Part shown: positions 1 to 64,000 of the stretch, piece after piece
Numbering within the stretch: the stretch's first letter is position 1
How the letters are laid out: every line of letters begins with the position of its first letter
Origin: Halovenus carboxidivorans
GTDB taxonomy: Archaea; Halobacteriota; Halobacteria; Halobacteriales; Haloarculaceae
DNA: 64,000 bases
Direction of reading: 5' to 3'
NCBI RefSeq assembly: GCF_009831575.1
Contig: NZ_WUUT01000003.1
Span: 246,748-310,747 of the forward strand
Notes under the pieces: generated by a model
Told to the model about the DNA's origin: nothing
Seen by the model: the letters and a program-made list of their open reading frames with translations, nothing else
The model's database searches: none
Made by a program: the position numbers and the translations under genes

Positions 1-238
1 CACGCCCGAAGAGGCCGCGGAGCTGTTCCGCGATCTCGCCGACGAGATCGAATCCGGTGAAGACATCACCGTCACCGGGAACAACGCCGAGATCACCGTT
101 CCCGGAACCGTCGAGAAGATCGACTCCGAACTCGAAGTCGAACACGAGATCCGCGGCGAGTACGACCAGGTGATGCTCGAACTCGAACTCGACTGGACGA
201 TCATTCCCGACGAAGACGACGATCACTCCGAGGAGTAA
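1..238 (+). CDS. amphi-Trp domain protein, 3' end only
   Basis: The reading frame starting at base 2 runs to a TAA at 236-238 and gives the last 78 residues of a small, very acidic protein; the start lies outside the window. The residues include TPEEAAELFRDLADEIESG, an alternation of charged and hydrophobic strands, and a LELELDW stretch near the end. This matches the short amphi-Trp domain proteins common in haloarchaea, whose function is unknown. The gene is convergent with the flavin oxidoreductase on the other strand and overlaps its stop region by about 16 bp. Confidence 0.7.
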   Translation, partial: TPEEAAELFRDLADEIESGEDITVTGNNAEITVPGTVEKIDSELEVEHEIRGEYDQVMLELELDWTIIPDEDDDHSEE

Positions 239-1563
239 GCGCCCTCCCGTTCGAGCCGCGCCCGCCGGCGGACGATCCGCGGCGTGTGACAGCGGCCCGG
301 TTCGCCGGTCGCCTGCGGGACTGTACAGTTGTTACAGCTCTCACAGAGTGCTCGCTTCCCCGCCAACAGTCGCGCGGGCAGGCGTGGTTCGGCGTAGAAT
401 GGCCGCCCGAGACCGACGAGGTCGGCGGCTGGCTCCGGACCACCCAACACTGCCTCGCAGTGCTCGCGCTCGCGGAGCCCACCCTCACAGAGCACCGGCA
501 CGTCGACTCGCTCCCGCACCCGCCGACAGAGGTCGGCGTTCCAGCCCGGTTCGGCCGGAAACTGTCGGGCCTGCAGGCGGTTGAGAAGCGAGACCGCCCG
601 CGCCCGCAGTCGACTCCCGAAGACGGCGGCGTACTCCGACCGGAGTTCCTCGGCGGCCCACGCCCGGTCCGGGTAGGCTCCGCGGATGAGGCTCATATCC
701 CAGTAGACCGAACACTCGACGGGGACGAGCGCGTCGTAGCCGGCCTCTGCGAGTCGCTCGGCAATCGTCACCGCGTCGTCGCGGTCGAGTCGGGTCCGGA
801 CGAACGGCGGGGCCGCCGTCTCGGCCGGGACTTTCGTCACGAGCGGAATCGCCCCGGCGTGTTCGCGGACCGCGTCCCGGACCGCGAGCAGGAAGCGAAC
901 GCCGTCGGCGAACTCGTCGTCGCGGTCGTTGTAGTACGGGGAGAGAAACTGCTGGATGATTCCCATGTTCGCCCCCGAGAGGTGGATCCCGTCGTACCCC
1001 GCGTCGGCGGCGTAGCCCGCCGCACGGCCGAACGCCTCCGCGAGGTCGTACACCTCCGCCGTCGAGAGCACGTCCGGGTCGAGGTCGATCAGCCCCGCCC
1101 GGTCCGCGGCCCGGAGTTGTACCGGCGGCTCCGAGACGGCGAGTTGGCCCTCCTCGGGGTTCCGTGTCCGGTACTCGCTGTGCCAGAGGCTCATACTCCG
1201 CAGTCCCCCGTGGGCCAACTGGATGAAGATCCGCGAGCCGTGGTCGTGAATCCGGTCGGTCAGCGCCGAGAGCCGGTCGACGAACGCGGGGTCGTGGACC
1301 CGCGTCATGTTCGGTGCGGCACAGCCACCGCTTTCGGTGACGATACTCGCGCCCTGGAATATCAGCCCCGCACCCGACTCGGCGGCCGGTTCGAGTTCGT
1401 CGATGTACGTCTCGACGGCGTCCGGCCCGTTGCCGGCGCATTCGAGCAACGGGGCGCGATACAGCCGGTTTCGCAGTTCGACACCGCCGATCTCGATTGG
1501 CTCCGTCAGCGTCGCGTCCGCTGGATCGGTGGCACGTTTCTCCCTCCCTGTCATGGCGATCAC
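223..1563 (-). CDS. NADH:flavin oxidoreductase, old yellow enzyme family
   Basis: A single TIM-barrel FMN enzyme of the OYE/2,4-dienoyl-CoA reductase family, 446 aa, probably reducing activated C=C bonds with NAD(P)H. Visible family features are LAHGG near residue 118, the QQFLSPYYNDRDDEFADG stretch around 205-222 (the family's HQFLSP..N.R.D..GG region) and GLGRPFYAEP near the C-terminus, which binds FMN phosphate. The C-terminal part carries C-x2-C-x2-C-x11-C (from ALCESCNNC), recalling the iron-sulfur ligands of 2,4-dienoyl-CoA reductases, yet the FAD/NADPH domain that normally follows is missing. The GTG start at 1563 gives a GTGA overlap with cgi121; an ATG at 1554 is the alternative. It is the third gene of the hel308-cgi121 unit. 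Substrate unknown. Confidence 0.85.
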   Translation of the reverse strand: MIAMTGREKRATDPADATLTEPIEIGGVELRNRLYRAPLLECAGNGPDAVETYIDELEPAAESGAGLIFQGASIVTESGGCAAPNMTRVHDPAFVDRLSALTDRIHDHGSRIFIQLAHGGLRSMSLWHSEYRTRNPEEGQLAVSEPPVQLRAADRAGLIDLDPDVLSTAEVYDLAEAFGRAAGYAADAGYDGIHLSGANMGIIQQFLSPYYNDRDDEFADGVRFLLAVRDAVREHAGAIPLVTKVPAETAAPPFVRTRLDRDDAVTIAERLAEAGYDALVPVECSVYWDMSLIRGAYPDRAWAAEELRSEYAAVFGSRLRARAVSLLNRLQARQFPAEPGWNADLCRRVRERVDVPVLCEGGLREREHCEAVLGGPEPAADLVGLGRPFYAEPRLPARLLAGKRALCESCNNCTVPQATGEPGRCHTPRIVRRRARLEREGAYSSE

Positions 1564-2105
1564 CGCTCGACGACGAGTAGTGTGACGCGTTCGCGTATCA
1601 GGTCGCTGATCGTCCCGTCGGTCGCGGCCAGTTCCCGCTCGGTGACGTCGAAATACGAGCGCAACTGCTCGTCAGCGGCCGAACCGAGCGTCACTCCCGG
1701 TTCGAGTTCGCCCCGAAGCGCCTCGGCAGCGGCCCGCTCGGCGTCGGTTTCGGGGCGATCGTCGCTCCCGGTCGCGTCGCCGCGCCACTCGTGGCTGTCG
1801 AGGTCGACGACGACTGCCGCGAGTGGGCAGTCGCCGGCCGAGACGCCCATCTCCAGCGCCCGGTTGATCTGGCGACGACCCGCCGCGTACAGCAGGATTT
1901 CGACGCCGGGATCGTCCGCAATCGTCTCGCCGCGTTCGATGGCCCGGGCCGCGTGATCGACGGCCCGGCGGAGGTGGGCGGCGTCGGCGACGTAGCGGGC
2001 GTCGAACCCCTGTACGACGACGCCGTGCTCGTCACCGATCTCACCGATTCGTTCGACGAACTCCTCGACGGCCTCGATGTTTGCGTGGCCTTCGACGATC
2101 TGCAT
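1560..2105 (-). CDS. cgi121: KEOPS complex subunit Cgi121
   Basis: A 181-aa protein resembling Cgi121, the KEOPS subunit that helps the Bud32-Kae1 core make the universal t6A37 modification on ANN-decoding tRNAs and binds the tRNA 3' CCA end. Recognisable features are the N-terminal [13 protein letters not shown], the central EILLYAAGRRQINRALEMG helix region and the following AAVVVD strand. Its ATG shares one base with the hel308 stop (TGATG), so the two are surely co-transcribed and probably translationally coupled. Hel308 with Cgi121 is a conserved haloarchaeal gene pair. No catalytic activity of its own is expected. Confidence 0.88.
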   Translation of the reverse strand: MQIVEGHANIEAVEEFVERIGEIGDEHGVVVQGFDARYVADAAHLRRAVDHAARAIERGETIADDPGVEILLYAAGRRQINRALEMGVSAGDCPLAAVVVDLDSHEWRGDATGSDDRPETDAERAAAEALRGELEPGVTLGSAADEQLRSYFDVTERELAATDGTISDLIRERVTLLVVER

Positions 2106-4354
2106 CAGAAATCACCCAGATTCGCCTGGTCGTCCGAGTCCGCGCTCCCGTCGCCGCCGTCGGTCGTCGTGACCTCTGCGGAGCCGACATCGGGGTCCGG
2201 TTCGACTCCGTCCATCGACGGATCGCGGTGGCCAGCGTTTTCGAGGATGTTTTCGGCGGTTTTCTCCCGACCGCGCAGCGCGGCCAGCACCGTCGACTTG
2301 TCGGCCTCCCGCAACGCCGCTCGGTCCTCGATCCCGGCGTCGTAGAGCCGCCGTGCTCGCTTGCGGCCGACGCCGCGAACGCCCGCCAGATCGACCAACT
2401 CGGCGCGGACGCCGTGTTCGACCCGAAGGCGGGCCTCGCGGATCTCCCCGCCGAGGCCGAGTCCGAGTTCGCTCGACAGCGACTCTGCCGCGCCGAGCAG
2501 CCACTGTGCGGTGTCGACTTTCCCGCGGATGTCTCCCGGTCCGATGCCGTACCGCTCGGTGATCTCGGACTCGTCGAGTTCGCTCGCCCAGTCCTCCAGC
2601 AGGCGGGCGGTCTTCAGCGCCGACAGCCAGTCCTCGAACTCGTCGTTGAACTCCGAGGGAGCCCGCCCGAGCAGTTCGCTCTCGCGCTCGTGAGCGAGCA
2701 TCGTGTACTCCTCCTCGTCGCCCGACCGGAGGTAGAGTTCGTACATATCCGGCGTCCGGCAGACCAGGTGGTAGAGTCCGAGCGGCGTCGGATCGCCGTC
2801 TTCGAGACCGTCGATGATCTCCGCGGCGCTCATCGGGTCGAGATAGAGCCGCGAGACGGTGTGGCCGAGATTCGTCGCCGCCAGGCCGTCCCCGTCGCGC
2901 TCGAGGAAGTCGTTGACCTCCAGGTACGCGATCACGTCGTCGACGACCTGTTCGAGGCGGGCGCGGTCGGCCGTCTGTGCGGCGTACAGCGTTCCGTCGA
3001 GAAAGTCGAGCAGCCCCTCGCGCGAGCGGGCGAACCCGGAGGCCACGGTCGCGAGAATGTGCGTCCGGAGGGCGGGTTCGGCGGCGAGTTTCGACCGGAC
3101 CGGCTCGGGGTCGGCCCAGACGTACCGCTCGAACAATTCGTCGAGTTCGTCGTGCCCCGAGGCCAGCAGCACGGCCTCGCCGTAGGGATCCCGGCCCGGC
3201 CTGCCCGCTCGGCCCATCATCTGGTGGACCTCCAGCACGGACAGCGGCTGCATCCCGCCCGCCGTGCCGTCGTATCGCCGCCAGTCCCGGACGACGACCC
3301 GCCGCGAAGGGGTGTTGACACCGGCCGCCAGCGTCGGCGTCGCCGAGACGACCTTGACGAGGCGGTCGCGGAAGGCGTCCTCGACGAGCGTGCGGTGATC
3401 CCGGGAGAGGCCGGCGTGGTGGAAAGCCGCTCCCTTCTCGACGGCCTCGGCCAGATCCTCGCTCGTGTCGGTATCGCTCACGCCGCGGATCTCCTCCGCA
3501 ATCTCGGCCAGTTCGGCTCGCTCCTCGTCGGTCAGCGCGTCGTCGGTCGTCGTCGCGAGCCGACGAGCCGAGGCCTCGGCGTTTCGCCGCGAGTTGACGA
3601 ACACGAGCGTCGACCCGTCGTCTTCCAGCGTGTCCCGCACGATTGCGGCGGTCTGTTCCTCGCTGTTTCGCACGGGCAACCGCTGTTGGCTCCCGTCTTC
3701 GAGATGTAACGCCTCGCCGTAGTGGACGCCTTTCTTGAGTTCGATCGGCCGCCACTCCGAGTCGACCAGTTCGGCGTCGAGCCAGCCGGCGAGTTCGTCG
3801 GCGTTGCCGATGGTCGCGGACAGCGCGACCGTCTGGAGGTCGGGGTTCAGCGACCGGAGTTTGGCCAGCGTCACTTCGAGCGTGGGGCCGCGCTCGCCGT
3901 CGTCGACCAGATGCACCTCGTCGGTGACGACACAGGAGAGGTCGTCGAGCCACTTGGCGTCGTTGCGAACGAGCGAGTCGACCTTCTCGCTGGTGGCGAC
4001 GATGATATCCTTCCCCGACAGCCAGCCCCCGTCGGACTCGTAGTTACCGGTCGTGACGCCGACGTCGAGACCGTACTGCTCGAACTCGGCGAACTCCTCG
4101 TGTTTCTCGCTCGCGAGCGCGCGCAAGGGAACGATGTACAGCGCCGTCCCGCCGCGGTCGACCGCGGCGGCCATCGCCAGCGTCGCGATCAGCGTCTTCC
4201 CGCTCGCAGTCGGAATCGAGGCGACGAGATTCTCGCCCTCGGTGACACCGGCGTCGACGGCCTCGGCCTGCGGAGGGTACAGCGACTCGATCCCGTCGGC
4301 TTCGAGGTGGTCGCGGAGCCAGGACGGGATCGACGGAATCTCCGAAGTATCCAT
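2105..4354 (-). CDS. hel308: ATP-dependent DNA helicase Hel308
   Basis: A superfamily 2 Ski2-like 3'-5' DNA helicase acting at stalled forks and in recombination repair, 749 aa, the normal family length. In order: Q-motif region [11 protein letters not shown] (25-35), Walker [11 protein letters not shown] (46-55), DEVH box (145-148), SAT motif VALSATIGN (about 176-184), motif [12 protein letters not shown] (about 380-389), and a winged-helix/ratchet region ending in helix-hairpin-helix [16 protein letters not shown]. The acidic tail [13 protein letters not shown] is typical of halophiles. ATG at 4354; it heads the hel308 - cgi121 - OYE operon. A confident assignment. Confidence 0.95.
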
Positions 4355-4395
4355 TACCGGTATCTGGGGCGTGCTCGGCTTTTAAGCTTCGCGTC

Positions 4396-5460
4396 TCAGT
4401 TCATCTCGTCGTCGAAGGTCCCCTCCTTGACCTCCTTGGCCGCCCGCTCCATCTCTTCGAGGTCCACGTCGGCTTCCTTGTCGATCTCGCCCAGAATCTC
4501 CTCGATGTCGTCCAGTCCGAGCAGCGTCCGGGTCTCCTCGTCGAAGTCGCCGCTGTCGAGGACGTGGCCGTTCTCCTTGGCGTCACTGCCCTGGAGGTGT
4601 CTGCCGTAACGGCCGACCATCGAGGTGAGTTCCTGCGGGAGGACGAACTTCGTCGACTCTCCCTTGCCGATCTCTTCGAGCGCCTCCATCCCGCGTTCGA
4701 TGACGGCGCGTTCGCCCATCGACTCGGCCGATTTCGCCCGCAGGACCGTCGAGATGGCGTCCCCCTGAGCTTCGAGGATCTGGCTCTGTTTCTCACCCTG
4801 GGCGCGGATGATGTTCGACTGCTTGTCACCCTGGGCTGCCTCGATGGAACTGCGGCGTTCGCCCTGCGCTTCGAGAATCATCGCGCGGCGGCGACGTTCC
4901 GCGGAGGTCTGCTGTTCCATCGCCTTCTGCACTTCGGGGCTCGGGTTGACCTCGCGGACCTCGACGCTCTCGACCCGAACGCCCCACTCGTCGGTCGGCG
5001 CGTCCAGTTCCCGGCGGATGCGGTTGTTGATCTCCGACCGCTTCGAGAGCGTGTCGTCCAGTTCCATGTCCCCCAGCACCGCCCGTAGCGTGGTCTGGGC
5101 GAGATTCGAGACGGCCCGGCGGTAGTCGTCGACTTCGAGAAACGCTCGTTCGGCGTCCATCACACGGATGTAGACGACGGCGTCGGCGGTCACCGGGGAG
5201 TTGTCCCGCGTGATCGCTTCCTGCTGGGGCACGTCCATCGTCTCCGTCCGCATGTCGAAAGTGTAGGTATCGGAGATGAACGGGACGACGAGGTTGATCC
5301 CGGGGTCGAGCAGGCGGCGGTACTTCCCGAAGACGGTGAGCGCCTTCTTCTCGTAGGCGTTGACGATCACGACGGACTTGTAGGCCGTGATCACGGCGAA
5401 CACGAGCAGTATGCCGGCCAACAGCAGGACCGACGGGCCGGTCTGCAGGGGAATACTCAT
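4396..5460 (-). CDS. SPFH/band 7 (stomatin-prohibitin) membrane protein
   Basis: A 354-aa protein with one N-terminal transmembrane helix (about 8-28), then an SPFH domain (KKALTVFGKYRRLLDPGIN through VRVESVEVREVNPSPEVQ), then a helical region with repeated AQGEKQS/AQGDKQS heptad-like units (about 195-245) typical of stomatin-like coiled coils. Such proteins form ring-shaped membrane scaffolds that recruit proteases such as NfeD-linked enzymes or FtsH/HtpX. No NfeD partner is adjacent. The gene has its own promoter: a TATA-like ctatttacgt on the minus strand (5481-5490) lies 21-30 nt before the ATG, so it is probably leaderless. The C-terminus is strongly acidic. Confidence 0.92.
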   Translation of the reverse strand: MSIPLQTGPSVLLLAGILLVFAVITAYKSVVIVNAYEKKALTVFGKYRRLLDPGINLVVPFISDTYTFDMRTETMDVPQQEAITRDNSPVTADAVVYIRVMDAERAFLEVDDYRRAVSNLAQTTLRAVLGDMELDDTLSKRSEINNRIRRELDAPTDEWGVRVESVEVREVNPSPEVQKAMEQQTSAERRRRAMILEAQGERRSSIEAAQGDKQSNIIRAQGEKQSQILEAQGDAISTVLRAKSAESMGERAVIERGMEALEEIGKGESTKFVLPQELTSMVGRYGRHLQGSDAKENGHVLDSGDFDEETRTLLGLDDIEEILGEIDKEADVDLEEMERAAKEVKEGTFDDEMN

Positions 5461-5480
5461 ACCATTGATTTGTCGCGGAA

Positions 5481-5490
5481 ACGTAAATAG
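5481..5490 (-). promoter_or_regulatory. TATA box of SPFH gene
   Basis: On the minus strand this reads ctatttacgt, 21-30 nt upstream of the ATG at 5460. The spacing fits haloarchaeal leaderless transcription. Confidence 0.45.
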
Positions 5491-5532
5491 GGGGTGTTTA
5501 CTCGGATCGTGATACGACCCCGGGGACCACCG

Positions 5533-5542
5533 TGTTTTTATC
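5533..5542 (+). promoter_or_regulatory. TATA box of pheA
   Basis: The sequence tgtttttatc lies 23-32 nt before the ATG at 5565, the expected spacing for a leaderless transcript. It argues for the 5565 start over in-frame codons further upstream, which would fall inside the promoter. Confidence 0.5.
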
Positions 5543-5564
5543 CGTCTGTCCAGTACCGGCGGGT

Positions 5565-6386
5565 ATGAGTACGCAGGCGCTCACGCTGGGGCCGGCCGGG
5601 ACCTACTCGCACCGAGCGGCCCGGGCCGTCGCTGACGACGAGGAGATCACCTTCACCGAGTCGGTGACGACGATCATCGAATCGGTCGCCGACGGCGAGT
5701 ACGGCCGCGGGGTCGTCCCCGTCGAGAACTCCATCGAGGGGTCGGTCACGGAATCGCTCGACGCGCTGGCCGACCACGACGTAGCGGTCGTCCGAGAGGT
5801 TATCACCCCCATCAGACACGCGCTCATCGCGCAGGGGGAGGAGTTCTCGACGGTCGCGAGCCACGCGCAGGCGCTCGCGCAGTGTCGCTCATACCTCGAA
5901 GAGCAGTATCCCGAGGTCGAACTCGAAGCCGTCGCCAGCACCGCCCGCGGCGTCCAGCGCGCACACGACGACCCGGCCGTCGCGGCAATCGGCCACCCCG
6001 CCAACGCCGAGGAGGACGACTCCCTTGTCGTTCTCGCCGAGGACATTCAGGACCGCAGTTCGAACGCGACCCGGTTTCTGGTCGTCGCCCCCGAGACGGA
6101 GCGTACCGAAGCCGGAAGCAAGACCTCGTTTATCGTCTACCCGAACGTCGACTACCCGGGGCTGTTGCTCGAACTGCTCGAACCGTTCGCGGACCGGGAC
6201 ATCAACCTGACGCGAGTCGAGTCCCGACCCAGCGGCGAGCGCCTCGGTGATTACGTCTTCCACATCGACATCGCCGCGGGGCTGTACGAACAGCGGACGA
6301 AAGACGCGCTGGCGGTCATCGAAGAGATCGCAGCGGACGGCTGGGTCCGTCGGCTCGGCTCCTACGACAGCGAGACTGTCGTCTGA
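5565..6386 (+). CDS. pheA: prephenate dehydratase
   Basis: Converts prephenate to phenylpyruvate in phenylalanine synthesis; 273 aa, monofunctional and without a chorismate mutase domain. The catalytic PDT domain starts with ALTLGPAGTYSHRAA and contains VVPVENSIEGSV and the catalytic SSNATRFLVV (TRF) motif near 175. An ACT domain follows (about 190-260) with the ESRP motif (RVESRPSGE), the signature for feedback binding of phenylalanine. The start at 5565 was chosen because the TATA box lies upstream and the conserved N-terminus begins there. It stands alone, convergent with the antiporter gene. Confidence 0.95.
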   Translation: MSTQALTLGPAGTYSHRAARAVADDEEITFTESVTTIIESVADGEYGRGVVPVENSIEGSVTESLDALADHDVAVVREVITPIRHALIAQGEEFSTVASHAQALAQCRSYLEEQYPEVELEAVASTARGVQRAHDDPAVAAIGHPANAEEDDSLVVLAEDIQDRSSNATRFLVVAPETERTEAGSKTSFIVYPNVDYPGLLLELLEPFADRDINLTRVESRPSGERLGDYVFHIDIAAGLYEQRTKDALAVIEEIAADGWVRRLGSYDSETVV

Positions 6387-6393
6387 GGCGCCG

Positions 6394-8274
6394 TCAGTTC
6401 GGATCGACCAGTTTCATCCCGTCTCGAACCGTGTCGTGTCGACCCATCAGGGTGATGTGATCGCCCTCCTCGATGACGGTATCCGCAGTCGGGACCTGTC
6501 CCGACTCGCGGCCGTCCTTGCTGAGGAGCGCGATCAGACAGCCGTCCGGCAACATCGGACCGACCTCCCGAACCTTCTTGTCGAAAAACTGCTCGTTCGT
6601 GACTTCGATCTCCTGGATGTCACCGGTCTTGCCGACGTTGGTCATCCAGTGAGCGATTGCGGGGCGCTCGATCTCGTTGTCGATTGCCCACGCGGCGGCC
6701 ATCGCGGAGGAGATCGTATTCACGCCCAGTTCCTCGAACGCCTCGACGTTCTCCGAGTTGTTCGCCCGGGCGATGACGTTGCCGACGCTGAACTTCGATT
6801 TCGCGAGCTGTGAGACCAGCAGATTCGCGTCGTCGTCGCCGGTCGCGGCGACGACAATCTTCGCGTTATCCGCCCCGGCCTCACGTAACGTCTCCGTGTC
6901 GGTGCCGTCACCGATGACGGTGGCGTAGCCGGCGTTTCTGAGCAGTTCGATGGTCGGTTCGTCCTCTTCGATGATGACGACGTTCTCCCCACGGTCTTCG
7001 AGGCGTTCGGCGAGCGCACGGCCCACCTGTCCGCCTCCGACGATGATGACTCTCATTGGTATCACGTTCAGGTATTGTGCGATGTAACGCGCCAGTCCGC
7101 CCTCGACGATAGCGGTGGCGAAGATGACCAGAAAGACGGTCCCGAGCAGCAGGTCAGCCTGGTGTGCCAGCGCGGGGTTGCCGAGTTCTTCCGCGGCCGT
7201 CCGGAGTTCGATTGCGAACAGCGTCGCGACCGACGCCGGAATGATCCCCCGCGGCCCGACTGCGCTGATAAACAACTTCTCCGGCAGCGTGAACCGATCA
7301 CCGACCGTCGAGACGAAGACGAGCAACGGCCGGATGACGAGGGCAACGGCGAGTACGACGCCGATCCCGCCGAGTCCGACCTCCAGAATCGCCTCGGGCG
7401 GCAACTGCGCGGCGAGGGCGATAAACACGAAGGATAACACGAGCAGCGTGATGTCGCCCTTGAAGTCGGTGATCTCCGACTTGTACGGCACGTCGAGGTT
7501 GCCGAGGATGATGCCGGCGGTGGCAGCGGCGGCGACGCCGGCCTCGCTGGCGAGCTGGTTCGCCCCCGCGAAGGAGACGAGCGCACCGGCGAGGACGAGC
7601 AACCGCGCGTTTCGCGGTGCGGCCCCCGGCGAGAGATCGACGTACCGTAGCAGGTAATAGAGGACCGCAGCGACGACTGCCCCGACGAGCAGCCCCTCGC
7701 CGAGACGGAGCGCGAACCCCTGGACGATCCCCTCGCCGGAAGCGGTGGGATTCGCGACCTCGAAAATGACGACCGCGGTGATCGCGGCGGTCACGTCGTT
7801 GACGATTCCCTCGGTTTCGAGCACCGCGGCGACCCGATCCCGGACCGGTACGACGTCGAGAATCGGCGTGACGACCGTCGGGCCGGTCGCGACCAGCAGC
7901 GCGCCGACGACGAACGACAACTCCCAGGGGAGGCCAACGAAAAACCGGACAGCCACGGCCGTCCCGACGAACGCGATTGCCGCGCCGATCGTCACGAGTC
8001 GAAGCGCCGCCCCCGGGGCCTCGCGGATGCGGTCGAACTCCAGGTGGAACGCGCCCTCGAAGACGATGATCGCGACGGCGATCCCGACGATTGCCGGCAG
8101 CGCCGTTCCGAAACTGTCGTTCGTTACCAGCCCGAGTCCCGGCCGTCCGATCACGACGCCGACGAACAGGAAAAAGATGATACTCGGGACCTGGAGGCGC
8201 GCGGCGACGAGTTGCGCGAGCACCCCAAGCGCGATGATACCGGCGACCAACGGGATGAGAATGTCTCCTGCCAC
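6394..8274 (-). CDS. CPA2-type cation/proton antiporter with TrkA domains
   Basis: A monovalent cation:proton antiporter of about 626 aa. The first 390 residues hold roughly 12 membrane helices of the Na+/H+ exchanger fold (for example LLVATGPTVVTPIL). They are followed by a soluble TrkA-N Rossmann domain beginning MRVIIVGGGQVGRALAERL and a TrkA-C domain (EIEVTNEQFFDKKVREVG...), so transport is probably gated by NAD(H) or a nucleotide. The GTG at 8274 was chosen because the hydrophobic segment AGDILIPLVAGIIALG starts right after it; the further upstream extension is basic, low-complexity and crosses the divergent promoter region. Na+ versus K+ specificity cannot be told. Confidence 0.9.
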   Translation of the reverse strand: MAGDILIPLVAGIIALGVLAQLVAARLQVPSIIFFLFVGVVIGRPGLGLVTNDSFGTALPAIVGIAVAIIVFEGAFHLEFDRIREAPGAALRLVTIGAAIAFVGTAVAVRFFVGLPWELSFVVGALLVATGPTVVTPILDVVPVRDRVAAVLETEGIVNDVTAAITAVVIFEVANPTASGEGIVQGFALRLGEGLLVGAVVAAVLYYLLRYVDLSPGAAPRNARLLVLAGALVSFAGANQLASEAGVAAAATAGIILGNLDVPYKSEITDFKGDITLLVLSFVFIALAAQLPPEAILEVGLGGIGVVLAVALVIRPLLVFVSTVGDRFTLPEKLFISAVGPRGIIPASVATLFAIELRTAAEELGNPALAHQADLLLGTVFLVIFATAIVEGGLARYIAQYLNVIPMRVIIVGGGQVGRALAERLEDRGENVVIIEEDEPTIELLRNAGYATVIGDGTDTETLREAGADNAKIVVAATGDDDANLLVSQLAKSKFSVGNVIARANNSENVEAFEELGVNTISSAMAAAWAIDNEIERPAIAHWMTNVGKTGDIQEIEVTNEQFFDKKVREVGPMLPDGCLIALLSKDGRESGQVPTADTVIEEGDHITLMGRHDTVRDGMKLVDPN

Positions 8275-8386
8275 ACTTGATCGGTCGTGCAATCTACCAA
8301 TCGACGCGTTAGGATAAAAAAGGGTTGATAATCGCCTTTCCAAGAGGACCCGTAGCTTCTTGGGACCGTTCGACCTTGACGGTGGT

Positions 8387-9979
8387 ATGACACACCGCGA
8401 GGACCGCGACCTCGAGGAGTTGATCGAGCAGATGCGCGAAGCGAAGCGTGCGGTCGAGGACGAGGGCCGCCCCGAAGCGGTCCAGAGCCAACACAGCCAC
8501 GGCAAACTGACCGCGCGTGAACGCGTCGACTACCTCTACGACGACGGTACGTTCGACGAAATCGGCCAACTCGCCGCTCCGGCCCCCACGACGCCGGAGA
8601 CACAGAACTGGGAGCGCGAGGACGCCCCCGCGGACGGCGTCGTCACCGGCATCGGCGAGGTCGACGGCCGACCGGTCGCGACGATTGCCACCGACTTCAC
8701 GGTCAAGGGCGGGTCGATCGGACACACCGGCGGCCGAAAGATGAACCGCGTGACGGATCTCGCCCTGGAACGCGGCATCCCGCTGGTGATGTTGCACGAC
8801 GGCGGCGGCCACCGGATCCAGGAGGGACTCGACGCCCGCCCGTTCGCCCGCGGCGACAACGGTTTCGCGAACAGACAGGAGACGATGTCCGGGTGGATTC
8901 CGATGGTCTCGGCGATGATGGGCCCCGGATTCGCCGCGGCGACGAACTTCGCCGCGCTCTGTGATTTCGTCCCGATGGTCGAAGGCACGTCCACGATGGG
9001 CGTCGCCGGGCCGAAACTCGTCGAGGCCGCCCTCGGCGTCGATATGACCAAACAGGAACTCGGCGGCGCACAGTTCCAGGCCGCGGAGACCGGGATGGCT
9101 GATCTCGTCTGTCCCGACGACGAGGCCTGTCTCGACGCGATCACTGAGTATCTCTCCTATCTTCCGCGCAACGCCAGCCACGACCCGCCGCGAGTCGACG
9201 ACTGGGAGGCCCCCTCCGAGGAGCAGGTCGCGGAGATGCAGGAGGTCATGCCCGCCGACCCGACGAAGGGGTACGACATCTACACGATCATCGAGGGACT
9301 CGTCGATCAGGACTCCTTTTTCGAGAAGAAACCGGAGTACGCCAGAAATCTCGTCACGGGATTTGCCCGTCTCCGCGGTCGCCCCGTCGGCATCGTCGCG
9401 AACAATCCGCGGATGAAAGCCGGAACCATCGACACGGCGGCCTCGGACAAGGGCAGTCACTTCCTGAGCATCTGTGACGCCTTCGGCGTTCCTATCATCA
9501 GCCTCGCCGACGTGCCGGGTATCCTGCCGGGGCCGGACTCCGAACGGGAGGGCATCGCTCGCCACTCCGCGAAGATTCCCTTCGAGTTGAACCGTGCGAC
9601 GGTGCCGAAACTGAGCGTCGTCCTGCGGCGGGGATACGGCTTCGGATACGTGGCCATGGGTGCTGGCCGGTCGACGGACACGGATCTGACCGTCGTCTGG
9701 CCGGTCGCGGAGATTGCCGCGATGGGGATCGAAGGGGCGGTTGATATCGCCTACGGCGACCAGATCGAGGCCGCAGACGACCCCGAGGCCGCCCGAGCGG
9801 AGATGATCGACGAGTTCACCGAACGGACGAACGCCGTTCGGGCCGCCGAACACATCGGCATCGACGGCGTCGTCGAACCGGGCGAGACCCGGGCGCTGCT
9901 CTGTCGCACCCTCGACCGCGCGGAGCAGACCGGTGAGGAGGACTGGCCGCCGAAGAAACACTCGATCAACCCGATCTGA
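8387..9979 (+). CDS. pccB: acyl-CoA carboxylase, carboxyltransferase (beta) subunit
   Basis: The carboxyltransferase half of a biotin-dependent acetyl/propionyl-CoA carboxylase, about 530 aa, the usual PccB length. Two crotonase-like halves are visible: an N-terminal acyl-CoA site (GGSIGHTGGRKMNRV, then GGGHRIQEG) and a C-terminal carboxybiotin side (RRGYGFGYVAMGAGRSTD, then WPVAEIAAMGIEGA). The start is ATG 8387; an upstream TTG in frame lies in the divergent promoter region. The biotin carboxylase and biotin carrier genes are not in this window. It probably supports propionyl-CoA carboxylation in the methylaspartate or propionate routes; substrate preference is inferred, not seen. Confidence 0.9.
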   Translation: MTHREDRDLEELIEQMREAKRAVEDEGRPEAVQSQHSHGKLTARERVDYLYDDGTFDEIGQLAAPAPTTPETQNWEREDAPADGVVTGIGEVDGRPVATIATDFTVKGGSIGHTGGRKMNRVTDLALERGIPLVMLHDGGGHRIQEGLDARPFARGDNGFANRQETMSGWIPMVSAMMGPGFAAATNFAALCDFVPMVEGTSTMGVAGPKLVEAALGVDMTKQELGGAQFQAAETGMADLVCPDDEACLDAITEYLSYLPRNASHDPPRVDDWEAPSEEQVAEMQEVMPADPTKGYDIYTIIEGLVDQDSFFEKKPEYARNLVTGFARLRGRPVGIVANNPRMKAGTIDTAASDKGSHFLSICDAFGVPIISLADVPGILPGPDSEREGIARHSAKIPFELNRATVPKLSVVLRRGYGFGYVAMGAGRSTDTDLTVVWPVAEIAAMGIEGAVDIAYGDQIEAADDPEAARAEMIDEFTERTNAVRAAEHIGIDGVVEPGETRALLCRTLDRAEQTGEEDWPPKKHSINPI

Positions 9980-10019
9980 TCGCGCTTGCTGCCGGATTGT
10001 TACATATGAAATTAATAAA

Positions 10020-10028
10020 CTTTATTTA
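10020..10028 (+). promoter_or_regulatory. TATA box of the GQ-rich membrane protein gene
   Basis: The sequence ctttattta, in an A+T-rich patch (9998-10030) that contrasts with its surroundings, lies 35-43 nt before the ATG at 10063. Confidence 0.45.
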
Positions 10029-10062
10029 ATGTCGTCGTGGACTCACTTCTGTTCGCAAAAAC

Positions 10063-11046
10063 ATGTCAGGGAACGATCGTAGACAGGGCCGCGGAGGCGG
10101 ACAGCAACCATCACAAGGTGGACAACGACGGGGCGATCAACAGGGCGGCCAGCGCGGCGGTCAACAGGGCGGACGCGGCCAGCGTGGGAACCGCCAGCAG
10201 GGCCGCGGCCAGCGCGGCCAGCCGCCACAGGGCAGCCCGCCGCCGCAGGGCGGTGGTGGCGGAAGCGGGTCCAGCGGCGGAGGCGTTGATACAGACGGGG
10301 TCAAGGATATTCTCGTATGGGGCATCGCCGCTTTCACCATCGCCGGACTCGTTCTCGGACTGGTGCCGTTCCTGTTCGGATTTGCCGGGAACGCGAACGA
10401 TACGACCCAGTCCGTCAGTGCGAACTCGACGCTCGCACAGGAGCGGGCACAGGAGGAAGCGGTCGCGAATCAGATCGTCTCGGATAGTCTCTCGGACGAT
10501 AACTCCAGTGCCGCTGCGGCCTACGAGCAGATGCGCTCGCAGAACAACGTCGTCGCCAGCGTGATCGCACTCGCTCCGTATCTCGCAATCCTGTTCGCGG
10601 TCGTGATCGCGCTGGTGACCGGAGTCAGAAGTTCCGCAGACGAGAGGACACTCGCCGCCGGCGTCGCCGTCGCGACGGTGGTCGGCCTCGTCCTGTTCGT
10701 CGTCCTGAGTACGGCGATTGCAGGGTTCCAGTACAACAGCATGTCCCAGGACGACTGGCGCAACCAGTACAATACCGATCCGGCAGACTGGGGTCCGTAT
10801 CCCGCCAGCGACTTTCCCGATGACGCACAACAGCAGTATATCGACGAATACCAAAACCAGTACAACGGACAGCCGGAGCGTGGACTCACACAGGCAGCGA
10901 GCGTTCCGTCGGTGGATACGATCAGAGGGCTGAGCATCAACTACACCACGGTCGGTATCAACGCCCTGCTGTTCGGCATCGTCTCCGCGCTCGGTGGTGG
11001 CGGCATCGCTGTCGCCAGTAACCGGTTCTCGACGACCATCGAGTAG
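10063..11046 (+). CDS. Gly/Gln/Arg-rich N-terminus, four-helix membrane protein of unknown function
   Basis: A 327-aa protein that I do not recognise. Residues 4-75 are almost only G, Q, R, P and S, with GGQR, GGQQ and RGQRG repeats and a net positive charge, which is striking among haloarchaeal proteins. Then come four predicted membrane helices: around 84-110 (VWGIAAFTIAGLVLGLVPF), 165-190 (VIALAPYLAILFAVVIALV), 200-225 (AAGVAVATVVGLVLFVVLS) and 298-322. The loop between helices 3 and 4 is polar and rich in Y, Q and N (NQYNTDPADW, QQQYIDEYQNQYNG). The basic low-complexity tail is presumably cytoplasmic and could bind nucleic acid or acidic surfaces. Not obviously in an operon. Confidence 0.75.
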   Translation: MSGNDRRQGRGGGQQPSQGGQRRGDQQGGQRGGQQGGRGQRGNRQQGRGQRGQPPQGSPPPQGGGGGSGSSGGGVDTDGVKDILVWGIAAFTIAGLVLGLVPFLFGFAGNANDTTQSVSANSTLAQERAQEEAVANQIVSDSLSDDNSSAAAAYEQMRSQNNVVASVIALAPYLAILFAVVIALVTGVRSSADERTLAAGVAVATVVGLVLFVVLSTAIAGFQYNSMSQDDWRNQYNTDPADWGPYPASDFPDDAQQQYIDEYQNQYNGQPERGLTQAASVPSVDTIRGLSINYTTVGINALLFGIVSALGGGGIAVASNRFSTTIE

Positions 11047-11145
11047 CGCGGCCGCATCTTAAAAACCGCTGGCTCCGAACTTGATAGACAATAACACGGC
11101 TCTCCCAGCGAGGTAGAGCGGTCGTCGCTGCGCGACACCAAAGGT

Positions 11146-11153
11146 TTTATATA
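11146..11153 (+). promoter_or_regulatory. strong TATA box of thermosome gene
   Basis: The sequence tttatata sits 27-34 nt upstream of the ATG at 11180, so the transcript should be leaderless or nearly so. Haloarchaeal cct promoters are known to be heat inducible through sequences flanking this box. The stretch between the box and the start (tcaatcatcgattgatta) holds the inverted repeat TCAATCatCGATTGA. Confidence 0.7.
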
Positions 11154-11179
11154 GAATCACATTCAATCATCGATTGATT

Positions 11180-12865
11180 ATGGCTCAGCAGATGGGTAAC
11201 CAGCCGCTTATTGTACTTTCGGAGGAAAGCCAGCGTACGTCCGGAAAGGACGCTCAGTCGATGAATATCACGGCCGGGAAGGCCGTCGCGGAGTCCGTCC
11301 GGACGACACTCGGTCCGAAGGGGATGGACAAGATGCTCGTCGATTCCGGGGGAAGCGTCGTCGTCACGAACGACGGCGTCACAATCCTCGACGAGATGGA
11401 CATCGAGCACCCGGCGGCCAACATGGTCGTCGAGGTCGCTCAGACCCAGGAAGACGAGGTCGGCGACGGCACGACGACGGCCGTCGTCATCGCGGGTGAA
11501 CTCCTCTCGAAGGCAGAGGAACTGCTCGATCAGGACATCCACGCGACGATTCTGGCGCAGGGATACCGCCAGGCCGCCGAGCACGCCAAGGAGGCCCTCG
11601 AAGAGGCCGCGACCGACGTCGACGAGGACGACACCGAGGCCCTCGAGAGCGTCGCCCGGACGGCGATGACCGGCAAGGGCGCAGAGAGCGCCAAGGACCA
11701 CCTCGCCGAACTCATCGTCCGCGCGGCCCAGAGCGTGGCCGACGAGGAGGGCGTCGACGCCGACAACGTCAAAATCGAGACGGTCGTCGGCGGCTCCATC
11801 GACGAGTCCGAACTCGTCGAGGGCGTCATCATCGACAAGTCCCGCGTCCACGACAACATGCCCCAGATCAAGGAGGACGCCAACGTCGCCCTCCTCGATA
11901 CGGCCATCGAGGTCCCCGAGACCGAACTCGACGCCGAGGTCAACGTCTCCGACCCCGAACAGCTCCAGGAGTTCCTCGACCAGGAAGAGGAACAGCTCAA
12001 GGAGTACGTCGACGCCATCGCCGACGCCGGCGCAGACGTCGTCTTCGCCCAGAAGGGCATCGACGACATGGCACAGCACTACCTCGCGGAGGAAGGCATC
12101 CTCGCCGTCCGCCGGGCCAAGAAGTCCGACATCGCCGCGCTCTCCCGTGCGACGGGCGCGTCCACGGTCTCGAACATCGAGGACATCTCCGCCGAAGACC
12201 TCGGTCAGGCCGGCTCCGTGACCGAACAGGAACTCGCCGGCGACGAGAAGATCTTCGTCGAAGAGGTCGACGACGCCCGTGCAGTCACGCTCATCCTCCG
12301 CGGCGGCACCGAGCACGTCGTCGACGAGGTCGAGCGCGCAATCGAGGACGCGCTCGGCGTCGTCGCCGCGACCATCGAGGACGGCAAGGTCCTCGTCGGT
12401 GGCGGTGCGCCCGAGACCGCGCTCTCGCTGGGACTCCGTGACTTCGCCGACTCCGTCGGCGGCCGCGAACAGCTCGCCATCGAAGCCTTCGCTGACGCCA
12501 TCGAAGTCATCCCGCGCACGCTCGCGGAGAACGCCGGGATGGACCCCATCGACTCGCTGGTCGAACTCCGAAGCCAGCACGACGGCGGCAACAGCACGGT
12601 CGGACTCGACGCCGAGGCCGGCGAGGTCGCCGACGTCGAAGGTCAGGCCGTCGAGCCGCTCCGTGTCAAGACCCAGGCCGTCGAAAGCGCCACCGAGGCT
12701 GCCGTGATGCTGCTGCGCATCGACGACGTGATCGCCGCTGGCGACCTGAAGGGTGGCCAGGGCGACGATGACGACGAAGACGACGCGCCCGGCGGCCCAG
12801 GCGGTGGCATGGGCGGCGGCATGGGCGGCATGGGCGGTATGGGCGGCATGGGCGGCGCTATGTGA
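11180..12865 (+). CDS. thsA: thermosome subunit (group II chaperonin)
   Basis: An ATP-driven CCT-type chaperonin subunit, 561 aa, forming double rings that fold cytosolic proteins. Seen: [15 protein letters not shown] and NDGVTIL near residues 43-75, [12 protein letters not shown] (about 96-107), the GGGAPE motif near 415, and the C-terminal tail of repeated GGM units ([11 protein letters not shown]) typical of haloarchaeal thermosomes. ATG 11180 was chosen over the in-frame TTG two codons upstream because of its distance from the TATA box. Single gene. Haloarchaea usually have two or three paralogues, so the subunit letter is uncertain. Confidence 0.95.
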
Positions 12866-12867
12866 AA

Positions 12868-12886
12868 TCGGTAGAAACCGACGTTT
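12868..12886 (+). terminator. possible weak terminator after thermosome gene
   Basis: The inverted repeat TCGGT-agaa-ACCGA begins three bases after the stop codon and is followed by cgttt. The stem is only 5 bp, so this is tentative. Confidence 0.25.
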
Positions 12887-13011
12887 CGCCCGCCGAGTCC
12901 GCCCCGTCCGCTCGGCACCCATCGCAGCCAGTTCGTTCAGCATAGACCCCGTCGCCGCGCGTAACCGGCGACGAGCACAGCGTTTTCCTCCCGAACCCCC
13001 GTCGCCGCCAC

Positions 13012-14514
13012 TTACAGCTCTGTGTCGCAGAGCCGGCGGATCTCCCGATAGAGCGCCGTCGCGTTCTCGTAGCGGAACAACTTCTGTCTGGCCGTCGCTT
13101 TGGCGATGATCTCGTCGACCTGTTCCGGGAGGTTGGGGGTCAGCTCTGTCGGCGGTGTCGGCCCCGTCGAGCGGATCTGCTCACGAACCGCCTCGGGCTC
13201 GCCCTCGTACGGCGGTTGGCCGGTCAGCGCCCGGTACAGCACCGCTCCCAGCTGATACACGTCAGTCGCTCCGTCGATACTCCCCTGGTCGTCGAACTGT
13301 TCCGGGGCGGCGTATCGGACGTCGAGCACCCGACCGATATCGGCCCACCGCCGGTAGACGGAGACGAGACCGATCATATCGAGCATCGGATCCGCCGCTC
13401 CGTCGAAGGTGTCCGGGGGGTAGCCGACCGCGTGCGGGTCGATCCCCCCGTGGACGATACCGTGCTGGTGGACGGCCACGAGCGCACGGCTCAGCGTCCG
13501 CGCGAGTTCGAGTCCGTCACGGCGAGGGAGTTGCGACCGCGTCGAGAGCGTCTCTTCGACGACATCGACGGCCGCCCAGGGACGGGGGGAGTCCCCCCAG
13601 TCGACGACGGCCACCACGTCCTCGGTATCGACTCTCTCCCACGCCCGGAGCCGGTCCGTGAGTAGCTGTCTGAACTCCGGTTCGTCGATCTGGTAAAACA
13701 GCAGCAGCGTCAGGCCGTACTCCTCCGCGCCGATCCGCCCTCTCGTCCGAATCGCCTTGCCGAAGCGGTGGCTCCGGACCCGCGACAGCACTTCGAGGTC
13801 GTCGAAGCGGCTTGCGGCTTCGATCACCTGGAAGACCCGGGAGTTCGCGATCCGTTCGAGCCGTCGGTGGCGGCGTCTGACCGACCGCGGCCGGGACTGT
13901 TCGCGGGCGGCCGCGAGTTCGACCTCCTCCTGGCTGGCTGACTCGCCTTCCTCACCGGGCATCTCCTGGATGAACCGCGTCCACACGTCGCTGTCCAGCG
14001 GGTCGCGGTTCTCCTCTTCGAGTTCGACCAGCCGCATCACCGCGCTCACGAAGGAGTACTCGGCCTCCGGACCCTCCGGCACGTCGGTATCGACCGCCGA
14101 AAGCTCCCAGGGATCGGCGTGTTCGATCAGGCCGTAAATGCGGCGGGCGTCGCTGTACCCCGTCTCCGTCATGAGCGCACCGCGGATCTCTCGGCCGTGC
14201 TCGCCCCGGAGCGTCGCCAGCGTGCGGACGACCGGCTCCGCCTCGGGATCACCGACGACCATCTCGACGAGGCGACCGATGATATGTGACACCTTGCTCG
14301 GCTGGTTCCGCGCGACGAGACAGAGCGCGATGCCACACTTCTCGGCCATCTCGGCGTCGGAGCTGTCGAGTCCGGCACAGAGCGAGCTAACGAGGGGATG
14401 TGTCCGCTCGCGCGGCGGCGGGAGGTCAGTGTCGGTGGTGCCGTCACCGGCTGGGGACTCCCGTCCGCGGTCGGGAGCGTCTCGCTGGTCGGAGCGCTCC
14501 CGTTCGCTGGTCAT
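13012..14514 (-). CDS. kinase-fold protein with helical N-terminal domain, probable pseudokinase
   Basis: A 500-aa cytosolic protein. Residues 40-200 look alpha-helical and HEAT-like (GLDSSDAEMAEKCGIALC, VVRTLATLRGEHGREI). Residues about 300-495 resemble the C-lobe of Hanks-type kinases: ALVAVHQHGIVHGGIDP where HRDLKPEN is expected, AAPEQF (402-407) for the APE motif and DVYQLGAVLYRALTGQPPY (418-436) for subdomain IX. The catalytic HRD aspartate is replaced (HGG at 355-357), DFG reads DMIG (379-382), and no glycine loop or conserved lysine is seen before it. It is therefore probably a pseudokinase or regulatory scaffold. Convergent with the thermosome gene. Confidence 0.7.
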   Translation of the reverse strand: MTSERERSDQRDAPDRGRESPAGDGTTDTDLPPPRERTHPLVSSLCAGLDSSDAEMAEKCGIALCLVARNQPSKVSHIIGRLVEMVVGDPEAEPVVRTLATLRGEHGREIRGALMTETGYSDARRIYGLIEHADPWELSAVDTDVPEGPEAEYSFVSAVMRLVELEEENRDPLDSDVWTRFIQEMPGEEGESASQEEVELAAAREQSRPRSVRRRHRRLERIANSRVFQVIEAASRFDDLEVLSRVRSHRFGKAIRTRGRIGAEEYGLTLLLFYQIDEPEFRQLLTDRLRAWERVDTEDVVAVVDWGDSPRPWAAVDVVEETLSTRSQLPRRDGLELARTLSRALVAVHQHGIVHGGIDPHAVGYPPDTFDGAADPMLDMIGLVSVYRRWADIGRVLDVRYAAPEQFDDQGSIDGATDVYQLGAVLYRALTGQPPYEGEPEAVREQIRSTGPTPPTELTPNLPEQVDEIIAKATARQKLFRYENATALYREIRRLCDTEL

Positions 14515-14545
14515 ACTGGTGGTTCGGAACCCACCCTAAAAACCT

Positions 14546-15001
14546 TCACTCGACTTCGAGCTCGAACTGCTCGTGTTCCTTCTCGGGGTTGAGCACGACG
14601 CTCGTGTTCGACTCCTTGATCTCGGGGTCGGTCAGCAACTCCTTGATCGTCTCGTTCATGTCGTCGGTGTCGTGGAACTTCCCGATGGCGATGATGTCGT
14701 GATCGCCCGTCGTCTCGTAGACGCTGACCATCTGCCGGTGGCTCGCCAGTGTCTCTGTCACGTCGACGAGAGAACTCCCCTCGACCTTGAGCTGGAGGAT
14801 GGCTGTCACGTCGTAGCCCAGCGCGTCGTAATCGATCTTCGGGGTGTACCCCTGAATGATCCCACCTTCTTCGAGGTCGGAGAGGTGGTTCGAGACGGTC
14901 GTCACCGAGACATCCAGATCCTCGGCCAGACTCCGCAGACTCGCCCGGCCGTCACCCAGAAGTGCATTCACCAACTTTCGGTCCAGATTTTCATACGTCA
15001 T
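14546..15001 (-). CDS. lrp: Lrp/AsnC family transcriptional regulator
   Basis: A 151-aa feast/famine regulator. The N-terminal winged HTH (residues 4-55: [20 protein letters not shown], then [14 protein letters not shown]) is followed by an RAM/ACT-like ligand domain ([34 protein letters not shown]). ATG 15001 was preferred to the upstream codon at 15013 because a TATA box (ttataattt) lies 26-35 nt before it. Divergent from glnA, the arrangement in which haloarchaeal Lrp is known to control glutamine synthetase. The shared spacer holds a perfect palindrome that may be its operator. Confidence 0.93.
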
Positions 15002-15026
15002 CAACTCCAACAACGATGTCCACCCA

Positions 15027-15036
15027 TTATAATTTT
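15027..15036 (-). promoter_or_regulatory. TATA box of lrp
   Basis: A+T-rich ttataatttt on the plus strand (taaaattataa on the minus strand), 26-35 nt before the lrp ATG at 15001, which implies a leaderless mRNA. Confidence 0.5.
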
Positions 15037-15040
15037 ACGA

Positions 15041-15080
15041 ATATGCAATTTATCTCGGAGAAGGCAAGGATTGCGCAATC
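15041..15080. promoter_or_regulatory. candidate Lrp operator region between lrp and glnA
   Basis: Contains the perfect 12-bp palindrome GATTGCGCAATC (15069-15080), directly upstream of the probable glnA BRE/TATA (cttta at 15089-15093). A second GCAAT half-site lies at 15045-15049, 30 bp from the equivalent GCAAT in the palindrome, about three helical turns. Position and symmetry suit a dimeric or octameric Lrp. The inference is from sequence symmetry only. Confidence 0.5.
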
Positions 15081-15126
15081 TATCGGGACTTTAGTGTATG
15101 CGGCCCCCCGTTAGGGATGTCGAAAG

Positions 15127-16482
15127 ATGACAAGCGAAAACCTATCTCCAGAAGCGGAAGACGTGCTCGACGAGATCGACGAACAGGACGTAGATTTCCT
15201 GCGTCTCCAGTTTAGCGACATCCTGGGAACGCCAAAAAACGTCTCGATTCCGGCCGAACAGGCCGAGAAGGCCTTCGAGGAGGGCATCTACTTCGATGGC
15301 TCCTCGATCAACGGCTTCGTCCGGATCCAGGAGTCGGACATGCGTCTGGAACCGGACCCGAGCACCTTCGCCGTGCTCCCGTGGCGCAACAGCGAGAAGG
15401 TCACGAGCGCCCGGCTGATCTGTGATGTCATCGACACCTCGACCGGCGAACCGTTCCCGGGCGACCCGCGCCGTGTCCTGAAAAACGCCGTCCAGCGCGC
15501 CCACGACATGGGTTACACCGTCAACGCCGGTCCGGAGCCCGAATTCTTCCTCTTCGAGGAGGACGAGAACGGCAGTGCCACGACGACGACACACGACTCC
15601 GGCGGCTACTTCGACCTCGCGCCGAAGGACCTCGCTCAGGACGTGCGTGGCGACATCATCTACGGCCTGCAGGAGATGGACTTCGAGGTCGAAGCCAGCC
15701 ACCACGAGGTCGCGGAAGGCCAGCACGAGATCGACTTCAAGTACGACGACGCCCTCACCACGGCGGATAACATCGTCACGTTCCGGTCGGTCGTGCGAGC
15801 GATTGCGGCGGAACACGACCTGCACGCGACGTTCATGCCGAAGCCGATTCCGCGGATCAACGGCTCGGGGATGCACACTCACCTCTCGCTGTTCACCGAG
15901 GGCGGCGACAACGCCTTCCACGACGAGGACGACGAGTTCAACCTCAGCGACACCGCGAAACAGTTCCTCGCGGGCGTCCTCGAACACGCGCCGGCACTCG
16001 CCGCTGTGACGAATCCGACGGTCAACAGCTACAAGCGACTGGTGCCGGGTTACGAGGCCCCGGTCTACGTCGCCTGGTCGGATGTCAACCGCTCGGCGCT
16101 GATCCGGAAACCGGCCGCCCGCGTGCCGGCGGCGTCCCGTATCGAGGCTCGGTTCCCGGATCCGTCCTGCAACCCGTACCTCGCACTCGCCGCGCTCATC
16201 CACGCGGGACTGGACGGTATCGAGAACGACCTCGACTGTCCGGACCCGGTCCGAGAGAACATCTACGAGTTCGACGAGGAGAAACGCGAGGAGTACGGTA
16301 TCGAGACGCTGCCGTCGAACCTCGGCGAAGCCGTCGACGCGCTGGAGAACGACGAAGTCATCATGGGCGCGCTGGGCGAACACGTCTCCGAGAAGTTCGT
16401 CGAAGCAAAAAGCCAGGAGTTCGAGGAGTACCTCGTCGAAGTGTCGGAGTGGGAGATCGACCGCTACCTCGAGAAGTTCTGA
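15127..16482 (+). CDS. glnA: glutamine synthetase type I (first tandem copy)
   Basis: Joins ammonia and glutamate to glutamine using ATP; 451 aa, a dodecameric GS-I. Seen: [13 protein letters not shown] near the N-terminus, the metal/substrate site PEPEFFLF (about 138-145), [12 protein letters not shown] (about 195-206), [10 protein letters not shown] (about 250-259) and [15 protein letters not shown] (about 339-353). The NLYDLP adenylylation-loop tyrosine motif of bacterial GS-I beta is absent, so control is expected at the level of transcription (divergent Lrp) and by small proteins or PII. Followed 115 bp later by a nearly identical copy. Confidence 0.96.
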
Positions 16483-16560
16483 CTCCCGGGCGACCGCGCC
16501 AGCGATTCGCCGTTTCTCGTTTTCTTCGCGCCGGTAGCGCAGCGGCTGGATCTCACCGGA

Positions 16561-16567
16561 TTTATTA
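16561..16567 (+). promoter_or_regulatory. TATA box of second glnA copy
   Basis: tttatta lies 31-37 nt upstream of the ATG at 16598, so the second copy can be transcribed on its own. The GATTGCGCAATC palindrome in front of the first copy is not repeated here. Confidence 0.5.
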
Positions 16568-16597
16568 CGACCGGCCGGAGAGTGCAGATGTCTGCCA

Positions 16598-17953
16598 ATG
16601 ACAGGTAACTCCCTCTCCCCACAGGCGGAGAACGTCCTCGACGAAATCGAGGAGCGAGGTGTCGACTTCCTGCGTCTCCAGTTTACCGACATTCTGGGGA
16701 CGCCGAAAAACGTCTCGATTCCAGCCGAACAGGCCGAGAAGGCCTTCGAGGAGGGCATCTACTTCGATGGCTCCTCGATCAACGGCTTCGTCCGGATCCA
16801 GGAGTCGGACATGCGTCTGGAACCGGACCCGAGCACCTTCGCCGTGCTCCCGTGGCGCAACAGCGAGAAGGTCACGAGCGCCCGGCTGATCTGCGATGTT
16901 CACGACACGACCACGGGTGAGCCGTTCACCGGCGATCCGCGGCTGGTTCTGCAGGACGCTATCGACCGCGCCAGCGAGATGGGCTACACCGTCAACGTCG
17001 CTCCCGAACCGGAGTTTTTCCTCTTCGAGGAGGACGAGAACGGCAACGCGACGACGACGACACACGACTCCGGCGGCTACTTCGACCTCGCGCCGAAGGA
17101 CCTCGCTCAGGACGTGCGTGGCGACATCATCTACGGCCTGCAGGAGATGGGCTTCGAGGTCGAAGCCAGCCACCACGAGGTCGCGGAAGGCCAGCACGAG
17201 ATCAACTTCACGTACGACGATGCGCTCTCGACGGCCGACAACGTCGTCACGTTCCGGTCAGTGGTCCGCGCCATCGCGGCGGAACACGACCTGCACGCGA
17301 CGTTCATGCCGAAGCCGATTCCGCGGATCAACGGCTCGGGGATGCACACCCACATCTCGCTGTTCACCGACGACGGCGACAACGCCTTCCACGACGGCTC
17401 CGACGAGTTCGACCTCAGCGACACCGCGAAACAGTTCCTCGCGGGCGTCCTCGAACACGCCCCCGCGCTGGCTGCCGTGACGAATCCGACGGTCAACAGC
17501 TACAAGCGACTGGTGCCGGGCTACGAGGCCCCGGTCTACGTCGCCTGGTCGGATGTCAACCGCTCGGCGCTGATCCGGAAACCGGCCGCCCGCGTGCCGG
17601 CGGCGTCCCGTATCGAGGCTCGGTTCCCGGATCCGTCCTGTAACCCGTATCTTGGTTTCGCCGCGCTCATCCACGCGGGACTGGACGGTATCGAGAACGA
17701 CCTCGACTGTCCGGACCCGGTCCGAGAGAACATCTACGAGTTCGACGAGGAGAAACGCGAGGAGTACGGTATCGAGACGCTGCCGTCGAACCTCGGCGAA
17801 GCCGTCGACGCGCTGGAAGCGGACGAGGTCGTGATGGACGCGCTGGGCGATCACATCTCCGAGAAGTTCGTCGAGGCGAAACGCCAGGAGTTCGAGGAGT
17901 ACCTCGTCGAAGTGTCGGAGTGGGAGATCGACCGCTACCTCGAGAAGTTCTAA
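16598..17953 (+). CDS. glnA: glutamine synthetase type I (second tandem copy)
   Basis: A paralogue of the preceding gene with exactly the same length (451 aa) and all active-site motifs: [39 protein letters not shown] and [15 protein letters not shown]. Differences are clustered: the N-terminal 25 residues, residues about 100-130 ([20 protein letters not shown] against [20 protein letters not shown]), 205-215, 260-275 and 410-430. Long intervening blocks are identical or almost identical in DNA, including third codon positions, which points to gene conversion. It has its own TATA box and lacks the upstream palindrome, so its regulation may differ. Both copies look functional. Confidence 0.95.
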
Positions 17954-17978
17954 GCCGGTCGAACGAGCACCCTCCCGC

Positions 17979-18938
17979 TCAGATCCGGCCGCGGTTGTCC
18001 AGATAGATCTCTCGCATCTCTTGCATTCCGGTGACGTACGCGTCGATGTCCACGCTTTCGATCACGACATCCCGGTCGGTCAGTTGGTCGTACAGCCGTT
18101 GCCACTCCTCGAGAAGCGCTGTCTCGATGCCGTGGTCGCGGAGCCGATCGGCCAGTTCCTCGTCGGGAACGTCGGGGTCGGTGACCTCCTCGTAGGAGAG
18201 AATCCCCTCGGAGAGTCCCCTGACGAGCACGCCCGAAGTCAGATCACCCTCCACGAGTTCCCGTTCCCACGTCGCGGCCCAGTTCGAGATGCGGGCGAGG
18301 CGCTGACAGCGCCAGATCACGTCCCGGAGCGGACGAAGGTCGTCGATGTCGAACGCCGGGGAGTACATGAGGTCGAGATCGGCGTAGCTGAACTGGGCCA
18401 TGTTGTGTTGGCCGTAGTGCTCTGCTCCGCGCTCCGTTGCCAGTGCCGGCATCTCATTGACCAACATCCCGTGGTGCATCGCGTTGATGACCTGCTGCCG
18501 GTCGAACGCGAAGGCCGAGCGAAACTCCGCGTACCGGGGGGCGGCACGGACGCGCTCGTCGACGTGTTCCCAGACGGTCGCAGTGAAATCGAGATACGTC
18601 GAGTCGATCTCGGGCCGCCCGTACGTCGGCTCCGTTCCGATCATCGACAGTTTCCGGGCCTCCATGAACGTGGCTCTGTCCTCGTACAGATCCGCGAGAT
18701 CGTCGAGCAGCGTGTAGTAGATCGTCAACAGCAGTTTCTGCTCTCTGACGGTCTCTCCGTGTCGGTCGGGGACCGACGAGAGACGGTATCTCGGAAACAC
18801 GGCGTAGAGCCACCGCCAGAGATACGCCGGCCGCTGACCGATCTGCTCGTCGTACGTGTCGAGCAGTTCCGTGACGGCATCTGGAAGGGCCGTCTCGCTG
18901 ATCTCCGACGGGGAGGGGATCGAGTCGAATCCAGTCAT
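17979..18938 (-). CDS. putative class I terpene synthase-like protein
   Basis: A 319-aa, mainly alpha-helical soluble protein without a signal peptide; not a haloarchaeal family I can name with certainty. It carries the two metal motifs of class I terpene cyclases in the right order and at the right distance: DDLAD (79-83, DDxxD) at the end of a helix LLLTIYYTLLDD, and NWAATWERE (219-227), which fits the NSE/DTE consensus N-D-x-x-S/T-x-x-K/R-E except for W at position 2. Length and spacing (about 140 residues) are normal for single-domain microbial terpene synthases. It could cyclise a prenyl diphosphate; a prenyltransferase gene lies elsewhere in the window (47683). Inference from motifs only. 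Confidence 0.55.
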   Translation of the reverse strand: MTGFDSIPSPSEISETALPDAVTELLDTYDEQIGQRPAYLWRWLYAVFPRYRLSSVPDRHGETVREQKLLLTIYYTLLDDLADLYEDRATFMEARKLSMIGTEPTYGRPEIDSTYLDFTATVWEHVDERVRAAPRYAEFRSAFAFDRQQVINAMHHGMLVNEMPALATERGAEHYGQHNMAQFSYADLDLMYSPAFDIDDLRPLRDVIWRCQRLARISNWAATWERELVEGDLTSGVLVRGLSEGILSYEEVTDPDVPDEELADRLRDHGIETALLEEWQRLYDQLTDRDVVIESVDIDAYVTGMQEMREIYLDNRGRI

Positions 18939-18996
18939 ACCCGGGGATAGACCTAACGTATCATTTCACACGCGGGATCTTTACTCTACTGTCCAA

Positions 18997-19797
18997 TTAC
19001 AACAGCTGAGATTCGGGGAGCGGCTCAGCCCGATCGGCAACGGCGTCGAATCGCTGTCTGCCCCACGACAGGGCGTCGCTGTCGGTCGAAATGACGGAGC
19101 CAACGAGCGCGCCGTCGTCGTGGACAGTAACCCCGACAGTTTCGGTCTCGCCGCCGGTAATCAGATACAGCATATACGGCAGTGAGGACTCTGCGACGCG
19201 CAGATCGAACGACTCGTTGGTGAGCAGACCCTCGACGGCGTCGGTCACGCTCGCGAGCGAAGACAGCGATTGACTCGCCTCCGGGCCGACGACCAGGGTC
19301 ATCTCGGCGTCACGGTCGGCAATCTGCTCGTGAACGAGGTTGATGTAGTTCGATTTGACGACCGGGGAGAACACCCGGACCCGGTCGGCGGAGGAAAGCG
19401 CTTCGACCGCGCCGGCGATCGCCTGTTCCGGGACGTGTGGATCCGCGACGTGGACCGATCCCGTCTCGAACATGAGCGGGTCGATGTGTGCCCCGGGCGG
19501 GAGACAGTCCAAGATGGGTGCCGCTGCCGCCAGTGCGTCCGTCCGATCGACGTGTCGCTGGTAGCTTTCGGTAACCAGTCTCCCCTGTGTCGTAACACGG
19601 TAGCGTCCGTCCCGCCGTTCGACGAATCCCGTCGTCTCGAGGCTGTCGATTGCGCGGTCGACGGTCGACCGCGACACGTCGACGTGGTCGACGAGTTCGG
19701 CTTTCGTCATCGGTTCACTCCGGAGCGTACCGAGCAGGTCGGATCGTTTGCGCACCTGCTCGCGGAGCGCAGGTCCGTCGATCTCCTCACGCTGCAT
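18997..19797 (-). CDS. HTH transcriptional regulator with FilR1-type domain
   Basis: A 266-aa regulator: an N-terminal winged helix (SDLLGTLRSEPMTKAELVDH, DVSRSTVDRAIDSLETTGFV, wing RRDGRYRVTTQGRLV) and a C-terminal domain of about 170 residues resembling the FilR1/methanogenesis-regulator ligand domain found in many haloarchaeal ArsR-like regulators (VRVFSPVVKSNYINLVHEQI, TLVVGPEASQSL, GVTVHDDGALVGSVIST). ATG 19797 begins MQREEIDG; the upstream 14 residues are Cys- and hydrophobic-rich and lie in the A+T-rich promoter. It sits 58 bp upstream of the terpene-synthase-like gene on the same strand, so it may control it. Ligand unknown. Confidence 0.8.
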   Translation of the reverse strand: MQREEIDGPALREQVRKRSDLLGTLRSEPMTKAELVDHVDVSRSTVDRAIDSLETTGFVERRDGRYRVTTQGRLVTESYQRHVDRTDALAAAAPILDCLPPGAHIDPLMFETGSVHVADPHVPEQAIAGAVEALSSADRVRVFSPVVKSNYINLVHEQIADRDAEMTLVVGPEASQSLSSLASVTDAVEGLLTNESFDLRVAESSLPYMLYLITGGETETVGVTVHDDGALVGSVISTDSDALSWGRQRFDAVADRAEPLPESQLL

Positions 19798-19960
19798 TCT
19801 ACATACTGATACGGTCAGCAGACAATTATATTTCAGCATCTGAAACGGCTGTCACCCCCTGCAGATCTGTGCACGCTCTGGCTTGGGACCACCCTCCGTT
19901 TCAATCTGCGATAACTGAGGTAATGTATCCGTCACCCGTAGATGTGCGTAGGTGTCCACG

Positions 19961-20914
19961 ATGTCTGAAGACAAGAAACTGAGCAGACGTACCGCACTCA
20001 AATCGATCGGTGGGGCCGCAGTCGCAGGCGTCTCACTCTCGCTGGCCAGCGGCACAGCACTTGCGGCTGGCTGGGAGTCGGTCGAAACGCCGATCGACCA
20101 GGATGTAAACGACGTCGAATACGCTGCAACAGGTGCATATGCAGCCGCCGATGGCGGCATCATCCTCGAACGGACGACCGAGGGGTGGCAGACGGTCCTG
20201 GACGGGGGACCGACCGGCAACGGCAACAGCCTCAACGGCGCGGCCGTCACCGACGACGGCGACCGCTTCTGGGTCGTCGGCAACAGCGGCGCGATCGGTG
20301 AGTACGACGTGCAGACCGGTTCGCTCAACGACTACTCCGCCCCGAACGACGTGACCAACAACTTCAACGCCGTCGCGGTGACGGGCCAGGCCGGTGAAGC
20401 GAACGTCTACATCGCCGGGGACTCCGGAAAGATCTACTACAGTTTCGACAACGGCGAGACCTTCGATCAGGTCACGCCCGGTTCCGGATCGGAGATCAAC
20501 GGGATCGACTTCTTCGACGACCGCTCCGGCCACGCTATCGACGGGAACCAGGTCGTCTTCGAGACCGACGACGGCTCGACGTACGACCCAATCGGCCTCC
20601 AGGACGCCAACGTCAACCTCTACGGCGTCGACTCCGACGCCTTCGACAATCTGTGGGTCTCCGGCGGCGGCGGCATGATCTTCAACTACGACGGCAAAGG
20701 GTGGACGCCCACAGACACGGGCGACGCCGACCTGGTCGATGTCGAGGTCGAGAGCGGCCGCGGACTCACCGTCGGCGGCGGCGGTGTCGTCTTCGGCTAC
20801 GACGGCACCGAGTGGACCCAGCAGCAGACCCCGACCGGCGCGAACCTCGCGGCGGTGGTGCTGGGCGCTACCGACATCGCTGTCGGTGCCAGCGGCGTCA
20901 TCCTCGAAAAGTAA
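19961..20914 (+). CDS. Tat-exported beta-propeller protein (YCF48/BNR-like)
   Basis: A 317-aa secreted protein. The Tat signal SRRTALKSIGGAAVAGVS (residues 8-25) ends at an ALAAG-type cleavage site with no lipobox Cys. The mature part is a run of about six to seven propeller blades, each built from a W- or Y-containing strand and a G(D/N)SG or DGG turn: YAAADGGIILERT, FWVVGNSGAIGEYD, VYIAGDSGKIYYSFDNGETF, LWVSGGGGMIFNYDGKGW, LTVGGGGVVFGYDGTEW, IAVGASGVILEK. This resembles YCF48/photosystem-assembly-like or sialidase-type repeats. It probably acts outside the cell as a scaffold or binding protein; no catalytic residues are apparent. ATG 19961 rather than GTG 19952. Confidence 0.75.
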   Translation: MSEDKKLSRRTALKSIGGAAVAGVSLSLASGTALAAGWESVETPIDQDVNDVEYAATGAYAAADGGIILERTTEGWQTVLDGGPTGNGNSLNGAAVTDDGDRFWVVGNSGAIGEYDVQTGSLNDYSAPNDVTNNFNAVAVTGQAGEANVYIAGDSGKIYYSFDNGETFDQVTPGSGSEINGIDFFDDRSGHAIDGNQVVFETDDGSTYDPIGLQDANVNLYGVDSDAFDNLWVSGGGGMIFNYDGKGWTPTDTGDADLVDVEVESGRGLTVGGGGVVFGYDGTEWTQQQTPTGANLAAVVLGATDIAVGASGVILEK

Positions 20915-20996
20915 GACGGGCTGTCCTGTTCGCTTCTGCCACTTCGTGGCGCGGGAGGCCAGAAGGGATTTCTTACTGGCCCGAGAACGCCGGGTC

Positions 20997-21182
20997 ATGC
21001 GCGCAAGCATCGAGGTTGAAACCCTCCTGAAGATCATTCTCGCGTTAGTACTCGTCTGGCTCGTTCTCGAGATCATCGGGGAAGTCGTCGGACTGCTCGG
21101 GTTCTTCCTGGGGCCGCTGTCGAACGTGTTCGGGCTGATTATCGTCGTCGTCATCGTCCTCTGGTGGTTCGATTACATCTGA
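20997..21182 (+). CDS. small two-helix membrane protein, unknown function
   Basis: A 61-aa protein starting MRASIEVETLL, then two hydrophobic helices (about 9-38 and 42-57) ending IVLWWFDYI. The ATG at 20997 is in the correct frame and the hydrophobic pattern begins right after it. No cysteines or catalytic residues. Short membrane proteins of this type are frequent and uncharacterised in haloarchaea. It lies 82 bp after the propeller gene on the same strand and 38 bp before the RNA-ligase-like gene. Confidence 0.6.
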   Translation: MRASIEVETLLKIILALVLVWLVLEIIGEVVGLLGFFLGPLSNVFGLIIVVVIVLWWFDYI

Positions 21183-21220
21183 TCGACGGGCTTTTCTTTG
21201 TAATCGCCGTGGGTTAGGGC

Positions 21221-21730
21221 GTGTATAGCCTGAACGTGCCGGTTCCGACCGAGGTCGCGACCGCCGCCCGGGAGGTCGCACGCCGACTCCCACAGGCCCG
21301 GGTCCGCAACCGCGGTGAACACACCCTCGGTGTCAAACGGCTCGCGAGCGACCCGGACGCGCCGTACAACCGGATCGAGGCCCGGACTCGGGAACTGCTG
21401 CGCGGCCAGCCGGCCTTCGAGGTCCGCATCGAGGAGATCGATCTCTTCTCCGACCCGCCGGTCGGCTCCGCGCCGGTCGTCCACTTCGTCGTCGAGTCGC
21501 CGGGACTCGTGGCTCTGCACGAACGGCTCGCGGAGGTCTTCGATCCCGTCGACGACCAGATCGAAGGCGACGGCTACAGCCCACACGTCACCATCGCCCG
21601 CGGCGGTTCCAGAGAGATGGCAGAACGGGTCACTGGCGAGATCGAGCCGATCGAGTGGTCCGTCTCGGAACTGATCTTCTGGGACGCGACGCACAACCAG
21701 CAGATCAGCACTGTCTCTCTTCCCGCTTAG
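21221..21730 (+). CDS. 2'-5' RNA ligase / cyclic phosphodiesterase superfamily protein
   Basis: A 169-aa 2H phosphoesterase-fold protein starting at GTG 21221 (YSLNVPVPTEVATAAREVAR). The second HxTx motif is clear (HVTIAR, about 126-131); the first is degenerate (EHTLGVKR, about 34-41, H-T-L instead of H-x-T/S-L). Family members ligate or hydrolyse 2'-5' or cyclic phosphates in RNA. The altered first motif makes the exact activity uncertain. The C-terminus overlaps the convergent hisA by 4 bp. Confidence 0.75.
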   Translation: MYSLNVPVPTEVATAAREVARRLPQARVRNRGEHTLGVKRLASDPDAPYNRIEARTRELLRGQPAFEVRIEEIDLFSDPPVGSAPVVHFVVESPGLVALHERLAEVFDPVDDQIEGDGYSPHVTIARGGSREMAERVTGEIEPIEWSVSELIFWDATHNQQISTVSLPA

Positions 21731-22452
21731 GCGTCAGCGATGGCCTGCTGTGCTTCGTCGAGCGTGAACTCGCCTTCGTAGAGTGCGCTCCCGACGACGA
21801 CGGCACTTGCTCCCGCATCTCGCAGGGCGAGCACGTCCTGAACCGTCGCCACGCCTCCGCTTGCGATGACCGGGATGTCGACTGCCTCGGCGAGTCTGGC
21901 GACCGGCTCTGTCCGGACGCCGGCCAGTTGTCCCTCGACGTCGACGTTCGTGAACAGAATCGCACCCGCACCGAGTTCCTCGTAGCGCTGTGCGGCCTCG
22001 ACCGGATCGAGTCCGGTGCCTTCCTGCCAGCCCGAGACGACGACCTCCCCGTCCTTGGCGTCGAGGCTTACGGTGACCGCTCCGGGATGGCTCTCGCTGA
22101 TCGTCTCGACGATGTCGGGGTTCTCCACGGCGGCGGTGCCGAGGATCACCCGGTCGATCCCCTGATCGAGAAGTTCGCGGGCGTCCACGGCGGTCCGGAT
22201 TCCGCCGCCGAGTTGGAGGTCCACGTCACAGGCCTCGACGATCGCCTCGATGGCGTCGGCGTTCTTCCGTTCGCCCTCGAAGGCGCCGTCGAGATCGACG
22301 AGATGGAGGGTCTCTGCGCCGGCTTCGACCCACTCCGTCGCCGCCTCGACGGGATCGCCGTAGGTCGTTTCGGTTCCGCGCTCGCCCCCGACGAGTTGGA
22401 CGACCTGTCCGTCCTGCATGTCGACGGCCGGGATCACCTCGAAGTCGTTCAT
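21727..22452 (-). CDS. hisA: ProFAR isomerase, histidine biosynthesis
   Basis: The (beta-alpha)8 isomerase HisA acts on ProFAR, the fourth step of histidine synthesis. About 241 aa from ATG 22452 (MNDFEVIPAVDMQDGQVVQL), the family's normal length; the first catalytic Asp is in PAVDMQDG, and the phosphate-binding half-barrel motifs LGGGIRT and IASGGVATVQD are present. An upstream in-frame codon at 22497 gives a poorly conserved 15-residue extension and was rejected. It lies 41 bp downstream of gar1 on the same strand, so it may be read together with srp19-gar1. Confidence 0.95.
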   Translation of the reverse strand: MNDFEVIPAVDMQDGQVVQLVGGERGTETTYGDPVEAATEWVEAGAETLHLVDLDGAFEGERKNADAIEAIVEACDVDLQLGGGIRTAVDARELLDQGIDRVILGTAAVENPDIVETISESHPGAVTVSLDAKDGEVVVSGWQEGTGLDPVEAAQRYEELGAGAILFTNVDVEGQLAGVRTEPVARLAEAVDIPVIASGGVATVQDVLALRDAGASAVVVGSALYEGEFTLDEAQQAIADA

Positions 22453-22493
22453 ACCGGCAGGTGGCGACAGAGCGTCGAAAGCGTGTCGATTAG

Positions 22494-22721
22494 TCACGTC
22501 CGCGCGTACAGCGGCGACCCGATCAACAGCGCGGGGCGGTCGTGGTCGGCAAGGACGGCCAGATACGGCCGTTCGACGGGGCCGAAGACGCTGACGACCG
22601 TCCCGACGCCGTCGAGGTTCTCGTCGACGATCTCCGTCCCGAGGTCGGGATAGCTCTCGTCGGGACTCCGGACGATCAGTTTTCCCTGCGCCATACGGAC
22701 CGCCTCGCCGATGCGCTTCAT
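22494..22721 (-). CDS. gar1: H/ACA RNP component Gar1
   Basis: A 75-aa archaeal Gar1, which binds Cbf5 in the H/ACA guide-RNA complex that makes pseudouridine in rRNA. The sequence [19 protein letters not shown], then [20 protein letters not shown] and RPYLAVLAD gives the split beta-barrel pattern of Gar1; the eukaryotic RGG tails are absent, as usual in archaea. ATG at 22721 overlaps the srp19 stop by 4 bp (ATGA), so the pair is translationally coupled. Confidence 0.88.
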
Positions 22722-22996
22722 GCTCGGATCGCGTCGAGATAGGCCGCGGTGGCCTGAAGCAGGTCGCTTTTGGTCGCGTCGTCGGCTCCCTTGACGAGCA
22801 CGCGACCCCGGGGTTCGTACTCGCGGGGATAGGTCTTCGAGCGTTCGATCACGGCGTCGTAGCCGACCTGCTGGACGGCCTGTGCGATCTCGTCGACAGT
22901 TGGCTCCTCGACCGCGAGATCTAAGGAGACGCGTCGCCCTTCTTCCCGTGAGAGGTCGGCGTCGAGATAGGCGGGCCAGATGACGTTTTCGACCAT
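22718..22996 (-). CDS. srp19: signal recognition particle protein SRP19
   Basis: A 92-aa archaeal SRP19, which binds helices 6 and 8 of 7S RNA and primes SRP54 binding. It begins [20 protein letters not shown], the conserved opening (WP.Y.D...SR.EGR), followed by [20 protein letters not shown] and the [17 protein letters not shown] segment. ATG 22996 was preferred to a start at 23023. Leads the srp19-gar1(-hisA) unit. No 7S RNA gene was recognised nearby. Confidence 0.93.
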
Positions 22997-23165
22997 ACAG
23001 AGGGATGCGGGGCGGCGGTACAAACCTCTTTTTGACTAGCGAGGTCCGAACGCACGTGAGGGCCTCGAAGGGGTGAGCGAGGAGGGACGACTGGGCGGCG
23101 TCCCCCGAACGCATTCCGGATTTCGCAGACGACACTCCCAAATCCCGGCCGGTCGAAGCCGACGT

Positions 23166-23528
23166 ATGGACGACCCCGACGACGGACGAGACGCGCTTCC
23201 CGACCCCGAAGAGGATCCGCCGGATCGAACGCCGACGGTCTCCTGTTCGCGCTGTGACCGGGAGTGGGATCTCGATTACGAACTCGAAGAGCTACACGCC
23301 GGCAACAACGCCGTCGAACAGTTCGCAATGGACCACTACCGCCACACCGGCCACTACCCCGACGACGTGACGCCGTGGCAGGTCGACTGCCGGGAGTGCC
23401 CGAACGGCGAGCAGTTCCTCGGTGAGCGACCGGCGCGGCGGTTCGCCAGGACACACGCCCGTCACACCCGCCACACAGTCGAGCTGACTCCGCCCGAGAG
23501 CGAGACGGAGACGATACAGACGGAGTGA
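23166..23528 (+). CDS. small acidic protein with CxxC pairs, unknown function
   Basis: A 120-aa soluble protein, not recognised. CSRC (about 27-30) and CREC (about 77-80), with several histidines between and after them (DHYRHTGHYPDD, THARHTRHTVE), suggest a zinc-binding fold, perhaps a zinc ribbon. ATG 23166 (MDDPDDGRD) was preferred to an upstream in-frame start at 23073, because the extension is basic and low-complexity and overlaps the divergent srp19 upstream region. Codon usage resembles the neighbours. Conserved-looking but functionally blank. Confidence 0.6.
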   Translation: MDDPDDGRDALPDPEEDPPDRTPTVSCSRCDREWDLDYELEELHAGNNAVEQFAMDHYRHTGHYPDDVTPWQVDCRECPNGEQFLGERPARRFARTHARHTRHTVELTPPESETETIQTE

Positions 23529-23709
23529 GGGGGTGGGACGGCTCGTGTCCGGGTCTTCGAGTGCAGTGTCTCACTTCTCCGCCGGATAATCCACGACAGA
23601 AGGTGATTGGCGAGCCGTACCGTCGCCAGATCACTGTCGACGTTGCCGCGGAAGGCGTAGCGTGCATACAGATCGACTAATTTTTCAACGGAGCCGAAAA
23701 TATGTCGGC

Positions 23710-24075
23710 ATGTCGAAAACTTCCGACGCAATTCAGCATTTCGACGGAGTCACGCCCCGTGTCGTTGCCAACCTGAGCAACACCTCCTTCGACATCGAGT
23801 ACGTTCGAGACGACGTAGAAGGCGAGTACTCGGACGACGAATTCGACGAAGCGTACCAACTCATAATGGCGAACCACGTCACGGGAGAGGATTTCAAAGA
23901 ACTAATCGGAGAAGGAGAGTTCAACGCGCAGACGTTGTTTTTCGACGATATTATCGCGTTTTTCTTTCCCTCGGATCGGTACGAAGGAATCTTCGCGTCC
24001 TTCGACTACGACGAAAGCTTCCCCGTCAGCGAGTTCGTGGAGTACGTCTCCGGGAGTCGAACGGACGACCAGTAG
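23710..24075 (+). CDS. small haloarchaeal protein, DUF7522-like
   Basis: A 121-aa acidic protein (MSKTSDAIQHFDG...). The core SFDIEYVRDDVEGEYSDDEF and the later IIAFFFPSDRYEGIFASFDY follow the pattern of a family of short haloarchaeal proteins that I remember as DUF7522 (a strand, then YVRDDV, then a strand ending in a charged F-S-D motif). No catalytic or metal residues. The start at 23710 follows an A+T-rich promoter (aatttttcaac, about 23680). Local A+T content is higher than in neighbours, which may hint at later acquisition. Confidence 0.55.
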   Translation: MSKTSDAIQHFDGVTPRVVANLSNTSFDIEYVRDDVEGEYSDDEFDEAYQLIMANHVTGEDFKELIGEGEFNAQTLFFDDIIAFFFPSDRYEGIFASFDYDESFPVSEFVEYVSGSRTDDQ

Positions 24076-24134
24076 TTGATTCGCACTGTTGCTGTTCGTT
24101 TGATCGCGGTCTCGTAGTGTCACACATCGGCCAG

Positions 24135-24638
24135 TCAGGCGAGTTCGATCCGCTCGACGAACGGTAGCGATCGAATGTCGTTGATCAACGTCCCCGAGAT
24201 CGGATCGTCGGTGATGACGTACAGTTTCGGTTCGTCGGTGAACTCCGGATCTTCGGTCATCACCTGCCGGATCGACACGTCGTGGCCCGCGATGGCCGTC
24301 GTCACCTCCGCGACGATTCCGGACTCCTCGGCGTCTCTGACGGTGACCGTACAGACCGCCAGATCGAGCACCGGCGCGAGATCCATCAGACTCGGGACCG
24401 CAGAGATGTTCTGAAAGATCGGGCGGAGTTCCTCGTCCGCGAGAATCGCGTCGGTCGTCGAGTCGACGACCCGCCGGTCGACGCCGATCTCGCGGGCGAT
24501 TCCCGTGTTCGGGATCTCGATCCCCCCGGAGACGACGCGCCCGTCGTCGTTGACGGAAAACCCCCGCTCTAACAGCAGGCGAATGACCTCCTGCTGGCTC
24601 GGCGAGTCGGAGAACTTCTGCATGATCTCCTCGAACAT
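24135..24638 (-). CDS. ACT domain regulator of amino acid metabolism (COG2150-like)
   Basis: A 167-aa protein with an N-terminal HTH-like region (QQEVIRLLLERGFSVNDDGR, then NTGIAREIGVDRRVVDSTTD) and a C-terminal ACT domain (DLAVCTVTVRDAEESGIVAE, then TTAIAGHDVSIRQVMTEDPE). This is the layout of archaeal ACT-containing regulators of amino acid metabolism. It stands just before hisB on the same strand with a 98-bp gap, so it may sense an amino acid and act on nearby biosynthetic genes; the ligand is unknown. The start MFEEIMQKFSDS fits family members. Confidence 0.82.
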   Translation of the reverse strand: MFEEIMQKFSDSPSQQEVIRLLLERGFSVNDDGRVVSGGIEIPNTGIAREIGVDRRVVDSTTDAILADEELRPIFQNISAVPSLMDLAPVLDLAVCTVTVRDAEESGIVAEVTTAIAGHDVSIRQVMTEDPEFTDEPKLYVITDDPISGTLINDIRSLPFVERIELA

Positions 24639-24736
24639 ATCCGGACGGTATCGCCGCAGCGTTATATGCGTTGGGCATAGTTGCCCACTACTGCCCGGAT
24701 CTGTTCATTCCTGTACAGTATCCACGGTCGAACCGC

Positions 24737-25324
24737 TCAGAGTTCGCCTTTGGTGCTCGGGGTGTCGGCCCGGCGGTCGTCGATCCGGGTCGCGTCGTCG
24801 AGTGCCCGCGCGAGCGCCTTGAACAGCGCCTCGATCTCGTGGTGTGCGTTCTCGCCGGTGACGGAGGCGTGAAGCGTCAGATCGGCGTTCATCGCGAGCG
24901 AGCGCAGGAAGTGTCGGGCCATGTGGCTGGTCATCCCCCCGACTGAGTCCTGGCTGAACTCGCCGTCGAACTCGAAGTGCGGGCGGCCGCTGATATCGAG
25001 GACGATCCGCCCGCGGGACTCGTCCATCGGCACCGTCCGGTCGGCGAACCGGGAGATGCCGCGTTTGTCACCCAGTGCCTCCTCGAACGCGGCGCCGAGA
25101 GTGATCGCCACGTCCTCGACGGTGTGGTGGTCGTCGATCTCCAGATCTCCGTCGCAGTCGACAGTCAGATCGAACAGGCCGTGTGTGCTGAACGAATCGA
25201 GCATGTGATCGAAAAACCCGATGCCCGTCTCGACTGTCGAGTCGCCGTCGCCGTCGAGATCGAGGGTCACGTCGATGTCGGTCTCGGCGGTCTCGCGGGT
25301 GACTGCGGCGGTGCGCTCGCTCAT
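24737..25324 (-). CDS. hisB: imidazoleglycerol-phosphate dehydratase
   Basis: A 195-aa monofunctional IGPD, the sixth step of histidine synthesis. Manganese-ligand motifs are plain: FFDHML (38-43), IDDHHTVED (63-71), SHMARHFL (133-140) and [17 protein letters not shown] (159-175). ATG 25324 begins [19 protein letters not shown], the expected start; longer upstream reading frames are basic nonsense. An AAATACC TATA-like patch lies about 25 nt upstream on the minus strand. Confidence 0.96.
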
Positions 25325-25500
25325 ACCCCAACTGAGCGGGGCCTGGTATTTGGCGATTGTGCCTCCCTGCTGAGTTTCTTTACCGATACAGGACTCGGTA
25401 GGCCGACCGGGGGCTTTCCGGTTCTCCGAGTCTGCGGTCGAGGAATCACGGATACCAGCGACCGTCCCGGGTCGACACGAAACACCGCTGTCGAAGTCTC

Positions 25501-25509
25501 TTTTTATCA
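25501..25509 (+). promoter_or_regulatory. TATA box of MBL hydrolase gene
   Basis: tttttatca, 19-27 nt before the ATG at 25528. A GGAGG (25517-25521) also lies between them, so a short Shine-Dalgarno leader cannot be excluded. Confidence 0.4.
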
Positions 25510-25527
25510 GCCCCGCGGAGGGGTGGT

Positions 25528-26517
25528 ATGGAACGGATCGAGCTGTCCAACGCGGCGTTCGAGGGAGACAACAACGCCTACCTGTTCGACGACGGGCCGG
25601 AGACGGCGCTGATCGACACGGGCGACTGGCTGGAGGGGTCGGAGGGGCAACTCCGCCAGGAACTGGCCGACCGGGGGATCGACTTTTCGGATATCGACCG
25701 CGTCTTTCTGACCCACTGGCACGGCGACCACATCGGGCTCGCGAGCGCCATCCAGGCGGAGGGGGACGCGACAGTCCACGTCCACAGCGCGGACGCGCCG
25801 CTGGTTGCCGGCGACGCCGACGCGTGGGCGGAGATGCACGACCTGCAGGAGCGGTACTTCGACGAGTGGGCCATCCCCGAGGACGGACAGGAGGTGCTGT
25901 TCGGCCTGATGGACGGGTCCGCGTACACCGAGAACCCACCGACCGTGACGCCGATCGAAGGCGGAGACACGTTCACGATCAACGGCATCGAGATCGAAGC
26001 GGTTCACGCCCCCGGCCACGCGGCCGGTCTGTGCATGTACGAGGCCGAGATCGACGGCAGCAGCGAGGTCTTCACCGGCGACGCCTTGCTCCCGCAGTAC
26101 ACCCCGAACGTCGGCGGCGCGGACGTTCGCGTCGAACGCCCGCTGGCGAAGTATCTCGATACCCTCGGCCGCATCGCCGAGGCGGAGTATGACCGGGCGT
26201 GGCCGGGTCACCGCGATCCGATCGACGATCCGACCGCCCGGGCCGAGCATATCATCCACCACCACGAGGAGCGCTCCTGGCGGGTCCTCGACGCGCTCCG
26301 CCGACTCGGGCCGTGCAGCGTCTGGACGGTGAGCGCGGATCTGTTCGGCGACCTCGAACACATCCACATCCTCCACGGACCCGGCGAGTCCTACGCCCAT
26401 CTCGAACATCTCGAACGCGACGGCGTGGTCGAACGCGAGGGCGACGAGTATCGCCTCGCCGAGGGCGTCGAGGCCGACCTCGACGCCCTCGATGAGCAGC
26501 GCTGGCCGCTGGTCTGA
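25528..26517 (+). CDS. MBL-fold metallo-hydrolase with C-terminal winged helix
   Basis: A 329-aa zinc hydrolase of the glyoxalase II/beta-lactamase-2-like type. The metal motif THWHGDHIG (62-70) is complete, with a further ligand His in HAPGHAAG (about 159-166), Asp in FTGDALLP and the last His in PGHRDPI (about 230-236). Residues 245-325 form a helical/winged domain ([38 protein letters not shown]), as in human LACTB2. Substrate not deducible (thioester, RNA or lactone). A monocistronic gene with its own TATA box. Confidence 0.85.
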
Positions 26518-26561
26518 GCGGTCCGGAACGGTAAACTGGCTGCCGCCCCAATACGGTTGTA

Positions 26562-27821
26562 ATGAGTCCCTCAGAGTCCGTCTCCCGCCGCGAGTACTTC
26601 AAACGGCTCGTCGCTGTCGGCGGGACTGCGGCGCTTGCGGCCTGTCTCGACGCCCAGAGCGAAGCGCCGGACGGCGACACGGTTTCAGTTCCGACGGGCG
26701 ACCCGAGCGAGCGTCCCCAGCGCCAGCACGCGTGGAACGCGGTCCTCGACACCGACGACGCCGGCAACCACCGACTGCCGAACCACCACGTCCTGCTGGC
26801 GTTCGATCTAGCCGGTGAGCCGACGGCCGAGGACGCAGCGACGGTCGAATCCGCCTTCCGGTCGCTCGAATCCGCCTACGGCTACGACACGAACGGACTG
26901 CTCTTTACTGTCGGCTACGGCCCCTCCTACTTCCGGACGGTCGGCGCGGAGGCACCGATCCCGGAGCCGACTGCGCTCACGAGCATCGAGGACCCCGTCT
27001 TCGATCAGTTCGACGGGCTGATCCACCTCGCGAGTGACCAGCCGGATGTCGTGCTCGAAGCCGAATCGGCGCTGTTCGGCGAGATCGACAGGCCCAACGG
27101 TGTCGAGATGGCGGCGACACTGGCGGGAATCGTCGAGCGGACCGAGCCGCGTCGGACCGGTTTTCTCGGTTCCGGACTCCCGAGCGAACGAGCCGACGAG
27201 GTCGGGGGCGTCCCCGACGAGATGCCAGCGGACACGCCGGCGTTTATGGGATTCGAGTCGGGGTTTCGGTCAAGCCAGGCGCCCGAAGACCGGGTGACGA
27301 TTCAGTCGGGACCGTACGCCGGCGGGACGACCACCCACGTCGAGACCCTGGATATGCAGCTCCGGGCGTGGTTCACCCAGGAGGACCACTGGCTGCGCGT
27401 GGCCAAGACCTTCAGTCCGGGACACGCCGAAGCGGGATCGGTCGGTGAGACCGGCGAGAAACTGGGGAGCGCGACGGGAGCCGCGGCAGCCGCCGAGGAG
27501 ACCGAAACGGACGCACAGACAGAGGGGATCGTCGGTCACGCACAGAAGGCCGCCCGCGCCCGGGACGACGACGGGACGGCACCGCTGTTGCGGCGGGACT
27601 TCAACACGACCGACCGGGACGTCCCCGGTCTGCACTTCCTGGCTCACCAGCGTTCGATCGACGAGTACGCCCGCGTCCGCCGCGCGATGGCCGGGGAGGA
27701 CATCGACGGGGTCGGCCAACGGGTCAACAACGGGCTGTTGCAGTACATCTTCGTCGCTCGGCGCGGGAACTTCCTCGTCCCGCCGCGATCCGAGCGGGCC
27801 TTGCCGGCTGTCACCGCCTGA
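26562..27821 (+). CDS. Tat lipoprotein, DyP-type peroxidase-like
   Basis: A 419-aa exported protein. The Tat motif SRREYFKRLVAVGG (8-21) and the lipobox LAAC (25-28) predict a membrane-anchored lipoprotein outside the cell. The body resembles the ferredoxin-like halves of DyP/EfeB peroxidases (HHVLLAFDLAGEPTAEDAAT, FTVGYGPSYF, GLHFLAHQRSIDEYARVRRA). The catalytic GxxDG motif is altered (MGFESGF near 228-234), so haem peroxidase activity is doubtful. Such proteins sit beside P19-like iron proteins in haloarchaea; the next gene, convergent by 1 bp, is one. Possible extracellular haem or iron handling. The family name is from memory (often annotated only as a Tat pathway signal protein). Confidence 0.6.
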   Translation: MSPSESVSRREYFKRLVAVGGTAALAACLDAQSEAPDGDTVSVPTGDPSERPQRQHAWNAVLDTDDAGNHRLPNHHVLLAFDLAGEPTAEDAATVESAFRSLESAYGYDTNGLLFTVGYGPSYFRTVGAEAPIPEPTALTSIEDPVFDQFDGLIHLASDQPDVVLEAESALFGEIDRPNGVEMAATLAGIVERTEPRRTGFLGSGLPSERADEVGGVPDEMPADTPAFMGFESGFRSSQAPEDRVTIQSGPYAGGTTTHVETLDMQLRAWFTQEDHWLRVAKTFSPGHAEAGSVGETGEKLGSATGAAAAAEETETDAQTEGIVGHAQKAARARDDDGTAPLLRRDFNTTDRDVPGLHFLAHQRSIDEYARVRRAMAGEDIDGVGQRVNNGLLQYIFVARRGNFLVPPRSERALPAVTA

Positions 27822-27822
27822 G

Positions 27823-28860
27823 TCAGGCGGTGATCGTCACGTCGGGCATCTCCAGAAACGCGGTCTCGTAGCCGGTGTGACGGGCGGTCTGTGGCGGTGC
27901 ATCGATACTGATCGTGATCGTGTCGCCGGGTTCGACCTCGTCGACCGGACGCCGGTAGTGGTACTTCCGGGTGGGATCGATCGCCGGCGTCAGCGACCCC
28001 TCCGAGACCGTCTGGCCGTCCCGTTCGTGAGTGGCCGACAGCGACATCAGCGGTAGCACGAAGCCGTTGAACGGCGTCCGCGGGGAGACGACGAGCGAGG
28101 AGCCCTCGGAGTAGACCAGAAAGACCGCATCGCCGCTGGTCGCTCGTCCGAGCAGGCGACCGGGCATCTCGTTCGGACCCGGCGCGAACGACAGCGGGTG
28201 GGCCGACATCTGCATCGGCTGGACGGCGGCGTGGGCGCCGCGCTGTTCGGAACGACTCTCGCTCGTGATGCCGTGGTTTCGCTTGGATAGCTCGAAGTCG
28301 AACTCGAAGCTCACCGACTCAGCCCCCTCGAAGCTCCCTTCGAGGCCGCCTCGCTGCCGCAGCGACGGGCTGCCAATATCGACCGTGATCGTGTACTCGC
28401 CCCACTCCTCGAGGTTGAAGTTATCGCCGAAGTGAAAGCCCATCTGCTGGCTGAGCATCGGCCACATCGCCTTCTGAATCGGGGTCGTCCCTTCCTTGTC
28501 GAGGGTGACCCCGAGTCCGGACGCAATCGGAAAGACCGTCTCTGTCTCCGTGTCCCACACCGAGGCCATGACGTGGATGGCGTCGTCTCGGTCCGTGAGA
28601 TCGACGCGGTTCCGGCGGTCGCCGGCGACCGTCCAGAACTGCGTCGGAAACGTGTAGGAGACGCCCACCGTGAGCGAACCGGTTTCGGCGAAGCCAATCA
28701 TCTGCATCCCGACCTGATGACCGGTGTGATAGACCTCACCGTCTCGCTGCCACGGCGGTCCGGCCTCTACGTCCGGCGCTTCGGACCCGAGGGATAGACA
28801 GCCGGCCATCGAGACGAGGCCAGCGGCAGCGCCACTCTTCAGAAACGTTCGCCGCCTCAT
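27823..28860 (-). CDS. Tat lipoprotein, P19/Tp34-like periplasmic iron-binding family
   Basis: A 345-aa exported lipoprotein: RRRTFLKSGAAAGLVSMAGC has twin arginines at 2-3 and a lipobox Cys at 21. The first half (GHQVGMQMIGFAETGSLTVG, DDAIHVMASVWDTETETVFP) resembles the Met/His-lined immunoglobulin-like fold of P19/Tp34 Fe2+ transport proteins. A second domain of about 130 residues (LLGRATSGDAVFLVYSEGSS to TGYETAFLEMPDVTITA) is a haloarchaeal addition. It ends one base from the DyP-like gene, facing it. Likely role: binding Fe or Cu at the cell surface. Medium certainty. Confidence 0.6.
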   Translation of the reverse strand: MRRRTFLKSGAAAGLVSMAGCLSLGSEAPDVEAGPPWQRDGEVYHTGHQVGMQMIGFAETGSLTVGVSYTFPTQFWTVAGDRRNRVDLTDRDDAIHVMASVWDTETETVFPIASGLGVTLDKEGTTPIQKAMWPMLSQQMGFHFGDNFNLEEWGEYTITVDIGSPSLRQRGGLEGSFEGAESVSFEFDFELSKRNHGITSESRSEQRGAHAAVQPMQMSAHPLSFAPGPNEMPGRLLGRATSGDAVFLVYSEGSSLVVSPRTPFNGFVLPLMSLSATHERDGQTVSEGSLTPAIDPTRKYHYRRPVDEVEPGDTITISIDAPPQTARHTGYETAFLEMPDVTITA

Positions 28861-28916
28861 TATCTAGCTGTAGGGGAAACCGCTGTTAACCGTTTTGATC
28901 GGGGTTCCAGCGCCGG

Positions 28917-29684
28917 TCAGTCCGACCCGGCGAGCGGCGCCTCCTCCGGGACGACCTCGCTGTCCAGTCGGTCGACGACCGATTCGAGGACGGGCACCAT
29001 GTTCTCGGTGTCTTCCTGGTTGTACTCGATGAGTCGGTCGAGTGCGCCGTCGACGCCGCGTTCGTGTTCGTGCCAGAGCCGGACCGCCTCCCGGCCGTCG
29101 ACGTCCGGAAGCTCTCGCCCGATCCCGAGTTCGCGTTCGATCTCGCTCAGCCCACCGGAGAGGCCGACCTTCCGACACGTCGGCATCAGGTCGATATGGG
29201 GCAGGTCGAGGTCGATATCGAAGGCGTGTTCGAGAAACGGGATATCGAAGCGAGCGCCGTTGAACGTCACGACCAGCCCGGCGTCCTCGAAGGCGCCGAG
29301 CAGGTCCTCCCGCGTCAGATCGTCGCCCCGGACCAGCGTCCGGGTCTGCCCGTCCCGATGGAGAGACACGGTGGTGACCACGCTGGAACGCTTGTCTAGT
29401 CCTGTCGTCTCGATATCAAAAAAGCAGGCCTGGTCGCGGAAACTCTCGTAGAGTCGCCACCGCGCTCCCGTTGGGAACGACCGCTCGAAGTACGACACGT
29501 CGCCTCTCTCGAGCGCCCGCTGTCCCCCTTCGATGAACGACTCGATCCGCTCCGCGCGGGTCGGGCCGACCCCCTCGCAGTCGTGATCGAACTCCGTCCA
29601 GTGGGTCACCCCCTGTCGCCAGAGCCGACGCTCGATGGTCTCGCCGATCCCCTCCGCACCGAGAAAACTGTTCTCGACTCGCAC
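28917..29684 (-). CDS. DEDD-family 3'-5' exonuclease-like protein (RNase H fold)
   Basis: A 255-aa protein. A short N-terminal helix-hairpin-helix-like part (GIGETIERRLWRQGVTHWTE, GVGPTRAERIESF) precedes a YprB-type RNase H-like exonuclease domain with FFDIETTG (88-95, Asp90/Glu92), TFNGARFDIPFLE (about 138-150) and YNQEDTENM (about 222-230), i.e. all the acidic exonuclease residues. Probably acts on DNA or RNA ends. It lies 56 bp from the P19-like gene start, same strand, but no functional link is evident. Confidence 0.83.
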   Translation of the reverse strand: MRVENSFLGAEGIGETIERRLWRQGVTHWTEFDHDCEGVGPTRAERIESFIEGGQRALERGDVSYFERSFPTGARWRLYESFRDQACFFDIETTGLDKRSSVVTTVSLHRDGQTRTLVRGDDLTREDLLGAFEDAGLVVTFNGARFDIPFLEHAFDIDLDLPHIDLMPTCRKVGLSGGLSEIERELGIGRELPDVDGREAVRLWHEHERGVDGALDRLIEYNQEDTENMVPVLESVVDRLDSEVVPEEAPLAGSD

Positions 29685-29733
29685 AGGTCTACTGTGTGAG
29701 CCCTCGAATTAACCGTTTCGATCAACGGTGGGG

Positions 29734-30606
29734 TCAGGCGTTGACGCGTTCGAGATACTGCGTGACGACGATCTGTCCCGTCGACGTGAGCACTGGCGCG
29801 TGCTCGCCGGACTCCACCAGCCCCTTTTCGTGGAGGGCGTGCAACCGTTTCTGAACCTCCTCCGGTGGGATCCCGAGCACGCTCGCAAGCGCGATATCCC
29901 TGTCTCCCGTCGAGTAGAGCGCGGTCAGCAGTTCGGTCTCGCCCTCGGACAGCGAGAGGTCGCGGAGTGTAGCCATCTGCTCGTCGTACTCCCGGCGGAG
30001 ATACCGCCCGAGAATCGACAGGAGCCGATTCGATTCGGTGGCTGTGACGGTCGTGATGGTGTCGCCGGTTCGGACGTGATCGACGACCGCCACCGGTCGT
30101 TCCCGGCCGTCGACCGTCCTGTGCTCGCGGCTGAAATCGATCACGCCGTCGAGCGCGACGACGACCGGTCCCTCGCCCGTCTCGAAGGTGAGCCGCTCCC
30201 GTTCGACGGCGAGGACGGCGCTCCGAAAGTCGGTCCCGAGGACGCGCCCGCCGAGCTTGGCCGGGTGTTTCACCGTGGCGCGGCTCCCGTTGAGAATCGC
30301 CTTGAACAGGATCGTCGTGAACTTTCGGACGGTCTGTTCATCCGTGGCGATCAGCGCGACCTCCCGCCGTCCGTCCCGCTCGAACGCGACCGTGACGGGC
30401 GTTCCGGGGAGTGGCTCGAACAGGTTCGGAACGGACCCAGCTCGAACGTCGAACACCGACGACAGGGGGACCACGAGCTGCTCGTCGGCCGTCGCCGCCA
30501 GGGCGAGTTTGTCGTCTCGAAGGACGAGCCGCCCCTTCGTCGGCGTCTCGATGGCGTCGGCTTCGACGGTGAACTGTGCCGTGAAGTCTGCGAGGACCGA
30601 CGACAT
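29734..30606 (-). CDS. cheF: taxis protein CheF
   Basis: A 290-aa archaeal CheF homologue, the adaptor that carries phospho-CheY to the archaellum motor (FlaCE/FlaD). Recognised from the opening SVLADFTAQFTVEADAIETP, two PH-like beta-rich repeats (RLVLRDDKLALAATADEQLV, SAVLAVERERLTFETGEGPV) and the C-terminal winged helix (SEGETELLTALYSTGDRDIA, LHEKGLVESGEHAP). No other che or arl gene is in the window, so it is a detached copy; whether it is the main or an accessory CheF cannot be decided here. Same strand as the exonuclease, 50 bp upstream of it. Confidence 0.85.
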   Translation of the reverse strand: MSSVLADFTAQFTVEADAIETPTKGRLVLRDDKLALAATADEQLVVPLSSVFDVRAGSVPNLFEPLPGTPVTVAFERDGRREVALIATDEQTVRKFTTILFKAILNGSRATVKHPAKLGGRVLGTDFRSAVLAVERERLTFETGEGPVVVALDGVIDFSREHRTVDGRERPVAVVDHVRTGDTITTVTATESNRLLSILGRYLRREYDEQMATLRDLSLSEGETELLTALYSTGDRDIALASVLGIPPEEVQKRLHALHEKGLVESGEHAPVLTSTGQIVVTQYLERVNA

Positions 30607-30927
30607 GCGCTGATAGTGGCGTATCGGGGAGGATCTTCTTTAGCCTTACTCCACGACGAAAAGAGCCGCTGGCTCTCACTGCGGACCCCTCGTCGGGAGG
30701 CCGTGCGACGAGTCGATCCCGAAACAGAGTTGACCACACGTCGAGTAGGTGTGAGCGTATCAGCCGGCCGATCACGACAGCAGTCGTAACGGACCGACCC
30801 CTCGGCACCGGCCGCCGATATCGCCGCGAGGACCACCTACCGCAACGCTCCCGACGATGATCAGAACCACAGCGACCACGATAGGCACCGACAGCGAACA
30901 CTGCCCGACGAGCGCCGGGGGCCGAGC
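30607..30927. other. 321-bp gap between cheF and the ICL-family gene
   Basis: Holds the divergent promoters of the two flanking genes. No tRNA or strong hairpin was seen. The only coding hint is a 38-codon GTG-started frame on the minus strand (30772-30888) with one hydrophobic helix, too weak to call as a gene. Confidence 0.4.
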
Positions 30928-31875
30928 ATGACGGCCGCTGGCGCTCGGCTCAGACGCCGCCTCGACGGCGACGACCTGCTGGTCTGTCCCGGCGTCCACG
31001 ACCCGATGACGGGTGCCGTCGCCGACGCGGTCGGCTTCGACGCCGTTTACATGACCGGCTACGGCACCTCGCTGTCCACGACCGGCTACCCCGACGCCGG
31101 CCTGATCACGATGCCGGAGATGATCGACAACGCCGCGAACATCCAGGAGCGGATCGACGCCCCGCTGATTGCCGACGCGGACAACGGCTACGGCAACGCC
31201 ACCAACGTCGTCCGCACGGTCCGGGAGTACGTCAAAGCCGGCGTCGGCGCGATCCACATCGAAGACCAGACGTTTCCCAAACGCTGCGGCCACACCAGAG
31301 GGCGGCAGGTGATCGACCGCGAGGAGGCCGTCGGCAAGGTCGCTGCGGCCGCGGACGTGCGCGACGACCGCGGCGAGGATCTCGTCCTGATCGCCCGGAC
31401 TGACGCTCGCGGGACCGCTGACGGCTCGCTCGAGGAGGCGATTGTCCGCGCCAACGACTTCCTCGACGCGGGCGCAGACGTGGCGTTCGTCGAGGGACCG
31501 ACCGACGAGGCGGAACTCGGGACGGTCGGCCGGGAGGTCGACGGCCCGCTGGTCTACAATTTCGTCGGCGGGATTGGCAGTTCGCCGTACGTCGACCTCG
31601 CCGACCTCCGGGAGTGGGGCTTCGATCTGGTCATCTTCCCGCTCGCGGCCACCCTGTCGACTATCGCCAACGTCTACGCGGACATGGCGGCTTTCGCCGA
31701 GGATCCCGTGGGCGCGATGCGGGCCATCGACGAGACGTTCGCCGACCAGCCGGTCGGCAGTCTGCACGAGTTCTCGGGCTTCCCCGAGGTGATCGAGTGG
31801 GAGCGCCGGTATCTCCCCGACGACGAACGGGGGAAATACGAGGGCTCGCTGGGCGACGAGGTCGACGGGGCGTAA
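30928..31875 (+). CDS. isocitrate lyase / PEP mutase superfamily enzyme
   Basis: A 315-aa TIM-barrel C-C lyase. Superfamily signatures: VYMTGYGTSLSTTGYPDAG, the metal site DADNGYG (83-89), IEDQTFPKRCGH with the catalytic-loop Cys (KRCGH, 118-122), and LIARTDARG (about 151-159). The KRCGH form is shared by isocitrate and methylisocitrate lyases; the length fits methylisocitrate lyase (PrpB) or oxaloacetate/2,3-dimethylmalate lyases better than classical isocitrate lyase. No prpC/prpD or malate synthase is adjacent, so the substrate is open. It precedes the radical SAM gene by 69 bp on the same strand. Confidence 0.85.
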   Translation: MTAAGARLRRRLDGDDLLVCPGVHDPMTGAVADAVGFDAVYMTGYGTSLSTTGYPDAGLITMPEMIDNAANIQERIDAPLIADADNGYGNATNVVRTVREYVKAGVGAIHIEDQTFPKRCGHTRGRQVIDREEAVGKVAAAADVRDDRGEDLVLIARTDARGTADGSLEEAIVRANDFLDAGADVAFVEGPTDEAELGTVGREVDGPLVYNFVGGIGSSPYVDLADLREWGFDLVIFPLAATLSTIANVYADMAAFAEDPVGAMRAIDETFADQPVGSLHEFSGFPEVIEWERRYLPDDERGKYEGSLGDEVDGA

Positions 31876-31944
31876 CCCGTCGGTGAGGCCGTGACGACCG
31901 CGGTTCGCATCCCTTTTACAGATCGGTGCGTTAGGTACTGATCA

Positions 31945-32937
31945 ATGATTTCGAAGGGCTGTGAACAGTGCGCCGAGGGCGGCAAGATGGTGCTCTTTGT
32001 CTACGGCTACTGTGACCAGCGCGACTGTTTCTACTGCCCGCTCGGCGAGAACCGGAAAAACGTCACCGACGTCTACGCCAACGAACGCGAAGTGACCTGC
32101 GATCAGGACATCATCGACGAGGCGAAACGGATGGACGCGATGGGATCGTCGATCACCGGCGGCGAACCTCAGGAGGTGCTCGAGCGCACCTGCCGGTACA
32201 TCGAACTGCTGAAAGAGGAGTTCGGCGAGGATCACCACATCCACCTCTACACCGGGATCACCGGCGGCCGGGAGAACATGCGTCGACTCGCGGAAGCGGG
32301 ACTCGACGAGATTCGGTTCCACCCGCCCTTCGAGCAGTGGGGTGACCTCCACGGCACCGAGTGGGAAGACATCCTCTACATCGCCCGTGAGGAGGGACTC
32401 ACTCCGGCCTTCGAGATTCCGGGGATTCGCGCCGAAGAGGAGTTTCTCGACTTCCTCGAGGAGGGTGCCGCGGACTTCTGTAACATCAACGAGTTCGAGA
32501 TGAGCCAGGGGAACTTCCGGCGGATGCAGGAGGAAGGCTACGAACTCAAGGAGGGCCACATGAGCGCAGTCGAGGGCAGCCACGAGATTCTGGAGACCAT
32601 GGGCGACCACGAGAAAGTCTACTTCTGCACCTCCGTGTTCAAAGACGCCGCCCAGCACCGCAACCGGCTCAAACGGATGGCACAGAACATCCGCCGGCCG
32701 TTCGACGAGGTGACCGAGGACGGGACCTTGGTCTACGGCAAGACCTGGGCGTCCAGCGACCGACTCGACGAACTCGGCGTGCCGGCGGAGTACTACGCCA
32801 CCAAGACCGATCACGTCGAACTCGCGTGGTGGCTCCTCGAAGAGATGATCGAGGAAGGCGACCTCGAAGAGGGCGAGATTGTCGAGCAGTATCCGACGGT
32901 CGAGGGGACCGTCGTCGAACGAACACCGCTCGCATAG
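31945..32937 (+). CDS. radical SAM protein with Cx4Cx2C cluster motif (COG2108-like)
   Basis: A 330-aa radical SAM enzyme. The cluster cysteines are spaced C23-x4-C28-x2-C31 (YCDQRDCFYCP), not the usual Cx3Cx2C; the aromatic residue before the third Cys and the GGEP motif (72-75) are typical. An extra CxxC (C6, C9) lies in front and single cysteines at 52, in FCNINEF and in YFCTSVF. From memory this matches an archaeal family related to pyruvate formate-lyase activating enzymes (COG2108) with no known substrate. It touches the next small gene directly (stop at 32935-32937, ATG at 32938), so they form a bicistron. Confidence 0.85.
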   Translation: MISKGCEQCAEGGKMVLFVYGYCDQRDCFYCPLGENRKNVTDVYANEREVTCDQDIIDEAKRMDAMGSSITGGEPQEVLERTCRYIELLKEEFGEDHHIHLYTGITGGRENMRRLAEAGLDEIRFHPPFEQWGDLHGTEWEDILYIAREEGLTPAFEIPGIRAEEEFLDFLEEGAADFCNINEFEMSQGNFRRMQEEGYELKEGHMSAVEGSHEILETMGDHEKVYFCTSVFKDAAQHRNRLKRMAQNIRRPFDEVTEDGTLVYGKTWASSDRLDELGVPAEYYATKTDHVELAWWLLEEMIEEGDLEEGEIVEQYPTVEGTVVERTPLA

Positions 32938-33216
32938 ATGTACCTCTCACACCCTGTCCGGCGAATGCGAGAAGATCCGATCGACGGCGAAGCGGTGGTG
33001 TTGATCGTGACTGCCGAGGACGAGACGCAGCGCGAAGACCTCGAAACGGCCATCGAATCCGTCGGGGGGACGGTTACCGACCGCCTGCAGTTCGGCGCGC
33101 TGCGGGTCGAGATCGCGCAGCACCGCATCGACGACCTCTGCGAACTCGGCGGAATCGAATCGATCGAAACGGAACACGCCGTCGGCGTGGGCGGCGATGC
33201 GGGCGAAGACGTTTAG
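32938..33216 (+). CDS. small protein coupled to the radical SAM gene, unknown function
   Basis: A 92-aa protein starting on the base after the radical SAM stop codon. The pattern AVVLIVTAEDETQREDLETA, then VGGTVTDRLQFGALRVEIAQ, then LCELGGIESIETEHA gives a beta-alpha-beta layout like an S8 propeptide/inhibitor-I9 or ferredoxin-like domain. It lacks a signal peptide and a protease partner and has a single Cys. It might be a partner, a leader-binding module, or the substrate of the enzyme; nothing in the sequence decides. Ends 4 bp into the convergent protease gene. Confidence 0.65.
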   Translation: MYLSHPVRRMREDPIDGEAVVLIVTAEDETQREDLETAIESVGGTVTDRLQFGALRVEIAQHRIDDLCELGGIESIETEHAVGVGGDAGEDV

Positions 33217-34844
33217 ATCGGGTAGAAGAGGACGACGATCCCGAGCCCGACCGCCACCAACAGTCCGCCGCCGATCAGCCCGCTGTAGTTGATGTAGCTT
33301 TTGATCGTATCGTCAGCGGCGTGTAATCGCCGCATACCGGCCCACGGGCTCCGGCCACGGAGATACCAGCCCTCGATGTCGACGCGTTCCCCGATGAGTT
33401 CGGGAACGTTCCGGACGGAGAACAGAAGGTTTCCGAGAAACGGAAGCCAGCTCTCGTATTTCAGGTACATCAGCCCCGTCTCGTCTTTGAACATCAGGTC
33501 CGGTGAGAACCGGTAGCCGGCCTGTCCCCGGCCGATGAGTTCGCCGGACAGTCGCGCACGCCTGCCTCGGACCGGCGAGGCGTACGGGTCCGCGAGCAGT
33601 TCGAGCACCGTCGTCTCCTCGGGGTCGCCGCCCGGAAACTTGTAGCGGGTGCGGAAGATGATCGCTCCGCCGACGGCGACGAGCCAGCCGCCGACCAGCA
33701 GGGAAACGGAGAAACTGCCGCCGGCGATAGCGAACGCGATGTAGCCGAGTGGATAACCGACCGCTACCAGCGTCGGCAGCGAGAGCACGGCCACGTCACG
33801 GGCGAACCCGCGGTACATCCGGCCGCGGTCGACCGGGAACCGGCGGAGAATATCGTCGAAATCGAAGCGACTCGCGCCCTCCATCTCCGAGAGCGTGCGA
33901 ACTCGCTTGCCGGTCAGGGGATGTGTCGAGGTGAGTTCGAGTAGCTTCGCCCACGGATTCTTCAGATCGAACAGAAAAGACCGGAGCAGCAGGTCCGGGT
34001 CGCCGCTCTCCTGTGCGTTGTGATACATCATCCCGTCGTTTTTGCTCGCTCGGACGTTCATGATTCCGATATTGCGAGTGGCCTTCGAGAGTTCGGGGTT
34101 GTCCTCACTCATGACGATGCCGTAGGCAATCTTCACGAGCGCGCCGGAGAGTGCGTCGGGATGGGTGTACTCCGCGCCGAAGCGGTCGGCGGCGTACTCC
34201 CGGACGCGGCTCAGATAGAGGACTGCGTACTCCCCGACGAACCAGAAGAGGTAGGCCAACGCGCCGACGACGTAGAGCGCGCTCGCCGCCCGGCTCTTCG
34301 AGGATCCTCCGGCCGCGCCGTATCGCCAGGCGTGGACTGCGATCAGATACAGCAACTGGACAATCGTGTGAGCGACAGTCATGATGATGAAATCCCGGCT
34401 GGTGATGTGTCCGAGCTCGTGGGCGACCACGCTGGCGGTCTCCTCGTCGTCGAGAAACTCGAAACAGCCCTCCGTCAGGACGATCCGGGCGTTGTACCGG
34501 CCGGAGCCGTAGGTGAAGGCGTTGGGGTTTCGGTCGTCGATGTAGCCGAGTTTCGGCGTCTCGTAGCCGTACTCCTCCGTCACGTCCCCGATCGCCGCGG
34601 CCGAGGCCGGCGACCGCTCGCGGAGTTCGTCGAGGCTGATCCACTCCAGGCCGTACAACCACCGGTACAACAGGTCGTTGAACCACGGTCCGACGAACAG
34701 CACGAGCGCGTTGATCAGGACGACGGCGAGAACGGCGACTCCGAGGCTGACGGTCCCGAGTGCGATCATCAGTCCCAGAATAATTGCCAGCAGAAACCCC
34801 GACAGGAGACCCAGGGTCAGGATGGTCGCAATTCCTCGTCGCAT
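33213..34844 (-). CDS. HtpX-like M48 family membrane metalloprotease
   Basis: A 543-aa zinc protease of membrane quality control. Two N-terminal helices (about 8-30 and 35-53), the zinc motif VVAHELGHITSRDF (139-152, HELGH at 142-146), two further helices, and the third-ligand region REYAADRFGAEYT. This is twice the size of bacterial HtpX: about 220 extra residues follow with two more helices and a beta-rich domain (RRARLSGELIGRGQAGY, RVDIEGWYLRGRSPWAG) and a final hydrophobic helix. Some haloarchaeal HtpX homologues share this tail. Substrates unknown; the SPFH protein at 4396 is a possible partner in the cell. Confidence 0.87.
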   Translation of the reverse strand: MRRGIATILTLGLLSGFLLAIILGLMIALGTVSLGVAVLAVVLINALVLFVGPWFNDLLYRWLYGLEWISLDELRERSPASAAAIGDVTEEYGYETPKLGYIDDRNPNAFTYGSGRYNARIVLTEGCFEFLDDEETASVVAHELGHITSRDFIIMTVAHTIVQLLYLIAVHAWRYGAAGGSSKSRAASALYVVGALAYLFWFVGEYAVLYLSRVREYAADRFGAEYTHPDALSGALVKIAYGIVMSEDNPELSKATRNIGIMNVRASKNDGMMYHNAQESGDPDLLLRSFLFDLKNPWAKLLELTSTHPLTGKRVRTLSEMEGASRFDFDDILRRFPVDRGRMYRGFARDVAVLSLPTLVAVGYPLGYIAFAIAGGSFSVSLLVGGWLVAVGGAIIFRTRYKFPGGDPEETTVLELLADPYASPVRGRRARLSGELIGRGQAGYRFSPDLMFKDETGLMYLKYESWLPFLGNLLFSVRNVPELIGERVDIEGWYLRGRSPWAGMRRLHAADDTIKSYINYSGLIGGGLLVAVGLGIVVLFYPI

Positions 34845-35054
34845 ACTGCCCTCTCTCCGGGCTGGTAAGTAAGCGTTTGGAGAGCCCGTGGCTACGCGCG
34901 ATACCTGAAGGGGAAAGAGCGTGTGACGAGAAGAGGGGGTCTCCCTCTATCAGCACTGACGACTGCGAGGGATATATAATCGATCCGGCCGGAGTGAAAG
35001 TGAAAGTGCCGGACGGCGCGGACTCTCGGTGCGGCACAGAAGCGCCGGTCGTCC

Positions 35055-36830
35055 TCAGACGAGCAGTGCCGGCCCGAAGACCATCACGAGGACGGCGAAG
35101 ACCATTCCGATGGTCACGATGCTGGTAAACAGCGTCACGATCAGCCGCCGGTTCGGGACGGGGAGCCGCGAGACCACAGACTCCGAACTCGTCCGGAGGA
35201 TGTGGCCGCCGTCGAGCGGAAACGCCGGGATGCAGTTGAACAGCGCGAGGTTGAAGTTGACCCACCACGTCCAGAACAGCAGATTGATCGCCGTGAAGAC
35301 GAGTCCGCCGAGCGCGGAGAGCGGCCCCTCGATCACGAAGAAGGCGGTCATCTCCCCGTTGAAGCCGGCGAAGTTGTAGCTGACGCTCGGGTCCAGAAGC
35401 GTCGCGAACGGCAACACGAGCAGGTTCGCGAAGTAGACGAGAACCGACGTTACCGTGGGGAACGCGGCGGCGTTGCTCCCGTCGAGAAACGAGAGGAACT
35501 GCTCGGCGGGGTACGGATCAGCGCCGAAATCGTCGAAGACGAAGCCGCTGTAGCCCTTCGCCAGGACTGTCTCCGGCACACCGAAACTCCCGTCGCCGTC
35601 GACTGTCGCGTTGACGACGCGGCGCTCACCGCCGACGTACGCCTCGACTCTGAGCTCTGTCCCGGGCTCACGGCTGTCGAGGACTGATTCGTACGCCGAG
35701 GCGTTTGCGGTCCGAGTGCCGTCGATCCGAGTGATCGTAACCGACGTTCCGTCGGTCGGTAGACCGGCCTCGGCCAGCGCGCTTCCCGCGGTCACCTCGG
35801 CGATGTACGCCCCAACCGGGATCGTCGCGTTGCCACGGGTGGTTTCGAGGGTGGCGACGGCTCTGTTCTCCACGACCGCGGCGAAACCCGGTTCGGTGTT
35901 GACCGTCGTCCCGTTGACTGCCGTCACCTGGGTCAGCGGGTCGACATCGACGATATCGTCCGCGACGCCCTCGGCGTGTTCGAGGATCAGCAACCGCCGG
36001 TTGACCGTCACTGAATCGGCGTTCCGGCGGTCGACTTCGACCGTCGCGGCCGCGTTCCGGTCGAGTTCGGCCTCCAGTTCCGAGGCGTTTTCGACCGGCG
36101 TCCCGTCGATTTCCGTGATCACGTCTCCGTGTTCGATACCCGCCGCTGCGGCCCCGGAGCCGTCGATTGCGGTCCCGACCGGCGCTCCGGGGACGACGGC
36201 CACGGAGGCGGCCAGTGGGACGAGCAACAGCGCCGAGATCGCGCAGATGGCGAAGTTGTTGGTGATCCCGGCGGCGAACATTCGCGTCTGTGCGCCCCGG
36301 TCGGCCGCCTGCTGGTCGTCGGCGTCCGGTTCGACGAAGGCGCCGACAGGGATGATCGTGAACAGCGCGACGCCCATCGATTCGATTTCGATGTCTTCGA
36401 CCCGGCAGAGCAGGCCGTGGCCGCCCTCGTGGACGACGAGGCCGACCAGCAGGCCGAAGACGATTGCCGGTGCGGCAGACAGCGGCAGGAAGTCGTTCAC
36501 GCCGGGGATCACGAGCGCGTTCTCGGGGCTGTCGAGCGTGCCCGCGCCGTCCGGTTGTGCGAACACCGCCGGCACCGAGAGGACGACCGCGAGGCCGGCG
36601 ATAGCCATCACCACCAGGGCGATACCGACGCCGAGATTCCCCCAGGCCCGCCAGAACCGCTTGCGCTGTGCGATCCTGTTGAGGGCCGCCCGACCCCGTT
36701 TCGTGTGAATCGTCGTCAGCGGGCCGGTCACGCTCACCGCACTGGGGAGATAGCCGCGCGCGCTCAGCCCCATCGCAACTGCGGTGTAGAGAATGATACC
36801 GAGGAGGACCCACGTCAACAGGCCAAACAT
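35055..36830 (-). CDS. site-2 protease family intramembrane metalloprotease with PDZ domains
   Basis: A 591-aa M50 protease. Multiple membrane helices frame the zinc site VVHEGGHGLLCR (HEGGH at 134-138) and the second site CIPAFPLDGGHILR near residue 540. Between them are two PDZ-like segments (GIEHGDVITEIDGTPVENAS, then SALAEAGLPTDGTSVTITRI), so the enzyme probably cuts membrane-bound regulators after a first cleavage. ATG 36830 starts at the first hydrophobic helix (MFGLLTWVLLGIILYTAV); the longer frame upstream would run into the divergent gene. It shares the minus strand with the HtpX-like gene, 210 bp apart. Confidence 0.88.
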   Translation of the reverse strand: MFGLLTWVLLGIILYTAVAMGLSARGYLPSAVSVTGPLTTIHTKRGRAALNRIAQRKRFWRAWGNLGVGIALVVMAIAGLAVVLSVPAVFAQPDGAGTLDSPENALVIPGVNDFLPLSAAPAIVFGLLVGLVVHEGGHGLLCRVEDIEIESMGVALFTIIPVGAFVEPDADDQQAADRGAQTRMFAAGITNNFAICAISALLLVPLAASVAVVPGAPVGTAIDGSGAAAAGIEHGDVITEIDGTPVENASELEAELDRNAAATVEVDRRNADSVTVNRRLLILEHAEGVADDIVDVDPLTQVTAVNGTTVNTEPGFAAVVENRAVATLETTRGNATIPVGAYIAEVTAGSALAEAGLPTDGTSVTITRIDGTRTANASAYESVLDSREPGTELRVEAYVGGERRVVNATVDGDGSFGVPETVLAKGYSGFVFDDFGADPYPAEQFLSFLDGSNAAAFPTVTSVLVYFANLLVLPFATLLDPSVSYNFAGFNGEMTAFFVIEGPLSALGGLVFTAINLLFWTWWVNFNLALFNCIPAFPLDGGHILRTSSESVVSRLPVPNRRLIVTLFTSIVTIGMVFAVLVMVFGPALLV

Positions 36831-36928
36831 TATCTGGAGTATGGGCGGGTCCAGCAAAGAGCGTTTGGTTCGGTCGGTTCGAGCCCGCAGTCCCGGAGTA
36901 TTAATTACCCGGCGACCGCATGGCCTGT

Positions 36929-37330
36929 ATGGCTGAGATTCCGGCCGACTTCCACGATCTTTTCGAGAAGGCAACGTTCGCACACGTCACGACGATGTTC
37001 CCGAACGGGCTCCCCCACACGAGCCCCGTCTGGATCGGCTACGACGAGGCCGACGACCGCCTGTTGGTCAACACCGAACGCCACCGCCAGAAGGCCAAAA
37101 ACGTCGAGCGAAACCCCGCAGTCTCCGTGAGCATGCTCGATCCCGACAACCCGTATCGGTTCCTCTCGGTCAGCGGCGAAGTCGAGGAGATCACCACGGA
37201 GGGCGCCCGCGAGCACATCGACGAACTCTCACAGCGGTACTTCGGCGAGCCCTACCCCGAAGAGATCGTCAGCGAGCGGATCATCCTCCGGATCCGACCG
37301 GAGCGGACCTTCTCGGCGGATCCGGAGTGA
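36929..37330 (+). CDS. pyridoxamine 5'-phosphate oxidase-fold flavoprotein (F420/FMN type)
   Basis: A 133-aa split-barrel protein: AEIPADFHDLFEKATFAHVT, MFPNGLPHTSPVWIGYDE, LLVNTERHRQKAKNVERNPA and VSGEVEEITTEGA follow the PPOX-class F420-dependent family seen widely in haloarchaea and actinobacteria. It probably uses F420 or FMN to reduce an unidentified substrate. Two ATGs compete (36920 and 36929); the second starts closer to conserved sequence, and the TATA-like ttaattac (36901) fits either. Convergent with lysS by 4 bp of spacing. Confidence 0.83.
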   Translation: MAEIPADFHDLFEKATFAHVTTMFPNGLPHTSPVWIGYDEADDRLLVNTERHRQKAKNVERNPAVSVSMLDPDNPYRFLSVSGEVEEITTEGAREHIDELSQRYFGEPYPEEIVSERIILRIRPERTFSADPE

Positions 37331-37334
37331 GCCG

Positions 37335-38975
37335 CTACCGCTCGCGACGGAGGCGGTCGACGACGAACTCCTGGTCCAGCCGTGCGAGAAACGGCCCGAG
37401 TTTCGGCCCCTCGTCGTCGTCGAAGAAGAGCCGATAGCCCGCGCCGAAAAACTCCCCGACCGGTACGTCGTACTCCTCCGCGAGGTCGAAAATCTCCGCC
37501 TGGATCTCCTCGCCGTCGTGTCCCTCGGCGACGAACTCGGCCAGATCGTCCAGCGCCGCCGCCGTCGGGTCGTCGAACTCCGCCTCGGGCATCTCCGCCC
37601 GCTTGAGTTCGTAATCGAAGGCGTTCTCGGTGATCCGCGCCCACTCACGGGCACGTCTGACCCGCGACAGCGCCTCCTCGATGGCCCACTCCGGCGCGTC
37701 GTCGGGGATGTGTCCCTCCCGCCGGGCAATCTCCTCGCGCAGTTCCGGGTCGTCGGTCATCCCGAGCACGGCGGCGAAGGTGTACGGGATCCGGACCCGC
37801 TCCTCTCGAACCTCGTCGACGAGCAGCGGGTAAAGCCGTTCGGCCAGTTCGCGCTCGCTGTCCTCGGCCGCTACCTCGTCGAAGTACACCGCCTCGAGTC
37901 GGTCGAACTCGTCGACGAGTTGGTCGATCCGTTCGATGCTGAAATCCCGCTGTTTGAGCGGCTCCTTCCCGAAGAAGTACCGGAACACCTCGGGTTCGAG
38001 GATGTCCAGCACCTCCCCGACGGTGACGATGTTCCCCTCCGAGGAGGACAGCGCCTCGCCTTCGAGCGTGAACCACTCGTAGACCATCCCGACCGGCGGT
38101 TCCACGTCCACGACGTTGCGAGCGATGTCGACCCCGCTCGGCCAGGAGCCCTCGGCGTGGTCTTTCCCGAAGGGCTCGAAATCCACGCCCAGAACCTTCC
38201 ACTGTGCGGGCCACTCGAAGCGCCAGGGGAGTTTGCCGTCCCGCAGATCGGTCGTCCCCTCGTGACCGCACCCGTCGATGGTGTCCCCGCCCGCCTCGGC
38301 GTCCGTACAGCGATAGGAGACCGTCCCGGCGTCGAGGTCGACGTCGGTGATGGTCTCGGTCAGTTGGCCGCAGTCGCTACAGCGGGCAAAGAAGGGCACG
38401 TAGTCGTCGTCGACCTTGTTCTGGTACTCCGCGAGCGTCGCGCGGGCCTGCTCGCGGTGTTCGAGGACGCGTCGCGTCACGTCCTCGAACTGCCCGGACT
38501 CGTACAGTTCGGTGTTCGAGACGAACTCGACATCGACGCCGAGTTTCTCGGTTTCGCGCCGGAGCAGTTCGGTGAAGTGTGCGCCGTAGGAGTCACAGCA
38601 ACCGAACGGGTCGGGCACGTCGGTGTAGGGTTTGCCGAGGTTGCGTCCGAGCGCGCCGGCGTCGACCTCACCGAGTCCGACGAGATTGCCGTCGAGGTCG
38701 GCGAGTCGTCGCGGAATCGCCCGGAGGCGGTCGCGGTCGTCGGAGGTGAACACCTGCCGGACCTCGTGACCGCGCTCGCGGAGCAGTTCGGCCACGATAT
38801 AACAGCGGAGAATCTCGTTCGCGTGGCCGATGTGTGGCACTCCCGAGGGGGAGACGCCGCCTTTGATGACGATTGGGTCGCCGTCGCTGTGCTGTTCGAC
38901 CGCGTCGGCGACAGCATCGGCCCAGAAGGCGTGGTCGGTGTCGAGCACCGCGTACGGGTCGGTACGCTCGGTCAT
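37335..38975 (-). CDS. lysS: lysyl-tRNA synthetase, class I
   Basis: Charges tRNA-Lys; the archaeal class I form rather than the bacterial class II enzyme. 546 aa. The HIGH motif appears as VPHIGHANE (46-54), and the KMSKS loop as ALSSSEGN near 314-321, preceded by VYEWFTLEGE. A zinc-binding insert carries CSDCGQ (about 196-201) and a later CGHEG. The C-terminal helical anticodon domain is complete. ATG at 38975 overlaps the pyrH stop by 4 bp, so the two are co-translated. Confidence 0.96.
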   Translation of the reverse strand: MTERTDPYAVLDTDHAFWADAVADAVEQHSDGDPIVIKGGVSPSGVPHIGHANEILRCYIVAELLRERGHEVRQVFTSDDRDRLRAIPRRLADLDGNLVGLGEVDAGALGRNLGKPYTDVPDPFGCCDSYGAHFTELLRRETEKLGVDVEFVSNTELYESGQFEDVTRRVLEHREQARATLAEYQNKVDDDYVPFFARCSDCGQLTETITDVDLDAGTVSYRCTDAEAGGDTIDGCGHEGTTDLRDGKLPWRFEWPAQWKVLGVDFEPFGKDHAEGSWPSGVDIARNVVDVEPPVGMVYEWFTLEGEALSSSEGNIVTVGEVLDILEPEVFRYFFGKEPLKQRDFSIERIDQLVDEFDRLEAVYFDEVAAEDSERELAERLYPLLVDEVREERVRIPYTFAAVLGMTDDPELREEIARREGHIPDDAPEWAIEEALSRVRRAREWARITENAFDYELKRAEMPEAEFDDPTAAALDDLAEFVAEGHDGEEIQAEIFDLAEEYDVPVGEFFGAGYRLFFDDDEGPKLGPFLARLDQEFVVDRLRRER

Positions 38976-39661
38976 CGTTCGTCCTCCGGAACCACGTCCG
39001 TCCCGTCGTGTGTTCCGTCGACGGCCCGAGCGAGCGCCGTCGGGTCGGTTCCGTCCAGCACGACAGCCCGGAGCCCGGACCGCTCCAGCAGTTTCGTCGC
39101 CAGCAGATCGACCGGCGCGTTGCTTCCGGCGGCGAGTTCGATCCCCGAAACGATGTCGACCAGTTCCGAGGCCGTCAGCGAGTCGAGTTTCGTCGCGTCC
39201 GGGTCCTCGTCGGGATCGGCGTCGTAGACGCCAGGGACGCTCGTCGCGTAGATCAACAGGTCCGCGTCGGTGTACTCGGCGAGTGCGGTCCCGACGGCGT
39301 CGGTCGTATGGCCCGGGGTAGTCCCGCCCATGACCGGAATATCTCCGTGCCGCAGCGCCTCACGGGCCCGTTCGTGCGTCTCGACCGGCGTCGGAACTGC
39401 TCGGTCCTCGAGCGCGGCGATCAGCAACCGCGCGTTGAGCCGTGTGACAGCGATCCCTAACTGGTCCAGTTCCATCTCGTTCGCTCCCAACTCTCGGGCG
39501 GCGCCGATATACGTCCGGGCGGTCGGACCGCCGCCGACGACGACACCGACGGTGTGGCCCGCGTCTTCGAGTTCCCGAAGCACCCGGCCGTACTCGGCGA
39601 CGCGGTCTGACTCGACACTCGGCGCGAGCACGCTCCCGCCGACTGAAACGATCACTTTCAT
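38972..39661 (-). CDS. pyrH: uridylate kinase
   Basis: Phosphorylates UMP to UDP; 229 aa, archaeal type of the amino-acid-kinase family. Seen: MKVIVSVGGSVLAP (phosphate loop GGS), VVVGGGPTARTYIGAARELG, MELDQLGIAVTRLNARLLI and the later GGTTPGHTTDAVGT and LLIYATSVPGVYDADP. A TATA-like cttaag lies 25-34 nt before the ATG (39685-39694, minus strand), so it heads a leaderless pyrH-lysS operon. Confidence 0.93.
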   Translation of the reverse strand: MKVIVSVGGSVLAPSVESDRVAEYGRVLRELEDAGHTVGVVVGGGPTARTYIGAARELGANEMELDQLGIAVTRLNARLLIAALEDRAVPTPVETHERAREALRHGDIPVMGGTTPGHTTDAVGTALAEYTDADLLIYATSVPGVYDADPDEDPDATKLDSLTASELVDIVSGIELAAGSNAPVDLLATKLLERSGLRAVVLDGTDPTALARAVDGTHDGTDVVPEDER

Positions 39662-39684
39662 TGCCTCGCCGTAACCGCGATTCG

Positions 39685-39694
39685 GTCTTAAGGG
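39685..39694 (-). promoter_or_regulatory. TATA box of pyrH-lysS
   Basis: Minus strand reads cccttaagac, 24-33 nt before the ATG at 39661; spacing fits leaderless initiation. Confidence 0.4.
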
Positions 39695-39996
39695 TTGTCA
39701 AGGCCGGCGCTGAGGCGGTGTCGTCCCGGGCGCCCGAGACTGCGGAGACGCGACCTACCGGTTACTTTTGCTGCAATACTGTTCCCAGGCGGCAATTATT
39801 CGCCAACAGTCTGGCCGAAACAATTCCCTTCTGGAAGTCGGTTGAGACTACCTCAAATCTCCGTTTAAACGATATAGAGGGCAGAGAAGATGTCGTAAAA
39901 AGTCCGTTTTACGCTGATTCAACCTGAATGCGGCCAAACCGACACGAAGCTTCCTTTCTTTATATACTCCTGTACTGCTTTGGTGCGGGTGTAGAC
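39695..39996. other. A+T-rich intergenic island with an imperfect hairpin
   Basis: About 300 bp without a convincing gene. From about 39760 to 39966 the base composition is much richer in A+T than the flanks. An inverted repeat CTGTT...GGCG / CGCCAACAG (39779-39809) forms a 9-bp stem with a 4-nt bulge and a 9-nt loop. A GTTTAAAC palindrome occurs near 39864. The end holds the promoter of the DUF7123-type gene. A plus-strand frame at 39661-39927 has no family features and was not called. Confidence 0.4.
39959..39966 (+). promoter_or_regulatory. TATA box of DUF7123-type gene
   Basis: Canonical tttatata, 31-38 nt before the ATG at 39997; a strong archaeal promoter element with a very short leader predicted. 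Confidence 0.65.
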
Positions 39997-40239
39997 ATGA
40001 GCACGACACAGTCCTCCGACGATACGCGGTCGAAAGAGGAACGGCTCCGATCGTATCTCAAGGGGAAAGCCCAGGACGGGGAGATGTATTTCAAGAGCAA
40101 GTTTATCGCGGACGAGGTCGGGCTCTCTCCCAAGGAGATCGGTGCGCTGATGGTCAAGCTCAAAGACAGCGCCACCGATCTGGAGATCGAGAAGTGGTCG
40201 TACACGAGTGCGACCACCTGGCGTATCGAACCGGCGTAG
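39997..40239 (+). CDS. small winged-helix-like protein, DUF7123 family
   Basis: An 80-aa protein. After a short polar start (MSTTQSSDDTRSKEERLRSY), the core GEMYFKSKFIADEVGLSPKE and IGALMVKLKDSATDLEIEKW, then SYTSATTWRIE, is almost identical to the family I remember as DUF7123, conserved through haloarchaea. The layout suggests a small winged-helix DNA-binding domain (helix-turn-helix around ADEVGLSPKEIGALMVKL). It has a strong promoter, so it is probably abundant. The start was chosen by the TATA distance; the upstream in-frame ATG at 39928 lies before the TATA box. Confidence 0.85.
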   Translation: MSTTQSSDDTRSKEERLRSYLKGKAQDGEMYFKSKFIADEVGLSPKEIGALMVKLKDSATDLEIEKWSYTSATTWRIEPA

Positions 40240-40331
40240 CGTGTCGTGTCTGGTCCCCGCGACACCGGCCGCCCGACGGTGTTCTCACTCGGCCGTGGTC
40301 TTTATTGAGCAACGACGCCTAACGTATAGCG

Positions 40332-41474
40332 ATGCCCCCTAGCGACGAGACTCCTCCCTCGGCCGAGGAGTTTGCGTCCGTTTTCGACGCGTACGAAGTT
40401 CGGAGAGAAGGCGAGCGGGTGCTATACGTCGGCGAGTCGGCGATCCCAATCCAGCAACTCGAACGGGAGCTGTGGCCGTTGTTTCGGGAACGCGGCTACG
40501 AACTCTCCGTCCAGCGCGGCTATCAACGGACCGACGGGATTCCGATCTCCCGGGGCGAGTACGTCCTCGTCGCCGAGCCGAACTCGATGGAACTGGACGG
40601 TATCCCGCGGACGAACCTGCTGTTGTTCGTCGCGACCATCTTTTCGACGACGTTCGCGGGCGCGTACTTCTGGTATCAGGTGCCGCTGTTCGAGAAGCCC
40701 TGGCTCGCGGTGAAGGCCTGGCCGTTCGTCGTCGCCATTCTGGGCGTGCTCGGGGTTCACGAGCTCGGCCACTACGTCATGAGCCGGTATCACAACGTTC
40801 AGGCGTCGCTTCCGTATTTCATCCCCTTACCGACGTACATCGGGTCGATGGGCGCGGTCATCAAGATGGAGGGGAAGATCCCCGACCGGAAGGCGCTGTT
40901 CGACATCGGGGCGGCGGGGCCGCTCGCGGGACTCGCCGCGACGGTCGTCGTCACGGCGATTGGACTCCAACTCGATCCGATCCCGGCCCAGGAGGCCGCG
41001 GTCGCACAGGCCGAGACCGGCGTCCGGTTCAACCATCCGCCGCTGTTGGAGCTGATCGCCCTCGCCACCGGAGCGACCGAACAGCTCGAAGCGAACACGA
41101 TCCACCCGGTCGTCTTCGGCGGCTGGGTCGGTATGCTCGTCACCCTGCTCAACATGCTCCCGGTCGGACAGCTCGACGGCGGACACATCCTCCGGGCGAT
41201 GGTCGGCAAACAACAGGAGCGGATCGCAGCCGTCGTCCCCGCGGTGCTGTTCGGACTGGCGGCGTACCTGCTGGTGGTCGCCGACGGGATCGATTCCGTC
41301 GGCATCTGGACGATGTGGGGGCTGTTCGCGGTCGGCCTCGCCTACGCCGGTCCGGCCGATCCGATCGACGACAGCGAACTCGGCTGGAAACGAACGGTGC
41401 TGGGCGTGCTCACGTTCGTCCTCGCCGCGCTCTGTTTCACCCCGATCCCGGTCGAAATCGTCGAACTCGCCTAA
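40332..41474 (+). CDS. site-2 protease family intramembrane metalloprotease
   Basis: A 380-aa M50B protease without PDZ domains. A cytosolic N-terminal domain of about 90 residues (EFASVFDAYEVRREGERVLY, GIPISRGEYVLVAEPN) precedes six or more helices. Zinc site VHELGHYVMSRYHN (HELGH 143-147); second site LLNMLPVGQLDGGHILR (about 274-290). Haloarchaeal relatives of this type have been linked to membrane lipid and carotenoid control (RosS-type S2P). This is the second S2P in 10 kb; the two differ in architecture and are not recent duplicates. Confidence 0.9.
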   Translation: MPPSDETPPSAEEFASVFDAYEVRREGERVLYVGESAIPIQQLERELWPLFRERGYELSVQRGYQRTDGIPISRGEYVLVAEPNSMELDGIPRTNLLLFVATIFSTTFAGAYFWYQVPLFEKPWLAVKAWPFVVAILGVLGVHELGHYVMSRYHNVQASLPYFIPLPTYIGSMGAVIKMEGKIPDRKALFDIGAAGPLAGLAATVVVTAIGLQLDPIPAQEAAVAQAETGVRFNHPPLLELIALATGATEQLEANTIHPVVFGGWVGMLVTLLNMLPVGQLDGGHILRAMVGKQQERIAAVVPAVLFGLAAYLLVVADGIDSVGIWTMWGLFAVGLAYAGPADPIDDSELGWKRTVLGVLTFVLAALCFTPIPVEIVELA

Positions 41475-41493
41475 CGCCGTCGATCCAACCGAC

Positions 41494-42363
41494 CTACCCG
41501 TGGGTGTATCCGCGGTCGGGAAGCGGTTCGCCGTCGAGCGTAACTCCCGACTCGACGACCCGTCCGATCTTTGTCAGCCCGACCGAAAGCTCTTCGCGGA
41601 GCCGTTCGAGCGCCTCCTCCGGCACCGTACAGACCAACTCGAAATCCTCGCCGAAAAACGCCCCCATCTCCCGACGCTGTTCGGCGGTGTCGGCAATCTC
41701 CTCGACGGTCGTATCGACCGGCAGGGGTGACTCGATTGCGAACCCGCAGTCGCTGGCTTCGGCGAGTTGGTGCAGCGAGCGTGCCAGCCCGTCGCTCGAG
41801 TCCATCATCGCTCCGGCGCGGCCGGCGAGCGTCCGGCCGGCCTCCACGCGCGGGGTAAACCGGAACAGCTCGTTCGCACGCTCAGTCTCGCCGCGCTCGA
41901 ACAACTCCAGGGCCGCGGCGCTTCGACCCAGCGTGCCGGTTACACAGACGGCTTCACCGGGTGTTGCCCCGGATCGAAAGACGGGTCGATCCGCGCGCCC
42001 GACGACCGTCGACGTGACCGTCAACTCCTCGTGGTCGTCGAGGTCGCCGCCGACGTATTCCCCGCCCACCTCGGTACAGACTGCTTTCGCGCCGCGCACG
42101 AACGCCTCGATCTCCCCCCAGTCGAGGCTCGTCTCGGCGTAGGCCGCGACCGCGGCGACCGGGTCTGCGCCCATCGCGGCGATATCCGAAAGCGACGCGG
42201 CGACGGCCCGCCACCCGGCCGTGTACTGCGTCGTCCCCGCCGGAAAGTCCGTCGACCGGTGGAGCATGTCAGTCGTCACGGCGAGTCCGTCGACGACCGC
42301 CGCGTCGTCGCCCGCCTCAGGTACCGTTCCGGCAAGCGCCCGAAGTGCCTCGCGCTCGTCCAT
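41494..42363 (-). CDS. thiL: thiamine-monophosphate kinase
   Basis: Makes thiamine diphosphate from TMP and ATP. 289 aa from ATG 42363 (MDEREALRALAGTVPEAGDD). PurM-like fold motifs: AGDDAAVVDGLAVTTDMLHR (Mg/ATP), RAVAASLSDIAAMGADPVAA, VGGDLDDHEELTVTSTVVG and MMDSSDGLARSLHQLAEAS. It lacks the longer N-terminus of the upstream start at 42411, which is basic and unlike the family. Convergent with the S2P gene; no other thi gene nearby. Confidence 0.92.
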   Translation of the reverse strand: MDEREALRALAGTVPEAGDDAAVVDGLAVTTDMLHRSTDFPAGTTQYTAGWRAVAASLSDIAAMGADPVAAVAAYAETSLDWGEIEAFVRGAKAVCTEVGGEYVGGDLDDHEELTVTSTVVGRADRPVFRSGATPGEAVCVTGTLGRSAAALELFERGETERANELFRFTPRVEAGRTLAGRAGAMMDSSDGLARSLHQLAEASDCGFAIESPLPVDTTVEEIADTAEQRREMGAFFGEDFELVCTVPEEALERLREELSVGLTKIGRVVESGVTLDGEPLPDRGYTHG

Positions 42364-42510
42364 ACTGTCGGTACGAAACCGGAGGTCAAAACGACTCCGC
42401 AACCGGCACATTTCAACTGAATTATTTGTTAGGATCTTCGTAACAACATTGCAGTCGCTTGCGGTGTTTTTAAGTTTCCAGCACGTGGTACGGAAGAATG
42501 TGTAATTGGG

Positions 42511-43575
42511 ATGAGCGAAGAGCAGGGGTCAGCAGAGACAGGGGATGTCGAATCCCGGTCCGGAGATTACTCCCATCTCGTCGAAGAGGCCGAAGACGGA
42601 CTGTACATGCTCGACAGCGAGGGCCGATTCGAGCTGTTGAACAGCGCCTTCGCGGAGCTTACGGGGTACGACCGCGAGGAGCTGATCGGGGAGGATCCGC
42701 GTCTCGTCCTCGCGGACGGGGAAGTCGAGCGGTTCAACAGACAGATCAGATCGGCGATTGCCTCCGAGGAGACCTCGGGATCGATGCTCACGACCGTCGT
42801 CACCAAGACCAGCCAGCGCAAACCGGTCGAGATCAGATTTAGCCTGCTCCCGACCGACGACGGCGAGTACAACGGTCTCACGGGGGTCGCGCGCGACGTT
42901 CGCGCCAGGCGCCACCGCGAGCAGAAACTGGACGTGTTGAGTCGCGTGCTCCGACACAACGTCCGCAACCGTCTCAACCTGATCTTCGGGCACGCGGCGA
43001 CGCTGAAAGACGCCGACGATCAGCACTACCGCCGGGCGGCCGAGAAGATCGAGGCCGCCGCCGAGGAACTCATGGAACTGAGCGAGAAAGCCAGGACCGC
43101 ACAGACGGAGGTCGGATTCAACCCCTCCGAGCACAACCAGACCGACGTTACCGAACTGATCGAACACCTGGCGGTTCAGCTCCGCAGAGAGTACCCCCAG
43201 GTCAACCTCAAACTGGATCTCCCGCCGGAACTGATCGTCAACGTCCCGAAGTCTTACCGCATCGCGGTCAACGAACTCGTCGAGAACGCCATCGAACACA
43301 ACCCCGATCCCGAACCGGTCGTCCGGATCCGGATCGAACGGACCGAGGCGACCGTTCGGACCGTCGTCGAAGACGAGTGTCCGCCGATTCCCGACAGCGA
43401 CAGGCGGGCGATCAACGAGGGCAAAGAGACGCCGCTGATGCACTCGCTGGGTATCGGCCTCTGGCTCGCAAACTGGGTTGCCGACACCGTCGGGGGCGAA
43501 CTCGAACTCGACCGCCGCGAGGACGACAGCGGCAACACCGCCGTGATCGTCCTGCCGCACAAAAACCGGCTGTGA
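42511..43575 (+). CDS. PAS domain sensor histidine kinase
   Basis: A 354-aa soluble kinase. A PAS domain (about 18-130: YSHLVEEAEDGLYMLDSEGR, FAELTGYDREELIGEDPR, GVARDVRARR) is followed by a haloarchaeal H-box LSRVLRHNVRNRLNLIFGHA with the phospho-His at about 149, the N-box NELVENAIEHN and the G-box LGIGLWLANWVADTVGG. No membrane helix or receiver domain, so it senses something inside the cell. No cognate regulator adjacent; the HalX regulators at 51-52 kb are possible partners but unlinked. A run tttttaagtttcc near 42465-42477 may be its promoter. Confidence 0.9.
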   Translation: MSEEQGSAETGDVESRSGDYSHLVEEAEDGLYMLDSEGRFELLNSAFAELTGYDREELIGEDPRLVLADGEVERFNRQIRSAIASEETSGSMLTTVVTKTSQRKPVEIRFSLLPTDDGEYNGLTGVARDVRARRHREQKLDVLSRVLRHNVRNRLNLIFGHAATLKDADDQHYRRAAEKIEAAAEELMELSEKARTAQTEVGFNPSEHNQTDVTELIEHLAVQLRREYPQVNLKLDLPPELIVNVPKSYRIAVNELVENAIEHNPDPEPVVRIRIERTEATVRTVVEDECPPIPDSDRRAINEGKETPLMHSLGIGLWLANWVADTVGGELELDRREDDSGNTAVIVLPHKNRL

Positions 43576-43640
43576 ACCGATCACAGGGGCGCTGTCGGGC
43601 TTCACAACTGTTATATGACGCCGACAGGAAGAACGTGCCA

Positions 43641-44102
43641 ATGACAACAGTCTACGACGTGCCTGCCGAGGAACTCATCGAGGCACTCACGGAAACGCTC
43701 GCGGAGGAAGACGCAGTCGAAGAGCCGGAGTGGCTCGCGTACACGAAATCCGGCGCGGACCGCGAACTCCCGCCGGAACAGGACCAGTTCTGGACCCGTC
43801 GCGCGGCGAGTCTGCTCCGGAAAGTCGCCGTCGACGGCCCCGTCGGCGTCGGTTCGCTCCAGACGGAGTACGGCGGCAGCAAGCAGGGCTCGAACCGCTA
43901 CCGGGTCCGACCGAAACACAGCGCCGACGGCTCGGGTAACGTGATCCGAACCGCCCTCCAGCAGCTCGAAGCGGCCGGCTACGTCGAGACCGCCGAAGGC
44001 GAAGGGCGCAAGGTCACCCCCGACGGGCAGGCACTGCTCGACGATGTCGCCGAGGACGTGCTGGCCGACCTCGACGACCCCGCGCTCGAACGGTACGCCT
44101 GA
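43641..44102 (+). CDS. rps19e: 30S ribosomal protein S19e
   Basis: A 153-aa small-subunit protein found in archaea and eukaryotes only. The opening TTVYDVPAEELIEALTETL, the basic-aromatic PPEQDQFWTRRAASLLRKVA, VDGPVGVGSLQTEYGG and the C-terminal ALQQLEAAGYVETAEGEGRK winged-helix part are all typical. The start is ATG 43641; a longer frame upstream overlaps the histidine kinase gene and is not conserved sequence. Transcribed alone or after the kinase (66-bp gap). Confidence 0.96.
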   Translation: MTTVYDVPAEELIEALTETLAEEDAVEEPEWLAYTKSGADRELPPEQDQFWTRRAASLLRKVAVDGPVGVGSLQTEYGGSKQGSNRYRVRPKHSADGSGNVIRTALQQLEAAGYVETAEGEGRKVTPDGQALLDDVAEDVLADLDDPALERYA

Positions 44103-44161
44103 ACACTCGGTGCACTGGCCGTAGCTTCGACAGTCCGCGTCTCTGGTTTTCCTGTCGACGC

Positions 44162-44605
44162 TCAGGACTCCTCGCCGACGTTGACGGTTAGCACCGGCGC
44201 CGAGGTCGAGCGGACGACTTCCTCGGTGACGCTGCCGAGCATCTCCCGCGCGCTACCGGTCCGGCCTTCCGTCGCCATCACGACCAGATCGATCTCCTGC
44301 TCGTCGATGTAGGCTCTGATCTCCGCCTCGGGAACCCCCCGTCTGACCGCCGTCTCGATGTCGCTCAGGCCCGCGTTTCGCGCCTGCCTGCGGACATCCT
44401 CGACGGCCTGGCGACCGGCTTCGTCGAGCCGATCCAGGATGTCCCCCAGTTCGTCCCCTTCGAGGGTGTCAGCCATCTCGGGGGTCTGGAGGACGTAGAT
44501 GGTGTGAATCCGTGCGTCGAACTTCGACGCGAGCGCTACGGCGTGGTCGAGTGCCTGCTCGACGCCCGCAGAACCGTCTGTCGGGACGAGAATCTCGTCG
44601 TACAT
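44162..44605 (-). CDS. universal stress protein (UspA family)
   Basis: A 147-aa single Usp domain starting MYDEILVPTDGS. The ATP-binding signature G2xG9xG(S/T) is present as GRTGSAREMLGSVTEEVVR, so this is an ATP-binding type Usp. An in-frame ATG at 44620 would add five residues. Many haloarchaea carry dozens of paralogues; the specific role is unknown. Convergent with rps19e, and 65 bp downstream of carA on the same strand. Confidence 0.93.
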   Translation of the reverse strand: MYDEILVPTDGSAGVEQALDHAVALASKFDARIHTIYVLQTPEMADTLEGDELGDILDRLDEAGRQAVEDVRRQARNAGLSDIETAVRRGVPEAEIRAYIDEQEIDLVVMATEGRTGSAREMLGSVTEEVVRSTSAPVLTVNVGEES

Positions 44606-44669
44606 ACGTGGTTCATTCACACCGGAGGAAGAAAGCGCTGTGGCCGGCTCCCGGTCGTCCGGGAACGCC

Positions 44670-45716
44670 CTACTCCTCGGCCAGTTCGATCACGTCGTCG
44701 AAAAACGACAGCGAGTCGTGCGGCCCGGGGTTCGCTTCCGGGTGGTACTGGCGGGTGATGATCCCCAGGTCCTCGTTGTCCAGCCCCTCGGGGGTGTCGT
44801 CGTTGACGTTTCGCTGCGTGACTTCCAGTTTGTCGCCGGGATCAGCGACGGTGTAGCCGTGGTTCTGCGTGGTCATGACCACCTGGTCGGTCCGGAGGTC
44901 ACGGACCGGCTGGTTGACGCCGCGGTGGCCGAACTCCATCTTTTCGGTCCGGCCGCCCAGGGCGTTGGCGACGACCTGCTGGCCGAGACAGATCCCCGCG
45001 AGGGGGAGTTCGCCGACGAACTCCTCGACGATTTCGCCGGCCTGCTCGAAGTTCTCCGGGTCGCCCGGTCCGTTCGAGATGAACAGCACGTCGGGATCGA
45101 CGGCCTCGACCTCCGCCTCGGTGGCGTCGTAGGGCAACTGGTGGACGACGGCGTCGCGTTCGATCAGCGACTCGATGATCGAGCCTTTCGCACCGCAGTC
45201 GACCAGCGCAACGTCCGGCCCCGATCCACCCTCGTTGTGGACCGTCGCGTCCCGGACGGAGACCTGCGAGCCGATGTCGGTGTGCTCGGACATGTGTTTG
45301 CACTGGTGCAGCTGTTCGATCGCGTCCTCCTCGGTCGCGTCCGGGCCGGCCGCGATGCCGCATTTCATCGCTCCCTCGTCGCGGATCTCGGTGACGATCT
45401 CGCGGGTGTCGAGGTGGTCGACGCCGGGGACCTCCTCCTCCTGCAGCCACTCGGCGACGTCGTCGGTCATCTCCCGAGCAAGCACCCCTCGCGGGTGGAT
45501 ACGGTCGGACTCGAACCGCTCCTCTCGGACGCCGTAGTTGCCGATCAGGGGATAGGAGAACGTCAGTAGCTGTTCCTCGTAACTCGGGTCGGTCAGGCTC
45601 TCCTCGTAGCCGGTGTAGGCGGTCGTGAATACCAGTTCGCCACGCGTCGTACCCGGCGAGCGCGAACGGGCCTCGATCACGCGTTCGCCCTCGATTGCGA
45701 CGTACGCATCAGTCAT
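44670..45716 (-). CDS. carA: carbamoyl-phosphate synthase small (glutaminase) subunit
   Basis: The amidotransferase half of CPSase, feeding ammonia from glutamine to CarB for arginine and pyrimidine synthesis. 348 aa: an N-terminal CPSase domain (YVAIEGERVIEARSRSPGTT, RGELVFTTAYTGYEESLTDP) and a C-terminal class I glutaminase domain with VALVDCGAKGSIIESL, ISNGPGDPENFEQAGE, the nucleophile motif LAGICLGQQVVANALGG and the HPEANPG catalytic His. carB is not adjacent. The promoter is shared with a divergent Lrp-like gene and holds two related palindromes. The TATA box at 45741-45750 predicts a leaderless mRNA. Confidence 0.96.
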   Translation of the reverse strand: MTDAYVAIEGERVIEARSRSPGTTRGELVFTTAYTGYEESLTDPSYEEQLLTFSYPLIGNYGVREERFESDRIHPRGVLAREMTDDVAEWLQEEEVPGVDHLDTREIVTEIRDEGAMKCGIAAGPDATEEDAIEQLHQCKHMSEHTDIGSQVSVRDATVHNEGGSGPDVALVDCGAKGSIIESLIERDAVVHQLPYDATEAEVEAVDPDVLFISNGPGDPENFEQAGEIVEEFVGELPLAGICLGQQVVANALGGRTEKMEFGHRGVNQPVRDLRTDQVVMTTQNHGYTVADPGDKLEVTQRNVNDDTPEGLDNEDLGIITRQYHPEANPGPHDSLSFFDDVIELAEE

Positions 45717-45729
45717 TACGAGATGCGTA
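45717..45729. promoter_or_regulatory. palindromic site next to carA start
   Basis: TACGAGATGCGTA, a two-mismatch version of the palindrome at 45769-45781, directly before the carA ATG (minus strand). Lying between TATA and start, it would block carA transcription if bound. Confidence 0.5.
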
Positions 45730-45740
45730 CGAAACTCCGG

Positions 45741-45750
45741 CTGATAAGCG
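45741..45750 (-). promoter_or_regulatory. TATA box of carA
   Basis: Minus strand cgcttatcag, 25-34 nt before the carA ATG at 45716. It lies between the two palindromic sites. Confidence 0.45.
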
Positions 45751-45768
45751 TTGCTTTCGAAGGTGAAT

Positions 45769-45781
45769 TACGAAATTCGTA
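45769..45781. promoter_or_regulatory. perfect palindrome, candidate Lrp operator
   Basis: TACGAA-a-TTCGTA, a perfect 6+1+6 inverted repeat. Centre-to-centre distance to the site at 45717-45729 is 52 bp, about five helical turns. It lies upstream of the carA TATA and 37 bp before the ATG of the divergent regulator, so it could serve both repression and autoregulation. Confidence 0.6.
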
Positions 45782-45818
45782 GCGTTGAAGTACGGGCGCG
45801 CCGAACCGACAGATCTCG

Positions 45819-46232
45819 ATGGACGACCTCGACCGCGAGATCCTGAACATCCTCCGTCGTGACGCCCGTACCCCGTACACGGAGATCGCCGATCAGGTCG
45901 GCACCTCCGAGGGGACGATCCGAAACCGCGTCGAGCGGATGGTCGAGTCGGGGGTCATCGACCGCTTTACCGTCTCGACGCGGACCGGCAACGTCAAGGC
46001 GATGATCGAGATCACCGTCGACGTCGACGTCAACACCGGTGGGCTGACCGAGGAGTTCGCGGAGTGGAAACGCGTCGACTTCGTCTGGCAGGTCTCCGGC
46101 GAGGAGGATATCGTGCTCGTCGTCGACGCCGCGGACACGGACGACCTCAACGAACTGATCTCGCGGGCCCGCGAACGCGAGGAGGTCATGGGGACCAAGA
46201 CCAGACTCATTCTCGACGAGTGGCTCGGCTAA
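45819..46232 (+). CDS. Lrp/AsnC family transcriptional regulator
   Basis: A 137-aa regulator: winged HTH MDDLDREILNILRRDARTPY / IADQVGTSEGTIRNRVERMV and a RAM domain (KAMIEITVDVDVNTGGLTEE, GEEDIVLVVDAADTDDLNEL). Shorter than the Lrp at 14546 and clearly a different paralogue. Divergent from carA with palindromes between the two, so it is likely to control carA and itself, perhaps in response to arginine, glutamine or another amino acid; the ligand is not visible. Confidence 0.92.
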   Translation: MDDLDREILNILRRDARTPYTEIADQVGTSEGTIRNRVERMVESGVIDRFTVSTRTGNVKAMIEITVDVDVNTGGLTEEFAEWKRVDFVWQVSGEEDIVLVVDAADTDDLNELISRAREREEVMGTKTRLILDEWLG

Positions 46233-46555
46233 GCGCGGTCGCCGCCCTCGGAGCCCCAGGTGTTGAGCCGGTAGATTAGCTGTCCCGTCGCGAAGAGCAC
46301 GCCGACCGCGAGCACCAATCCGGTCCAGTCCGGTAGCCGATATCTGGTGAGCGCGGCACCGTAGCCGGCGGTTACGACCCCGATCCCGAACATGAATAAC
46401 CCGACGAGTCGCCCGGCGACGCGGTCCGGGATCTCCGACTCGTCGTAGCCCGCGATCAGAAACGTCCAGTTGAACACCGCCATACAAACCCCGAGAACGA
46501 CACAGAGTCCGCCGATGTACACTGCTCCGTGCAGATCGAGCAGCAACTCTTCCAT
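46229..46555 (-). CDS. three-helix membrane protein, unknown function
   Basis: A small membrane protein, 108 aa from ATG 46555 (MEELLLDLHGAVYIGG); ATG 46564 or 46573 would add 3 or 6 residues. Three predicted helices: AVYIGGLCVVLGVCMAVFNW, VAGRLVGLFMFGIGVVTAGY and WTGLVLAVGVLFATGQLIYR. No catalytic motif. It overlaps the Lrp-like gene by 4 bp tail to tail. Family not recognised. Confidence 0.65.
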   Translation of the reverse strand: MEELLLDLHGAVYIGGLCVVLGVCMAVFNWTFLIAGYDESEIPDRVAGRLVGLFMFGIGVVTAGYGAALTRYRLPDWTGLVLAVGVLFATGQLIYRLNTWGSEGGDRA

Positions 46556-46618
46556 ACCGGCCATTTTCGGCACAGTCCTATTCCTGTTGTGGTCCGTCTC
46601 CGGACGGGAAATCTCGAC

Positions 46619-47263
46619 CTACTCGACGCCCGCCCGGGACTCGAAGTTCCGGAAGAGCCGGTCCGCGGTTACCTCCGCCCAGGAAAAGCCGTTCATCTCC
46701 CAGCCGAACCTGCGTAGCGACTCCGTCTGTTCGGCGCTGATCTCCGGGTGGAACTGGACGGTCCAGACCGGCCGCTCGCGGTGGGCCGTCCCGAAAACCT
46801 CCGCGTGCTCGGCCGAGGCGATCCGTTCCAGTCCGTCGCCGGACTCCGTCACCCGGTCACCGTGCAGTGCCGGAACGACGGGGTCGACACCCTCGAACAG
46901 TGGCTGGTCGGCCAACTCGGCTTCGACCAGCCCCGCGGTCATCGTCCCCGACCGGACGCCGCCGCCGAGGGCGACGTTGACGATCTGGTGGCCGAAACAG
47001 ACCCCCAGGGTCGGCACGCCCTCCGCGACGAGGCGGCGAATCAGTTCGATCTCCTCGTCGATCCACGGGTGCTGATCGCGCTCGTAGACGCCGGCTGTAC
47101 TGCCCGTGAGCACGACTGCGTCGGCGTCGTCGGGATCGAACCGCTCGCCCGCCGGGAAGTCCACGGTTCGAGCGCCCGGAAACTCCTCGGCCAGCGCGTC
47201 ACAGTGAAACGTCGCGTCGTCGTCGACCTCGTTCAGCACGACGTACACCGACTGCGGTGACAT
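46619..47263 (-). CDS. class I glutamine amidotransferase-like protein
   Basis: A 214-aa stand-alone GATase1 domain (GMP synthase amidotransferase-like, YfeJ/GuaA relatives). Starts MSPQSVYVVLNEVDDDATFH; nucleophile elbow TLGVCFGHQIVN with Cys89, and VWTVQFHPEISAEQT supplies the catalytic His and Glu. No synthase partner is adjacent, so it may hydrolyse gamma-glutamyl compounds. The upstream in-frame start at 47332 was rejected because it adds 23 basic residues and runs into the thioredoxin promoter. Confidence 0.87.
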   Translation of the reverse strand: MSPQSVYVVLNEVDDDATFHCDALAEEFPGARTVDFPAGERFDPDDADAVVLTGSTAGVYERDQHPWIDEEIELIRRLVAEGVPTLGVCFGHQIVNVALGGGVRSGTMTAGLVEAELADQPLFEGVDPVVPALHGDRVTESGDGLERIASAEHAEVFGTAHRERPVWTVQFHPEISAEQTESLRRFGWEMNGFSWAEVTADRLFRNFESRAGVE

Positions 47264-47373
47264 ACACGGACCGAGGGGACGACCGGAGAAAAGCCTGTCT
47301 CGGGGGTCGTGCAGCGTCCGGACACACGACAAAAACCCTTATCAGAATCGGCAGGCTACCTACTGACGAAGCC

Positions 47374-47646
47374 ATGAGCGTTACACTGAAAGATTTCTAC
47401 GCCGACTGGTGTGGGCCGTGCAAGACGCAGGATCCGATCGTAGAAGACCTCGAAGAGGACCTGGGCGACCGCCTCTCCGTCGAAAAGATCGACGTCGACG
47501 AGAACCAGGACGTCGCCAACGAGTACCAGGTCCGTTCGATCCCGACGATCGTCATCGAGGACGAGGACGGCTCCGTCATCGAGAAGTTCATCGGCGTCAC
47601 CCAGCGCGAGGAACTCGAAGCGGCGATCGAACAGGCCGAAGCCTAA
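47374..47646 (+). CDS. trxA: thioredoxin
   Basis: A 90-aa short thioredoxin with the classical active site FYADWCGPC (8-16), cis-Pro region RSIPTIVIEDEDG and the closing GVTQREELEAAIE. Cytosolic disulfide reductant. A TATA-like cccttatcag (47336-47345) lies 29-38 nt before the ATG. Several trx paralogues are usual in haloarchaea, so the symbol is generic. Confidence 0.9.
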   Translation: MSVTLKDFYADWCGPCKTQDPIVEDLEEDLGDRLSVEKIDVDENQDVANEYQVRSIPTIVIEDEDGSVIEKFIGVTQREELEAAIEQAEA

Positions 47647-47682
47647 TCTCGTTCTCTCAGCCGTCTTTTCTCGGTCCGTCAG

Positions 47683-48747
47683 TCACTCCTGTCGCTCGAT
47701 GACGAACTTCGTGAACTCGCGGAGGTGTTGCTCCGACTCCGACTCCAGATCGAGGTCGTCGAGGTGACTCCGGGCGCTCGCGGAGAGTTCACGCGCGCGG
47801 GTATCGGCGTACTCGATTGCGCCGACACTCTGCATGATCTCGATTGCCTCCATGATCTCCTCGTCGGTGTTGTCCTCGGCCCAGAGGATCTCCTCGAGTC
47901 GGGCAACGTCCTCCGCGGGGGCCTCCTGGGCGGTGTAAATCGCCATCAGCGTCTTCTTGCCCTCGCGGATGTCGTTGCCGAACTCCTTGCCGAACTCCCC
48001 GGCCTGATCCAGCGTGTTCTGGATGTCGAGGATGTCGTCGCCGATCTGGAAGGCGATGGATAGCTCCTCGGCGTAGCGCGCCAGTTGCTGTTCGACCTCC
48101 TCCGGCTGGTCGGTGACGATGGCCGCCAACCGGGCGACGATCCGGGCGAGACAGCCCGTCTTGCAGGCGCACATCTCGTAGTACTGCTGTTCGTCGACCG
48201 TGATCTCCTTCTCGTTGTGCCAGCAGATGTCCATCCCCTGACCGAGGTGTGTCCGGTTCAGTTCGTGGGTGAGCATCTCGTAGATGGCCAACCGCTGGCT
48301 GTCGCTGAGATCACCGCGGTACTTCTCGATTACCTTCAACGGAATGAAATACATCGCGTTGCCGGCGTTCAGCGCGATGTCGGTGCCGTGTTCGTGATGC
48401 AGCGCCGGTCCGCCGCGGCGCATCTGCGCCTCGTCTTCCACGTCGTCGACGATGATCGTTCCGTTGTGGAGAATTTCGGGGATACAGGCGTACGGCAGGT
48501 ACTCCTCGGGGTCGTCACCGAGGGCGTCAACGATCATCAAGAAGAGAATCGCCCGCCAGCGCTTGCCCCCGCGGTCCAGAAGCAGCCAGATCGGATCCGC
48601 GAGCGCCTCCTGAATCGCCTCAGGTTGGTACTTGTAGGTCGGCTCGCCGAAGAAGTCGGTCAGATAGGCGTCGTCGATCCGTCGTGGCAGTAGCTCCTCG
48701 ATTGCGTCGTCAATCACCGGCCGCCACTCGGCGAGGACTTCCCGCAT
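47683..48747 (-). CDS. polyprenyl (isoprenyl diphosphate) synthase family protein
   Basis: A trans-prenyltransferase of 354 aa from ATG 48747 (MREVLAEWRPVIDD). First Asp-rich motif IIVDDVEDEAQMRRG (DDVED 101-105), GGKRWRA (60-66) for IPP binding, second Asp-rich motif QIGDDILDIQN (about 236-246) and the KKTL basic site. It makes C15-C25 or longer diphosphates for lipids, carotenoids or quinones. An alternative start at 48786 (MSGFLVTACEGSY...) is less likely. Unusual cysteines (MCACKTGC) sit in the helix before the second Asp motif. Product length not predictable here. Confidence 0.88.
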   Translation of the reverse strand: MREVLAEWRPVIDDAIEELLPRRIDDAYLTDFFGEPTYKYQPEAIQEALADPIWLLLDRGGKRWRAILFLMIVDALGDDPEEYLPYACIPEILHNGTIIVDDVEDEAQMRRGGPALHHEHGTDIALNAGNAMYFIPLKVIEKYRGDLSDSQRLAIYEMLTHELNRTHLGQGMDICWHNEKEITVDEQQYYEMCACKTGCLARIVARLAAIVTDQPEEVEQQLARYAEELSIAFQIGDDILDIQNTLDQAGEFGKEFGNDIREGKKTLMAIYTAQEAPAEDVARLEEILWAEDNTDEEIMEAIEIMQSVGAIEYADTRARELSASARSHLDDLDLESESEQHLREFTKFVIERQE

Positions 48748-48912
48748 GTACGAACCCTCGCAAGCAGTGACCAAAAAACCACTCATACCGATGTACAGAC
48801 GATTCCTGGGCTGGGAGGCTTCCCGATGTGGCGACGCCGACCACTCACTCCGCTGGATAGCACTCGACCCGCCCGGGGAGTGAGTTATACCTCTATATGG
48901 CAGTAGCTGGTA

Positions 48913-48927
48913 TTGAATGGTATTCAA
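48913..48927. promoter_or_regulatory. inverted repeat upstream of phasin-like gene
   Basis: TTGAAT-ggt-ATTCAA, a perfect 6-bp inverted repeat. A TATA-like gcttatgta follows at 48934-48942, so a bound protein would occupy the BRE side of this promoter. In length and placement it resembles a regulator operator. Confidence 0.5.
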
Positions 48928-48979
48928 CGCAATGCTTATGTACTCAGAGGTTCTCTGTAGCTGTAGAGGTCGAACAACA

Positions 48980-49528
48980 ATGATAGATTACACCAGCCCG
49001 ATCCAGACGACTTTCGAACTGCAGCGCCGCTCGCTCGAACAGAGCCAGCAGGCTCTCGAACAGAGCGTCGACATCGGCCAGCAGATCAGCGAGTCGTTGC
49101 TCGCCGGTCTCGACAGCCAGGAGCAGTTCCAGCGCCGACTCGTCGAACTCAACCGCGACACCGTTGCCAGCGCCCTCGACGCCATCGAGAGCCTTCCGGG
49201 CGCCGACGTGGCAGTCGACGACCTGCGCGAGAACATCGACGACGGCTACGAACGGCTTCTCGACGGCCACGAGGAGGCCTTCGACAACATCTCGGCGGAA
49301 CTCGAAGACGGCACCGATTCCTACGACGACCTGACTGCGGAACTCCTCGAAACCGTCGAGGAACAGCTCGACCTGCTCGTCGAGGCCCACGAGGAACTCG
49401 AAGCCCAGTCGGTCGAGGCAGTCGACGAACTCGCCGGTCAGGTCGAAGAGCTCCAGGACCAGGCCGAGGACGTGCAGGCACAGATCGAGCAGGTCTCCGA
49501 GGACGCCGCACGGGCCGTCGAAGCCTGA
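48980..49528 (+). CDS. phasin-like coiled-coil protein
   Basis: A 182-aa, very acidic, almost wholly helical protein without Cys or Trp: FELQRRSLEQSQQALEQSVD, then a long charged helix ending QVEELQDQAEDVQAQIEQVS. The amphipathic, Gln-rich N-terminal helix followed by a coiled coil resembles archaeal PhaP-type phasins that coat polyhydroxyalkanoate granules, but no pha genes are nearby and the match is by pattern only. Other structural coiled-coil roles are possible. ATG 48980 lies about 38-46 nt after a TATA-like box with an inverted repeat upstream. Confidence 0.55.
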   Translation: MIDYTSPIQTTFELQRRSLEQSQQALEQSVDIGQQISESLLAGLDSQEQFQRRLVELNRDTVASALDAIESLPGADVAVDDLRENIDDGYERLLDGHEEAFDNISAELEDGTDSYDDLTAELLETVEEQLDLLVEAHEELEAQSVEAVDELAGQVEELQDQAEDVQAQIEQVSEDAARAVEA

Positions 49529-49672
49529 TCCCTCCCGCCCCACTCACAACACGCTCCCTGAACGGATCCCTCTGCGCTCCCCCCAAACCGGCTCCCCGCT
49601 GACACCCTCTTTCTGAACGGTCCGGACCCGCCGGCTCGATTCTCTGTCCGCCGACGATCGCTCGCTTCGTGG

Positions 49673-51073
49673 CTACGACAGTGCCGCGGCGGCCTCGCGA
49701 AACAGCCCGTCGAGAATCTCCGGTGTCGTCGGATGATACGCCCGGTCGGGGACCTCTCGAACGTCCACCCCGAGTTCGACGATCACCTGTAGTGTCTTCG
49801 CCATCGCGTCGGCGTGGAAGTGCAGCCCCTGATAGCCGAGCACGGTGCCGTCCTCGGCGTCGACGACGAGTTTCGCGAGTCCGGCGGCCACGTCTTTCGC
49901 CTCGAACACGCCGTCGTCGCTTGCCTGTCTCGTCGCCGTCACGATATCGTGGCCCGCCGCTCTGGCGGTCTCCTCGTTGTGTCCGACACGGGCGAACGGG
50001 TAGACGCCGAGTCCGGAGAAGATGACGTGGTGGTGGGTGTTCTCGTACGGCGTCAGCGCCTCCCCGGCGGCGTGTGCGAGAATGTTCTCTGCGGCCTGGA
50101 AGCCCTGCTCCTTTGCGACGTGGAGAATCGGCTCTTTCCCGTTTGCGTCTCCGACGACGAAAACGCTCTCACTGTCGCGGGCCTGCATCGTGTCCGCCAC
50201 CCACTCCCCGTCCCGCTCGATAGGGGTCTGTTCGAGCCCGAGACGGCCCACGGTCGGCCGACGACCGGTGAAACAGAACAGCTGCTCGGCCTCGACGGTC
50301 CGTCGGTCGCCGGATTCGTCTTCGAGCGTGAGCCGAACACCGCCGTCGTCTGTCGGTTCGAGCCGTCTCTCGTAGACGTTCGTCGGGATGGTCACGTCGA
50401 ACTCCTCGCGGTAGAGGTCGAGTGCGGCGTCCCCGAACTCCGGGTCTGCCTCGTCGATAGGGCGGTCGTCGTGTTCGACGACCGTGAGCTCCATCCCCGC
50501 GGCCTCGGAGAGGTACGGTACCATCTCCATCCCGACGTAGCCAAAGCCCATCACGATGCCGGTGTCCGGGAACTCCGTCGCGTCGAGCACGTCGCCGCTG
50601 GTCGTGAACTCGACGGTCTCGATGCCCGGCGTGTCGGGAATGTTGACGCTCGACCCTGTCGCCACGACGACGTAATCGGGGTCGTAGGTCTCGCCGCCGG
50701 CCTCGATTCTCGTCTCGTCGACGAACCGCGCCGTCTCACGGACGAAGGTCACGTCCTCGCGGTCGGCCAACTCGTGAACGGAATCGCGGCGGTGTTCGGC
50801 CCACCCGAGCGTGTGATCGTCCTTTCGCTCGACGACCCGCTGGAGATCGACCGCCGGGGCCTCCCCGACCAGTCGCTCGTCGTGTCGGGCCTGATACCGG
50901 TGTGCGCCGGCGGAGAGCACCTCTTTCGAGGGCATACAGCCCGACAGGATACAGAGTCCGCCTCCGGGGTCGCCGTCGTCGAACAACAGCAGTTCGGCCT
51001 CCCCGGCCAGTTGCTCCGCGACGGCGGAGCCCGCACTTCCGTACGCACCGATGATCGCCACCTGAATGCTCAT
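49673..51073 (-). CDS. dihydrolipoyl dehydrogenase-like pyridine nucleotide-disulfide oxidoreductase
   Basis: A 466-aa FAD/NAD(P) flavoprotein. N-terminal FAD-binding GAYGSAGSA (9-17, a slightly degenerate GxGxxG), redox-active disulfide GGGLCILSGCMPSK (Cys41/Cys46), an ATG motif VVVATGSSVNIP, the second Rossmann motif GIVMGFGYVGMEMVP and the C-terminal HPTTPE region, giving the His-Glu pair of dihydrolipoyl dehydrogenase and mercuric reductase. No 2-oxoacid dehydrogenase genes are adjacent, so it could also be a soluble transhydrogenase or a specialised disulfide reductase. Convergent with the phasin-like gene. Confidence 0.87.
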   Translation of the reverse strand: MSIQVAIIGAYGSAGSAVAEQLAGEAELLLFDDGDPGGGLCILSGCMPSKEVLSAGAHRYQARHDERLVGEAPAVDLQRVVERKDDHTLGWAEHRRDSVHELADREDVTFVRETARFVDETRIEAGGETYDPDYVVVATGSSVNIPDTPGIETVEFTTSGDVLDATEFPDTGIVMGFGYVGMEMVPYLSEAAGMELTVVEHDDRPIDEADPEFGDAALDLYREEFDVTIPTNVYERRLEPTDDGGVRLTLEDESGDRRTVEAEQLFCFTGRRPTVGRLGLEQTPIERDGEWVADTMQARDSESVFVVGDANGKEPILHVAKEQGFQAAENILAHAAGEALTPYENTHHHVIFSGLGVYPFARVGHNEETARAAGHDIVTATRQASDDGVFEAKDVAAGLAKLVVDAEDGTVLGYQGLHFHADAMAKTLQVIVELGVDVREVPDRAYHPTTPEILDGLFREAAAALS

Positions 51074-51133
51074 AGTACGAGGATGCGAGCCGCTGGCATA
51101 ATCCTGTCGGGCGTCGAGGCGGGCGGCGAGCGA

Positions 51134-51721
51134 TCAGGACTCCCGTTCGATGTCCCGGTAGGTGGCGACCAGTTCGTCGAAGTCCTCGACCCGTTCGCGG
51201 AGTCGCGGGGCGAGTTCGTTGGCCCGCTGTTTCGCTCGTTCGTACTCCTCGCTCTCGGCGAGTTCCGCGCGCGTGAGTTCGGTCTCCAGCACGTCGATTT
51301 TCGAGATCAGCGAGAGGAAGGTGTCGAGTTCGCTTTTCTCGTCCGGCCCGGTGTCGAGGTGTTTTTCCAGCGTGTTCTGCAGCGTCTCGTTGAAAATCGG
51401 CTTGCAGAGGTAGTCGTCGAAGTCCATCTCCAGGATGTTGAGGTCGGGGTCGACGGCGGTCGCCATAATCACTGGACAGTCGTAGCCCCGCTCGCGCAGC
51501 GCCGCGAGCACGTCGTCGCCGTGCATGTCGGGCATCCGTCGGTCGAGTAACACCGCATCGACGCTGTCGTCGATCAGTTCGAGCGCCTCCTTCCCGCCGG
51601 TCGCAATCCGCGTCTCGTAGTTCGCTTCGAGTCGGAGAGCGTACGTCTCTGCGACATCTTCCTCGTCGTCGACGACCAACACGAGCGGCTCGGACCGGGC
51701 GGGGCTGCTCACATCGTTCAT
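51134..51721 (-). CDS. response regulator with HalX domain
   Basis: 195 aa: a CheY-type receiver (VLVVDDEEDVAETYALRLEA, phospho-Asp60 in AVLLDRRMPD, Lys in DYLCKPIFN) followed by a HalX domain, a helical C-terminal module (LSLISKIDVLETELTRAELA, ERAKQRANELAPRLRERVED) with no evident DNA-binding HTH. The receiver is closely similar to that of the gene at 51756. The two regulators lie in tandem 34 bp apart, transcribed away from the KaiC-like gene. Confidence 0.9.
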   Translation of the reverse strand: MNDVSSPARSEPLVLVVDDEEDVAETYALRLEANYETRIATGGKEALELIDDSVDAVLLDRRMPDMHGDDVLAALRERGYDCPVIMATAVDPDLNILEMDFDDYLCKPIFNETLQNTLEKHLDTGPDEKSELDTFLSLISKIDVLETELTRAELAESEEYERAKQRANELAPRLRERVEDFDELVATYRDIERES

Positions 51722-51755
51722 CTACCGGTGTCGCGCAAGAAAGCGTTACGTCTGT

Positions 51756-52379
51756 TCACTGACCCGGATGGCGACCGATGCTCTGGAAGGCCTCATCGAG
51801 GGAGTCGAACTCGTCGAGTAGCTCGTCGAGGTTCTCACGGAGCGTCTCGGCCCGCTCGTTGAGCCGTTCGAGTTCGTCGCTCTGTTCGCGCTCCTGTGGT
51901 GGTAGCTCCGACTCCAGCAGGGCGAGTTTCGATGTCACCTCGAAATACTCCGAGAGCTGTTCGTCGTACCGCTGGATCTGGAGCTGTTGTTCGATCGCCG
52001 CGACGAGATCCTCCTTCTCGACCGGCTTGCAGAGGTAGTCGTCGAAGGGCATCTCGACGATGTCCAGTCCGGGGTCGACCGCGGTGAGCATGATGACACG
52101 GCAGTCGTACCCTTTCTCCCGGATCTGTTCGAGAACTTCGTCGCCGGAGATGTCCGGCATACGGCGGTCGAGCAGTACGATGTCGACGTCGATATCGATC
52201 GTTTCGAGCGCGTCCTCACCGCCGTAGGCGACACGAGTGTCGTACTCGTTGCGGAGACGTAGCGCATACACGTCCGCGACCTCCTCTTCGTCGTCGATTA
52301 CGAGGACGGTCGCGGTGTCGCTACCCGATGGCACATGTGGTGTTCGGTAGTCCCGGGGTAATAAGTCTGTGTTATCCAC
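51756..52379 (-). CDS. response regulator with HalX domain (tandem paralogue)
   Basis: 207 aa: receiver (VLVIDDEEEVADVYALRLRN, phospho-Asp71 in VLLDRRMPD, Lys in DYLCKPVEK) plus HalX domain (YFEVTSKLALLESELPPQER, ELERLNERAETLRENLDELL). The order acidic pocket - DRRMPD - CKP is the same as in the next gene, so they arose by tandem duplication and then diverged in the HalX part. Divergent from the KaiC-like ATPase gene across an 82-bp spacer, the usual sign of linked signalling. Confidence 0.9.
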   Translation of the reverse strand: MDNTDLLPRDYRTPHVPSGSDTATVLVIDDEEEVADVYALRLRNEYDTRVAYGGEDALETIDIDVDIVLLDRRMPDISGDEVLEQIREKGYDCRVIMLTAVDPGLDIVEMPFDDYLCKPVEKEDLVAAIEQQLQIQRYDEQLSEYFEVTSKLALLESELPPQEREQSDELERLNERAETLRENLDELLDEFDSLDEAFQSIGRHPGQ

Positions 52380-52461
52380 AGTCGCCGCCCCCGGACGGGC
52401 AAAATTAATCAGTTGCCAGCGTAACTATCCGGTATGATCGGGCGCGGCCCGGGGACAGAGC

Positions 52462-53553
52462 ATGAGTGAGGACGACGACTGGTTCGAGCAGGCGCTCTCC
52501 GAGGACGACGCCGAGGAGGACCAGTCCGATGACCCCTGGGACGACTCGGCCGACTCCGAGGAGGAGTCGCCCTGGGACGACGACAGCGAGAGCTCCTGGG
52601 GGGACGGCGAGGCCGCGGTCGGTGACACGACCGGGACCGACGGAGCCGCCCCCTTCGAGTCAAACGACACCGAGAGCGGGCCGTTCGAGGACGACGGCTT
52701 CGGCGGTGAGGGACCCTTCGAGGACGACACCGGCTTCGGTGCAGACGAGGGTGCCTCGTTCGGCGGCGGTGGTGACGAGAGTCTCTTCGACGACGAGGGG
52801 TTCGGTGGTCTCGGCGGTGGCGGCGACAGCGAGTTCGAGGAGGAGGATTTCGAGTCGGAAATCCCTCGGATCGACCTCGGAATCGAAGGGCTGGACAACA
52901 TGATCCAGGGCGGTGTTCCGGAGCGGCACCTGATCGTGACTATCGGCAGCGCCGGGACCGGAAAGACGACTTTCGGCCTGCAGTTTCTCCATCACGGCCT
53001 CCAGAACGGCGAGGATGCCGTGTTCATCACGCTCGAACAGAGCCACGAGGCCATCATCGCGACGGCGAACGAGTTCGGCTGGGACTTCGAGAGCTTCGAG
53101 TCGGAGGATCGACTCGCGATTGTCGACCTCGACCCGGTCGAGATGGCCAACAGCCTCGACAACATCCAGGCCGAACTCCCGCAGTTGATCCGGGACTTCG
53201 ACGCCGACCGACTCGTCCTCGACTCGGTGTCGTTGCTGGAGATGATGTACGACAACCAGGCCAAACGCCGGACCGAGGTCTTCGATTTCACCCGCTCGCT
53301 GAAGAAGGCCGGAGTGACGACCTTCCTCACGAGCGAGGCCAGCGAGTCGAACCCCTACGCCTCCCGCCACGGCATCATCGAGTATCTGACTGACGCTGTC
53401 TTCGTCCTGCAGTACGTCCGCGGGGAGACACAGGAGACCCGCCTGGCCGTCGAGATACAGAAGATCCGGAACGCGAACCACTCGCGCGAAAAAAAGCCCT
53501 ACGAGATGACCGAACACGGGCTGTCGGTCTACCAGCAGGCGAACATCTTCTAA
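52462..53553 (+). CDS. KaiC-like RecA-superfamily ATPase with long acidic N-terminus
   Basis: 363 aa. Residues 1-135 are low complexity, almost only D, E, G, F, S and W, with repeated GPFEDDGF / GPFEDDTGF / ESLFDDEGF units, probably disordered and protein-binding. Residues 135-363 form one KaiC/RadA-type domain: IDLGIEGLDNMIQGGVPERH, Walker A GSAGTGKTTF (162-171), a Glu/Gln-rich catalytic strand VFITLEQSHEA, and Walker B RLVLDSVSLLEMM. Single-domain KaiC proteins act as signal or motility switches in archaea (ArlH is one). Divergent from two HalX response regulators, which suggests a common pathway. It has 'HTR-like' annotations elsewhere, from memory. Confidence 0.88.
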   Translation: MSEDDDWFEQALSEDDAEEDQSDDPWDDSADSEEESPWDDDSESSWGDGEAAVGDTTGTDGAAPFESNDTESGPFEDDGFGGEGPFEDDTGFGADEGASFGGGGDESLFDDEGFGGLGGGGDSEFEEEDFESEIPRIDLGIEGLDNMIQGGVPERHLIVTIGSAGTGKTTFGLQFLHHGLQNGEDAVFITLEQSHEAIIATANEFGWDFESFESEDRLAIVDLDPVEMANSLDNIQAELPQLIRDFDADRLVLDSVSLLEMMYDNQAKRRTEVFDFTRSLKKAGVTTFLTSEASESNPYASRHGIIEYLTDAVFVLQYVRGETQETRLAVEIQKIRNANHSREKKPYEMTEHGLSVYQQANIF

Positions 53554-53590
53554 CCGGGAGATCCATACCGGTCCGACCGCTATCACGCGT

Positions 53591-53902
53591 ATGGAGGTTC
53601 GCGCCTACGTGTACGACTCGTCTGCGCCGGCCGAGCACGTCGAGGCTGTCCTCGACCGGTTGGAGGACCGCCCGGAGGAGATCAACTACGTCGACATCGA
53701 CGCGGCAGAGACGCGAGCGGACGGCCGCCGGGAGGCGATGCTCACCGTGAAAAACGCGGTCGGAATCGGCACACCACCGGACGAACTGTACGGGCCGGAC
53801 GGTCGGCCGGATCTGACCGTCGGCGCGTTGATTACAGAGGAACCGACCGGGCGCCGCTCGCTTCACGTCGGCACAGAGGCGCTCGACGCGCTGGATACGT
53901 GA
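53591..53902 (+). CDS. small conserved haloarchaeal protein, unknown function
   Basis: 103 aa, alpha/beta: MEVRAYVYDSSAPAEHVEAV, EDRPEEINYVDIDAAETRAD, REAMLTVKNAVGIGTPPDEL and PTGRRSLHVGTEALDALDT. The pattern resembles a thioredoxin-like or glutaredoxin-like fold (strand-helix-strand, with GIGTPPDEL near the cis-Pro position) but no CxxC and no Cys at all, so no redox role. 37 bp after the KaiC-like gene on the same strand, possibly co-transcribed. Confidence 0.65.
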   Translation: MEVRAYVYDSSAPAEHVEAVLDRLEDRPEEINYVDIDAAETRADGRREAMLTVKNAVGIGTPPDELYGPDGRPDLTVGALITEEPTGRRSLHVGTEALDALDT

Positions 53903-53907
53903 CCAGT

Positions 53908-54300
53908 TCAGGCAACGTCGTCGGGGACTTCGTCGTCTTCGACCGACCGCTTCATCGAGTCCCGCCGCGCCTTGGCGTCGCGGCCGGTCGACTCTTCGAG
54001 GAAGTCGTTTTTGAGCGCCACCGCCTCCTCGGCGGCCTCGACGTGGCCCTCCGCGATGACCTCCTCTGCCGGTCGTTCCTCGATATCTAGTGCGAGCTTG
54101 TCCTTCTTGGAGCTGTACTCGACGGTTCCGGCGGTCACCTTCGAGAAGACGGGATTGTCCGGATCCTCGACGACGTAGAGTTCGCTGTCCTTGTAGGTCT
54201 CAGTGTCCGTGATTGGTCCGAAAAACTCCTCGATTTTGGCCTCCATATCCTCGACGCGCTCCTCGAGGTACTCGCCCCGCCGCATCTTGTACTCACGCAT
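53908..54300 (-). CDS. DUF5611 family protein
   Basis: A 130-aa cytosolic protein: MREYKMRRGEYLEERVEDME, TYKDSELYVVEDPDNPVFSK, AGTVEYSSKKDKLALDIEER and STGRDAKARRDSMKRSVEDD match, from memory, the DUF5611 family that is highly conserved in haloarchaea and of unknown role. Two central strands and a basic C-terminal helix. Overlong upstream frames (start 54390) were rejected; ATG 54300 matches the family start. Confidence 0.85.
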   Translation of the reverse strand: MREYKMRRGEYLEERVEDMEAKIEEFFGPITDTETYKDSELYVVEDPDNPVFSKVTAGTVEYSSKKDKLALDIEERPAEEVIAEGHVEAAEEAVALKNDFLEESTGRDAKARRDSMKRSVEDDEVPDDVA

Positions 54301-54353
54301 GGTCGACCTTTGCGAGGGATCAGTTTTACCTCTTTCGTGCTCGGGGCAGCGAG

Positions 54354-55094
54354 TCACTCGGTGACGTGTTCGAGCGCCCCGCGGTGACACTCCGGACAGA
54401 AGTCCCCGCGACGAAGCGAGGACTCCGCCACCGAGGTGGTGAACTCACACTCCGGGCAGCGAAACTCGCCCTCGGGCACGGTGACTGCACCGCCGGCCGA
54501 CTCGGTACCGTCGTCGTCGGTCCCGAGGTCGATCTCGGTCTCCGGTTCCCACTCGTCGTCTCCCCCTTCGGGCTCCTCGGGCCACTCCCCCGGCTGTCGG
54601 TCGGCCTGCGCCTGCTCGTCGTCCTCCTCGAGGATCACCCCGTCGTCGGCGTCGGGATCGGTCTCCTCGCCCGCCTCGACGACCTCGGCGGCCCCCACCG
54701 TCTCCGCCTCGGTCTCCTCGACGATCTCCGCCCCGGTGTCCTGTACCGGTTCTTCGACCGTCTCCGTCCCGGCCGACTCGGGCGTTTCGACCGCCTCGGA
54801 CTCCTCGTCCGACTCGGTCTCGGGTTGGGGTTCCGGCTCCCCGACGCTTTTGCTCAGGTCGGTCTCCGGGGACTCGTCTGTCTCCTCGGTATCGAGGTCC
54901 TCGGCGACGATGTCGGCGGCGGTCTCGAGGGTCGTCACCTCCTTGTTCTCGGAGACCACCCGGGTCTCCCCGCAGCGCTGGCAGGTCTCCGTCTCCCGGA
55001 TCGTCGTGACCACCTCGCTCCCGTCCTCCTCGCGCTCGCGCTCAATCTCGGAGTCGCCGTACGCGTGCCCGAAGACAGAACACTTGAAACTCAT
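54354..55094 (-). CDS. zinc-ribbon protein with acidic linker (DUF7093-like)
   Basis: 246 aa from ATG 55094 (MSFKCSVFGHAYGDSEIERE). N-terminal part with CQRCGETRVV (CxxC) following a SFKC start; C-terminal zinc ribbon FRCPECEFTTSV, then FCPECHRGALEH. The 130-residue middle is nearly all E, D, T, V and P and must be disordered. Such proteins are universal in haloarchaea and unassigned; transcription or RNA-related roles are plausible because of the ribbons. Ends 53 bp before the DUF5611 start on the same strand, so they may share a transcript. Confidence 0.78.
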   Translation of the reverse strand: MSFKCSVFGHAYGDSEIEREREEDGSEVVTTIRETETCQRCGETRVVSENKEVTTLETAADIVAEDLDTEETDESPETDLSKSVGEPEPQPETESDEESEAVETPESAGTETVEEPVQDTGAEIVEETEAETVGAAEVVEAGEETDPDADDGVILEEDDEQAQADRQPGEWPEEPEGGDDEWEPETEIDLGTDDDGTESAGGAVTVPEGEFRCPECEFTTSVAESSLRRGDFCPECHRGALEHVTE

Positions 55095-55210
55095 TGCGAT
55101 GTATATCCCACCGTCCACACCATAAGCGTACTGCTTGGGTCAGCCGCGGCGACCGAAAAGAGCCGGACATCGGCCGCTTTTTATACGGTGGCCGGACAAG
55201 CCCCGAGTGA

Positions 55211-56218
55211 ATGTTCGAGCTAGCACTGTCAGTCGCGATCATCGTCGTTACCACGGGAACGCTCTGGATCGGCAGCGGCTGGCTCGAAGACGCGAGCGCC
55301 CGCCTCGCTACCTACTACCGTCTCCCCCCGGTCGTCCAGGGCGGACTCATCGCCGCGGCCGGGTCGAGTTTCCCCGAACTGGCCAGCGTCATCTTCGCTG
55401 CCCTCGCTGGCTCGTTCGGACTCGGTGTCGGTGCGATTGTCGGCTCGGCCATCTTCAACATCCTGGTCATTCCCGCCCTCGCCGTGCTCGTTCCCGGCCG
55501 TGATATGGAATCTACCCGAACGCTGGTCCACAAGGAGACGCTGTTCTATCTGCTCTCGGTCGTCGTTCTCTTTCTCGTCTTCGCGCTGGCGCTGATCTAC
55601 AACCCCGCAGAGGGAACGCTGTCGGGTGAACTCACCCGGCCGCTGGCTGTCGTCCCGCTCGCCGTCTACGGGCTGTATCTGTTCTTGCAGTGGCAGGACA
55701 CCGTCGATTACTCGGAACCGCCGTCGACTGACAGCATCAACCCCTACAGGCAGTGGGGCTGGCTGATCGCCGGCCTGCTCGTCATCCTCGTCTCGGTCGA
55801 ACAACTCGTCGACGCGGTGATCCACCTCGGCGAGGCCGCGGACACGCCCGACTTCCTGTGGGGGGCAGTCATCGTCGCGGCGGCGACGAGCCTCCCGGAC
55901 GCGCTGGTCAGTATCCAGGCCGCCGACAAGGAGGACGATGTCGCCAGTATCGCCAACGTCGTCGGCTCGAACATCTTCGACCTGCTCGTGGTCATTCCCG
56001 CCGGAATTCTCCTTCTCGGCGCCGAGCCGATCAACTTCGGTATCGCGGCCCCGATGATGGGCTGTCTGGCCGCGGCGACGGTGTTGCTGTTCGTGCTGTT
56101 GCGCACCGAGTTACTTCTCACCAGCCGCGAGGCGTACGTGTTGCTGGGAGCGTACGTCCTGTTCGTCTCTTTCGTCTTCGCTGAAGCGGTCGCGCTGACC
56201 AGTGTTCTCCCGAACTGA
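55211..56218 (+). CDS. sodium:calcium antiporter (CaCA family)
   Basis: 335 aa, ten membrane helices in two inverted halves. The alpha-1 repeat SSFPELASVIFAALAGSF and the alpha-2 repeat ATSLPDALVSIQAADKEDDV contain the ion-binding acidic residues (SFPE and SLPD), each followed by GAIVGSAIFNILVIPAL or NVVGSNIFDLLVVIPA. It exports Ca2+ or other divalent ions in exchange for Na+ or H+. The Glu in the first and Asp in the second repeat follow the YrbG/NCX_Mj type. Promoter region tttttatacggtgg (55177 onwards) precedes the ATG. Confidence 0.93.
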   Translation: MFELALSVAIIVVTTGTLWIGSGWLEDASARLATYYRLPPVVQGGLIAAAGSSFPELASVIFAALAGSFGLGVGAIVGSAIFNILVIPALAVLVPGRDMESTRTLVHKETLFYLLSVVVLFLVFALALIYNPAEGTLSGELTRPLAVVPLAVYGLYLFLQWQDTVDYSEPPSTDSINPYRQWGWLIAGLLVILVSVEQLVDAVIHLGEAADTPDFLWGAVIVAAATSLPDALVSIQAADKEDDVASIANVVGSNIFDLLVVIPAGILLLGAEPINFGIAAPMMGCLAAATVLLFVLLRTELLLTSREAYVLLGAYVLFVSFVFAEAVALTSVLPN

Positions 56219-56252
56219 TAGCTTTATTCGACGCGGGGCCTAACGGTGACGT

Positions 56253-57137
56253 ATGAACGTAGTCCTTGTCGGCGGGAGCGGTTTCATCGGGACGTATCTC
56301 TGCGAGGAGCTTCTGGATCGGGGTCACGACGTGACGGTGCTGTCCCGGAGTCCGGGCGGCGACGTTCCCGCCGGAGCCGAGACGGCGATGGGCGACGTGA
56401 CCGCCTACGACTCCATCGAGTCGGCGTTCGAGGGGCAGGATGTCGTCTACAACCTCGTGGCACTCTCGCCGCTGTTCGAGCCGAAAGGCGGCAACGAGAT
56501 GCACGACCGACTTCACCGCCGCGGAACCGAGAACTGCCTCCGAGCGGCCGAGGAGCACGGCGTCGAGCGGTTCGTCCAACTGAGTGCGCTCGGGGCCGAC
56601 CCGGAGGGACCGACCCACTACATCCGCGCCAAGGGTCGGGCCGAGGGACACGTTCGGGACTCGGATCTCGACTGGACGATCTTCCGGCCCTCGGTCGTCT
56701 TCGGCGACGGGGGCGAGTTTCTCTCCTTCACGCGAAAGCTCACGCCGCCGGGGGTCGCCCCGCTGCCCGGCGGTGGGAAGACGCGGTTCCAGCCGATTTA
56801 CGTCGAGGACCTCGTGGACATGCTGGCTGACAGCATCGAAAGTGAGACCCACGTCGGCGAGACCTACGAGATCGGCGGGCCGGAACAACTCGAACTCGCC
56901 ACCGTCGCCAGACTCGTCCGAGCGGCCCGTGGCCAATCAGTCAAAATCGTGTCAGTTCCGATGTCACTGGCCGAGGTCGGACTGCGTGTCGCGGGCGCGA
57001 TTCCGGGCTTTCCGATGGGGCCGGACCAGTACCGCTCGTTGCAGTTCGACAACACGACTTCGGAGAACGATATCTCGGCGTTCGGCCTGGAAACAGACGA
57101 TTTAACGACGCTCTCGTCGTATCTCGGGGTCGAGTAG
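56253..57137 (+). CDS. NAD(P)H-binding atypical SDR, NDUFA9-like
   Basis: 294 aa, extended SDR: MNVVLVGGSGFIGTYLCEEL (Rossmann GGSGFIG), FVQLSALGADPEGPTHYIRA, then KGRAEGHVRDSDLDWTIFRP, VFGDGGEFLSFTRKLTPPGV, and a C-terminal small domain (EIGGPEQLELATVARLVRAA). The catalytic YxxxK Tyr is replaced (HYIRAKGRAE), as in NDUFA9/complex I chaperone-like and YwnB-type atypical SDRs. Partner and substrate unknown. 34 bp downstream of the antiporter on the same strand. Confidence 0.87.
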   Translation: MNVVLVGGSGFIGTYLCEELLDRGHDVTVLSRSPGGDVPAGAETAMGDVTAYDSIESAFEGQDVVYNLVALSPLFEPKGGNEMHDRLHRRGTENCLRAAEEHGVERFVQLSALGADPEGPTHYIRAKGRAEGHVRDSDLDWTIFRPSVVFGDGGEFLSFTRKLTPPGVAPLPGGGKTRFQPIYVEDLVDMLADSIESETHVGETYEIGGPEQLELATVARLVRAARGQSVKIVSVPMSLAEVGLRVAGAIPGFPMGPDQYRSLQFDNTTSENDISAFGLETDDLTTLSSYLGVE

Positions 57138-57290
57138 ACCGAGGGGGCAGTCGGCGGACGACCCCGCGGAACGGGGCCGTTCGTTTCAGCCGGCCACAAG
57201 GTTGATATTCGTCCGTCCTGGGTTCGCAGGATCGATATCTCGGGGAAAACACTTATGTGTACGATGGTATAGATTCGCCTAAAGACAGAC

Positions 57291-58460
57291 ATGAAATTAG
57301 CGATGATCGGCTTCGGACAGGCGGGTGGGAAAATCGTCGACAAATTCATCGAGTACGACGAGCGGACGGGCAGCGGAATCGTCCGCTCGGCCATCGCGGT
57401 CAACACCGCGAAAGCCGACTTGATGGGGCTGGAGCACGTCCCCGAGGACAACAGGGTCCTGATCGGGCAGGCACGGGTCAAAGGCCACGGCGTGGGGGCG
57501 GACAACGAACTCGGCGCGGAGATCGCCGAAGAGGATATCGACGAGGTGCAGGGAGCCATCGACAACATCCCCGTCCACGAGATCGACGCCTTCCTGGTCG
57601 TCGCCGGACTCGGCGGCGGAACCGGCTCTGGCGGGTCCCCGGTGCTGGCGAAACACCTCAAACGGATCTACACCGAACCGGTCTACGGCCTGGGCATCCT
57701 GCCGGGAAGCGACGAAGGGGGCATCTACACGCTCAACGCCGCCCGATCCTTCCAGACGTTCGTCCGCGAGGTCGACAACCTTCTGGTCTTCGACAACGAC
57801 GCCTGGCGGAAGACCGGCGAATCCGTCGAGGGCGGGTACGAACAGATCAACGACGAGATCGTCCGCCGGTTCGGCGTCCTGTTCGGAGCCGGTGAGATCG
57901 ACGCCGGCGACAACGTCGCCGAGAGCGTCGTCGACTCCTCGGAGATCATCAACACCCTCTCGGGTGGCGGCGTCTCGACGGTCGGCTACGACGCCGAAAG
58001 CGTCGAGACGAGCAGTTCGGGCGGACTGCTCTCCCGGTTCAAGGGCGACGACGACAACATCGAATCCGCGAACACGACGAACCGAATCACCTCTCTCGTC
58101 CGGAAGGCGGCGCTCGGCCGACTCACGCTGCCCTGTGAGATCGAAGGGGCCGAGCGCGCGCTGCTGGTCGTCTCCGGACCGCCGAAACACCTCAACAGAA
58201 AGGGCATCGAACGCGGTCGGAAGTGGCTCGAAGAGCAGACCGGCAGTATGGAGGTCCGCGGCGGCGACTACCCGATCAACGAACCGAACGTCGCCGCGGC
58301 CGTCCTCCTGTCGGGCGTGCACAACGTCCCCCGGATCAAGGAACTCCAGCAGATCGCAATCGAGGCACAGGAGAACATCGACGAAATCCAGGAAGAGAGC
58401 GAAGAGAATTTAGAGACCCTTGTCGAAGATGATGAAGATGAACTGGACCCACTCTTCTAA
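57291..58460 (+). CDS. cetZ: tubulin/FtsZ superfamily GTPase CetZ
   Basis: 389 aa archaeal tubulin-like cytoskeletal GTPase. Seen: FGQAGGKIVDKFIEYD (T1), the tubulin signature GGGTGSGGS (108-116), NTAKADLMGL, the T7-like region and an acidic, disordered tail after about 360 (IDEIQEESEENLETLVEDDE). CetZ1 is needed for rod shape and motility in Haloferax volcanii; the gene order cetZ - small membrane protein - cofC - cofG seen here recalls the cetZ1 neighbourhood there, as far as I remember. TATA-like acttatgtgt lies at 57251-57260. Confidence 0.94.
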   Translation: MKLAMIGFGQAGGKIVDKFIEYDERTGSGIVRSAIAVNTAKADLMGLEHVPEDNRVLIGQARVKGHGVGADNELGAEIAEEDIDEVQGAIDNIPVHEIDAFLVVAGLGGGTGSGGSPVLAKHLKRIYTEPVYGLGILPGSDEGGIYTLNAARSFQTFVREVDNLLVFDNDAWRKTGESVEGGYEQINDEIVRRFGVLFGAGEIDAGDNVAESVVDSSEIINTLSGGGVSTVGYDAESVETSSSGGLLSRFKGDDDNIESANTTNRITSLVRKAALGRLTLPCEIEGAERALLVVSGPPKHLNRKGIERGRKWLEEQTGSMEVRGGDYPINEPNVAAAVLLSGVHNVPRIKELQQIAIEAQENIDEIQEESEENLETLVEDDEDELDPLF

Positions 58461-59172
58461 GATCATCGTTGTAGCGGTATTGCTTGCCACGTCACTCATG
58501 GCGAGTGGAACAGCGGCGGCCTTCGAGTTCGACGACAGCGGCGTCAGCGACGAGATGCAGGTCGGCCAGCAGGAAACTGCTACCGTCGTCATTCAGGAGC
58601 CGTTCGCCGAACGGGATGTCGGCTGGACGCTCGTCGTCGACTCCGAGTTCGAGGACGCCGGAATCACGATCACGACCACCACGGTCGACGGAACGACCAA
58701 CCAGGTCTCCGGTGAGGGGCGCGCCCAGATGACCCTCGACAACGAGGGGATCAGAGAGGTCGAAATCGAGGTGAGCGGGACGGTCCCCGAGATCCAGCAG
58801 TACAGCTACGAGAGTCCCGAGCAGGAGAACTTCACGGCCCTTCGGATCAACGACAGCAGCGGAGTCATCGAGACCTGGAGTGTCCACCGCTACACCGAAC
58901 AGAGCCGCGAAGCCCGCAACCGCCTCGACGAGGCCCTCGAGTACACCAGCCAGGACAGCCAGGACTTCCAGTCGGCGGTGACGCTGTACAACAGCGGTGA
59001 GTTCGAGCAGGCCACGGCCGAAGCCGACTCGATCATCGACAGCGGCGAGAGCAGCGAGCAGACCCAGACGCTGCTGTTCGCCGGCGTCGGTGTCGTCGTT
59101 TTGCTCGTACTCGCTGGCGGTGGCTACTACCTCTACCAGCAGCGCTCACAGAACACGAACAAACTCCAGTAG
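58429..59172 (+). CDS. secreted/anchored protein linked to cetZ, unknown function
   Basis: About 247 aa. The ATG at 58429 lies inside the cetZ tail (32-bp overlap); ATGs at 58432 and 58438 are equally usable. N-terminal Sec signal KIIVVAVLLATSLMASGTAA, then a beta-rich domain (GQQETATVVIQEPFAERDVG, NQVSGEGRAQMTLDNEGIRE) like an Ig/CARDB fold, a helical TPR-like region (EARNRLDEALEYTSQDSQDF) and a C-terminal membrane helix LLFAGVGVVVLLVLAGGGYY with a short tail. Type I topology: most of it outside, tail inside next to CetZ. Not recognised as a family. Confidence 0.75.
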   Translation: MMKMNWTHSSKIIVVAVLLATSLMASGTAAAFEFDDSGVSDEMQVGQQETATVVIQEPFAERDVGWTLVVDSEFEDAGITITTTTVDGTTNQVSGEGRAQMTLDNEGIREVEIEVSGTVPEIQQYSYESPEQENFTALRINDSSGVIETWSVHRYTEQSREARNRLDEALEYTSQDSQDFQSAVTLYNSGEFEQATAEADSIIDSGESSEQTQTLLFAGVGVVVLLVLAGGGYYLYQQRSQNTNKLQ

Positions 59173-59175
59173 GCG

Positions 59176-59796
59176 ATGGACGTTTTCGTTCCGTTCGATC
59201 CGCGCGATCCAAACTCCCGTCTTTCGTCCGTCTTATCGGCCGATCAGCGCCGCGCGTTCGCGGCCGCGATGCTCACCGACGTGCTCGATGCGATCCGAGC
59301 CACGGGCCGAGAGCCGACGATCCTGAGCACCGCGGATCTGGACCGCTCCTGTGCCGTCGTCGTCGACGACCGACCGCTCACCGAGGCCGTCAACGGCGTT
59401 CTCGACGCGACGACGCCAGCGGCGGTCGTGATGGCTGATCTCCCGCTCGTCACACCGGAGGCGGTCGACCGGCTGCTCGACGCCGACGCGGCGGTGACGC
59501 TCGCACCGGGGCTCGGCGGCGGCACGAACGCGCTCTGTGCGCGGCACCCGGGGTTTCGGGTGGATTACCACGACGGCTCCTACCGGAAACACCTCGCCTC
59601 GGCCGAGGAGTGCGGGGCGAGCGTCCACACGCTCGACTCGTTTCGTCTCGCGGTCGATGTCGACGAGCGTGCGGACCTCGCAGAAGTACTGCTCCACGGC
59701 GAGGGAGAAGCGGCGGCGTGGCTCCGGGACGCGGGCTTCGAGATCGAGATAACCGACGGACGCTGCACCGTCTCCACGGCCGCTGGGGGCCGCTGA
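59176..59796 (+). CDS. cofC: 2-phospho-L-lactate guanylyltransferase, F420 biosynthesis
   Basis: 206 aa MobA-like nucleotidyltransferase that activates phospholactate (or phosphoenolpyruvate) for coenzyme F420. MDVFVPFDPRDPNSRLSSVL with the P-loop-like start, VVMADLPLVTPEAVDRLL (metal DLPLV), LAPGLGGGTNALCAR and FRLAVDVDERADLAEVLLHG are typical of CofC. It follows the anchored protein by 3 bp, so it is in the cetZ transcription unit. Confidence 0.9.
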   Translation: MDVFVPFDPRDPNSRLSSVLSADQRRAFAAAMLTDVLDAIRATGREPTILSTADLDRSCAVVVDDRPLTEAVNGVLDATTPAAVVMADLPLVTPEAVDRLLDADAAVTLAPGLGGGTNALCARHPGFRVDYHDGSYRKHLASAEECGASVHTLDSFRLAVDVDERADLAEVLLHGEGEAAAWLRDAGFEIEITDGRCTVSTAAGGR

Positions 59797-59834
59797 CGGG
59801 CGTCTGACGCGGCAAGAAAGCTTTTGACCCGAGA

Positions 59835-59964
59835 GTGCGTACGTCCGCGTGCACGGGCCGACCCGTGCATGGGTACGTGTCTCGCGCCGCGCACCCGCAA
59901 CCGTGCCAGGCTCCACCGCTCTTGGTACTGTCGGCCGGCCCCACTCCCATGGCCGGCCGTTTTC
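59835..59964 (+). ncRNA. candidate structured RNA (three tandem hairpins)
   Basis: Three hairpins in a row in the cofC-cofG gap: TGCACGGG-ccga-CCCGTGCA (59850-59869); GUGCCAGG-10 nt-CUUGGUAC (59903-59928) with two G-U pairs that only work if the plus strand is transcribed; CGGCCGGCC-10 nt-GGCCGGCCG (59932-59959), then TTTT (59960-59963). A TATA-like agcttttga (59817-59825) lies about 25-30 nt before the first stem. It could be a small RNA, or a 3' end/leader element of the flanking F420 genes. No tRNA, SRP or RNase P signature was found. Confidence 0.45.
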
Positions 59965-60000
59965 GTGACTCCTTTGAGCGTCTGGCTCGGATAGAGTCGT

Positions 60001-61128
60001 GTGAGTGTCGACGTTACCGACATCCCCGCCGGAGCAATCGACGAACTGGTAGCCGTCCGGCCGCCGGATGTCGACTCCGCAGATCACCTCTCGTTCGCCC
60101 GGAACGTCTTCGTCCCGCTGACGACCGCCTGCCGATACACCTGTACGTACTGCACCTACTTCGACCCGCCCGGTGAGGCGTCGCTGCTTTCCCCCGAGGA
60201 GATCCGCGACATCGTCCGCGAGGGGGCCGACGCGGGCTGTACGGAGGCGCTGTTCACCTTCGGTGACGACCCCGACGACCGATACACACAGATCTACGAG
60301 CAACTCGCCGAGTACGGCCACGAGACCATCCACAGCTACCTCCGCGAGGCCTGTGAAATCGCCCTGGCGGAGGGACTGCTCCCGCACGCCAACCCCGGCG
60401 ACCAGACGCGTGAGGAGATGGCCGCAGTCGCGGATCTCAACGCCAGTATGGGCGTGATGCTCGAAACCACCGCCGACGTGGCCGCCCACAGCGGCCCCCG
60501 CGTCAAGACCCCCGAGCAGCGGATCCAGACCATCGAGACGGCCGGCGAACTCGGCGTCCCGTTCACGACGGGCATCCTGGTCGGCATCGGCGAGGACTGG
60601 CGGGACCGTGCCGAGAGCCTGCTCGTCATTCGGGAGCTACACGAACGCTACGGTCACATCCAGGAGGTCATCGTCCAACCGGTCGTCGAGAACGAACGCT
60701 GGCACGGCGGCGAACCCGACCTGGAGACGCTCCGCCGGACGGTCGCGATGGCACGGACGGCCCTTCCGGGGGAGGTCTCCCTCCAGGTGCCGCCGAACCT
60801 CGCGCCCGCCGGCGAGGTCGTCGACTGCGGAATCGACGACCTCGGCGGTGTCTCGCCGGTCACCGACGACCACATCAACCCCGACTACGCCTGGCCGGCG
60901 CTCGATCACCTGGAGACCATCGCCGAGGAGGCGGGCGTCCCGCTGTCCGAGCGCCTGCCGGTCTACGAACGGTATCTTCCCGAGGCCCTCCGTGGTGAGT
61001 CCTTCACAGCGACGCCCGCAGAGGCACCGATCCGCGGCGGCGAGTGGATCTCCCAGCGCATCCGCGAGGAACTCACCGCCGACAGCGAGGCGGGGCGTCG
61101 GTACCGTGCCGTGATCGACGGCTACTAG
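60001..61128 (+). CDS. cofG: FO synthase subunit 1 (7,8-didemethyl-8-hydroxy-5-deazariboflavin synthase)
   Basis: 375 aa radical SAM enzyme making the deazaflavin chromophore of F420 with CofH. GTG start at 60001. Cluster motif TACRYTCTYCTYF with Cys44/48/51 in the normal Cx3Cx2C spacing; the core FGDDPDDRYTQIYEQLAEYG, SMGVMLETTADV and GILVGIGEDWRDRAESLLVI; the C-terminal part GGVSPVTDDHINPDYAWPAL is conserved in CofG. cofH is not in the window. Separated from cofC by the hairpin region. Confidence 0.94.
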   Translation: MSVDVTDIPAGAIDELVAVRPPDVDSADHLSFARNVFVPLTTACRYTCTYCTYFDPPGEASLLSPEEIRDIVREGADAGCTEALFTFGDDPDDRYTQIYEQLAEYGHETIHSYLREACEIALAEGLLPHANPGDQTREEMAAVADLNASMGVMLETTADVAAHSGPRVKTPEQRIQTIETAGELGVPFTTGILVGIGEDWRDRAESLLVIRELHERYGHIQEVIVQPVVENERWHGGEPDLETLRRTVAMARTALPGEVSLQVPPNLAPAGEVVDCGIDDLGGVSPVTDDHINPDYAWPALDHLETIAEEAGVPLSERLPVYERYLPEALRGESFTATPAEAPIRGGEWISQRIREELTADSEAGRRYRAVIDGY

Positions 61129-61928
61129 GGCAGGCCGTCTTCGAGTCGGGCGGCGTCCTCGCCGTCGTGGCCGACGTACATCTCCGCGTCGTGTTTCCGC
61201 TCGAGGTCCTTCAGGAACGCCAGACTGTCCAGCCAGTGCTGTCGGCTCCAGAGCAACCCGGCTCCCAGCGGCTGTTCGTCGTGGTAGTTGGCCCGGGCGT
61301 AGGCCTGATCGCCGGTGAAGATCACCGTCCCGTAGCCGTCGATGTCGATTTTCGTCCCCATCAGTCCGGGCGTGTGTCCGGGGAGGTGCAGAAACTCCAC
61401 GTCCTCGAAGTACGTCGCCCGGTCGCGGCTGACAATCTCCCAGTTCAGGTCGTGATCGAAATCGTCGGCGACGTAGGCAGTGCTCCCCTGGTCGGTCTTC
61501 GCGCTGAAGTAGGCGTACTTGAGTTCCCGTTCGTGGACGAACACCGGCACGTCCGTCCCCGCGAACTGATAGAGGCTCCCGGCGTGATCCAGGTGGAGGT
61601 GTGTCTGGAAGACGTAATCGACGTCGTCGATCCCGTAGCCGGCGTCGTCGAGTGCGGTGTCGAGGTCGCGCTCGTCGGCGTCGCTGTGTTCGAAGGCCGC
61701 GTACAGCTCCGCCGGCCAGTGGCCGTCGCCCGCTTCCGGGTGCGAACCGGTGTCCCAGAGAATCGTCCCCTCGGGGTGGTCGATGACGAGATTGTAGACC
61801 GGTCCCTCGACCATCATCGTCTCCGGATCGGGGTCCGCCGCCGATCCCATGTTGAACCCCTCCAAGAGGTGGTTTACGTCCGTCCGAATCGTCCCGCGGT
61901 CGACCAGCGAGATGGTTGCTTCGACCAT
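61125..61928 (-). CDS. N-acyl homoserine lactonase-like MBL hydrolase
   Basis: 267 aa metallo-beta-lactamase-fold protein from ATG 61928 (MVEATISLVDRGTIRTD). Zinc motif QTHLHLDHAGSL (HLHLDH 110-115), further ligands in HLPGHTPGLMG (about 188-198) and FTGDQAYAR, and His in YVGHDGED near the C-terminus. The family (AHL lactonase AttM/AiiA type) opens lactone rings but members with other substrates are common. Convergent with cofG by 4 bp. Confidence 0.83.
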   Translation of the reverse strand: MVEATISLVDRGTIRTDVNHLLEGFNMGSAADPDPETMMVEGPVYNLVIDHPEGTILWDTGSHPEAGDGHWPAELYAAFEHSDADERDLDTALDDAGYGIDDVDYVFQTHLHLDHAGSLYQFAGTDVPVFVHERELKYAYFSAKTDQGSTAYVADDFDHDLNWEIVSRDRATYFEDVEFLHLPGHTPGLMGTKIDIDGYGTVIFTGDQAYARANYHDEQPLGAGLLWSRQHWLDSLAFLKDLERKHDAEMYVGHDGEDAARLEDGLP

Positions 61929-62094
61929 GCGCGACGTTCGCAAGGCGCTGACATATAGTTTGGTCTGCCGGACCCCCGCTCGGACACCCGGTTTTTTGCC
62001 GCCCCCACGAATAGTACCACCGGAGATCGTGCCATGAACTCACAACACACGGCCGTCTGTCGTAGGGGAACAGACGCAGCGAGGGGGGACCAGC

Positions 62095-63759
62095 ATGCGC
62101 GGTGACCGACTCGACGCCTACCACTTCTACGAGCACTCCTACGAGAGCTACGACGCCCTCCGGGACGATTTCGAGTGGGAGGTCCCGGAGCAGTTCAACA
62201 TGGCGTGGTACGTCTGTGACCGCTGGGCCGACGACAAGGGCCGCGTCGCCGTCTTCGGCGAACACGAGTCGGGAGCGCGTGAGACCTACACCTTCTGGCA
62301 GCTCCAGAACGCCACCAACCGCCTCGCCAACTACCTCAGCGACCACGGCGTCGAGGCGGGCGACCGGGTGGGCGTCAACCTGCCACAGCGTGTCGAGACC
62401 GTCATCGCCCACGTCGCCTGCTGGAAACTCGGAGCCGTCTCGGTTCCGCTGTCGACGCTGTTCGGGCCCGACGCCATCGAGTACCGACTCGAGGACTCCG
62501 ACGCCGTCGCCGGCATCGTCGACGAATCCAACGTCGAGGACTTCCGGGAGGGGACCGAGGAGCTTTCGCTGAACACGACGCTGACCGTCGGTGATGTCGC
62601 GACGCGGGACGGTGAGGCGGATCTCTGGGCGGCACTCGAGGGCTACTCTCGGGAGTTCGAGATGGCCGAGACCGACAGCGAGGACGACGCGATCATCATC
62701 TACACCTCGGGGACGACCGGCGACCCCAAGGGGGTCCGTCACGCCCATCGGATGTTGCTCGGTCACCTGCCGCTTTTCATCACGACCTTCGGTAACATGG
62801 AGATGCACGACGACGACGTGTTCTGGACGCCGGCGGAGTGGGCGTGGGTCGCCTCGCTGTTCGACGTGCTCTTTCCCGGCCTGTACTACGGCAAACCGGT
62901 CGTCGCCTACAACGGCGGCCAGTTCGACCCCGAGACGGCCTTTCGGATCATCGAGGAGTACGGCGTCTCGAACTTCTTCGGTCCGCCGACCGCGCTGCGG
63001 ATGATGATGCGGGCCGACCCCGACTACCGCCTCGACACGATCCGCACCATCTCCGGCGGCGGCGAGTCGCTGGGCCAGGATATCGTCGAGTGGGCCGAGG
63101 AGACCTTCGACGGCGCGGTGGTCCACGAAGGCTACGGGCAGACCGAAGCCAACATGCTCGTCGGCGACTGTACGGCGCTTCTGGAGTTCCGCGAAGGGAC
63201 GATGGGTCGGGCCGGCCCCGGCCACGAGATCGCGATTGTCGATCCGGACACCGCCGAGGCGACTGTCGAACCGGGCGAGGTCGGCGAGATTGCGGTCCGG
63301 TACGAGGGGAATCCGGTCTGTTTCAAGGAGTACTGGAACAAGCCGGAGCGAACCAGCCGGAAGGTTCAGAACGGCTGGCTGCTCACCGAGGACCTCGGCC
63401 GGATGGACGAGGACGGCTACGTCGCCTTCGAGAGCCGGAAAGACGACGTGATCATCAGTGCTGGCTACCGGATCGGCCCCGTCGAAATCGAGGAGTCGAT
63501 GGCCGATCACGACGCCGTCGCCGACGTTGCCGTGATCGGCGTCCCGGACGACGAACGCGGCGAGGTGCCGAAGGCCTTTGTCGTCTCGAACGCGTCCGAT
63601 CCGGACGACAGCCTCCGAAAGTCGCTACGCCAGCACGTCCGGGACCGACTCGCGCAGTACGAGTACCCCCGCGAAATCGAGTTCGTCGACGAACTGCCGA
63701 AAACGTCGACCGGCAAAGTCCGCCGGGCCTCGCTGCGGGAACGGGAGGGATTGCAGTAA
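62095..63759 (+). CDS. AMP-forming acyl-CoA synthetase
   Basis: 554 aa of the ANL superfamily, likely a medium-chain acyl-CoA synthetase by similarity in length and opening (YHFYEHSYESYDALRDDFEW). Adenylate-forming P-loop IIYTSGTTGDPKGVRHAHR (201-219), A5 motif VVHEGYGQTEANMLVG, A7-A8 hinge WLLTEDLGRMDEDGYVAFES / RKDDVIISAGYRIGP, and the catalytic Lys in TSTGKVRR near the end. No acetyl/acyl pathway genes adjoin it; substrate range unknown. It starts 166 bp after the divergent lactonase gene. Confidence 0.9.
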   Translation: MRGDRLDAYHFYEHSYESYDALRDDFEWEVPEQFNMAWYVCDRWADDKGRVAVFGEHESGARETYTFWQLQNATNRLANYLSDHGVEAGDRVGVNLPQRVETVIAHVACWKLGAVSVPLSTLFGPDAIEYRLEDSDAVAGIVDESNVEDFREGTEELSLNTTLTVGDVATRDGEADLWAALEGYSREFEMAETDSEDDAIIIYTSGTTGDPKGVRHAHRMLLGHLPLFITTFGNMEMHDDDVFWTPAEWAWVASLFDVLFPGLYYGKPVVAYNGGQFDPETAFRIIEEYGVSNFFGPPTALRMMMRADPDYRLDTIRTISGGGESLGQDIVEWAEETFDGAVVHEGYGQTEANMLVGDCTALLEFREGTMGRAGPGHEIAIVDPDTAEATVEPGEVGEIAVRYEGNPVCFKEYWNKPERTSRKVQNGWLLTEDLGRMDEDGYVAFESRKDDVIISAGYRIGPVEIEESMADHDAVADVAVIGVPDDERGEVPKAFVVSNASDPDDSLRKSLRQHVRDRLAQYEYPREIEFVDELPKTSTGKVRRASLREREGLQ

Positions 63760-63791
63760 GCGGAGTCGAACGCCCGCCCGTTGCTCTGCGT

Positions 63792-64000
63792 TCAGTCCGA
63801 CTCCGTCACGAAAATCTGCGGCCCCAGTTTCGCCCGGACGGCCCGGAGATGTTCCGACAGCGTGGCCTGTGAGATATCGAGTTCCGCGGCGAGAGCCGCC
63901 GCGGACGCCCCGTCGCAGTCGTAGTAGCCGCGCTCGACTGCGAGCCGAGCGACCTCCTGCTGTCGCGCAGTGAGTACGTCGAGGTCGATGAGTACGGGCT
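63792..64000 (-). CDS. bat-type HTH_10 transcriptional regulator, C-terminal end
   Basis: The last 69 residues of a minus-strand gene whose start is outside the window. It reads VLIDLDVLTARQQEVARLAV, then ERGYYDCDGASAAALAAELD, then ISQATLSEHLRAVRAKLGPQ, ending IFVTESD. This is the bacterio-opsin activator (HTH_10) DNA-binding domain found at the C-terminus of many haloarchaeal regulators; the sensory N-terminal part (GAF/PAS, if any) cannot be seen. Convergent with the acyl-CoA synthetase. Confidence 0.85.
   Translation of the reverse strand, partial: PVLIDLDVLTARQQEVARLAVERGYYDCDGASAAALAAELDISQATLSEHLRAVRAKLGPQIFVTESD

Follow-up and report, generated by a model that had tools for sequence, protein, structure and literature searches.

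The window analyzed here is a 64,000-nucleotide stretch of the Halovenus carboxidivorans genome, in which a structured element lies among the plus-strand genes cetZ, cofC and cofG. The tubulin-like gene cetZ (57291-58460) was identified by its match to Pfam CetZ_C (E 5e-83), cofC (59176-59796) by matches to Pfam PF01983 and NCBIfam TIGR03552, and cofG (60001-61128) by matches to NCBIfam NF004884 and TIGR03550, the latter four all above cut-off. The position of the element between two coenzyme F420 genes, noted in the original prediction, agrees with these gene identities. The stretch between cetZ and cofC (58420-59172) encodes a protein with a signal-like N-terminus and a C-terminal hydrophobic segment, for which the Pfam search returned no matches and the NCBIfam search only a weak one, below cut-off. 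The spacer between cofC and cofG is 204 nt long, and the element begins about 50 bp past cofC. It very probably represents an RNA gene on the plus strand (59850-59963, about 113 nt), the ends of which are deduced from promoter spacing and a T-run, and most likely a stand-alone gene for a structured non-coding RNA. A covariance model, R1, which we built from 15 copies of the element, matches positions 59850-59962 with 115.7 bits.

Four hairpins make up the predicted fold, all on the plus strand. Hairpin 1 (59850-59869; UGCACGGG-CCGA-CCCGUGCA) is nearly invariant in sequence, with 97.5% of its alignment cells paired. Hairpin 2 (59871-59896) has a GGGU/ACCC stem, hairpin 3 (59903-59928) has a GUGCCA/UGGUAC stem and the loop CUCCACCGCUCU, and hairpin 4 (59932-59959) has a CGGCCGGCC/GGCCGGCCG stem with CCCAU in the loop and is followed directly by a TTTT run (59960-59963), which is the likely 3' end or termination signal. 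Hairpins 2 and 3 both have C-rich, conserved loops, containing CUCGCGCC and CACCGCUC, respectively. Hairpins 1, 3 and 4, the TTTT run and a TATA-like box ahead of them had all been placed correctly from the window alone, while hairpin 2, which is supported by the alignment of copies, had been overlooked. When folded as the plus strand, positions 59835-59964 reach -66 kcal/mol (z -3.69), with none of 200 shuffled sequences being as stable, as compared to a far weaker z of -0.94 for the minus strand. In one species (L008, 3328-3424), hairpin 2 is cut down to GGGUACGCAACCC, which still forms a hairpin. As the conserved CUCGCGCC loop is lost there, this loop is dispensable in that species.

In a nucleotide search of 59 relatives, the spacer was matched strongly in Halovenus (best E 6e-50) as well as in a further two genera, and in total the element was found in four genera, namely Halovenus, Salinibaculum, Halosimplex and the genus g13. 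When the cofC-cofG gaps were aligned across genera, a check that had been proposed together with the original prediction, conserved blocks were seen to be separated by variable DNA, the stems were conserved and compensatory changes were clear in the 3' hairpin; absence of the stems from related genomes, which would have spoken against a real RNA, was not what we observed. Among 146 genomes of the family, R1 matched 19, with one copy in each and a best E of about 1e-17. Twelve of the 18 Halovenus genomes were among these, the remainder belonging to g13, Halosimplex and Salinibaculum. All eight Halosimplex genomes retain at least the promoter and hairpins 1 and 2, with the 3' half being divergent and hairpins 3 and 4 poorly preserved. 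A further R1 search, covering 392 genomes drawn from the order, gave no match outside Halovenus. In many other haloarchaea, the cetZ-cofC-cofG order is kept with a spacer of just 50-140 nt that does not contain the RNA. From this distribution of matches, together with the short RNA-less spacers found elsewhere, the RNA is judged to be lineage-specific.

Two further loci should be mentioned in this respect. A viral contig (L203) carries the exact 18-mer of hairpin 1; as cof genes are absent from the contig, and so is the remainder of the RNA, we took this match to be due to chance. In a metagenome-assembled genome whose CofG is 78% identical (L010), the cofC-cofG spacer (3127-3459, 329 nt) is GC-rich and strongly folding, and presents TTTT 29 nt ahead of a different perfect hairpin. 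This spacer is possibly a diverged homologue or an analogue of the RNA, although its comparison with the RNA gave no demonstrable homology.

Across the aligned copies, 93.4% of the cells of the whole structure are paired, as compared to 89.1% in shuffled alignments and 27-42% in slid controls. Cells in which both partners changed number 18, versus 6.2 in shuffles, and none of 500 shuffles reached 18; it should be considered that these shuffles ignore the relatedness of the copies, although the slid controls and hairpin 4 taken alone agree in direction. The covariation comes mostly from hairpin 4, where the basal pairs show three to five pair types and 64 cells are paired, the maximum in 10,000 shuffles being 59. 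This hairpin varies widely and yet stays paired, with variants such as GGAAGCC/GGCUUCC, GGAAACC/GGUUUCC, GGUGUUU/GAACACC and GGCAGU/ACUGCC. In hairpin 3, L012 has U-A in place of C-G, with both partners changed; several G-U variants are found as well, and a possible counterpart in L028 (GCGUCG/CGACGC) was recognized by inspection. Hairpin 1 hardly varies, such that its pairing is neither backed nor contradicted by covariation.

The helices also indicate which strand is transcribed. Over the 15 relatives, 45 cells hold a G-U pair and only 13 hold A-C, the combination that would read as G-U on the minus strand. On account of this excess, the plus strand is taken to be the RNA, in agreement with the strand originally proposed on the basis of two G-T pairs in the middle stem; in the conserved GUGCCA/UGGUAC stem of the window, however, there is one G-U pair and not two. 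The same counts bear on the idea that the palindromes are maintained as DNA sites for protein binding and not for the sake of an RNA. At the DNA level, hairpins 1 and 4 form inverted repeats that are close to perfect and could serve in this manner, but the G-U pairs strongly favour one strand and the sequence of hairpin 4 changes freely while its pairing is kept, making such a DNA element very improbable. Protein coding by the element is likewise unlikely, since the lengths of the indels that separate copies are not divisible by three and stop codons break the frames in several copies.

Ahead of the RNA lies the TATA-like box CTTTTGA (59821-59827, plus strand), the TTTT of which occupies positions -29 to -26 relative to 59851, and TA at -11/-10 (59840-59841, plus strand) fits the haloarchaeal WW element. 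In 24 aligned copies, in which positions were numbered relative to the first G of hairpin 1, T is found at -29, -28 and -27 in all 24 and at -26 in 23, and A at -34 in 22. A at -10 (17/24) and T at -11 (14/24) are found mostly in the Halovenus and Salinibaculum copies. Haloarchaeal promoters are characterized by a TTWT TATA-box consensus and a WW element (PMC4983044), and as the spacing of TTTT and TA fits this arrangement, the 5' end of the RNA should fall at 59850/59851, at the foot of hairpin 1. At the other end, a run of four to five T follows hairpin 4 in 9 of the 15 copies, including most Halovenus-type copies. A simple scan for bacterial terminators found no match in the element, because the scan demands five T in eight.

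A second TATA-like box, TTTGAG (59973-59978, plus strand), is located about 27 nt ahead of the GTG start codon of cofG. A TTT box is similarly placed at RNA-bearing loci (read by eye in L003, L008 and L070). In L173 and L175, two genomes of Halovenus whose cofG lies away from cetZ-cofC, the gene retained its CGTGAC-TTT promoter, with the RNA not being found in these incomplete genomes. The cofG gene is probably leaderless; most transcripts of Haloferax volcanii are reported to be leaderless (PMC4983044). These observations bear on the two cis-acting roles that had been proposed along with a new small RNA. The first of these is a structured 5' leader of cofG, namely a riboswitch or attenuator sensing F420 or a precursor. 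Its appeal is that the element lies on the same strand immediately 5' of cofG at every copy for which the context was read. A leader is nonetheless improbable, considering that cofG has its own box in RNA-bearing genomes, that this box is kept where cofG has moved off, that the distance from hairpin 4 to cofG is variable, that many haloarchaeal cofG genes lack such a leader and that leaderless transcripts prevail in H. volcanii. Even less probable is the second, that the element is the 3' trailer or terminator region of the cetZ-cofC transcript: it does lie shortly past cofC and ends in a hairpin and T-run, yet a promoter of fixed spacing stands between cofC and the element, a terminator has no need of conserved loops and the element is missing from genomes of identical gene order. 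With a conserved promoter of its own and a separate, conserved cofG promoter that fits a leaderless start, the RNA is favoured to be separate from both cofG and the cetZ-cofC transcript, such that the stand-alone small RNA is the proposal that we retain. The tie of the element to F420 is only positional, and the cofC-cofG site is a stable home for the RNA and not a pointer to cofG as a target.

The promoter of the RNA in Halosimplex (L028, about 3184-3215, and L131-L137) contains a strongly conserved CGAAATTCGGACAACGGTTTTCA stretch. A related stretch, CCGAAATTGGGTCTGAATTCGGAGAATCCTTTT, is carried by the L010 spacer mentioned above (about 3130-3170), and similar promoters are found in other genera upstream of genes for a TFB (L195), a ferritin-like protein (L194) and a DUF7282 protein (L200). 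This suggests that CGAAATTCGGACAACGGTTTTCA-type promoters are a shared promoter class or operator.

In terms of known RNA families, a search of the window against Rfam 15 gave no matches at the gathering cut-off, and at a relaxed threshold the best matches reached 13-14 bits, as compared to cut-offs of 37-55. The original view that no standard family fits thus holds, and a match to a known family, which would have spoken against novelty, was not encountered. Guide RNAs were considered individually. The C box RUGAUGA of box C/D RNAs is present in 0 of 15 copies and the D box CUGA is absent from the window's element, while the ACA of H/ACA RNAs is missing in 7 of 15 copies, that of the window included. 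Taken singly, loops 3 and 4 do not pair to the rRNA region above the level of shuffles, and the best site for loop 2 in that region is a 10-bp match about 660 nt upstream of 16S in its own genome, which was not found in relatives. Archaeal H/ACA guide RNAs are alike in being small, multi-hairpin RNAs, but differ in that the RNA described here has no conserved ACA box, Rfam match or convincing rRNA pairing. Conservation, covariation, promoter placement and the lack of an Rfam match together argue for a real and new small RNA.

As to how such an RNA might work, we propose that it would be driven by its own TATA promoter, beginning at the base of hairpin 1 and ending in the T-run that follows hairpin 4. 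Hairpins 1 and 4 would probably shield the 5' end and set the 3' end, respectively, while hairpins 2 and 3 would present their conserved C-rich loops for base-pairing in trans with G-rich stretches of mRNAs, as has been proposed for other intergenic haloarchaeal sRNAs. Since the sequences of loops 2 and 3 are conserved while the stems tolerate change, a trans-acting sRNA with pairing loops is the most likely reading, although we would give action as an antisense regulator only about an even chance. The search for targets should be considered here. Exact 12-mer complements of the hairpin 3 loop (AAGAGCGGTGGA) and of the hairpin 2 loop (GGCGCGAGWCAC) revealed no recurrent gene in the 18 Halovenus genomes; matches fell in the RNA itself and in scattered genes, and one coding-region match common to L142 and L148 is absent from the genome of the window. 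Pairing of the RNA with the start region of cofG is not consistent among copies, and pairing tests with the neighbours cetZ and cofC gave no conserved target. A cluster of pairing in cofC seemed to be shared but proved to consist of a different sequence in each species, and was rejected as a target.

The main rival to a trans-acting sRNA is a structural RNA that binds a protein or the ribosome, with hairpin 1 and loop 2 being recognition sites, such that a protein is sequestered or scaffolded or the ribosome is modulated with no pairing to mRNA. The near-invariance of hairpin 1, well beyond what pairing needs, suggests a protein site equally well, the loop-complement and neighbour searches produced no conserved target, and a ribosome-associated intergenic RNA, rancRNA_s194, is reported in H. 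volcanii (PMC6104027). Conservation extends, however, to the loops of hairpins 2 and 3, as it would for pairing seeds, and we regard this role as possible but rather unlikely. More speculative, and in our opinion doubtful, is that the RNA is the first member of a new class of archaeal RNA confined to this lineage, in which the invariant 5' hairpin and the conserved loops form a specific binding site for a protein, the ribosome or a metabolite, with a possible link to F420 or CetZ physiology by way of the fixed home between cofC and cofG. With its conserved structure, its fixed locus, predicted ends that are defined and its presence in named isolates, the RNA is well suited to deletion experiments and to the study of targets.

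The element presents the features expected of a haloarchaeal intergenic sRNA gene, namely its own promoter at the correct spacing, an intergenic and non-coding location and a conserved secondary structure. The literature covered, which was incomplete and without supplementary tables, describes haloarchaeal sRNAs of a similar kind but none at the cofC-cofG locus. The H. volcanii intergenic sRNAs sRNA132 and s479, which reportedly act in trans on mRNA coding regions (PMC6560208, PMC8155600), are similar in being small non-coding RNAs from intergenic genes. They differ in genome context and lineage, and R1 revealed no sequence relation across the 392 genomes drawn from the order. To rancRNA_s194, the likeness is by description, this also being an intergenic haloarchaeal RNA and one that illustrates a possible alternative action at the ribosome. 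Finally, a metatranscriptome of Atacama halite revealed 22 intergenic ncRNAs, with no function assigned, in multiple Halobacteria species (PMC7002113), which are similar in being conserved intergenic RNAs of Halobacteria, with Halovenus not being named in the main text. The element described here may thus be considered a previously unlisted intergenic haloarchaeal sRNA gene, possibly one already detected among the RNAs of that halite community.
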